From an uncultured Alphaproteobacteria bacterium (GTDB lineage Bacteria; Pseudomonadota; Alphaproteobacteria; CADEGL01): a DNA stretch of 33,340 nt. The notes under the pieces are model-generated. The model was given only the letters and a program-made list of their open reading frames with translations. It was not told the origin of the DNA and ran no database searches. Every line of letters begins with the position of its first letter. Position 1 is the stretch's first letter. The stretch lies in NCBI GenBank assembly GCA_902826885.1, contig CADEGL010000023.1, positions 4,621 to 37,960 of the forward strand. The letters run 5' to 3'. Made by a program: the position numbers and the translations under genes. Below are positions 1 through 33,340 of this stretch, one piece after another.

Positions 1-2010
1 GCGGCCTTGATCGGTCCTTATTCGAGCGGCAAGACCACCCTTCTTGAAAACATCCTTCACGCTTCCGGCGCGACCCAGCGCCGCGGCACGGTGAAGGAGG
101 GCAATCTGGTAGGCGATTCCTCGGCGGAAAGCCGGCACCGCCAGATGAGCACCGAGATCAACGTGGCTTCGGCCGACTTCATGGGCGAGGCCTGGACCTT
201 CCTCGATTGCCCCGGCTCCATCGAGCTGTTGCAGGAAACCTATAACGCGTTGCTGGTCGCCGATGTGGCCGTGCTGGTGGTCGAGCCCGCGCCCGACCGC
301 GCGCGCGCCATAGCCCCCTTGCTCAAGTTCCTCGACGATCGCGAAATCCCGCACATGATCTTCGTCAACAAGCTGGATCACGCGGCGGCGCCCGTGCGCC
401 AGGTGCTGGAAGCCTTGCAGACGGTCTCGGAGCGGCCGCTGGTGCTGCGCCAGGTACCCATCGTGGCGGGCGACCAGGTCACCGGCTATGTCGATTTGGT
501 CAGCGAGCGGGCCTACAGCTACAAGCCCGGCCAAGCGTCCGACCTGATCGCGATCCCCGAGGCCGAGAAGGGTGGCGAGAAGGACGCGCGCCAGAAGCTC
601 TTGGAGGCCCTGGCCGACTTCGACGACGCGCTGCTCGAAAAGTTGCTTGAGGACACGGTGCCGCCGACCGGCGACATCTACGCGCACTTAACCGCGAATT
701 TGCAGAACGACCGCATCGTTCCAGTCTTCATGGGCGCGGCGGAAAAGGGCAGCGGCGTGCGCCGGCTGTTGAAGGCACTGCGCCACGAGACGCCGGACGT
801 GCGCTCCGCGGCCGCGCGCCTGGGCGTCGACGCCGCGCGCGGCGAGGCGCTGGCGCAAGTGTTCAAGACCCAGCATGTGCCCCATTCCGGCAAGCTGACC
901 TTCGCGCGGGTGTTGCGTGGCGAGCTGGCCGACGGCGCGGCCGTGGGTGGCGAGCGGATCGGCGGCATCTTCCGCGTGATGGGTGCGCAGAGCGCGAAAT
1001 TGCCCAAGGTGCAGGCGGGCATGGTGGTGGCGCTGGGCCGCATGGAGGGCGCCAAGACGGGCCAGGTGCTGACGGCGTCGGGCAAGGCGCCGGGCGGGAT
1101 GGCCGAATGGCCGAAACCTCTGAAGCCGGTCTACGGGCTGGCGCTGTCGGCCGAGAACCGGAACGACGAGGTGAAGCTCACGGCCGCGCTGGGGCGGTTG
1201 ATGGAAGAAGATCCGTCGCTGTCGATCGAACATGATTCCGGCATGCATCAGCTCATTCTCTGGGGCCAGGGCGAGATCCAGCTTCAGATCGCGGGCGAGC
1301 GGCTGAAGAGCAAGTTCAATCTGCCCGTGCGGATGCAGCGCGCTGTGGTGCCCTACAAGGAAACGATCCGTAAGCCGGCCTCCCAGCACGCGCGGCACAA
1401 GAAGCAAAGCGGTGGGCATGGTCAATTCGGCGACGTGACCTTGGAGATCCGGCCGCTCGGGCGCGGCGCAGGCTTCAACTTCGTCGATAAGGTGGTGGGT
1501 GGCGCGGTGCCGCGTCAGTTCATTCCTTCCGTCGAGATCGGCGTGCGCGATTATCTGAACCGCGGGCCGCTGGGCTTCCCGGTGGTGGATGTCGAAGTGG
1601 CGCTGGTCGATGGTCAGCACCATTCCGTGGACAGTTCAGATATGGCCTTCCGCACGGCCGCGCGCATGGGCATGTCCGAGGGCATGACGAAATGCGAGCC
1701 GGTATTACTGGAGCCGATTCTGAAAGTGTCGATTGCGGCGCCGACGGAGTTCACCGCGAACGTGCAGCGGCTGGTGACGGGGCGGCGCGGTCATATTTTG
1801 GGCTTTCAGCCGCGCGAGGGCTGGAAAGGATGGGACGAGACCGTTGCCCACCTGCCGCAGAAGGAGATGGCCGATTTGATTGTCGAACTACGCTCCTTGA
1901 CCATGGGCGTCGGCACGTTCGACTGGGGTTTCGACCACCTGCAAGAGCTGACGGGCCGCCTGGCCGACGAGGTCGTGCAGCGTCATACGAAGCAGGTCGC
2001 GGCGCAGTAA
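1..2010 (+). CDS. Elongation factor G-like translational GTPase, 5' truncated
   Basis: The reading frame is open from the first base (two alanine codons precede the TTG at position 7), so the true start lies before the window. About 669 residues are visible. Seen motifs, numbered from the TTG codon, are a P-loop GPYSSGKT (3-10), DCPG (67-70) in place of the usual DTPG, and NKLD (121-124). EF-G-type domains II to V follow to the C-terminus. The switch I region reads STEINVAS and differs from canonical EF-G. This places it in the EF-G-like paralogue group common in Alphaproteobacteria rather than the fusA gene of the str operon; no ribosomal protein genes lie beside it. Members bind GTP and probably act on ribosomes, but the exact role is not settled. 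It ends 4 bases from the convergent crcB stop. I am confident of the family and unsure of the function. Confidence 0.88.
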   Translation, partial: AALIGPYSSGKTTLLENILHASGATQRRGTVKEGNLVGDSSAESRHRQMSTEINVASADFMGEAWTFLDCPGSIELLQETYNALLVADVAVLVVEPAPDRARAIAPLLKFLDDREIPHMIFVNKLDHAAAPVRQVLEALQTVSERPLVLRQVPIVAGDQVTGYVDLVSERAYSYKPGQASDLIAIPEAEKGGEKDARQKLLEALADFDDALLEKLLEDTVPPTGDIYAHLTANLQNDRIVPVFMGAAEKGSGVRRLLKALRHETPDVRSAAARLGVDAARGEALAQVFKTQHVPHSGKLTFARVLRGELADGAAVGGERIGGIFRVMGAQSAKLPKVQAGMVVALGRMEGAKTGQVLTASGKAPGGMAEWPKPLKPVYGLALSAENRNDEVKLTAALGRLMEEDPSLSIEHDSGMHQLILWGQGEIQLQIAGERLKSKFNLPVRMQRAVVPYKETIRKPASQHARHKKQSGGHGQFGDVTLEIRPLGRGAGFNFVDKVVGGAVPRQFIPSVEIGVRDYLNRGPLGFPVVDVEVALVDGQHHSVDSSDMAFRTAARMGMSEGMTKCEPVLLEPILKVSIAAPTEFTANVQRLVTGRRGHILGFQPREGWKGWDETVAHLPQKEMADLIVELRSLTMGVGTFDWGFDHLQELTGRLADEVVQRHTKQVAAQ

Positions 2011-2014
2011 CCCG

Positions 2015-2407
2015 TCAGCCTGTTGAAGAGAGCGCGCTGGCCGCCATGTGGCCGAGCCAGACCGCGGCCAAGCAGGCCACGAGCGAGAGACCGACATTGG
2101 CGCCGGCGCGCAGCCACTCGCCGTTCTGCGCCAGCAGCAGGGTCTGCAGGCTGAAGGACGAAAAAGTCGTGTAGCCGCCCAGAACGCCGATCATCAGGAA
2201 CTCGCGGGTTTGCATCGCGGCGAGGGTGCGGCCGTCGCCGGTCAACGCGGCGATGACGCCGATCGCGAAACAGCCGCTAACGTTGGCGACGATCGTGCCC
2301 CACGGAAAATCGGTGGTGAAATACGTCGAGATGGCTTCCGCGACCCAGAAGCGCGCGACACTGCCCAATGCGCCGCCGAGCGCGATCAAGAGAGAACTCA
2401 CCAGCAT
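2015..2407 (-). CDS. crcB: Fluoride ion channel CrcB/Fluc
   Basis: This 130-residue protein has the usual CrcB length, with four hydrophobic segments (about 3-23, 33-55, 67-92 and 100-122). The family signature GGYTTFSSF is at residues 77-85 and the conserved asparagine is N42 in the second helix. Fluc proteins form dual-topology dimers that export fluoride from the cytoplasm. A longer open frame reaches back to 2512, but the ATG at 2407 is chosen because GGAGG sits 5 bases before it and because the upstream extension runs through the terminator and riboswitch. The gene is monocistronic and converges on the EF-G-like gene. Its control by a fluoride riboswitch just upstream independently supports the assignment. 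Confidence 0.96.
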   Translation of the reverse strand: MLVSSLLIALGGALGSVARFWVAEAISTYFTTDFPWGTIVANVSGCFAIGVIAALTGDGRTLAAMQTREFLMIGVLGGYTTFSSFSLQTLLLAQNGEWLRAGANVGLSLVACLAAVWLGHMAASALSSTG

Positions 2408-2441
2408 GCCGTCCTCCGCATCGGTTGACGCGCGCGGGGCA

Positions 2442-2466
2442 CAAAAAAACCGCCCTTGCGGCGGTT
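2442..2466 (-). terminator. Intrinsic terminator in the crcB leader
   Basis: Read on the minus strand, a 7-bp stem AACCGCC/GGCGGTT with the loop GCAAG is followed directly by seven T residues. It lies between the riboswitch and the crcB start, so it is an attenuator rather than a gene-end terminator. Fluoride binding upstream would be expected to prevent its formation and let transcription reach crcB. Confidence 0.85.
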
Positions 2467-2497
2467 GTCCGGACGGACTCCCACCGCGGATCGCTCG

Positions 2498-2556
2498 CGC
2501 GGTAGGAGTCATCAGCCTCGTCGGCGGTTATCGGGGGACCCCATCCCCATCGCCCA
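2498..2556 (-). promoter_or_regulatory. Fluoride riboswitch (crcB motif)
   Basis: On the minus strand the leader begins with GGCGATGGGG (2554-2545), continues through TCCCCC and AACCGCC (2529-2523), and ends with GCTGATGACTCCTAC (2516-2502). These are the conserved 5' and 3' blocks of the crcB-motif aptamer in the right order and spacing. The aptamer binds fluoride through magnesium ions. Its 3' segment (2510-2498) can instead pair with 2488-2476 in a 13-bp hairpin with one G-T pair, giving a plausible alternative fold next to the terminator. The aptamer call is by motif recognition; the switching geometry is inference. Confidence 0.92.
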
Positions 2557-2558
2557 GA

Positions 2559-2587
2559 ACGGTATCGGCGCCCTTCCGTTCCGTCAA
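2559..2587 (-). promoter_or_regulatory. Probable sigma-70 promoter of the crcB leader
   Basis: The minus strand shows TTGACG (2587-2582), a 17-base spacer and TACCGT (2564-2559). Transcription would begin at the first bases of the fluoride aptamer, which is the arrangement expected for this riboswitch. The -35 match is good and the -10 match is weak (3 of 6). Confidence 0.55.
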
Positions 2588-2655
2588 TCGCGTGGCCGGT
2601 TTGCAAAAGCCGACCGGCAAATATACGAATGGGTCGATTTCAGGAGCGGAGCGAC

Positions 2656-3441
2656 ATGACACCCGAGAAAACGCGAGAGGCCGCGCGATTCCTTCTATCG
2701 GCGCGCGGCGATCACCGGCTGATCGAAGCCATTCCGGAAGCCTACCGCCCGAAAGACATCGAGGAAGGCTATGCGGTGCAGGACGCGCTGGTGGCCGAAT
2801 GGGGCGTGGATGTCGGCGGTTGGAAGATCGGCGCCAGCACGCCCGAATGGCAGAAGAAAGTCGGCGTGAAGGAGCCCATCGCGGGCCGCCTGTTGAAGCC
2901 GTTCATGTACGAGAGCGGCGTCGAGTTGGAAGGCCGCGCGTTCCACATCCGCATCGTCGAATCCGAATACGGATTTCATCTGGGCCGGGACCTGCCGGCA
3001 CGCGACAAGCCATACACACGCGAAGAGGTCGAGGACGCGGTGGACGCCGTGCATTGCGCGATGGAATTGGCCGACTCGCGCTACAAGGCGGGGCTTGCCG
3101 TCGATCCGCCCAGCCTGATCGCCGATAACGCGATCGGCGCGGCCTTCGTGTGCGGTCCCGCCGTGCCGAACTGGCGCAAGGCCGATCTGGCCGGCAATCC
3201 CGTGAAGCTGCTAGTCGACGGCAAGGTGGTCGCCGAGGGCAAGGGCGAGGAGGCGGGCGGTCATCCGATCCTGCCGATGGTCTGGCTGGCCAACGACCGC
3301 CGTAAGCGCGGCGATGGTTTGAAGGCCGGCATGTTCGTCATCACCTCGAGCTGCACGGGCGTCTATCGCTGTGCTTCGCCCGCCAAGGCCGTGGCCGATT
3401 ACGGCCCATTCGGCAAGGTCGAAGTAACCTTCACGGCGTAG
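2656..3441 (+). CDS. 2-keto-4-pentenoate hydratase-like protein (FAH fold)
   Basis: The 261-residue product resembles the MhpD/2-oxopent-4-enoate hydratase branch of the fumarylacetoacetate hydrolase fold. Visible residues include WKIGA (56-60, with a conserved lysine), the metal-binding pair E102 and E104 in VESEYGFHLG, and D140 in MELADSR. Family members add water to 2-hydroxy-dienoates in meta-cleavage pathways, or decarboxylate related acids, using a divalent metal. The ATG at 2656 is chosen because AGGAG and GGAG lie 4-9 bases upstream; an earlier in-frame ATG at 2629 has no such support. No other aromatic meta-cleavage genes are adjacent, so the physiological substrate is open. It diverges from the crcB promoter. 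A true MhpD role is less certain than the fold. Confidence 0.85.
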   Translation: MTPEKTREAARFLLSARGDHRLIEAIPEAYRPKDIEEGYAVQDALVAEWGVDVGGWKIGASTPEWQKKVGVKEPIAGRLLKPFMYESGVELEGRAFHIRIVESEYGFHLGRDLPARDKPYTREEVEDAVDAVHCAMELADSRYKAGLAVDPPSLIADNAIGAAFVCGPAVPNWRKADLAGNPVKLLVDGKVVAEGKGEEAGGHPILPMVWLANDRRKRGDGLKAGMFVITSSCTGVYRCASPAKAVADYGPFGKVEVTFTA

Positions 3442-3501
3442 TGCATCTCCATAACAGAGGTTTATACAAAGATTTGATTTGTAATGATTTTTTAGTAGTT
3501 C

Positions 3502-3518
3502 CGACCTCTTGAAGGTCG
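3502..3518 (+). repeat. Small inverted repeat upstream of dps
   Basis: CGACCT and AGGTCG form 6-bp arms around a 5-base loop. No T-run follows, so it is not a convincing terminator for the hydratase gene. It overlaps the putative dps -35 box and could be either a regulator site or chance. The surrounding 3450-3560 segment is visibly AT-rich compared with the rest of the window. Confidence 0.3.
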
Positions 3519-3537
3519 TCTGCGGGAGCATTAAATT
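3509..3537 (+). promoter_or_regulatory. Probable dps promoter
   Basis: TTGAAG (3509-3514), a 17-base spacer and TAAATT (3532-3537) match sigma-70 boxes at 4 of 6 positions each. The -10 box lies inside the left arm of the 3530-3556 palindrome. A protein bound there would block RNA polymerase, which predicts repression. Confidence 0.5.
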
Positions 3538-3556
3538 AGAATGGTTCTAATTTAAT
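3530..3556. promoter_or_regulatory. Perfect 12+12 bp palindromic operator, Irr/ICE-like
   Basis: The arms ATTAAATTAGAA and TTCTAATTTAAT are exact reverse complements around the spacer TGG. The core TTAGAA-N3-TTCTAA matches the iron-control element recognised by Irr, the haem-responsive Fur-family regulator of Alphaproteobacteria. Irr acts under iron limitation and represses iron-using and iron-storing functions, which would make sense for a ferritin-like Dps. The palindrome is seen directly; its assignment to Irr rests on consensus knowledge. No irr gene is in the window. Confidence 0.7.
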
Positions 3557-3599
3557 CGTGAGCGGCAGTTTCGAGGCTGCGAAGGCAAGGAGACGTCAG

Positions 3600-4088
3600 A
3601 TGGCCAAAGCGAAGAATCCGATGCCGATCAACACGGGCATCGACAAGAAGGACCGGCAGGCGATCGCGGACGGGTTGTCCCGACTGCTCGCGGACACCTA
3701 CACGCTTTACCTCAAGACCCACAATTTCCACTGGAACGTGACCGGTCCGCATTTCAACTCGCTGCACGCCATGTTCATGACGCAGTACACCGAGTTGTCG
3801 ACCGCCGTGGATGTGATCGCCGAGCGCATCCGCGCCCTCGGGGCACCCGCGCCCGGTAGCTACAAGGCCTATGCGCGCCTGACTTCGATCAGGGAGGAGG
3901 AGGGGCATCCCTCCGCCGACGACATGGTGGCCCAGCTTGTCGAAGGGCAAGAGACCGTCGTTCGCACCGCGCGCAAGGCGCTGCCGGCCGCCGAGAAAGC
4001 CAACGACCAGGCCACGCTCGATCTGCTGACCCAGCGGCTCGACCTGCACGAGAAGAACGCCTGGATGCTGCGTAGCCTCCTGGCCTAA
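3600..4088 (+). CDS. dps: Dps family DNA-binding ferritin
   Basis: This 162-residue protein has the Dps signature [12 protein letters not shown] (41-52). The inter-subunit ferroxidase residues are H44, H56, D71 and E75, with the same spacing as H51, H63, D78 and E82 of E. coli Dps. Dps dodecamers oxidise Fe(II) with peroxide, store iron in the cavity and often coat DNA. The N-terminus MAKAKN is lysine-rich, as in DNA-binding members. The ATG at 3600 has AGGAG 7 bases upstream; an earlier in-frame start at 3558 would lie just past the palindrome and has no ribosome site. The gene is alone in its unit, with the Irr-like palindrome upstream and a strong hairpin downstream. Confidence 0.95.
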
Positions 4089-4114
4089 CCCGCCTCGTGG
4101 TCTAAACGGACCAT

Positions 4115-4147
4115 CAACGGATGCCGGCCATGTGCCGGCATCCGTTG
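4115..4147 (+). terminator. Strong hairpin downstream of dps
   Basis: A perfect 13-bp inverted repeat (CAACGGATGCCGG and its complement) encloses a 7-base loop, 27 bases after the dps stop. No T-run follows, so it may be a transcript-stabilising hairpin or a U-less terminator. It separates dps from the response-regulator gene. Confidence 0.5.
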
Positions 4148-4184
4148 GCGTCCGCCGCGCCCTGCGTTAGGGTCGGCGGTATCC

Positions 4185-4859
4185 ATGCGCATTCTGGTCA
4201 TCGAGGACGACGAGCAGACCGCGGGCTACCTGCGCAAGGGGCTCAAGGAAGCCGGTCATGCCGTCGATTGGAGCAAGGACGGGCGCGACGGCCTGTTCAT
4301 GGCCACCAACGAGCGCTACGACCTGTTCATCGTCGACCGCATGCTGCCGGGCATCGACGGGCTTTCCATCGTCAAGGTGCTGCGCAGCGAGAACGTGCGC
4401 ACGCCAATCCTCATCCTTTCCGCGCTCGGCCAAGTCGACGACCGGGTGCGCGGGCTCAAGTCCGGTGCCGACGACTATCTGTCCAAGCCTTACGCCTTTT
4501 CGGAACTGACCGCGCGCGTCGAGGCGCTTTTGCGCCGTACGGGCGGCGAGAGCGTGGAGACGCGCCTTTCGGTGGCCGATCTGGAGCTGGACTTGCTGAA
4601 GCGCACGGCGACGCGCGCGGGGCAGCCCATCGAATTGAAGCCGCGCGAATTCCGCTTGCTGGAATATCTCATGCGCCACGAGGGGCAGGTGGTGACGCGC
4701 ACCATGTTGCTGGAAGGCGTGTGGGACTATCACTTCGATCCGCAGACCAACGTGATCGACGTGCATATGAGCCGCCTGCGTCAGAAGATCGACAAGGGCT
4801 TCGACAAGCCGCTGATCCAGACCGTGCGCGGCGCGGGGTATACGCTCCGTGCGGAGTAG
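4185..4859 (+). CDS. OmpR-family response regulator
   Basis: The 224-residue protein has a receiver domain (1-115) with the acidic pocket E7/D8/D9, phospho-acceptor D51 in FIVDRMLPG, S79 and K101. A winged-helix DNA-binding domain (about 125-222) ends in RGAGYTLRAE, typical of OmpR/PhoB regulators close to CusR, IrlR and TcrA types. It would be phosphorylated by the kinase encoded next, whose GTG start overlaps its stop region by 11 bases, so the two are translationally coupled. The ATG at 4185 gives a standard N-terminus, although the ribosome site is weak. Neighbouring dps does not prove a stress or metal role, and the regulated genes cannot be told from sequence. Confidence 0.93.
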   Translation: MRILVIEDDEQTAGYLRKGLKEAGHAVDWSKDGRDGLFMATNERYDLFIVDRMLPGIDGLSIVKVLRSENVRTPILILSALGQVDDRVRGLKSGADDYLSKPYAFSELTARVEALLRRTGGESVETRLSVADLELDLLKRTATRAGQPIELKPREFRLLEYLMRHEGQVVTRTMLLEGVWDYHFDPQTNVIDVHMSRLRQKIDKGFDKPLIQTVRGAGYTLRAE

Positions 4860-6216
4860 GCTTCTCCAGAGCTCGACGTTCCGGCTCTCGCTGCTCTACA
4901 CGGTCATCTTCGCCGTTTCGGTTTTCGGTCCCTTCGCCTTCATCTATGACGAGACGGTCTCGTCGATCGACCGCGAGATCAACGCCGCCATCGATGCCGA
5001 GACGCGCGGGCTGATGACCGATCTGGAGCGGATGGGCGGCGCCGGGCTGATCGACGTGGTGAACGAGCGCACCGCCGATCCAGCCGATCTCGACGCGATC
5101 TATTTCCTGGCCGACCGGGACAAGAGGCCGCTCGCGGGCAATCTGATCGAGTGGCCGCGGAACGGTGTCCAGGAAGGGCGCTGGTATCTTTTCGAGATCG
5201 AGGCCGTCGAGGGCGGGCGCGAGACCTCGCACCATATCCGTTCGCGCATCGAGGTCATTCCCGGCCCCTATTTCCTCTTGGTCGGGCGCGACATTCACGA
5301 GCGCGACAAGGTGCGCAACACGGTGCGGCGTGCGGTGGGCTGGGCGCTGGCGCTGGCCTTGGGCCTCGGCATTCCCGGCGGAGTGTTGATGAGCCGGCGT
5401 GTGCTGGGTCGCGTCGACCGCATCGCCGAGACGGCGCGCCAGATCAACGAGGGCGACCTTTCGCGGCGCATGGATGTGGGCGACAGCGGCGACGAGTTCG
5501 ACCGGCTGTCCGAAAGCCTGAATGCCATGCTGGACCGTATCGACCGGCTGATGACCGGCATGCGCACGGTCAGCGACAGCGTGGCGCACGATCTGCGCAG
5601 TCCTTTGACTCACTTGCGCAACCGCATCGAACAGGCCCTACGCGAGGCGCGGGATACCGATGACTACCGCAAGGCATTGCGCGCGGCCTTGTCCGACACC
5701 GACCGCGTTTTGACCATGTTCAACGCGCTGATGACGGTCGCGCGCGCCGAAGCCGACATGGGCCGGCAGGAAATGGAGCGTGTCGATCTGGGCCAGGTCG
5801 CCGCCGGCGTGGTCGAGCTTTACGAGCCGCTGGTGGAAGAGCGCGGAATGGAGATCGCGGCTTCGATCGCACCGGACGCCATGGTACGCGGACACCGCCA
5901 GCTTCTGGCCCAGGCCATCGCCAATCTGGTCGACAACGCGATCAAGTACTCCCCCTCGGGCGAGCGTATCGCGCTGACGGTCGCTGTGGAGGGCGCGGAG
6001 ATCCGGCTGACGGTCGCCGACAGCGGCCCGGGAATCGCCGCCGACTCGCGGGAACAGGCGCTGGGCCGCTTCGTCCGGCTGGCGGGGCGCGAGACGCCGG
6101 GCTATGGCCTGGGCCTCAGCCTGGTGGCGGCGGTGGCACAGCTTCACCGCGCGACGTTGTTGCTCGAGGACAATACGCCGGGCCTGCGTGCGGTCCTGGT
6201 CCTGACGCACGCCTGA
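4849..6216 (+). CDS. Sensor histidine kinase, HAMP/HisKA/HATPase
   Basis: This 455-residue inner-membrane kinase begins with GTG inside the end of the regulator gene. Membrane helices span about 13-33 and 162-182 and enclose a periplasmic sensor region of roughly 130 residues with no recognised fold. A HAMP linker lies at about 180-233. The phospho-acceptor is H247 in SVAHDLRSPL. The ATPase domain carries N363 (N box), DSGPG (391-395) and GYGLGLSL (418-425), so every catalytic element is present. The product should autophosphorylate and pass phosphate to D51 of the upstream regulator. The sensor domain contains no metal-binding cluster that I can see, so the signal is unknown. Confidence 0.93.
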   Translation: MRSRLLQSSTFRLSLLYTVIFAVSVFGPFAFIYDETVSSIDREINAAIDAETRGLMTDLERMGGAGLIDVVNERTADPADLDAIYFLADRDKRPLAGNLIEWPRNGVQEGRWYLFEIEAVEGGRETSHHIRSRIEVIPGPYFLLVGRDIHERDKVRNTVRRAVGWALALALGLGIPGGVLMSRRVLGRVDRIAETARQINEGDLSRRMDVGDSGDEFDRLSESLNAMLDRIDRLMTGMRTVSDSVAHDLRSPLTHLRNRIEQALREARDTDDYRKALRAALSDTDRVLTMFNALMTVARAEADMGRQEMERVDLGQVAAGVVELYEPLVEERGMEIAASIAPDAMVRGHRQLLAQAIANLVDNAIKYSPSGERIALTVAVEGAEIRLTVADSGPGIAADSREQALGRFVRLAGRETPGYGLGLSLVAAVAQLHRATLLLEDNTPGLRAVLVLTHA

Positions 6217-6247
6217 GCGCCAAAAAGACCGTCGCGCGCCCGAGTGT

Positions 6248-6292
6248 CAAAAGCGATGACGGCCCGCGACGCACCGATCGCGGACCGTCATC
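6248..6292 (-). terminator. Terminator hairpin after the small secreted-protein gene
   Basis: Arms 6255-6269 and 6278-6292 form a 15-bp stem with one mismatch and an 8-base loop. Read on the minus strand it is followed by GCTTTTG, giving a short T-run. It lies between two convergent units and probably ends the long minus-strand operon; without a T-run on the plus side it is a weaker terminator for the histidine kinase gene. Confidence 0.6.
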
Positions 6293-6352
6293 TCGTGGCC
6301 ATCGTCGGCGCGTCCGGGCGAGCGGGGGAGGAAGGCCCGCGCGCCGTCGAGG

Positions 6353-6631
6353 CTACTGCTGCTTCACTGCCTTCACCCCGAGATCGCCCAGGGCGGCCTT
6401 GAAATGCTTGATGCCGGCGTCGTACTGCCCGGCCTCGCATGCTTTCTCGCCGGCCTCGCGCTCGGACTTCGCGTGCTCCAGCTTCTTGGCGTTGGGGTTG
6501 GCGGCCAGCGCGTCGTCCACGCGATGCTGGTAGGTCTCGCACATGTCCGCATCCGCCTTCGTTTTAGTGGCGGCATGAACCGGCAGCGCGATAACCAGGG
6601 CCGCGAACGCCAGAACAGGAAAAAGCCGCAT
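6353..6631 (-). CDS. Small secreted protein, function unknown
   Basis: The 92-residue product starts with a clear signal peptide (basic MR, hydrophobic core about 4-17, likely cleavage after PVHA at residue 20). The mature part of about 72 residues is charged and helical, with two cysteines (31 and 65) and an alanine/lysine-rich repeat-like segment KACEAGQYDAGIKHFKAAL that resembles one TPR helix pair. The cysteines could form a disulfide in the periplasm. I do not recognise a named family. It lies 107 bases downstream of pyk on the same strand and is followed by a terminator hairpin, so it may be the last gene of that operon or have its own promoter. The ribosome site is poor. Confidence 0.7.
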   Translation of the reverse strand: MRLFPVLAFAALVIALPVHAATKTKADADMCETYQHRVDDALAANPNAKKLEHAKSEREAGEKACEAGQYDAGIKHFKAALGDLGVKAVKQQ

Positions 6632-6738
6632 TCAGAGAGGTCCGTCGCTGTATCGAGCCGCGGCGCGATGAACACGCCTAGGCATGAACGCTAACGGGCG
6701 GCGTCTCTCGGCTTCCTGTCAGCAGGATTACAAATGAT

Positions 6739-8169
6739 TCACGGCTGCGGCCGGCCGTCGATCCAGGCGATCCGCAGCAGATTGGTGGCGCCGGGCGTGC
6801 CGAACGGCATGCCCGCGGTGATCACCACGCGGTCGCCCACTCCGCCGAAGCCTTCCACGCTGGCGGACGTGGTCGCGCGTTCCACCATCTCTTCCACACT
6901 GGTCACGTCGGGTGTGACGACGCCATGAACGCCCCATGCGAGCGTCAGCCGCCGCGCGGTCGCGATGGACGGGGTGAGAGAGATGATCGGCACGCTGGGC
7001 CGTTCGCGCGAGGCACGCAGCGTGGTCGAACCGGAGTTGGTGTAGGTCGCGATGGCCGAGGCGGAGACCGTGTGCGCGACCTGCCGCGCGGCGGCGGTGA
7101 TGGCGTCGTTGGCCGTAGCCTGAGGGTCTGGGTGCTCCGCGTCCATGATCTGGCGGCAATTGGGGTCGCGCTCCACCTGGGTCACGATGCGGTTCATCAT
7201 CGTGACCGCGTCGACCGCGTATTTACCCGATGCCGTCTCGGCCGAGAGCATGACGGCATCGGCGCCCTCGTAGATGGCCGTCGCCACGTCGGAAGCTTCC
7301 GCGCGTGTCGGTGTGGGCAGATGGACCATCGACTCCAGCATCTGGGTCGCCACCACCACGGGTTTTCCGGCTTTGCGGCAGGCGCGCACGATGCGTTTTT
7401 GCAGGCTGGGCACGTTCTCCGGCGGCAATTCCACGCCTAGGTCGCCGCGCGCGACCATCACCGCGTCGGACAGTTCGATGATCTCGTCCAGCCGGTCGAA
7501 GGCGGCGGGTTTTTCTAGCTTCGCCATGATGCTCGCGCGGCCGCCGATCAGCTTGCGCGCCTCGGCCACGTCCTCCGGCCGTTGAACGAAGGACAGCGCG
7601 ACCCAATCCACGCCCAGTTCCAGGCCGAAGGCCAGATCCGCGTGATCCTTCGCGGTCAGCGGCGATAGCGGCAGGATCGCGCCGGGCACGTTGACGCCCT
7701 TGCGGTCGGACAGGATGCCGCCCGTCATGATCTCGGTCTCCGCCCGGTCTTTGGCGCAATCGACCACGCGCAGGCGAATGCGCCCGTCGTCCAGCAGCAA
7801 TTCCATACCGGGCTTCAAGGCCTGGAAGATTTCCGGGTGCGGCAGCGACACGCGTTGCCGGGTGCCCGGCGATGTGTCCATGTCGAGCAGGAAACGCTCG
7901 CCATCCCGCAGTTCGACCTGGCCACCGCTGAACTGGCCGACGCGCAGCTTTGGCCCTTGCAGGTCCATCAGCACGCCGATCGGCCGGTCATGCGCCTTCT
8001 CGACCTCGCGCACGATTTCATACCGGCGGCGGTGATCGTCGTGGGTGCCGTGGCTGAAATTGAGGCGGAAGACGTCTGCCCCGGCCTCGAACAGCTTGGT
8101 GATTCGGCCCAAATCGTTGGACGACGGTCCGAGCGTGGCGATGATCTTGGCGTTGCGCGCGCGTCGCAT
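6739..8169 (-). CDS. pyk: Pyruvate kinase (TtuE-like context)
   Basis: This 476-residue protein converts PEP and ADP to pyruvate and ATP. Family landmarks are R35 in RLNFSHG, LMDLQGPK (67-74), catalytic K217 and metal-binding E219 in MAKLEK, MVARGDLGVE (238-247, with D243) and MLSAETASGKY (307-317). The C-terminal allosteric domain is complete. It lies 50 bases after the ttuD-type gene, on the same strand, with AGGG 7 bases before the ATG. A ttuD/pyruvate kinase pair also occurs in the tartrate-utilisation (ttu) region of Agrobacterium vitis, where the kinase is called TtuE. That context suggests a catabolic role for glycerate-derived carbon, though it may also be the only pyruvate kinase of the cell. 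Confidence 0.95.
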   Translation of the reverse strand: MRRARNAKIIATLGPSSNDLGRITKLFEAGADVFRLNFSHGTHDDHRRRYEIVREVEKAHDRPIGVLMDLQGPKLRVGQFSGGQVELRDGERFLLDMDTSPGTRQRVSLPHPEIFQALKPGMELLLDDGRIRLRVVDCAKDRAETEIMTGGILSDRKGVNVPGAILPLSPLTAKDHADLAFGLELGVDWVALSFVQRPEDVAEARKLIGGRASIMAKLEKPAAFDRLDEIIELSDAVMVARGDLGVELPPENVPSLQKRIVRACRKAGKPVVVATQMLESMVHLPTPTRAEASDVATAIYEGADAVMLSAETASGKYAVDAVTMMNRIVTQVERDPNCRQIMDAEHPDPQATANDAITAAARQVAHTVSASAIATYTNSGSTTLRASRERPSVPIISLTPSIATARRLTLAWGVHGVVTPDVTSVEEMVERATTSASVEGFGGVGDRVVITAGMPFGTPGATNLLRIAWIDGRPQP

Positions 8170-8219
8170 GTTCGAACCCTAGCCCGGCCCCGGCTTGCCC
8201 GCCAGGGGTGAAACCCGCT

Positions 8220-9572
8220 TCAGCTTCCGCCGTTCCCGATCAGGATGACGCGTAAATCATTCACATTCGTGAAGGTCGGCCCGGTCATCAGCAAATCGTC
8301 CAGCGTCTGGAAGTATTTGTAGCTGTCGTTCACGGCCAGCATGGCGGCGGTATCCAGCCCCTTGGCGCGCGCGCGTACCAGCGTGTCGGGCGCGATCAGG
8401 GCGCCCGCGTTGTCTTCGCTGCCGTCGATGCCGTCGGTGTCACCGGCCAGCGCGTTGATCTCCGGCGCGCCGTTCAACTCCAGCGCCATGGCCATCATGT
8501 ACTCGGCGTTTGGTCCGCCGCGGCCTTCGCCCCGGATGGTCACGGTCAGTTCGCCGCCGGACAGGATCGCGCGCGGCTTGCCGCCTTCGCGGGCCAAATC
8601 CAGCGCCATGCGGGCATGCTCGCGTCCCACCTCGCGCGCCTCGCCTTCGATACGGTCTCCCATCACGACGGGTTCGTAACCGAGCGCGCGGGCTTTCGCG
8701 GTCGCGGCGTTCAGCGCCTGGCGCGGCGTCGCGATGATGGCAGCGGAGGCGCGGGCCAAACGCGGGTCGCCGGGCTTTGGCGTTTCGTCCGCGCCAGCGT
8801 CCAGCCGCGCGCGTACCGAGGCGGGCACGGCGAAGCCGTACTTCGCGATGACCGCGCGCGCGTCGGCATAGGAGGTGGGGTCGGGCACGGTCGGGCCGGA
8901 ACCGATGGTGGCGGGATCGTCGCCCGGCACGTCGGAGATCAAGAGCGTCACAACCTGCGCCGGATGGGCCGCGGCGGCCAGGCGTCCACCCTTGATGGCG
9001 GACAGGTGTTTGCGCACCGTATTGATCTCGCCGATGGCGGCGCCGCTGCGCAGAAGCGCGCGGTTAACGGCCTGCTTGTCCTCGAGCGTCATGCCATCGG
9101 CGGGCATGGTCAGCAGGGCCGATGCACCGCCCGAGACCAGGCACAGCACCATGTCATCGGCCGAGAGGCCTTGGACGGCTTGCAGGATGCGCCCAGCCGC
9201 CGCGCGCCCGCGCGCGTCCGGCACCGGATGGGATGCTTCGATCATCTCGATGTGCTCGCAGGGCACGCCGTAGCCGTCGCGCGTCACGACCACGCCCTGG
9301 AGCGGTCCGGGGTAATTTTTCTCCACCGCGCGCGCCATGGCGGCGGCGGCCTTGCCCGCGCCGACCACGATCGTGCGGCCCTTGGGCGGCTTCGGCAGAT
9401 GGGGCGGCACGCACTGTTCCGCCTGGGCCGCGGCGACCGCGGCCCGGAAGATTTCCAGAAGCTGTGGGCGGATGTTCAGGCGACGGCCGGTATCAATCGC
9501 CGCGTGGCCGGGCGCTGATGCTGCCCGCGCGGTTGCGCGCGGCGGCGCGCCGGCCCGATTCCGCCGGCGCAT
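8220..9572 (-). CDS. ttuD: Glycerate 2-kinase/hydroxypyruvate reductase, TtuD/MOFRL family
   Basis: The product has the N-terminal DUF4147 domain and the C-terminal MOFRL domain. Visible segments are GAGKAAAAMARA, LVSGGASALL, NTVRKHLSAIKGGRLA, DVPGDDPATIGSGPT, the MOFRL start SGGELTVTIRGEGRGGPNAEY and AGDTDGIDGSEDNAGA. Such proteins phosphorylate glycerate to 2-phosphoglycerate; several were first described as hydroxypyruvate reductases. The start is uncertain. The ATG at 9572 has no ribosome site and overlaps the Rieske gene by 80 bases. A GTG at 9581 is no better. Homology to the family begins near RRLNIRPQLL, just after an in-frame ATT (9497-9495) that overlaps the Rieske stop, which would give about 425 residues, the family's normal length. 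Confidence 0.9.
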   Translation of the reverse strand: MRRRNRAGAPPRATARAASAPGHAAIDTGRRLNIRPQLLEIFRAAVAAAQAEQCVPPHLPKPPKGRTIVVGAGKAAAAMARAVEKNYPGPLQGVVVTRDGYGVPCEHIEMIEASHPVPDARGRAAAGRILQAVQGLSADDMVLCLVSGGASALLTMPADGMTLEDKQAVNRALLRSGAAIGEINTVRKHLSAIKGGRLAAAAHPAQVVTLLISDVPGDDPATIGSGPTVPDPTSYADARAVIAKYGFAVPASVRARLDAGADETPKPGDPRLARASAAIIATPRQALNAATAKARALGYEPVVMGDRIEGEAREVGREHARMALDLAREGGKPRAILSGGELTVTIRGEGRGGPNAEYMMAMALELNGAPEINALAGDTDGIDGSEDNAGALIAPDTLVRARAKGLDTAAMLAVNDSYKYFQTLDDLLMTGPTFTNVNDLRVILIGNGGS

Positions 9573-10698
9573 CGACGACACGGTCGAGCAGCCAGTTGGC
9601 GATGCGGTGCACCGCGCGCTCGCGATACGAGAACGGTCCCTGCCGGTGCTTCTCCGACATGGCGCCCCTGTGCTGGGCCTCCGAGATCACGTTGTCCTCT
9701 TCCAGGCCCAGTTGCCAGCGCTTGAAATAGGGCTTTGCCTTCTCCCAAAAATCCGGCAAGGCCGCACTCTCTTTCGGGAAGCAGAAGCCGAAATTGATGT
9801 GTGTCCGGTGCGGCCCCTTGGGGTAGATGCGCAACCACCACATGGAATCGGTCGCGCAGGCGAACTGGGTGCTGGGATAGACGCAGGTGAAATAGGTGCC
9901 CTCGGCGGGGCGGCCATGGATGCCTTTGATGCGCGGCAGTGGCGCCGTCTCGCCGGGCAAGACCGATACGCTTTCATCGCCCGGCAGGAAGATGGTTTCC
10001 CAGTCGCCTTTGGTTTCCAGGTCCACGCCTTGCTGATCACCCAGCGTCGTCCGATGCACCGTGCCCGTATGATAGGACTCCAGCGCGTTTTCGAGCAGGA
10101 ACTTCCAGTTGCAGGCGACGTGGTAGTCCACCTTCTTCACGCAGACCATGTCGTCGTGATTGTAGGGACCAAGCTGTTCGGGCAGATCGCCCAACTGTTC
10201 CAGCAAGGTCGGGCCGCTGTCGGAGAAATTCACGAATAGAAATCCGGCCCAGCTGTCGAGGCGCAGGGGCACCAGCCCGAATGCATCCTTGTCGAATTTG
10301 GTCTTCTCCATGTTGGGGGCGCCCATCAGGCGGCCGTCCAGGCCATAGACCCAGCTATGGTAGGGGCAGGTGATGGCGCGGCAGTTGCCCTTCTCCTCGC
10401 TGAGGAGCTGGACACCGCGATGGCGGCAGGTGTTGGCGAAGGCGCGTACTGCGCCGTCGCGCCCGCGGATGAGCACGACCGAACCGCCCGGCATGTCGAC
10501 GGTCAGATAGTCGCCCGCGTTCGGAATCTCGTCCGCGCGCCCCGCGAACGACCAGGTCCTCAGAAAGACGCGCTCGACCTCGCGCTTGTAGAACGCGTCG
10601 GATGTGTAGCACCAGGACGGCAGGGTGCGGGCTTCCAGGAGCGGCTTGCGGACCTCGCGATACGTCGCCGGGTCGAACATCGTGTTGGTGTCCATCAT
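9493..10698 (-). CDS. Rieske oxygenase, catalytic (alpha) subunit
   Basis: The 401-residue protein has a Rieske [2Fe-2S] domain with C91/H93 in CRHRG and C111/H114 in CPYHSW. A catalytic domain follows, whose mononuclear iron ligands are H210 and H215 (ENALESYHTGTVH), with D335 in EEDNV the likely third ligand. Such enzymes hydroxylate, dihydroxylate or N/O-demethylate their substrate with electrons from a partner reductase, and no reductase gene is in the window. GGAGG lies 6 bases before tandem ATG codons (10698, 10695). The last 25 residues (arginine/alanine-rich) go beyond the usual family end near NWLLDRV and coincide with the ttuD overlap. The gene starts 18 bases after hyi. The substrate is unknown, but the operon suggests one that yields a C2 or C3 acid. 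Confidence 0.9.
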   Translation of the reverse strand: MMDTNTMFDPATYREVRKPLLEARTLPSWCYTSDAFYKREVERVFLRTWSFAGRADEIPNAGDYLTVDMPGGSVVLIRGRDGAVRAFANTCRHRGVQLLSEEKGNCRAITCPYHSWVYGLDGRLMGAPNMEKTKFDKDAFGLVPLRLDSWAGFLFVNFSDSGPTLLEQLGDLPEQLGPYNHDDMVCVKKVDYHVACNWKFLLENALESYHTGTVHRTTLGDQQGVDLETKGDWETIFLPGDESVSVLPGETAPLPRIKGIHGRPAEGTYFTCVYPSTQFACATDSMWWLRIYPKGPHRTHINFGFCFPKESAALPDFWEKAKPYFKRWQLGLEEDNVISEAQHRGAMSEKHRQGPFSYRERAVHRIANWLLDRVVDAPAESGRRAAARNRAGSISARPRGD

Positions 10699-10716
10699 CG
10701 CCTTCCTCCGTATCCG

Positions 10717-11502
10717 CTACCGCGCGGCGCGCCAGGGCGCCATCCAGCTCAGCCCCTCGACCGTACCGGCGCGTGGCCGGTATTCGCAGCCGACCCATCC
10801 CGCATAGCCCAGCGCGTCGAGCTTGCCAAGCACGAAGGGATAGTTGATCTCGCCCGTGCCCGGCTCGTGGCGGCCGGGCGTATCGGCGATCTGGACATGG
10901 CCGATACGGGGCAGCAGACGCTCGATGGTGGGCGCCAAGTCTCCCTCCATGATCTGCATATGATAGACGTCGTACTGCAGCCGTACGTTGGGCGCGCCGA
11001 TTTCGTCCAACAGCGATACGGCTTGCGCGCTGTAGTTGAGGTAGTAGCCGGGAATATCGCGGTTGTTGATCGGCTCGATCATCACTTCGACCTTCGCCTT
11101 CGCGGCTTTCGCCGCCAATTCCCGCAGATTGCGCACATAGGTTTCACGCAAGATGGCGGGATTGACGCCCTTGGGCATGATGCCGGCCATGCAGTGGACG
11201 CGCGGTGCCCGCAGCGCGACGGCATAATCGAGCGCCAGCGCGCAGGTTTTGCGGAAATCGTCCACGCGATCGGGCAGGCAGGCCAAGCCGCGCTCGCCCG
11301 CGGCCCAGTCTCCCGCCGGCATGTTGTGGAGCGCGACAAGCAGGCCGTGCCGGCCTAGGCGCTCGACGATGGCGTCCTTGGGGACCTCGTAGGGGTTCTG
11401 GATTTCCACGGCGCGGAAGCCGGCTTTCGCGGCGGCTTCGAAGCGGTCGAGAAAGGGCAGTTCGGTGAACAGCCAGGAAATATTCGCGTCGAAGTGGGGC
11501 AT
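10717..11502 (-). CDS. hyi: Hydroxypyruvate isomerase
   Basis: This 261-residue TIM-barrel protein interconverts hydroxypyruvate and tartronate semialdehyde. The two catalytic glutamates of the family appear as E143 (MIEPINNRDIPGYYL) and E240 (GCEYRP), the same numbers as in E. coli Hyi. The metal-site region around D178 (YDVYHMQ) and the segment GHVQIADTPGRHEPGTGEI are also typical. The ATG at 11502 is chosen over earlier in-frame starts because the family N-terminus is M-P-x-F-x-A-N-x-S-W and because it lies 4 bases after the MFS stop, which implies translational coupling. With the downstream ttuD-type gene it forms the glycerate branch of glyoxylate/hydroxypyruvate metabolism. No gcl or glxR gene is present nearby. 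Confidence 0.93.
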   Translation of the reverse strand: MPHFDANISWLFTELPFLDRFEAAAKAGFRAVEIQNPYEVPKDAIVERLGRHGLLVALHNMPAGDWAAGERGLACLPDRVDDFRKTCALALDYAVALRAPRVHCMAGIMPKGVNPAILRETYVRNLRELAAKAAKAKVEVMIEPINNRDIPGYYLNYSAQAVSLLDEIGAPNVRLQYDVYHMQIMEGDLAPTIERLLPRIGHVQIADTPGRHEPGTGEINYPFVLGKLDALGYAGWVGCEYRPRAGTVEGLSWMAPWRAAR

Positions 11503-11506
11503 CGTG

Positions 11507-12751
11507 TCAGGTCTTCTGCTCGCGGCACCAGGTTTCGCGGATGAACAGGCTTGCAACGAACGCCACGGCGAGCGGCGCGAACAAGGTGGCGAAGGCCAAT
11601 TGATAAGCGCTTTCGGAGTATACACGCGCGCCCGCGATCATGGCTCCTTCCCAATGATGGTCCAGGATCACGCCGATAATGGGCTGGATCAGAGCGCCGC
11701 CGCCGATCACGCAGGTGTTGATGATGCCCATGGCCGCGCCCAGCGCCTGGGGGCTGTTGACCTCGCGCCCCGTGGCGAAGCCGACGATGATGCCGGAGCC
11801 GCCGAGCCCAGAGAGGAACAGCATCGCGCCGAATAGAAGCGGCGACACGCCGGGCAGATAGAACGCCACGGCGTATCCCACGGCCTGCACACCGATGGCG
11901 AACCACATGACAGGCTTGCGCCGGCCGATCTTGTCGGACACCCAGCCCAGGAGCGGGCTGCCCACCGCCATGCCGGCGATCTGGATCATGGCGATCAACG
12001 CGGCGTGGGCGCGCTCGTGGCCATGAACCTGGATCAGGTACGGCACGTTCCACAGGGACGTGACGCCGAGGAACGGCGACACCACCGCGCCGGTGTAAAG
12101 GGTGATGATCCAGGTCTGCGGGTTCGCCGACGCGAGCCGGAGGGAATGGAGCAGTCCCAGCCGCGCGCCATGCCTGACGGTTTGCGGCGCGGGGTGATCG
12201 CGCACGAGAATCCAGCAAGCCAACGCCAGGACGGCGCCAGCGGCCGCGGTGCCCAGCATAGGGCCTTGCCAGCCGACCGCGTCGACCAGCAACGCCAGGG
12301 GCGCACCCGCGAGCGCCGATCCCACCATCCCGCCCAGCGCGGTCAGGCCGCTGAGCGAGGCGAAGCGGCGGGGCGGGAACCAGCGCGCCACCAGCGCCAG
12401 CGACGCAACCCAGCCGAAGCCCGAGCCGAAGCCGATCAAGAGGCGGCCTGCATAGGCCTGATTCAGCGTGTCGGCGGTCGCGAACAACAAGCAGCCGATC
12501 GCGGCGATGAGCGCGGTCCAGGTCAGGATGCGGCGCGGGCCGAAATTGTCGACCAGCACGCCGACGCCGATCTGTTCCGCCGCATAAGCGTAGAAATAGA
12601 ACGCCGCCAGGTTGCCCAAAAGCCCCGCGCCGACGGAGAAATGGCGCATCAGCTCGTCCGTCATCACGGCGGGCGCCGAGCGCAGGAAGAACGCGTAGCA
12701 AAAGAACAGCGCGCCCGCGCTCCACACCAGCCACGGGCGCGCGCCGCTCAC
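11507..12751 (-). CDS. MFS transporter
   Basis: The 414-residue protein has about twelve membrane segments in two halves, with the MFS loop motif present as VDNFGPRRI after helix 2 and VSDKIGRRKP after helix 8. A much longer open frame reaches 13072, but that extension is arginine-rich out-of-frame shadow of the upstream gene. The GTG at 12751 gives a normal start and a 4-base GTGA overlap with the preceding EamA stop. Position directly before hyi and the Rieske oxygenase suggests it imports the operon's substrate, probably an organic acid or a methylated or hydroxylated compound. Substrate specificity cannot be read from the sequence. Confidence 0.9.
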   Translation of the reverse strand: MSGARPWLVWSAGALFFCYAFFLRSAPAVMTDELMRHFSVGAGLLGNLAAFYFYAYAAEQIGVGVLVDNFGPRRILTWTALIAAIGCLLFATADTLNQAYAGRLLIGFGSGFGWVASLALVARWFPPRRFASLSGLTALGGMVGSALAGAPLALLVDAVGWQGPMLGTAAAGAVLALACWILVRDHPAPQTVRHGARLGLLHSLRLASANPQTWIITLYTGAVVSPFLGVTSLWNVPYLIQVHGHERAHAALIAMIQIAGMAVGSPLLGWVSDKIGRRKPVMWFAIGVQAVGYAVAFYLPGVSPLLFGAMLFLSGLGGSGIIVGFATGREVNSPQALGAAMGIINTCVIGGGALIQPIIGVILDHHWEGAMIAGARVYSESAYQLAFATLFAPLAVAFVASLFIRETWCREQKT

Positions 12752-13656
12752 CGCCGCATGCTCCCGCGCCGCGCGATGAAGATGCCGCCCAGGAGGATCG
12801 CTCCGCCCACGATCTGGAATGGGCCGATGGGTTCGCCCAAAATCAGCCATGCCATGATCGCGGCGGTCAACGGTTGGATCAGGAGCGTGACCGCCGACAG
12901 CGAAGCGGGCAGATGGGCCAGCGCGAAGGTGATGGCGCCTTGCGCGCCCGCCTGGCACAGCACGGCCAGCGCGACGAGCGCCGCCCAGCCGCCCCAGGTT
13001 GTTGGAAAGATCGTGTCGCTCATCGCCATCGCCACGGGCAGCAGAACGACCGACGCCACGATCGCGCTCCACGTCATGATTTCGGCGGTGCTACGCCGCG
13101 CGCGCATGCGTGCGACCACCATGAAGTAGCCGCCATAGAAGATCGCCGTCACCGCCGCCAGGATGTCGCCCTTCAGGCTGGAAAGGCCGAGGGTGAACTT
13201 ATCGCCGACCAGCACCACCATGCCCGCGACGGCCGTGGCCATGCCGATCAGGAACAAGCGGTTGGCGCGTTCGCGGAACAGAATCCACGCGCCCAGCGTG
13301 ACGACGACCGGATAGATGTTGGCGATCACGGTCGAGTTCGCCACGGACGTCCATTCCAGCGACCAATGCCAGAGCGACAGCTCGATGGCGTAAAGAAGTC
13401 CGGCGATCACCAGCCCGGCGCTCCATGCGCGCGGATATACGGTGCCTGCGGGCGCCGCCGCGCGTTTGCGCCGTTCGATCAGATGCCAGGTGGCCAGCAC
13501 CGGGAAGGCGAACGCCATGCGCCAGAAGGCCGAGGCCATTGGCCCCACTTCGGACAGGCGCACCAGGATGCCGGAGAAGCCGATGGTGATGCCGGCGATG
13601 AAAAGCAGCGTCAACGCGAGCTTCGCGTGGCGGTCTCCGCCGAGAGGTTTGGCCAT
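12748..13656 (-). CDS. EamA/DMT family transporter (second copy)
   Basis: The 302-residue protein has ten membrane segments in two EamA repeats. LLFIAGITIGFSGILVRLSE opens repeat one, and FALAHLPASLSAVTLLIQPL and GEPIGPFQIVGGAILLGGI end repeat two. Drug/metabolite exporters of this family move amino acids, nucleosides or organic solutes. The ATG at 13656 overlaps the stop of the first EamA gene by one base (TGATG), so the two are coupled. The proteins align along their whole length (for example SGILVRLSEVGPMASAFWRMAFA against SGTMVRLSETGPTATAFWRMALA), which points to tandem duplication. They may work as a heteromeric pair, but this is inference. Confidence 0.9.
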   Translation of the reverse strand: MAKPLGGDRHAKLALTLLFIAGITIGFSGILVRLSEVGPMASAFWRMAFAFPVLATWHLIERRKRAAAPAGTVYPRAWSAGLVIAGLLYAIELSLWHWSLEWTSVANSTVIANIYPVVVTLGAWILFRERANRLFLIGMATAVAGMVVLVGDKFTLGLSSLKGDILAAVTAIFYGGYFMVVARMRARRSTAEIMTWSAIVASVVLLPVAMAMSDTIFPTTWGGWAALVALAVLCQAGAQGAITFALAHLPASLSAVTLLIQPLTAAIMAWLILGEPIGPFQIVGGAILLGGIFIARRGSMRR

Positions 13657-14558
13657 CAGCGGCTGCCCCGCCGCGCGACCACGATGCCGCCCAGGATGAT
13701 GGCCGCGCCCAAGGCTTGCAGCGGCCGCACGGGTTCGTCCAGGACGATCCAAGCCACGATGGCCGCGTTCACCGGTACCAGCAGGAAGCCGATCGATGAA
13801 AAGGCGGCCGGAAGATGCGCCAGTGCATAGGTCAAGAGGCTTTGCCCGCCGGCCTGGCAGATCAGCGCGACGGCGAACAGAACGGCCCAGCCGCCCAGGC
13901 TGTAGGGCAAGAACACTTCGCCCAGGATGAACGGCAGCGGTAGGACCGGCACGGCGGAGAAGACGCACGTCCACAGCATGATGACGGAGGTGGACAGGCG
14001 GCTGCGCAACTTGGCGATGAGCAGGATGTAGGCGCCGAAGAATGCCGCCGCCGACAGCGCGAGCGTGTCGCCCGCCAAATGGGTCGCGCTGATGCTGAGA
14101 TCCTCGCCCATCAGGACGCCCGCGCCCACCAGAGACAGCGCGAGTCCGACATGGAAGGTGCGGCTGAAGCGCTGGCCCAGGATGAAATGGGCGCCCAGCG
14201 CCACGAACAGCGGCGACAGATTGCTCAACAAGGTGCCGTTGGCGACCGAGGTCATCATCATCGCGGCATTCCAGATCGCGATTTCGATGCCGAAGGCCAA
14301 ACCGGCGGCGGCCAGCAGAAGGAAGTCGTGGATCGTGGGCGAGCGCACGGTAACGGACGCGCCGCTGCGCCGCTCGAACCCCATCATCAGCCACATGGCG
14401 GGAATGGCCAGCGCCATGCGCCAGAACGCCGTGGCCGTGGGCCCCGTTTCGGACAGACGGACCATGGTGCCAGAGATGGCGACCGCGAACGTGGCCACGA
14501 AAAGGAGAACGAGCGCGAGCCGGACGGTTCTCGGGTTGGCGTGGGCGGCTTCGCTCAT
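13656..14558 (-). CDS. EamA/DMT family transporter (first copy)
   Basis: The 300-residue protein has ten membrane segments in two EamA domains, with conserved VANGTLLSNLSPLFVALGA in the first half and YALAHLPAAFSSIGFLLVPV and DEPVRPLQALGAAIILGGI in the second. It is the first gene of the long minus-strand unit. A TATAAG box ends only 5 bases before the ATG, and apart from a weak AAGG there is no ribosome site, so transcription may start at or near the ATG. It shares its fold and much of its sequence with the following gene. Substrate unknown. Confidence 0.92.
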   Translation of the reverse strand: MSEAAHANPRTVRLALVLLFVATFAVAISGTMVRLSETGPTATAFWRMALAIPAMWLMMGFERRSGASVTVRSPTIHDFLLLAAAGLAFGIEIAIWNAAMMMTSVANGTLLSNLSPLFVALGAHFILGQRFSRTFHVGLALSLVGAGVLMGEDLSISATHLAGDTLALSAAAFFGAYILLIAKLRSRLSTSVIMLWTCVFSAVPVLPLPFILGEVFLPYSLGGWAVLFAVALICQAGGQSLLTYALAHLPAAFSSIGFLLVPVNAAIVAWIVLDEPVRPLQALGAAIILGGIVVARRGSR

Positions 14559-14563
14559 GGCGC

Positions 14564-14569
14564 CTTATA
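14564..14569 (-). promoter_or_regulatory. Possible -10 box for the EamA-to-pyk unit
   Basis: TATAAG on the minus strand lies 5 bases before the EamA ATG, with a fair -35 candidate GTGACC 18 bases further up. If used, the RNA would be leaderless or nearly so. Only the box match supports this. Confidence 0.3.
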
Positions 14570-14650
14570 GCGGGACGGCTTGCGTGCGGTCACGCGCCAT
14601 TGGCGCAGCGCCGCCCGCGCGACGCGCATAGGGGTTGTGTTTTGGAAAAC

Positions 14651-15865
14651 TCAGTCGGTGCCGACGCCCAGCAGCGAGGCCATGTGCTTCAACCCCTTGC
14701 CGCCTTCCTGGGCGTCGAAACGCGGCAGTTCGCCGGGGCCATAATGTCCTTTCTCGAACATATCGTAGCCCTCGAGCTGGTCCGAACCCTTGCCCAGGAT
14801 CTCGCCGCCGGTTTTCCGGTAGTGATCGAGCACGGCTTTCAACCCGTAATGCTGGACCGGGCAGACCTTGGTGCAGACGTTGCACTCGGCGAAGCGCAAG
14901 ACGGGCAGGCAGCGGTCGGCCACGACTTTGTACTTGGTCACGCCGTGCCAATTGACCTTGATCTTGGACAAAGCGCGGCCAGGGCAGCGCTGCACGCAGA
15001 CCTGGCATTTTTCACACAAGGTGTTGACGCCGATATCGACCGGCTTGTCGTGGGTGACCGGCGCGTCGGTGGACAGGCCCATGATGCGCACCCGGCTGCC
15101 GAACTCGGCCGTCAGCACGGTGCCGTTGGCGCCCATCTGGCCCAAGCCCGCATCGACGGCGTAAGGCAGGATCGGCGCCAGCATCTTTTCGCCCGGTAAG
15201 CCCGTGCCCGCGATGAACTGGACACGATAGCCCTTGGAACGGATGAAATCGGCCACCTCGAGCGCGGCCAGGGCCAAGGCCAAGCTGGTGTCATAGGAAT
15301 GCACGTCCCAGTCCACGCTGGGCGCCCGGTCCGTGGTTTCCCAATCGAAGGCGCGGCACAGCACGATGGCATGCTTGAAAAGTGCGTCGCCCTTTTGCTC
15401 CAGCGCGACGTATTTCCGGTCGAAGCGCGTGAAGCCGATCAGATCGGCGCCCGAGGATAAGGCCTTCTCGCGGATTGCTTTGGTGAAGTCGGGTGAGGGG
15501 TCGATGGTCTCGGCAGCCGGGAGCTCGTGATAGGAAAAGGCCCGCGCGTTCACGCGCGCCAGCAGATCGCCGTATTTATCGCCCAGGATACGATAGGTCT
15601 CGCCCACCTTGCCCGGCGTGGCCTCGATCACCTTGTGGTAGGTCTGGTTCAGCTTGCCGATCTTGAAGTTGGGTTCCGGATAGTGGCGGCCGAAGAAGGT
15701 TTCCTGCGCGCGGTCGCGCACGACGCCGGGCACGCTGCGAAGGTCTTCGGGCACGTCGTCAATGGTCACTTTCGGAGCGCGGCGCGGATCGCGGCGCGGC
15801 GTCATGTCGTCGGCGCGCGGGAACGTCTCGAATTTGCGGACGTTCGTGTTCGGCAGCGTGTGCAT
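14651..15865 (-). CDS. Reductive dehalogenase/QueG-like double [4Fe-4S] protein
   Basis: The 404-residue protein has a nitroreductase-fold-like core (about 120-270) with the segment LGQMGANGTVLTAEFGSRVR that recalls AGLGxxGxNxxLxxPxFGS of RdhA and QueG. A bacterial-ferredoxin domain follows, with C284/C287/C290/C294 and C319/C328/C331/C335, enough for two [4Fe-4S] clusters. Both relatives use a cobalamin and two such clusters. There is no Tat signal and no RdhB-type anchor gene, so it is cytoplasmic and unlikely to serve organohalide respiration. It is longer at the N-terminus than QueG (about 120 extra residues). GGAGGAGG lies 5-7 bases before the ATG at 15865. The reaction and substrate are unknown; B12 binding is inferred from family. 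Confidence 0.8.
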   Translation of the reverse strand: MHTLPNTNVRKFETFPRADDMTPRRDPRRAPKVTIDDVPEDLRSVPGVVRDRAQETFFGRHYPEPNFKIGKLNQTYHKVIEATPGKVGETYRILGDKYGDLLARVNARAFSYHELPAAETIDPSPDFTKAIREKALSSGADLIGFTRFDRKYVALEQKGDALFKHAIVLCRAFDWETTDRAPSVDWDVHSYDTSLALALAALEVADFIRSKGYRVQFIAGTGLPGEKMLAPILPYAVDAGLGQMGANGTVLTAEFGSRVRIMGLSTDAPVTHDKPVDIGVNTLCEKCQVCVQRCPGRALSKIKVNWHGVTKYKVVADRCLPVLRFAECNVCTKVCPVQHYGLKAVLDHYRKTGGEILGKGSDQLEGYDMFEKGHYGPGELPRFDAQEGGKGLKHMASLLGVGTD

Positions 15866-15932
15866 TGGTCCTCCTCCAATGTTTCCAAGTCTATCGCCGC
15901 CGACGCGCCATTTTCCAGGCGCCCGTTTCGGC

Positions 15933-15938
15933 TATAGT
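15933..15938 (+). promoter_or_regulatory. Possible -10 box for the N-formylglutamate amidohydrolase-like gene
   Basis: TATAGT ends 8 bases before the ATG at 15947, and no ribosome site is present in between. This is a second candidate for a leaderless or very short-leader transcript. The -35 region is poor. Confidence 0.3.
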
Positions 15939-15946
15939 TCCCCGCC

Positions 15947-16759
15947 ATGTCCGACCTTGCCCCTCCATCCACAACCCAATCCCTTCTTGGCCCCGACGAC
16001 CCGCCCCCTGTTTCGGTGGTGAACGAGGGTGGTAGGGGTGATTGCCTCCTTCTCTGCGACCATGCCAGTCACGCGGTGCCCCGCGCGCTTGGCGGCCTGG
16101 GTCTCGGGCCCGTCGACTTGGCGCGGCACATCGCAGGCGATATCGGCGCGTCGTCGGTCGCGCGCCATCTGTCGGCGCGTTTCGATGCGCCCGTCGTGCT
16201 GGCGGGCTTCTCGCGATTGGTGATCGATTGCAACCGCAGCCTCGACGATCCGACGTCCATCCCTCTGATCAGCGAGACGACGGTGATTCCCGGCAACCGC
16301 GCGGTGTCGGCCGAGGAGCGGAAGCATCGTGCCGATGCGTGCTTCGAGCCCTATCACCGGCGCGTGCGCGGATTCCTGGACGGGTTCTCGGCGCGCGGCG
16401 TCGTACCCTTGATCCTCTCGATCCACAGCTTCACCCCCGTCTTCAAGGGCGTGGCGCGGCCCTGGCATTTCGGCATCCTGTGGAACCGCGATCCGCGCGT
16501 GCCCAAGCCGTTGATCGCCGGCCTGGCTAAGATTCCCGGCGTGGTCGTGGGCGACAACGAGCCTTACTCGGGGCAGGACGAGTACGGTTACACGATCATG
16601 CACCACGGCGCGCGGCGGGGCGTGCCGCACGTGTTGATCGAGGTGCGCGACGACTTGATCCGCAACGAGGAAGGCGTCGCGCGCTGGGCCGGTATCCTGG
16701 GCGACGCCTTGGCGCCCATCCTGGCCGATCCCGCGTTGCGCCGCGTGGAACGGTTCTGA
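15947..16759 (+). CDS. N-formylglutamate amidohydrolase family protein
   Basis: The 270-residue protein belongs to the FGase family (HutG-like in some histidine-degrading bacteria), which releases formate from N-formylglutamate using a zinc ion. Visible landmarks are LLLCDHASHAVP (about 34-45), RLVIDCNR near 90, SIHSFTPVFKG near 158, NEPYSGQDEYGYTIMHHG near 204 and LIEVRDDLI near 229, including the likely zinc-binding H and E residues. No hut genes are nearby, so the natural substrate may be another N-acyl compound. It diverges from the RdhA/QueG-like gene 81 bases away. No ribosome site precedes the ATG. Confidence 0.88.
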   Translation: MSDLAPPSTTQSLLGPDDPPPVSVVNEGGRGDCLLLCDHASHAVPRALGGLGLGPVDLARHIAGDIGASSVARHLSARFDAPVVLAGFSRLVIDCNRSLDDPTSIPLISETTVIPGNRAVSAEERKHRADACFEPYHRRVRGFLDGFSARGVVPLILSIHSFTPVFKGVARPWHFGILWNRDPRVPKPLIAGLAKIPGVVVGDNEPYSGQDEYGYTIMHHGARRGVPHVLIEVRDDLIRNEEGVARWAGILGDALAPILADPALRRVERF

Positions 16760-16821
16760 CGGGTTGACGGATGGGGGCCGGCGACCCCACTTCTAGGAAG
16801 CCATCACCGACGGAGGCCGTC

Positions 16822-17124
16822 ATGGACGACAAGACCCGCACCGAACTGGAGGCGGCCGCGTTTCGCGCCCTGGTCGATCATTTCCAGAAGCATCCGGACG
16901 TGCAGAACATCGATCTGATGAACCTGGCCGGGTTCTGCCGAAACTGCTTGTCGAAATGGTATTCGGCGGCGGCGGACCAGCGCGGCCTCAAGGTCAGCTA
17001 CGACCAGGCGCGCGAGGTCGTCTACGGGATGCCTTACGACCAGTGGAAGGCCAAGCACCAGAAGGAAGCCACGGCGGAGCAGAAGGCAGCCTTCGAGAAA
17101 GCACAGAAGACTCACACGCATTGA
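16822..17124 (+). CDS. DUF1244 family protein
   Basis: The 100-residue cytoplasmic protein matches the DUF1244 family of Alpha- and Gammaproteobacteria. The core MNLAGFCRNCLSKWY (33-47) holds a CxxC pair (C39, C42), followed by YDQAREVVYGMPYDQWKAKHQ. Structures exist for this family but no function is established. The ATG at 16822 has GGAGG 5 bases upstream; an earlier in-frame ATG at 16771 lacks support. It follows the amidohydrolase gene by 62 bases and may be cotranscribed. The CxxC could bind metal or be redox-active, which is only a guess. Confidence 0.9.
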   Translation: MDDKTRTELEAAAFRALVDHFQKHPDVQNIDLMNLAGFCRNCLSKWYSAAADQRGLKVSYDQAREVVYGMPYDQWKAKHQKEATAEQKAAFEKAQKTHTH

Positions 17125-17139
17125 GCGCGTGCCGCGCGG

Positions 17140-17850
17140 TCAGAACTTCTCCACCCAGGGGCGCAGGTCGATCTCCTGTGTCCAGGCGCTGCGGTGCTGG
17201 CGGTGGAGTTGCAGATAGGTCTCGGCGATGGCGTCGGGGTTGAGCACCGCGTCTTGCCCGCGCTCATCGGCCCGGTAGCCCGGCCGGTCCGATTCGATCT
17301 GGCCGTCGATGATGACGTGGGCGACATGCACGCCCTTGGGGGCCAAATCGCGCGCGAAGCTTTGCGCCACCGCCCGCAGGCCGAACTTGCCGATGGCCAA
17401 ATTCAAGAAGCGCGCGCTGCCGCGTAAGGAGGCCGTCGCGCCGGTCAACAGGATCGTGCCTTGGCCGCGCGCGACCATCTGCCGTCCCGCGGCCTGCGCC
17501 ACCAGGAAGCCGCCGAAGGCGCCGTTGCGCCAGCAGCGCTCGAACTCCTTGGGGTCGATATCCAGCACGTTGCCGGGCGCATAGGCGCCGGCGTTGAAGA
17601 CGACCAGGTCCGGCTCGCCCAGATCCTTGGTCACGGCGGAGAACAGGGCGGCCACGTCTTCCGGCTGGGTCGCGTCGCACGCATAGGCACGCGCATTCGC
17701 GCCGATCGATTGCGCGATGGAATCGACCTTGGCCTTGGTGCGGCTGGCCACCGCCACGCGCATGCCGTCCTTCGCGCAGGCGCGCGCGACGGCGGCGCCC
17801 AATCCCGGCCCGCCCGCGCCGACAACCAGGGCGATCTCGCTCTTGCTCAT
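17140..17850 (-). CDS. SDR family protein lacking the canonical catalytic tyrosine
   Basis: The 236-residue Rossmann protein has the cofactor motif GAGGPGLG (11-18), CDA near 60 and NAG (87-89 region). In classical SDRs the active site is Ser...Tyr-x-x-x-Lys. Here the segment LTGATASLRG...LNLAIGKFGLRA keeps the lysine (K155), but the position four residues earlier is leucine, not tyrosine. Thus the usual proton donor is absent, as in a known subgroup of SDRs of unclear activity. The start overlaps the upstream stop by 4 bases (ATGA). It is the last gene of the unit that begins with indolepyruvate oxidoreductase and converges on the DUF1244 gene. Confidence 0.87.
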   Translation of the reverse strand: MSKSEIALVVGAGGPGLGAAVARACAKDGMRVAVASRTKAKVDSIAQSIGANARAYACDATQPEDVAALFSAVTKDLGEPDLVVFNAGAYAPGNVLDIDPKEFERCWRNGAFGGFLVAQAAGRQMVARGQGTILLTGATASLRGSARFLNLAIGKFGLRAVAQSFARDLAPKGVHVAHVIIDGQIESDRPGYRADERGQDAVLNPDAIAETYLQLHRQHRSAWTQEIDLRPWVEKF

Positions 17851-18467
17851 ACCTTCGCCTCCTTGCGGGGGGCGGCCAAGGCCATGATCACGGCCACGAG
17901 GCCGAAGCAGGCCGCCACGCCCGTCACGATATCGGTCAGACCGAGCCAGCCCAGCAGCACATAGCCCGTGGCCATCGCGCCGACCACGCCGCCGACCGCG
18001 CTGGTGGCGTAGAGGCGGCCGAAGGCCCGGCCCATGCCATGCTTGGCCTGCTCGATGGCCAGAGTGGTGAGGATAGGCGCGACCAGCCCCGCGAATAGGG
18101 CCGGCGGCAAAAAGGGCAGGGACAGGGCGGCGATGGTCAGCGGCGAGCGACCGTCCGGAATCACGTTTGCCAGCCAAGGCACGATGGCCAGCGTGGCCAA
18201 GCCCGACAGCGCCGCGGCGGCCAGGGCGTTGGCGACCCGGCGGCGCGCGATGCGCGCATCCGCGCTGGCCAGCCGTCCGCCAAACCAATGGCCCGCGGTC
18301 ATGCCGGCGAGGACCGCGGCGATCACGCCCGTCCAGACATGAAGCGTCAGGCCGGTATGGGGCGCTAGCAGATGCGCGGCCGCGATCTCCAGCACCAGCG
18401 TGCCGCCGGAGGCCAGGAAGACGGCCAGCATGTCGGCCGCTTGCGGAAAGAGGCGCTTCGCGGTCAT
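17847..18467 (-). CDS. Membrane protein paralogous to the N-terminal half of the upstream spermidine-synthase-like fusion
   Basis: The 206-residue product has about six membrane segments and nothing after them. Its N-terminus (AVFLASGGTLVLEIAAAHLLAP, HVWTGVIAAVLAG, GHWFGGRLA) matches the membrane half of the upstream 525-residue protein (ALFLASACGLALEIAAARLLAP, HIWTAIISVVVAG, GNWIGGRLA). It lacks any spermidine-synthase domain, and the frame closes cleanly with an ATGA overlap into the SDR gene and an ATGA overlap with the upstream stop, so it is an intact gene rather than debris. It might pair with the longer protein in the membrane. Function unknown. Confidence 0.85.
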   Translation of the reverse strand: MTAKRLFPQAADMLAVFLASGGTLVLEIAAAHLLAPHTGLTLHVWTGVIAAVLAGMTAGHWFGGRLASADARIARRRVANALAAAALSGLATLAIVPWLANVIPDGRSPLTIAALSLPFLPPALFAGLVAPILTTLAIEQAKHGMGRAFGRLYATSAVGGVVGAMATGYVLLGWLGLTDIVTGVAACFGLVAVIMALAAPRKEAKV

Positions 18468-20041
18468 GGCGGGCACCGCCCCGGCTCGGCCAGATGGATG
18501 CCGATCCGCTCCAGAATGCGGAACGCGCAATAATTCGCGCGCAGCCGTTCGACAGGCGTGTAGTCGTCGGTCAGAATCATGGGGTTGGCTTCCCGCATCC
18601 GGGCTTCGATCTCCTCGGCGGAAAACCGCTTCCAAGAATGATCCGGGCCGCGCTGGGCTTCCAGCCTGTCGGTGTTGGTGGGCGTGTTGCCCGCCACGAC
18701 CATGTAGCTCACGCTGCGCGCGTACCATGGCTCCTTCTCATCCAGCCAAACCTCCACCACCGGGAAGTCGGGCTGCAGCGTCTTGATGACGGAGAACAGC
18801 AGCAGCGGCTGCACGCGCGCATCGATCAGGTTCATGGCGAAGAACCCGTCCTGCTTCAGCCGGATGCGGATCGCGTGGAGGAATTCGCGGGTGACCAGGT
18901 GCGGCGGCACCTGAAGATTGCGGTAGGCGTCGCCCACCATGGCGTCAAATTCGGGCTTGGGCGGCAGCTCCTCGAGCGTGAGGCGTCCGTCGCCGTGGAT
19001 GATCCGCATGCGCGGGTCTGGCTTGACCCACATATAGTCCATGGCCGCTTGCGAAACCGCGGGGTCCAACTCGGCCACGACGATGGTGGCGCCGGGATCG
19101 CGCGCCAAGAGCGCGCGCGGCAGGGTGAAGCCGCCGCCGCCCAGATAGAAAACACGCGGGGCCGTCTTGTCGCGCGCGGTCAGCATCTCGTCGAGGAAAT
19201 GCGCGTAGGGCCAATAGAGATAGGCCGGCTCGTCGCGCACGTTGGTGCTGTGCTCGGCGCGGTCGAGGAACAGCGACATCACCACGCGCCCGCCCGGGTC
19301 GTGCTCCGGCAGCATGGTGATGCAGTAGTAGCTGCTCTCGACCGTGCAGGTGGAGCGGAACGCGTTGATCGCGATGCCCCATCCGCCGACGCCCAGCATC
19401 AGCGCGCAGAGGACGGCGGTCGCGGTGCGGTTCGGCCGCGTTGCCAGGGCGAAGCCGGCCGCCAGGATCGCCTCGGTCGCGGCCAGCAGGATGACGGTGT
19501 TGATGGCGCCCATGACGGGAACCAGTAGATAGCCCGCCGCGACCGTGCCCAGGATGGCGCCCGCGACGCCCAGCGCGTACATGCGGCCGATGGTGCGCCC
19601 GGCCGCGGGCGGATCGACATCGACCGCCATCTTGGCCAACAGCGGCGATACGGTGCCGATGAAGATGGATGGCACGAGGAAGAGCAGCGCGGTCAGGCCG
19701 AACACGCTCAGGAGCGAGGTCGACAGCGAGGCATAGCTGCCCATCGAACGGAGGAAGGGCAGGGCCACCAGCGTGGTCAGCGCCGTTACCCCTAGCAGAA
19801 ATGCCATGCGGCGGCGGCCGGACATCTCGTCCACCTCCGGGCCGGCCAGCCGTCCGCCGATCCAGTTGCCGGCCGCGAAGCCAGCCACCACGACCGAGAT
19901 GATCGCGGTCCAGATATGCAGCGACATGTCGAGATAGGGCGCCAACAAGCGCGCGGCCGCGATCTCGAGCGCCAGCCCGCAGGCCGAGGCCAAGAACAAC
20001 GCGATGCCGTACGCGGCGTGGCGCGACGTGACCGACGTCAT
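18464..20041 (-). CDS. Fused membrane/spermidine synthase-like protein
   Basis: The 525-residue protein joins an N-terminal membrane domain (about seven segments within residues 10-225) to a cytosolic spermidine-synthase-like Rossmann domain (about 245-500). The latter has FYLGGGGFTLPRAL (298-310), the acidic ribose-binding E324, GDGRL (350-354) and GDAY (370-373). Proteins of this kind are widespread but largely uncharacterised. An aminopropyltransferase activity is possible, but the active-site tyrosine/aspartate pattern is only partly visible and no speD-type gene is nearby. It starts 33 bases after the indolepyruvate oxidoreductase stop and is followed by its own truncated paralogue. Confidence 0.85.
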   Translation of the reverse strand: MTSVTSRHAAYGIALFLASACGLALEIAAARLLAPYLDMSLHIWTAIISVVVAGFAAGNWIGGRLAGPEVDEMSGRRRMAFLLGVTALTTLVALPFLRSMGSYASLSTSLLSVFGLTALLFLVPSIFIGTVSPLLAKMAVDVDPPAAGRTIGRMYALGVAGAILGTVAAGYLLVPVMGAINTVILLAATEAILAAGFALATRPNRTATAVLCALMLGVGGWGIAINAFRSTCTVESSYYCITMLPEHDPGGRVVMSLFLDRAEHSTNVRDEPAYLYWPYAHFLDEMLTARDKTAPRVFYLGGGGFTLPRALLARDPGATIVVAELDPAVSQAAMDYMWVKPDPRMRIIHGDGRLTLEELPPKPEFDAMVGDAYRNLQVPPHLVTREFLHAIRIRLKQDGFFAMNLIDARVQPLLLFSVIKTLQPDFPVVEVWLDEKEPWYARSVSYMVVAGNTPTNTDRLEAQRGPDHSWKRFSAEEIEARMREANPMILTDDYTPVERLRANYCAFRILERIGIHLAEPGRCPP

Positions 20042-20074
20042 GCGGCGAAGATTCCCCCGGTTGCTCGGAACGAA

Positions 20075-23000
20075 CTACTCGGCCGCGCTCGCGTGCGCCG
20101 AGGGATTGCGGAACATGGCCAAGAGTTCGGCTTCGCGCGCCTTGGCTGCCTTCAAATGGCGTTCCTTGACGTGGCCGTAGCCGCGGATCTGTTCCGGCAT
20201 CGCGGCGATTTCGACGGCCAGCGCGTGATTGTCGTGCGTGAGGCCACGCAGCAGCTCGTCGATGACGGCTTCGTATTCGCCGATGAGTTTCCGCTCCGTG
20301 CGCCGTTCGTGGCTGTAGCCGAAGATGTCGAACGGCGTGCCGCGTAATCCCTTCAGCTTGGCCAGGATGCGGAACGCCCCCAGCACCCAGGTGCCGTATT
20401 CGCGCTTCTGCAACTCGCCCGTCACGGGGTCGCGGCTGGCTAAGAGCGGCGGCGCCAGGTTGATGTGCAACTTGTAGTCGCCTTCGAACGTGTCCCTCAA
20501 CTCGCGCGCGAAGTCGGCATCGCCGTAGAGGCGTGCGACCTCGTACTCGTCCTTGTAGGCCATCAGCTTGTAGGCATAGCGCGCGACGGCAAGCGCCAGG
20601 CCGGTCATGCCTTTGGCCTTTTCGGCTTCGGCTTTCTTCACGCGCTCCACGAGATCGGCATAGCGCTTGGCATAAGCGGCGTTCTGATAGGCGGTCAGTT
20701 CCTTCACGCGCCGCGCGGCCAACTCATCGAGCGACTTCGAGATCTTGCGATCGGTCGGAACGCCCGTGGCGGGCGTCGCCGCGCGCTCGACGGCCGCGAG
20801 GTCGAGCGCCGCGCGCCGGCCCCACAGGAAGGCGCGGCGGTTCATGTCGACCGACACGGCGTTCAGCTCGATAGCCTTCAGCAGTGCTTCGCCCGAAACC
20901 GGGATCAGGCCCTTCTGATAGGCGTAGCCCAGCATGAACAGGTTGCTGGCGATGGAATCGCCGAGCAGATGCGTGGCCAGTTCGGTCGCGTCCAGGAACT
21001 CGCTGCGGCCCGCACCGGCGGCAGCCCCGATGATCTTTTCCAGCTCGCCCGTGGGGAAGGCCAAGTCGGGATTGCGCGTGAAGCCAGCGGTCGGCGTCTC
21101 GTGGTCGTTGACCACGGCGCGGGTGAAGCCCGCGCGCATCTTGGCCAAGGTCTCCTTGCCCGCGGCCACGACCAGGTCGCAGCCGAGGATCAGGTGCGCT
21201 TCGCCCGCCGCCACGCGCACGGCGTGGATTTGCTCGGGGTCGTCGGCCAAGCGGACATGCGACAGGACCGCGCCGCCCTTCTGGGCCAGGCCCGTGATGT
21301 CGAGCACCGTGCAGCCCTTGCCTTCGAGGTGCGAGGCCATGCCGAGCAAGGCGCCGATGGTGACGACGCCCGTGCCGCCCACGCCGGCGACCAGGATGTT
21401 GTAGGGCTCCTTGGTCGCTGGCCGTTCGGGCTCGGGGAACACGAAATTCTCGACACCGCCCTTTTCGGCGGTCTTGCGCTTCTTCAACTGGCCGCCCAGC
21501 ACGGTCACGAAGCTGGGGCAGAAACCCTTGGCGCAGGAATAATCCTTGTTGCATGACGACTGGTCGATGGCGCGCTTGCGGCCGAACTCGGTCTCGACCG
21601 GCACGACCGACAGGCAGTTCGACTTCACGCTGCAGTCGCCGCAGCCTTCGCAGACCAGCTCGTTGATGAAAATGCGCTTCTGCGGGTCGGGGAAGGTGCC
21701 GCGCTTGCGGCGGCGGCGCTTCTCGGCGGCGCAGGTCTGGTCGTAGACCAGGCCCGAGACACCTTTCCATTCGCGCAGCTCGCGCTGCACCGCGTCCAGG
21801 TCGTCGCGGTGATGGAAGGTCACGCCTGGCGCGAAATCTTCGCCGATGGCGTATTTCTCCGGGTCGTCGCTGACCACGGCGATGCGCTGCACACCCTCGG
21901 ACGCCAACTGACGCGTCACCTGCGGCACGGTGAGCTGTCCGTCCACGTGCTGGCCGCCGGTCATGGCGACGGCATCGTTGTAGAGAATCTTGAACGTCAT
22001 GTTGACGTTCGCGGCGACGCAGGCGCGCACGGCCAGGATGCCGGAGTGGAAATAGGTGCCGTCGCCGATGTTCTGGAAGATGTGCTGCGTCTCGGTGAAC
22101 GGCGCCTGGCCGATCCAGTTAGTACCCTCGGCGCCCATGTGGGTGTAGGTGTCGGTGCGCCGGTCCATCCACTGGGCCATGAAATGGCAGCCGATGCCGG
22201 ACAAGGCACGGCTGCCCTCGGGCACGCGGGTCGAGGTGTTGTGCGGGCAGCCCGAGCAGAAATACGGGGTGCGCTCCAGCGGCGGGTTCAGCGCGGCCAA
22301 CGCCTTATCCTTGGCGTCGAGGAAGCCGAGGCGCTCCTCGATGCGCGAATTGTCGTAGAAGCGCTTCAGCCGTTTCGCGATGGCGCGCGCCACGTCGCTG
22401 GGCTGCAGTTCACGGCAAGGCGACAGGAAGGCAGCGCCGGTTTCGTCCGACTTGCCCAGCACGCGCGGCCGTGCGGCTTCGGGCATGTGGTAGAGGATTT
22501 CCTTGATCTGCGGTTCGAGAAGCGCGCGCTTCTCCTCGACCACCATGATCTCTTCTAGCCCTTGCGCGAATTTCTTCAGCCCTTCGGGCTCCAGCGGCCA
22601 GCTCATGGCCACCTTGTAGAGGCGGATGCCGATGTCGGCGGCCATCTTTTCGTCGATGCCCAGATCGTCCAGCGCCTGGCGGACGTCGAGATAGGATTTG
22701 CCGACCGAGATGATGCCGAGCCGCGCCTTGGGGCCGTCGATCACCACGCGGTCCAGCTTGTTGGCGCGCACGAACGCCCGCGCGGCATCCAGCTTATGCA
22801 GCTCGATGCGATCGTCCTGGACGTACCAATGGTCGGGCCAGCGGATGTTGAGACCGTCCGGCGGCATGGCGAAGTCGGTCGGCAGGGTGATCTGCGCGCG
22901 GTGCGGGTCGATCATGACCGAGGCGGCGGATTCGACCGTATCGGAGACGACCTTGAAGCCGATCCACAGGCCGGTATAGCGCGACATCGCCCAGCCGTAG

Positions 23001-23551
23001 AGACCGTAATCGAGGAAGTCCTGCACGCCCGCCGGATAGAGGACGGGGATCTTCACGCCCACGAGCGAATGCTCGCTCTGGACCGAAAGGGTGGAGGATT
23101 TCGGCGCGTGGTCGTCGCCCGCCAGCACCAGCACGCCGCCATGCTTGGCCGAGCCCGCCGCGTTGGCGTGGCGGAAGGCGTCGCCCGTGCGGTCCACGCC
23201 CGGCGCCTTGCCGTACCACATGGAAAACACGCCATCGACCTTGGCGCCGGGGAACAGGTTGACCTGTTGGGTGCCCCATACGGCGGTGGCTGCCAGGTCT
23301 TCGTTCACGCCCGGCCAGAATTGAATGTTGTGCTTAGAGATAAAGCGCCGCGCCGCGACGATCCCCTGGTCGAAGCCGCCCAAGGGCGAGCCGCGATAGC
23401 CGGAGATGAAGCCCGCGGTGTTAAGACCCGCCTTCTCGTCGCGCCGCTTCTGCAGCATCGGCAGGCGCACCAGCGCCTGGGTGCCGGTCAGGAAGACCCG
23501 GCCCTGTTCGACCACGTATTTGTCGTCGAGGGTGACGGCGGCTAGCGCCAT
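20075..23551 (-). CDS. Indolepyruvate ferredoxin oxidoreductase, fused alpha/beta type
   Basis: This 1158-residue enzyme oxidatively decarboxylates aryl-pyruvates (indolepyruvate and related keto acids) to acyl-CoA, reducing ferredoxin, with thiamine diphosphate. The N-terminal pyrimidine-binding part shows GYRGSPLGGFDQ (about 51-62). The TPP-binding half has CSGCPHNTST and GIGCHFMAQW. A [4Fe-4S] ferredoxin-like insert around residues 630-680 has CEGCGDCSVKSNC and CAKGFCPSF. The IorB-like domain begins near GVGGTGVVTIG (about 720). This single-chain form is common in aerobic Alphaproteobacteria and may take part in phenylacetate or tyrosine degradation. GGAGG lies 8 bases before the ATG. It heads a four-gene unit and diverges from the epimerase gene. 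Confidence 0.94.
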   Translation of the reverse strand: MALAAVTLDDKYVVEQGRVFLTGTQALVRLPMLQKRRDEKAGLNTAGFISGYRGSPLGGFDQGIVAARRFISKHNIQFWPGVNEDLAATAVWGTQQVNLFPGAKVDGVFSMWYGKAPGVDRTGDAFRHANAAGSAKHGGVLVLAGDDHAPKSSTLSVQSEHSLVGVKIPVLYPAGVQDFLDYGLYGWAMSRYTGLWIGFKVVSDTVESAASVMIDPHRAQITLPTDFAMPPDGLNIRWPDHWYVQDDRIELHKLDAARAFVRANKLDRVVIDGPKARLGIISVGKSYLDVRQALDDLGIDEKMAADIGIRLYKVAMSWPLEPEGLKKFAQGLEEIMVVEEKRALLEPQIKEILYHMPEAARPRVLGKSDETGAAFLSPCRELQPSDVARAIAKRLKRFYDNSRIEERLGFLDAKDKALAALNPPLERTPYFCSGCPHNTSTRVPEGSRALSGIGCHFMAQWMDRRTDTYTHMGAEGTNWIGQAPFTETQHIFQNIGDGTYFHSGILAVRACVAANVNMTFKILYNDAVAMTGGQHVDGQLTVPQVTRQLASEGVQRIAVVSDDPEKYAIGEDFAPGVTFHHRDDLDAVQRELREWKGVSGLVYDQTCAAEKRRRRKRGTFPDPQKRIFINELVCEGCGDCSVKSNCLSVVPVETEFGRKRAIDQSSCNKDYSCAKGFCPSFVTVLGGQLKKRKTAEKGGVENFVFPEPERPATKEPYNILVAGVGGTGVVTIGALLGMASHLEGKGCTVLDITGLAQKGGAVLSHVRLADDPEQIHAVRVAAGEAHLILGCDLVVAAGKETLAKMRAGFTRAVVNDHETPTAGFTRNPDLAFPTGELEKIIGAAAGAGRSEFLDATELATHLLGDSIASNLFMLGYAYQKGLIPVSGEALLKAIELNAVSVDMNRRAFLWGRRAALDLAAVERAATPATGVPTDRKISKSLDELAARRVKELTAYQNAAYAKRYADLVERVKKAEAEKAKGMTGLALAVARYAYKLMAYKDEYEVARLYGDADFARELRDTFEGDYKLHINLAPPLLASRDPVTGELQKREYGTWVLGAFRILAKLKGLRGTPFDIFGYSHERRTERKLIGEYEAVIDELLRGLTHDNHALAVEIAAMPEQIRGYGHVKERHLKAAKAREAELLAMFRNPSAHASAAE

Positions 23552-23713
23552 GGGGAGGGCCTCCGAAAACGCGCGTATTGGTCACTTGATAATGTGGACC
23601 GCGCCCCCTTCCTTGGCAACCCGGCAGGGTTTCCCTCTCGCGTGTGCGAAAGCGCGGGATGATTTCTTTTCCATGGCGCGCTATACCCACGACGCACCCG
23701 AGGTTCCGAGACC

Positions 23714-24697
23714 ATGGCCATTCTTGTTACCGGCGCCGCCGGCTTCATCGGCTATCACACGGCGACGGCCCTCCTGGCGCGCGGCGAGCGCGTGCTGGGG
23801 GTGGACAGCATCAACGACTATTACGACGTGCGGCTGAAGGAGGCGCGCCTGGCGCGCCTGCGCGAGCACAAAGGGTTCGCCTTCGAGCGGTTGGATCTCG
23901 CCGACCGCAATGCCTTGGGCGAAGCCGTGAAGCGGGAAGGTGGGGTCGACCGTATCGTTCACCTGGCGGCCCAGGCCGGCGTGCGCTACTCGCTGACGCA
24001 TCCCGAGGCCTATATCCGCGCGAACCTGGAAGGGCATTTCGCCATCCTGGAGCTGTGCCGCTCGCTCAAGGGGTTCCAAAACCTGGTCTATGCCAGCTCG
24101 TCATCCGTCTATGGCGGCAACACGAAGTTGCCTTTCTCGGTCGAGGACCGGGTGGACAATCCGGTCTCGCTCTACGCCGCGACCAAGAAAGCCGACGAGC
24201 TGATGAGCCATTGCTATGCCCATCTCTACGGCCTGCCGATGACGGGGCTGCGCTACTTCACCGTCTATGGCCCGTGGGGGCGACCGGACATGGCGGCCTT
24301 CATCTTCACGCGCGCGATCCTGGCGGGAAAGCCGATCCAGCTTTTCAATGGCGGCGACATGAAGCGCGACTTCACCTTCGTGGACGATGCCGTGGCCGGC
24401 ACCATCGCCGCGCTCGACCGCCCGGCATCCGCCGAAGGCGGCGCGCCCTACCGCGTCTACAACATCGGCAACCATCGCAGCGAGCCGCTGATGCGGCTCG
24501 TCTCGCTGATCGAGGAGCGGACCAACAAGAAGGCCGTGATCGAATACGCGCCGATGCAGCCGGGCGACGTGAAGGAAACCTACGCCGACATCGGCGCCAG
24601 CCAGCGCGACCTGGGCTTTACCCCGCGCGTGACGATCGACGAGGGCATCCCGCGCTTCGTCCAATGGTACCGCGAGTACCACGGCATCGCGGGTTAG
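23714..24697 (+). CDS. UDP-glucuronate 4-epimerase-type sugar epimerase
   Basis: The 327-residue extended SDR protein begins with the NAD-binding motif GAAGFIG (7-13). Next comes DSINDYYDVRLK (31-42), a signature shared with UDP-glucuronate 4-epimerases (LpsL/CapI/GAE type). The catalytic residues are the serines of YASSSSVYG (126-134) and Y154/K158 in YAATKK. FNGGDMKRDFTFVDD and the C-terminal substrate lobe are intact. It would convert UDP-glucuronate to UDP-galacturonate for lipopolysaccharide or capsule. No other polysaccharide gene is adjacent. The ribosome site GAGG lies 10 bases ahead of the ATG. Other nucleotide-sugar substrates cannot be excluded. It converges with the acyl-CoA ligase, with 3 bases between the stops. 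Confidence 0.9.
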   Translation: MAILVTGAAGFIGYHTATALLARGERVLGVDSINDYYDVRLKEARLARLREHKGFAFERLDLADRNALGEAVKREGGVDRIVHLAAQAGVRYSLTHPEAYIRANLEGHFAILELCRSLKGFQNLVYASSSSVYGGNTKLPFSVEDRVDNPVSLYAATKKADELMSHCYAHLYGLPMTGLRYFTVYGPWGRPDMAAFIFTRAILAGKPIQLFNGGDMKRDFTFVDDAVAGTIAALDRPASAEGGAPYRVYNIGNHRSEPLMRLVSLIEERTNKKAVIEYAPMQPGDVKETYADIGASQRDLGFTPRVTIDEGIPRFVQWYREYHGIAG

Positions 24698-24700
24698 GGC

Positions 24701-26500
24701 CTAGCCGTAGAGGCGCTTCAGCGCGTCGCCGTACTTCTCGCGGATCTTGTGCCGGCGGATTTTGAGCGTCGGCGTCATCATGCCGTTCTCGACCGTGAAT
24801 GGCTCGGGCGCGAGGACGATGCGCCGCACCCGTTCGATCACCGACATATCCTTGTTGACCCGTTCGACCGCCTGATAGACGGCGGTCTGGAACGGGGTGT
24901 CCTGGGCGAGGGCGGACAGATCGGCCGGTTTGCCGTTCTTCTTCGCCCATTGCTCGGCGAAGTCCTTGTTGGGCACGATCAGCCCGACCAGGTGCGGATA
25001 CTTGTCGCCGTAGACCATGGCCTGACCGATCTCCGGTTGCATGGTCAAGAAGCCCTCGATGCGCTGGGGCGAGATGTTGTCGCCGCCCGAATTGACGATG
25101 ATGTCCTTCTTCCGGTCCGTGATTTGGATATAGCCGTCCGTGTCGATCACGCCGATGTCGCCGGTGTGCAGCCAGCCGTCCTTGAGGACGGCGGCGGTGG
25201 CTTCGACGTCGCCCCAATAGCCCTGCATGAGCAATTCGCCGCGCACCAAGATTTCGCCGTCTTCGGCGATCTTGACTTCGGTGTCGACGACCGGCGGGCC
25301 GACGGTGTGGATCTTCACCTTCTTGGGCAGGTTGCACGAGACGACCGGCGCGGTTTCGGTGAGGCCATAGCCTTGCAGCAGATTCACACCGAGCGCGTTG
25401 AAGAATTTTCCGATTTCGACATTCAGCGGCCCGCCGCCGGAGACGAAGGCTTTGAGGCGCCCGCCGAAGCGCGCGCGCACCTTGTCGCGCACCAGCCGTT
25501 CGAGCACCGAATCCACCAGGCTATCGATCAGGCCTAGGCGCCCGCCGGCTTCGTAGCGTTTGCGGCCGAGCGCGACCGTCTTCATGAACAGTTTTTCCTT
25601 GAGCCCGCCGGTGCGGGTCACGTCGCGCATGATGCGCGCGTGCATCGATTCATAGAGGCGCGGCACGGCGGTCATGATCGTGGGCTTGGCCTCGCCCATG
25701 TTGGCGACCAGCGTGTCCACGCCCTCGGCGTAATAGACCTGGGCGCCGATGGAGACGGGGAAGTGGGCGCCCGCCGTGTGCTCGTAGGAATGGCTGAGCG
25801 GCAGGAAGCTCAGGAAGACCTCGTCGGTCAGTCCCAGTTCCAGCAGCAGATGGAACGCGCCCTTGCAGTTATGCAGGATCGCGCCGTGCGACAGCATCAC
25901 GCCCTTTGGTACGCCGCCGGTGCCAGAGGTGTAGATGATGCAGGCCGTGTCCGTGCGCGCGATGGCGTCGACGATCCTGGCCGTGTCGTCCGGGGTCTTC
26001 TCGCCGCGCGCAATGACATCGTCCCAGGACAGGACCGTAGGCCCGCCCTGGGGCCTATTCGCGGGCATCTCCAGACAGACGACATGCGCGAGCGTCGGCG
26101 CTTCGACCGCCGCGGTCAGCAGCCGCTCAGCCAGAGCTGGCTTCGAGGCGATGGCGGCCTTGGCGCCGCTGTTGGTCAGGATGTGCCGATGGTCGGCCGG
26201 CGTGTTGGTCGTATAGGCGGGCACGGTGATGGCGCCCGCCGCCATGATGGCGATGTCGGCCAGAATCCATTCGGGCCGGTTTTCCGAAACCAGGCAGACC
26301 CGGTCGCCGCGGCCTACGCCCAGTGCCCGCAGGCCCCGCGACAGGGCGCTAACCTGCCGGGCGGCCTCGGCCCACGTGACAGGCTGGTAAGCGCCATCGC
26401 GCTTGGCCCACAGAAAGGGCTGGTCCCCGCGCTCCCCCGCGCGGTCGAAAAACATGCGTGCCAGATTGGGGCAAGCCCCATAATCCGTCTGCCCGGCCAT
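24701..26500 (-). CDS. Long-chain acyl-CoA synthetase (AMP-forming)
   Basis: The 599-residue protein belongs to the FadD15-like branch of ANL enzymes, which adenylate a fatty acid and transfer it to CoA. The P-loop YTSGTGGVPKG is at 190-200, followed by LSFLPLSHSYE, the A5 motif QGYGLTETAP, and the hinge region HTGDIG...TDRKKDIIVNSGGDNISP. The C-terminal catalytic lysine lies in TPTLKIRRHK. A longer open frame upstream to 27199 is shadow of the divergent pepF gene; the ATG at 26500 has GGGGAGG 7 bases before it. There is no membrane segment. Chain-length preference is not determinable. Confidence 0.94.
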   Translation of the reverse strand: MAGQTDYGACPNLARMFFDRAGERGDQPFLWAKRDGAYQPVTWAEAARQVSALSRGLRALGVGRGDRVCLVSENRPEWILADIAIMAAGAITVPAYTTNTPADHRHILTNSGAKAAIASKPALAERLLTAAVEAPTLAHVVCLEMPANRPQGGPTVLSWDDVIARGEKTPDDTARIVDAIARTDTACIIYTSGTGGVPKGVMLSHGAILHNCKGAFHLLLELGLTDEVFLSFLPLSHSYEHTAGAHFPVSIGAQVYYAEGVDTLVANMGEAKPTIMTAVPRLYESMHARIMRDVTRTGGLKEKLFMKTVALGRKRYEAGGRLGLIDSLVDSVLERLVRDKVRARFGGRLKAFVSGGGPLNVEIGKFFNALGVNLLQGYGLTETAPVVSCNLPKKVKIHTVGPPVVDTEVKIAEDGEILVRGELLMQGYWGDVEATAAVLKDGWLHTGDIGVIDTDGYIQITDRKKDIIVNSGGDNISPQRIEGFLTMQPEIGQAMVYGDKYPHLVGLIVPNKDFAEQWAKKNGKPADLSALAQDTPFQTAVYQAVERVNKDMSVIERVRRIVLAPEPFTVENGMMTPTLKIRRHKIREKYGDALKRLYG

Positions 26501-26542
26501 GAACGAACCTCCCCATGCAGCGTTTCGTGTCCCTTCGCGCAC

Positions 26543-26571
26543 TTGGTCGGCGGCGCGATCGTCCCTATATC
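26543..26571 (+). promoter_or_regulatory. Probable pepF promoter
   Basis: TTGGTC, a 17-base spacer and TATATC lie in the 96-base divergent region between the acyl-CoA ligase and pepF. The -10 matches at 4 of 6 positions and the -35 at 3 of 6. The implied RNA start is about 20 bases before the ATG, just upstream of or at the ribosome site. Confidence 0.45.
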
Positions 26572-26596
26572 GCCTGTAGCCCGGAGGGAGAACAAG

Positions 26597-28384
26597 ATGG
26601 CGGCTGTCGAGAAATCGGTGCGGGATTTGGGGGCGCTGCCCACCTGGGACCTGAAAGACCTTTTTCCCGGGCGCGATTCGCCCGAATTGAAGGCGGCGCT
26701 GTCCCGCTCCGAGGCCGACTCCAAGGCGTTCCGTGCCGCGCACGAGGGCAAGCTGGCCGGCTATTCGGGCGCGCAATTGGGCGCCACCGTGGCCGAGTAC
26801 GAACGCATCGACGAGACGCTGGCGCGGCTGATGAGCTATGCCCAGCTCCTGCATTCGGCCGATATGACCGACCCCGAAATCGGCCGCTTCTACCAGACCA
26901 TCCAGGAGAAGGTGACGGTGATCTCGTCCGAGACGCTGTTCTTCGCGCTGGAATTGAACCGTATCGAGGATGCGTCGCTGGAGGCCAAGCTGGCCGATCC
27001 CGCTTTGGCCCGTTACCGCCCCTGGCTGCGTGACGTGCGCACCTTCCGCCCGCACCAATTGTCCGACGACATCGAGCGGCTGCTGCACGAGAAGTCGGTC
27101 GCCGGCCGCAGCGCCTGGATGCGTCTGTTCGACGAGACCATGGCGCACCTGCGCTTTCCCTTGGACGGCAAGGAGCTGACCGAGGCCGAGGTGTTGCACC
27201 TGATGTCGGACCGCGACGGCGCGGTGCGGAAGAAGGCGTCCGAATCGCTGGGCAAGGTGCTGGGCGAGAATTCACGCCTGGTCGCCCTCGTCACCAACAC
27301 GCTGGCCAAGGACAAAGCCGTGGAGGACCGCTGGCGGCGTTTCGCGCGCCCGGTTTCGTCACGCAACCTGTCCAACCGGGTCGAGGACGAGGTGGTCGAC
27401 GCGCTGGTCGCCGCCGTGAAGGCATCTTATCCCTCGCTGTCGCACCGCTATTACAAGTTGAAGGCGCGCTGGTTCGGCAAGGACATGCTGGATCATTGGG
27501 ACCGCAACGCGCCCTTGCCCGACGATGACGACCGGTTCTTCTCGTGGGACAACGCGCGCACGCTGGTGCTGGACGCTTATGGCCGCTTTTCGCCGGACCT
27601 GGCGAAGGTCGGCAAGCGCTTCTTCGAAAAACCGTGGATCGACGCGCCCGCGCGGCCTGGCAAGGCGTCGGGCGCCTTCGCGCATCCGACGGTGCCCAGC
27701 GCGCACCCTTATCTCTTGCTCAATTTCCAAGGCAAGGCGCGCGACGTGATGACCCTGGCCCACGAGTTGGGCCATGGCTGTCACCAGGTCCTGGCCGGGC
27801 CGCAAGGCCATCTGATGGCCGACACGCCGCTGACGCTCGCCGAGACGGCTAGCGTGTTCGGCGAGATGCTGACCTTCCGCGCGCTGCTCGAATCCGCGCC
27901 GCCGGAGCGGCGCAAGACGCTCCTAGCCGGCAAGGTCGAAGACATGCTGAACACGGTGGTACGCCAGATCGCCATGTTCGAGTTCGAGCGGCGGGTGCAT
28001 GACGAGCGCCAGAACGGCGAACTGCTGCCCTCTCGGCTTGGCGAAATCTGGATGGACGTGCAGCGCGAGTGCTTGGGGCCTGCGATCCGGCTCGGCCCCG
28101 GTTACGAGAACTACTGGGCCTATATCCCGCACTTCATCCACACGCCGTTCTATGTTTACGCCTACGCGTTCGGCGATTGCCTGGTGAACTCGCTCTACTC
28201 GGTGTTTGAATCCGGCCATCCCGGCTTCGCGGCCAAGTATCTCGACATGCTGCGCGCGGGCGGCACCAAGGGACACAAAGAGCTTCTGGCGCCCTTCGGC
28301 CTCGATGCCACCGATCCGAAATTCTGGGGTCGCGGCCTGTCGGTGATCTCGAAGTTCGTGGACGAGCTCGAGACGATGAAGTGA
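26597..28384 (+). CDS. pepF: Oligoendopeptidase F family metallopeptidase (M3)
   Basis: The 595-residue protein carries the zinc motif HELGH at 389-393 and the third ligand E416 in TLAETASVFGE. These are arranged as in M3 peptidases, which cut short peptides in the cytoplasm. The long helical N-terminal lobe and the C-terminal YENYWAYIPHFIHTPFYVYAYAFG are also family traits, and there is no signal peptide. The ATG at 26597 has GGAGGGAG 6 bases upstream. The same frame stays open back to 25640 over the divergent ligase gene, but that part is shadow coding. The stop overlaps the next gene's GTG start by 4 bases, so the two are coupled. Confidence 0.94.
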   Translation: MAAVEKSVRDLGALPTWDLKDLFPGRDSPELKAALSRSEADSKAFRAAHEGKLAGYSGAQLGATVAEYERIDETLARLMSYAQLLHSADMTDPEIGRFYQTIQEKVTVISSETLFFALELNRIEDASLEAKLADPALARYRPWLRDVRTFRPHQLSDDIERLLHEKSVAGRSAWMRLFDETMAHLRFPLDGKELTEAEVLHLMSDRDGAVRKKASESLGKVLGENSRLVALVTNTLAKDKAVEDRWRRFARPVSSRNLSNRVEDEVVDALVAAVKASYPSLSHRYYKLKARWFGKDMLDHWDRNAPLPDDDDRFFSWDNARTLVLDAYGRFSPDLAKVGKRFFEKPWIDAPARPGKASGAFAHPTVPSAHPYLLLNFQGKARDVMTLAHELGHGCHQVLAGPQGHLMADTPLTLAETASVFGEMLTFRALLESAPPERRKTLLAGKVEDMLNTVVRQIAMFEFERRVHDERQNGELLPSRLGEIWMDVQRECLGPAIRLGPGYENYWAYIPHFIHTPFYVYAYAFGDCLVNSLYSVFESGHPGFAAKYLDMLRAGGTKGHKELLAPFGLDATDPKFWGRGLSVISKFVDELETMK

Positions 28385-29769
28385 ACGCCCCGAAGCGCAA
28401 AAAGGCTTCGGGGGACGACCGCAACCGCGTCGGTAAACGGGTGCGCCGCTATGCCCAGGTGACGGGCGCGGTCGGCGGGCTGGCCGCGCGGCTCGCGGGC
28501 GCGCGCTATCTGGGTGTCGGCATCGACAAGGAACGCCACGCCGTCGATCTCAAGAACGCGTTGGGCGGCCTCAAGGGGCCGCTGATGAAGGTGGCCCAGC
28601 TTCTCTCCACCATTCCCGACGCGCTGCCTGAATCCTATGCGCGTGAACTGGCCCAGTTGCAATCCAACGCGCCTAGCATGGGCTGGAACTTCGTGCGCCG
28701 CCGCATGGCGGCTGAACTGGGCGACGATTGGGAAAAACGCTTCAAGTCCTTCGCGTATGAAGCCGCCAAGGCGGCCTCGCTCGGCCAGGTGCACCGCGCG
28801 GTCGCGCGCGACGCCACCGCGCTGGCCTGCAAGCTGCAGTATCCCGACATGCGCTCGGTCGTCGAAGCGGACCTCGCCCAGCTTCGCATCGTGCTGGGCC
28901 TGTTCGAACGCTATGACCGCGCCGTTTCGACGCGCCAGATCCATGCGGAGCTGTCCGAACGGCTGCGCGAGGAATTGGATTACCGGCGCGAGGCCAAGCA
29001 TATGGCGCTCTACCGCCTGATGCTGGCGAAGGAGGAGGGCGTGCATGTGCCCGATTCCATCGACGCGCTATCGACCGACCGGCTTCTGACCATGACGTGG
29101 CTGGACGGCCAGCCGCTGGCGGAGTTGGAGAAGGCGCCGGCGCAGAAGCGCAACCGCGTCGCGCACAACCTGTTCCGCGCCTGGTACGTGCCGTTCTACG
29201 AATACGGCGTCATCCACGGCGATCCGCATCTCGGCAATTACAGCGTGCGGCAAGACGGCGCGATCAACCTGCTCGACTTCGGCTGTATCCGCGTCTTCCC
29301 GCCCAGCTTCGTGAAAGGCGTGATCGATCTCTACAAGGCGCTGCGCGATGGCGACGAGGAGCAGGCGTTGGAGGCCTATCGCATCTGGGGCTTCCAGGAT
29401 CTGCGCCGCGAGATGATCGACGTGCTGAACATCTGGGCGCGCTTCGTCTATGCGCCGCTCTTGGAGGACAAGACGCGCCGTATCCAGGACAAGGATGGCG
29501 GCTTGTACGGCGCCGAGGTCGCGGCCAAGGTGCATCGCGAACTGCGGCGCGTCGGCGGGGTCGAGCCGCCGCGCGAATTCGTGCTGATGGATCGCGCGGC
29601 CGTGGGGCTGGGCTCGGTCTTCCTGCGCCTCAAGGCCGAGATCAACTGGTACCGCCTGTTCCACGACCTGATTGGCGACTTCGACCGCGTCACGCTCGCC
29701 AAGCGTCAGGCCAAGGCGTTGAAGCAGGCCGGCCTCGATGCGCCGGAAAGCGCGAAGAAGGGCCGCTGA
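28381..29769 (+). CDS. ABC1/UbiB-family atypical kinase
   Basis: The 462-residue protein has the ABC1 layout. The region corresponding to the KxGQ motif reads KVAQ (70-73), with alanine for glycine. The alanine/serine-rich loop is AAKAASLGQVHRA (128-140), the lysine ALACKLQYP (K151), the EELDYRREA motif (197-205), the catalytic loop HGDPHLGN (279-286) and the metal-binding LLDFG (297-301). Related proteins (UbiB, COQ8) support ubiquinone synthesis through ATP binding or ATPase activity. No predicted membrane helix was obvious at the C-terminus, unlike UbiB proper. The GTG start overlaps the pepF stop (GTGA). The exact role is unknown, and a link to pepF is only positional. Confidence 0.88.
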   Translation: MNAPKRKKASGDDRNRVGKRVRRYAQVTGAVGGLAARLAGARYLGVGIDKERHAVDLKNALGGLKGPLMKVAQLLSTIPDALPESYARELAQLQSNAPSMGWNFVRRRMAAELGDDWEKRFKSFAYEAAKAASLGQVHRAVARDATALACKLQYPDMRSVVEADLAQLRIVLGLFERYDRAVSTRQIHAELSERLREELDYRREAKHMALYRLMLAKEEGVHVPDSIDALSTDRLLTMTWLDGQPLAELEKAPAQKRNRVAHNLFRAWYVPFYEYGVIHGDPHLGNYSVRQDGAINLLDFGCIRVFPPSFVKGVIDLYKALRDGDEEQALEAYRIWGFQDLRREMIDVLNIWARFVYAPLLEDKTRRIQDKDGGLYGAEVAAKVHRELRRVGGVEPPREFVLMDRAAVGLGSVFLRLKAEINWYRLFHDLIGDFDRVTLAKRQAKALKQAGLDAPESAKKGR

Positions 29770-29785
29770 GCCGCCGTTCGGGGTC

Positions 29786-29814
29786 TTGGCAAAGGGATTC
29801 CGACCCGGCATTGT
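29786..29814 (+). promoter_or_regulatory. Possible pnt operon promoter
   Basis: TTGGCA (5 of 6 to consensus), a 17-base spacer and CATTGT (3 of 6) lie about 80 bases before pntAA. The remaining 125-base gap between the ABC1 gene and pntAA shows no strong hairpin or T-run. Confidence 0.35.
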
Positions 29815-29894
29815 GAGGGCCGCCGCGCGTGCCAGGGTGGCCGCGTGGAGAGTGAAATTCCTCACGCCCGGCTTCAGGGGACTCCAGCAGGACA

Positions 29895-31052
29895 ATGAAG
29901 ATCGGAGTACCGAAGGAACGGCGCCCGCACGAGCGCCGCGTCGCCGCCACGCCCGACAGCGTGAAACGGCTGGTGGGAATGGGCGCCGAGGTGCTGGTCG
30001 AGGCCGGCGCCGGAGCGGGTTCCAACATCCCGGATGACGCTTTTGTTGCGGCCGGTGCCAAGATCGCGCCCGACGAAGCCGCGGCGTTGCGCGACGCCGA
30101 CATCGTCCTCAAGGTCCAGCGTCCGCTGACCGCCGCAGAGGGTGGGCCGGACGAGGTGGCGTTGATGAAGAAGAGCGCGATCCTGGTCGGCCTGTTGTCG
30201 CCGCACGCGGACCGCGCGCTACTCGACGCCTATGCCAAGGCCGGCATCGTGGCCTTCTCGATGGAATTCACGCCGCGCATCACGCGTGCCCAGGCCATGG
30301 ATGCCTTGTCGTCCCAATCCAATCTGGCGGGCTACAAGGCCGTGATCGACGCCGCGGCCGAGTTCGGCCGCGCTTTCCCGATGATGATGACGGCGGCGGG
30401 CACGATCGCCCCCGCGCGCGTCGTGATCCTGGGCGCGGGCGTCGCGGGCTTGCAGGCCATCGCCACCGCGCGCCGTCTGGGCGCCGTGGTTTCGGCCTTC
30501 GACGTGCGCGCCGCGGCCAAGGAACAGGTCGAGAGTTTGGGCGCCAGCTTCGTCGAGGTTTCGGCCGAGGACGCCAAGGCGGCCGAGACGGCCGGCGGCT
30601 ACGCCAAGGAAATGAGCGAGGATTACAAGCGCAAGCAGGCCCAGGTGCTGCGCGACCATCTGAAGAAGCAGGACGTGGTGATCACCACGGCGCTGATCCC
30701 CGGCAAGCCCGCGCCGCGCCTGATCGACGCGTCGATGGTGGCCGAGATGAAGCCCGGCGCCGTGATCGTCGACCTGGCCGTCGAGGCGGGCGGCAATTGC
30801 GAGCTGTCGGAGTTCGGCAAGATCGTGGTGAAGCACGGGGTCACCATCGTCGGCCACGCCAATGTGCCCAGCCGCATCGCGACGGATGCCAGCGCACTTT
30901 ATGCGCGCAACCTGTGGAGTTTCCTGTCGCTCCTGATCGACGCCAAGGAAAAGGCGCTCAAGATCGATTGGGAGGATGAGATCGTGAAGGGGATGCTGGT
31001 CGTCCGCGATGGGATCGTCGTCCACCAGGGCCTGGCCGGAGGAGGGAAGTAG
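29895..31052 (+). CDS. pntAA: NAD(P) transhydrogenase subunit alpha part 1
   Basis: The 385-residue soluble NAD(H)-binding domain (dI) of the proton-translocating transhydrogenase opens with [20 protein letters not shown]. It has the dinucleotide-binding motif [18 protein letters not shown] near 176, followed by FDVR, and the mobile-loop region near [15 protein letters not shown]. It hands hydride from NADH to the NADP domain of PntB. The split form, with the membrane part as a separate pntAB, is as in Rhodospirillum rubrum. The next gene starts 2 bases after its stop. The ribosome site is weak (AGGA). Confidence 0.95.
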
Positions 31053-31054
31053 AC

Positions 31055-31351
31055 ATGGAGAGTGTCGGCCTCGATCCGTTCGTCATCGGCTTCACGGTGT
31101 TCGTGCTGGCCGTCTTCGTCGGCTACTACGTGGTGTGGAACGTGACGCCCGCGCTCCATTCCCCGCTGATGAGCGTGACCAACGCCATCTCCAGCGTGAT
31201 CATCGTCGGCGCCTTGATTGCCGCCGGCCCCATGGACCTGAACCTGTCCAAGGTGTTCGGCTTCATCGCGGTGACCTTGGCCGCCATCAACATCTTCGGC
31301 GGTTTCATCGTCACGCGCCGGATGCTCCAGATGTTCCGGAAGAAGAAATAG
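31055..31351 (+). CDS. pntAB: NAD(P) transhydrogenase subunit alpha part 2
   Basis: The 98-residue protein has a short N-terminal tail and three membrane helices (about 8-24, 39-60 and 65-85), with [19 protein letters not shown] in the middle, the typical PntAB signature. It forms part of the proton channel with PntB. It is preceded by GGAGGAGGGAAG and lies 2 bases from pntAA and 2 bases from pntB, so the three are coupled. Confidence 0.94.
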
Positions 31352-31353
31352 CG

Positions 31354-32745
31354 ATGACCGAGAATCAAACGGCAATCGCCTATCTGATCGCGGGCGTCTT
31401 CTTCATCATGGCGCTGCGCGGGCTGTCCTCGCCCGTGACCGCGCGCCGCGGCAATTTCTTGGCCATCGCCGGCATGGTGATCGCGATTGCGACCACCTTG
31501 GCCTCGCCGCACGTGGTCAGCTACGAGTGGATCGCGGCCGGCGTCGTCATCGGCGGCGCCATCGGCACCTTTATCGCGCTGCGCATCCAGATGACCGCGC
31601 TGCCCCAGCTGGTGGCCGCGTTCCACAGCCTGGTCGGCTTGGCCGCCGTCTTCGTGGCCGCCGCGGCGTTCTATGCGCCCGAGGCTTACGGCATCGGCCA
31701 GGCGGGCGACATCCACGTCGAAAGCCTGATCGAGATGGGCCTCGGCACGGCGATCGGCGCCATCACCTTCACCGGCTCGATCATCGCCTTCGGCAAGCTG
31801 CAAGGGCTGATCACCTCGAACCCCCTGGTCTTCCCGGGCCAGCATCTGCTGAACGCGCTTCTGCTCGCGCTCCTGATCGCGGCCATCGGCTATTTCTGCT
31901 TCGACCAGTCGCCCATGATCTTCTGGATCATCGTCGGCCTGTCCTTGGCCATCGGCATCCTGGTCATCGTGCCCATCGGCGGCGCGGACATGCCGGTCGT
32001 GATCTCGATGCTCAACTCCTACTCGGGCTGGGCGGCCTGCGGCATCGGCTTCACCCTCTCGAACAACATGCTGATCATCACGGGCGCGCTCGTCGGCTCG
32101 TCGGGCGCCATCCTCTCCTACATCATGTGCAAGGGGATGAACCGCTCGTTCTTCAGCGTCATCCTGGGCGGCTTCGGCGGCGAGACCGCGGGCCCCGCGG
32201 CGGGCCCTGGCGGCGACCGCTCGGCCAAGTCGGGCAGCGCCGAGGACGCGGCCTTCATCCTGAAGAACGCGGGCTCGGTCATCATCGTGCCGGGCTACGG
32301 TTTCGCCGTGGCCCAGGCCCAGCACGCGCTGCGCGAGATGGCCGACATGCTGAAGGAGCAAGGCGTCAAGGTGCGCTACGCGATCCATCCGGTCGCGGGC
32401 CGCATGCCCGGCCACATGAATGTGCTGCTGGCCGAGGCCAAGGTGCCTTACGACGAGGTCTTCGAGCTCGAGGACATCAACCGCGACTTCGCCTCGACGG
32501 ACGTCGCCTTCGTGATCGGCGCGAACGACGTGGTCAATCCCGCCGCGAAGACCGACACGACGAGCCCGATCTACGGCATGCCGGTGCTTGATGCCGAAAA
32601 CGCGGGCACCGTGCTGTTCTGCAAGCGCTCGCTGGCCTCGGGCTACGCGGGCGTCGACAACCCGCTCTTCTATCGCGACAACACGATGATGTTGTTCGGC
32701 GACGCGAAGAAGATGTGTGAGGACGTCGTCAAGGCGCTGGGCTGA
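31354..32745 (+). CDS. pntB: NAD(P) transhydrogenase subunit beta
   Basis: The 463-residue protein has eight or nine membrane helices in its N-terminal 260 residues, followed by the NADP(H)-binding dIII domain. That domain has the motif GYGFAVAQAQHALREM, RYAIHPVAGRMPGHMNVLLAEA, the loop GANDVVNPAAKTD and the terminal RSLASGYAGVDNPLFY. It uses the proton gradient to drive NADPH formation. A longer open frame starts at 31009, but the ATG at 31354 follows the pntAB stop by 2 bases and gives the family N-terminus. Its last 17 bases overlap the convergent MocR-type gene. Confidence 0.96.
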   Translation: MTENQTAIAYLIAGVFFIMALRGLSSPVTARRGNFLAIAGMVIAIATTLASPHVVSYEWIAAGVVIGGAIGTFIALRIQMTALPQLVAAFHSLVGLAAVFVAAAAFYAPEAYGIGQAGDIHVESLIEMGLGTAIGAITFTGSIIAFGKLQGLITSNPLVFPGQHLLNALLLALLIAAIGYFCFDQSPMIFWIIVGLSLAIGILVIVPIGGADMPVVISMLNSYSGWAACGIGFTLSNNMLIITGALVGSSGAILSYIMCKGMNRSFFSVILGGFGGETAGPAAGPGGDRSAKSGSAEDAAFILKNAGSVIIVPGYGFAVAQAQHALREMADMLKEQGVKVRYAIHPVAGRMPGHMNVLLAEAKVPYDEVFELEDINRDFASTDVAFVIGANDVVNPAAKTDTTSPIYGMPVLDAENAGTVLFCKRSLASGYAGVDNPLFYRDNTMMLFGDAKKMCEDVVKALG

Positions 32746-33340
32746 CGCGTCCGCGTTGGCGCGAGCCGCTCGCTTCCAATTCCCGAATGATGACGGACAG
32801 GCGTCGCACGCCGTCCGCGATGCTGCGTTCATCGAGGGCGGCATAGCCCATGACCAGCCCCACGCGGTCCGGCCGGTCGAGATTGGGATCGTAAAGCGGG
32901 CTGATGGGATAAATGCCGATACCCGCGGCGTCCGCGCGGGCGCGTAATTCGGCCTCGCGCTTTCGCGGAACGTGATTCAGCCAGATGACGACATGCAGCC
33001 CGGCATCCGCGCCGGCGACCGTCACGCTGCCGCCGAGGGTTTTCGAAAGCGCATCCAGAAGGGCCGCCCGGCGTGCCCCGTTCTTGCGGCGGATGCGCCG
33101 CACGTGGCGCTCATAGCTGCCGTCCGCAAGGAAACTGGTGAGGGCATCCTGCTCCAACGCGGCGGTATGCCTGTCCACCAACCGTTTCGTGTTGCGAAAG
33201 GCGTCGATCAGGGCTTCCGGAACGACGAGGTAGCCTAGCCGAAGCGTGGGCGAGAGGGTTTTCGATACCGTGCCCAGGTAGATGACGCGTTCGGCCTCAT
33301 CCAGCGCTTGCAAGGGCGGGATGGGCCGGATGTCGAAGCG
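32729..33340 (-). CDS. MocR-type PLP-dependent transcriptional regulator, C-terminal part
   Basis: The frame is open at the right edge, so the N-terminal GntR-type DNA-binding domain lies outside the window. The visible 203 residues are the aminotransferase-fold domain. RFDIRPIPPLQALDEAERV leads into YLGTVSKTLSPTLRLGYLVVP, where the lysine of VSK is the expected PLP-binding residue; the small domain ends the protein. Proteins with this half are usually GntR/MocR regulators such as PdxR, but a plain aminotransferase cannot be excluded from this piece alone. It ends 17 bases inside the convergent pntB gene. Confidence 0.82.
   Translation of the reverse strand, partial: RFDIRPIPPLQALDEAERVIYLGTVSKTLSPTLRLGYLVVPEALIDAFRNTKRLVDRHTAALEQDALTSFLADGSYERHVRRIRRKNGARRAALLDALSKTLGGSVTVAGADAGLHVVIWLNHVPRKREAELRARADAAGIGIYPISPLYDPNLDRPDRVGLVMGYAALDERSIADGVRRLSVIIRELEASGSRQRGRVSPAP

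Follow-up and report, generated by a model that had tools for sequence, protein, structure and literature searches.

A putative soluble RdhA-type cobalamin enzyme of an alphaproteobacterial order, with serine at the usual place of the catalytic tyrosine

The window, i.e. the whole stretch of 33,340 nucleotides that was analysed, encodes on its minus strand a protein of 404 residues that resembles the reductive dehalogenases (RdhA) and, more distantly, QueG. The frame is a real gene under strong purifying selection, with a codon-position G+C of 0.63/0.43/0.85, which resembles that of other genes of the window, and a dN/dS of 0.053 against the ortholog at locus L003 (96.5% identical). The gene, its sites of interest and its neighbours lie as follows.

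14651..15865, minus strand: gene for the RdhA-like cobalamin/2x[4Fe-4S] protein, 404 aa, ATG start
15870..15877, minus strand: Shine-Dalgarno-like GGAGGAGG, read directly from the sequence, 4 bases ahead of the ATG
15512..15865, minus strand: N-terminal region, residues 1-118, of RdhA type and missing in QueG, delimited from fold alignment ranges
15269..15322, minus strand: motif PSVDWDVHSYDTSLALAL (residues 182-199), where the active-site helix (184-210) begins, near-invariant in orthologs
15293..15295, minus strand: Tyr191 codon, one turn before Ser194 and at the position of NpRdhA Met423, invariant in orthologs
15284..15286, minus strand: Ser194 codon, in the favoured alignment the catalytic Tyr column (PceA Tyr246, NpRdhA Tyr426)
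15188..15190, minus strand: Glu226 codon, near the place of PceA Asn272 and QueG Asp130, invariant in orthologs; the equivalence is uncertain, as the loop differs in length
15086..15088, minus strand: Arg260 codon, at the place of PceA Arg305 and NpRdhA Lys488
14984..15016, minus strand: cluster motif 1, C284-x2-C287-x2-C290-x3-C294
14861..14911, minus strand: cluster motif 2, C319 ... C328-x2-C331-x3-C335
13656..14558, minus strand: EamA transporter gene directly downstream of the RdhA-like gene, an order kept in L003 and L056
about 12748-13632: second EamA gene, next after the first
about 10717-11502, minus strand: 2-oxo-tetronate/hydroxypyruvate isomerase, in a same-strand run with the Rieske oxygenase
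9493..10698, minus strand: Rieske oxygenase alpha subunit
8220-9581, minus strand: glycerate 2-kinase-like protein, same-strand run
6739-8169, minus strand: pyruvate kinase, same-strand run

Elsewhere in the window, a fluoride riboswitch (RF01734, 55.2 bits; 2496-2557, minus strand) is found just ahead of a minus-strand ORF (2015-2512) that probably encodes a putative CrcB-type fluoride exporter.

The gene is present in all five genomes examined of the window's order. Matches at E 1e-20 were detected in 33 of 385 genomes of the class, but only the five of the order are orthologs, and the other matches are weak (<120 bits) and fall in open frames of 278-747 aa. A sixth ortholog was found in one of 400 Chloroflexota genomes (L004, 66% identity), and three further Chloroflexota genomes (G652, G671 and G498) carry nearly full-length relatives with 39-43% identity. 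A scan of genome contigs matched four loci; in each ortholog-bearing genome (n=6) the RDH model recovered this gene, and its other matches were QueG-like or very weak. One alphaproteobacterium (L059; G394:C11:33000-48000) harbours a tandem array of short RdhA-like paralogs, five or more in number, and each of the five L059 rows in the core alignment retains the catalytic Tyr. At L069 and L070 the main frame is accompanied by another RdhA-like frame that lacks the cluster-1 cysteine motif, the two being perhaps a split or degenerate pair.

The genes that surround the orthologs differ between lineages. In the window and in genome G399 (L056), the RdhA-like gene heads a same-strand run that continues with two EamA genes, an MFS transporter, the isomerase, the Rieske oxygenase, the glycerate 2-kinase-like protein and pyruvate kinase, so that the last four are all kept in L056; L003 shows the identical order as far as its contig extends, and there the isomerase and the oxygenase are kept. 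In L005 and L006 the RdhA-like gene starts 7 bases after an SDR gene, which itself follows a PhyH dioxygenase gene. A TPP enzyme is encoded downstream in L005, whose best NCBIfam matches are acetolactate-synthase-like, none of them above cut-off, and a link of the L005/L006 cluster to glyoxylate is at most suggestive. Two amidohydrolase genes precede the ortholog in L004, and in the Chloroflexota relative L099 (G652) the gene immediately upstream encodes a Rieske oxygenase. The neighbourhood looks catabolic in character, and neither the window type nor the L005/L006 type indicates an organohalide substrate.

The host is apparently an aquatic aerobe. COX1 was detected in all six ortholog-bearing genomes, in agreement with the earlier note, which had suggested an enzyme of an aerobe. 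Cobalamin riboswitches are likewise present in all six, and in the window's own genome the frame behind one of them (L112, on contig C55) resembles by eye what we take to be a B12-dependent ribonucleotide reductase. A full-length CobN, taken as a marker of cobalamin synthesis, was found in G400 and G401 alone, and the own genome has only a partial match of 48 bits.

The motifs that had first drawn attention to the protein, eight cysteines in two ferredoxin motifs and a core of the pattern LGxxGxNGxxLxxxFGSxVR, were both located. The core pattern spans residues 241-260, and all eight cysteines are conserved in the six orthologs, arranged in the two [4Fe-4S] motifs typical of RdhA (CxxCxxCxxxCP, the second ending in CxxCxxxCP). 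The same note had described a cytoplasmic protein devoid of respiratory features, and this description holds: the N-terminal 120 residues contain neither a Tat motif nor a hydrophobic stretch (the highest mean over 19 residues is 0.1), and no small membrane ORF of the RdhB type lies within about 2 kb of the gene, so the Tat signal and RdhB anchor that mark a respiratory RdhA are both missing. Two small ORFs nearby have one hydrophobic window each, and both are antisense to called genes. The duplicated B12 domain of NpRdhA and BhbA, with or without a fused reductase, is also lacking in this protein of 404 aa with a single core, and no reductase was seen fused to it or adjacent to its gene.

Profile scores place the protein at a distance from both named families. 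It scores 83.4 bits with TIGR02486 (RDH), below the cut-off of 160.35, and about half of the cut-off is reached in all six ortholog-bearing genomes, with none above it; with TIGR00276 (QueG) it scores 35.6 bits, where the cut-off is 200, and none of the Pfam dehalogenase domains was found in the 404 residues at E 0.001. Its closest solved structures by sequence are PceA (4uqu, 8.9e-18), the RdhA of 8q4h (2e-15) and NpRdhA (2.8e-15), with QueG only at 8e-4. An AlphaFold2 model built from 41 sequences (pLDDT 80.1, pTM 0.83) predicts an RdhA fold with a B12-binding core and intact Fe-S motifs. In fold comparisons, the model matched NpRdhA with Z 27.0 (334 residues, 3.6 A), PceA with Z 25.0 (295 residues, 3.0 A) and QueG with Z 15.6 (199 residues, 3.0 A), where the aligned ranges were 14..401 on NpRdhA, 30..360 on PceA 5..413 and 123..375 on QueG. 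The earlier note had pointed to about 120 extra N-terminal residues relative to QueG. This extension is real but is no oddity: since matches to RdhA folds begin at residues 11-46 and the match to QueG only at 123-125, it corresponds to the ordinary N-terminal region of RdhA. Residues 46-84 are poorly modelled by pLDDT, and the approximately 69 residues beyond the second cluster are weakly modelled at their end.

For phylogenetic analysis, a core set of 104 frames was reduced to 80 rows by dropping two frames without the cysteine motif and merging identical cores, and a second tree used 38 of these rows, hand-picked to cover each group; both trees come from rapid searches and contain long branches. 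Family alignment A2 held 41 of 43 non-redundant rows (L081 and L024 were omitted as near-copies), and A3 held 28 rows. The orthologs form a distinct clade of their own, in which all six are united with support of 98-100 and next to which the three Chloroflexota relatives are placed (98), although its attachment on the RdhA backbone is not fixed by the trees. The NpRdhA/BhbA sequences (100), the Roseobacter short RdhAs (99) and an 18-row group of alphaproteobacterial short RdhAs (99) are separate groups of the 80-row tree. Among publications searched by title and abstract, no characterised member of the clade was found.

As to QueG, the earlier note had judged the protein too different to be called by that name and had advised looking for a separate queG in the genome. 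Such a gene was found, at full length, at G000:C3:102518-103516 (442.6 bits against the cut-off of 200), and the frame that adjoins it is, by eye, presumably Tgt. A full queG is also present in G398, G400 and G401, whereas G399 has no more than a fragment, located where a contig ends, and the Chloroflexota MAG G403 has none. That the protein might be a QueG paralog, or a second tRNA epoxyqueuosine reductase, could be argued from the weak match to the QueG profile and from the AU test on the 80-row tree, which leaves a sister relation standing (orthologs and all 11 QueGs on one side of a branch, p 0.105). However, the alignment with the QueG profile does not begin before the AGLG loop, Arg260 is present, the helix lacks the DYH motif of QueG, no Pfam hit corresponds to the C-terminal alpha-helical (HEAT) repeat domain, and grouping of the orthologs with four alphaproteobacterial QueGs was rejected in the 38-row tree (p 4.7e-5). 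With the separate queG and the weaker fold match, these results lead us to reject a QueG identity and to regard a paralog of that kind as highly improbable; because the 80-row tree is still compatible with QueG on the same side of a branch, the claim is limited to a position not inside QueG.

The active site is altered relative to that of other RdhA groups. In checking the catalytic Tyr and Lys/Arg, as the earlier note had advised, the Arg was found to be kept (Arg260 in six of six orthologs), but the Tyr is replaced by Ser194, again in all six, which had not been foreseen. This column is Tyr in 18/18 alphaproteobacterial short, 7/7 Roseobacter short, 12/12 NpRdhA-like and 7/8 respiratory rows, in 2/3 of the Chloroflexota relatives and in 6/15 ungrouped rows; the QueG rows have Tyr (10) or His (1) there. 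According to an excerpt of PMC4646009, the catalytic Tyr of QueG is that of the DYH motif, further along than the aligned column. Where the orthologs read YDTS, the nearest Tyr-bearing Chloroflexota relatives read FDTY, and Tyr191 of the orthologs takes the position of Met423 of NpRdhA, given as a pocket-lining residue in part of PMC7565698. The Chloroflexota relative at L061/L099 (G652) has neither the catalytic Tyr nor the Arg, with Met and His instead.

The alignment of this helix is itself open to two readings. With a PceA-like profile, hhalign brings Ser194 to the Tyr free of gaps, and with an NpRdhA-like profile it does the same after placing a single gap of two residues upstream. When the profile is that of the Roseobacter-short or the alphaproteobacterial-short group, two compensating 3-residue gaps are introduced by which Tyr191 meets the Tyr, so that two of the five profile alignments oppose the gap-free reading; the fifth, with QueG, stops short of the active-site helix, and a single-sequence phmmer alignment to NpRdhA shifts the helix in yet another manner. 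On the other side, the strand-to-helix length is 44 in all six orthologs, 7/7 Roseobacter-short, 12/18 alphaproteobacterial-short and 6/8 respiratory rows (46 in 12/12 NpRdhA-like rows), BLASTP aligns the site without gaps to L063, the nearest relative that has the Tyr, with YDTS over FDTY, and the AF2 helices of the window's protein (P0001, 184-210) and L013 (190-216) are equal in length, with Ser194 and the Tyr of L013 each as the eleventh residue. Owing to the equal spacing, the gap-free BLASTP alignment and the equal helices, we favour the reading in which Ser194 occupies the catalytic Tyr column, with a three-residue slip as the possible alternative.

A Ser in that column could be a sign of a reaction other than dehalogenation. 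One candidate is a class III cobalamin enzyme that removes an oxygen leaving group (epoxide, hydroxyl or ether) by reductive elimination, a QueG-like chemistry on an RdhA scaffold that would involve Ser at the Tyr site, invariant Glu226, Tyr191 and Arg260. The consistency of Ser194 in the orthologs against Tyr throughout three other RdhA groups (18/18, 7/7 and 12/12 rows) argues for it, as do neighbours such as dioxygenases, SDRs and hydroxypyruvate/glycerate-type genes and the position of Glu226, as far from the AGLG motif as the catalytic Asp of QueG when counted by eye. Yet that equivalence depends on a loop of variable length, Arg260 is kept though it is absent from QueG, and in a table of PMC11921367 an active RdhA, CfrA, has Cys at the Tyr246-type place and a Tyr four residues earlier; the Tyr246-type residue is thus not indispensable for dehalogenation, and an enzyme of this non-dehalogenating type seems rather doubtful. 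The same source, in the part available, gives a Tyr-to-Phe change in DcaA by which hydrogenolysis was lost and dihaloelimination enhanced. A further explanation, that of a short, Tat-less catabolic reductive dehalogenase of the usual sort that has merely diverged, draws on the same architecture and similar length found in the Roseobacter-type loci L010-L013, L015, L016 and L089 (open frames of 392-449 aa), of which L013 has CDICTKCADACP and CAICMRVCP, two motifs that PMC13101508 gives for Ros_A3X954. Identity to this group is only 22-25% over the alignment, a joint clade of the orthologs with four of its seven rows was rejected (p 0.0017, 38-row tree), and all seven retain the Tyr where the orthologs have Ser, which makes mere divergence unlikely.

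The reading that we prefer, and hold with some confidence, is that of a class III cobalamin reductase of the RdhA type, soluble and cytoplasmic. It would be catabolic or detoxifying and would carry out, in an aerobe, either dehalogenation or a reductive elimination of another kind. A cobalamin enzyme for reductive elimination in an aerobe had been proposed by the earlier note as well; the RdhA-like core, the fold and COX1 speak for that proposal, and the replacement of the usual catalytic Tyr by Ser is a feature that it did not anticipate. In its architecture the protein resembles a reductive dehalogenase. Because the curated score lies below its cut-off and the Tyr is missing, the protein is not filed as a proven reductive dehalogenase, and its activity is a predicted one. 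In the mechanism that we infer, from cobalamin binding to physiological role, the RdhA core would hold cobalamin in the base-off state, and single electrons would arrive from a ferredoxin-like donor via the two [4Fe-4S] clusters. The reduced cobalt would then take a leaving group, either a halide or some other group in a reductive elimination, off a small organic substrate, protonation may be aided by Arg260 and Tyr191, one helical turn from the usual Tyr246-type place, and the role would be catabolic or detoxifying in an aerobe. More tentatively, and only as one possibility, this could be an RdhA-derived clade in which the proton donor hopped one helical turn (194 to 191; FDTY vs YDTS) and the chemistry was redirected from hydrogenolytic dehalogenation, for example to reductive elimination in aerobic catabolism.

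Class III cobalamin enzymes in the literature examined carry out two reactions only, dehalogenation and epoxyqueuosine reduction. A clade found in five of five examined genomes of an aquatic, apparently aerobic alphaproteobacterial order, with its catalytic Tyr displaced, allows a direct test of the need for that Tyr and of the further reactions open to such enzymes. It might also point to a sink in oxygenated waters, so far overlooked, for organohalides of natural or human origin.

Compared with known systems, the protein shares with QueG the class III cobalamin fold and two [4Fe-4S] clusters, but differs from it in the low QueG profile score, the missing DYH motif and C-terminal repeat domain, and the possession of Arg260 and an RdhA-type N-terminus. 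PceA, the respiratory RdhA of S. multivorans, is its best PDB sequence match, has Arg305 in the place of Arg260 and aligns in the N-terminal region, whereas the Tat signal and RdhB are absent here, Tyr246 corresponds to Ser194 and the Asn272 region is altered. CfrA, the chloroform RdhA, is of the respiratory, Tat-exported type. Its Cys260 at the Tyr246-type place, its Tyr256 one turn earlier and its retained Arg recall the arrangement described here, a likeness drawn via the published table (PMC11921367). NpRdhA and BhbA lend the best fold match (Z 27) and a cytoplasmic location, and Ser190 equals Ser422 of NpRdhA; Tyr426, Lys488 and Met423 of NpRdhA are represented by Ser194, Arg260 and Tyr191, and the duplicated B12 domain and often fused reductase of these enzymes (about 700-1100 aa) are missing. 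These catabolic RdhAs are oxygen-tolerant, a property that the present protein, in an apparently aerobic host, would share. From the type of Ros_A3X954, a 2,6-dibromophenol debrominase according to part of PMC13101508, it is set apart by 22-25% identity, a separate clade, Ser for the catalytic Tyr and a longer loop before the AGLG motif; with Ros_A3X954 and Pararhodobacter A0A2T7UTL8 it shares a length of ~400 aa, one B12 core, two [4Fe-4S] motifs, a Tat-less N-terminus, an alphaproteobacterial host and the Arg of the catalytic pair.
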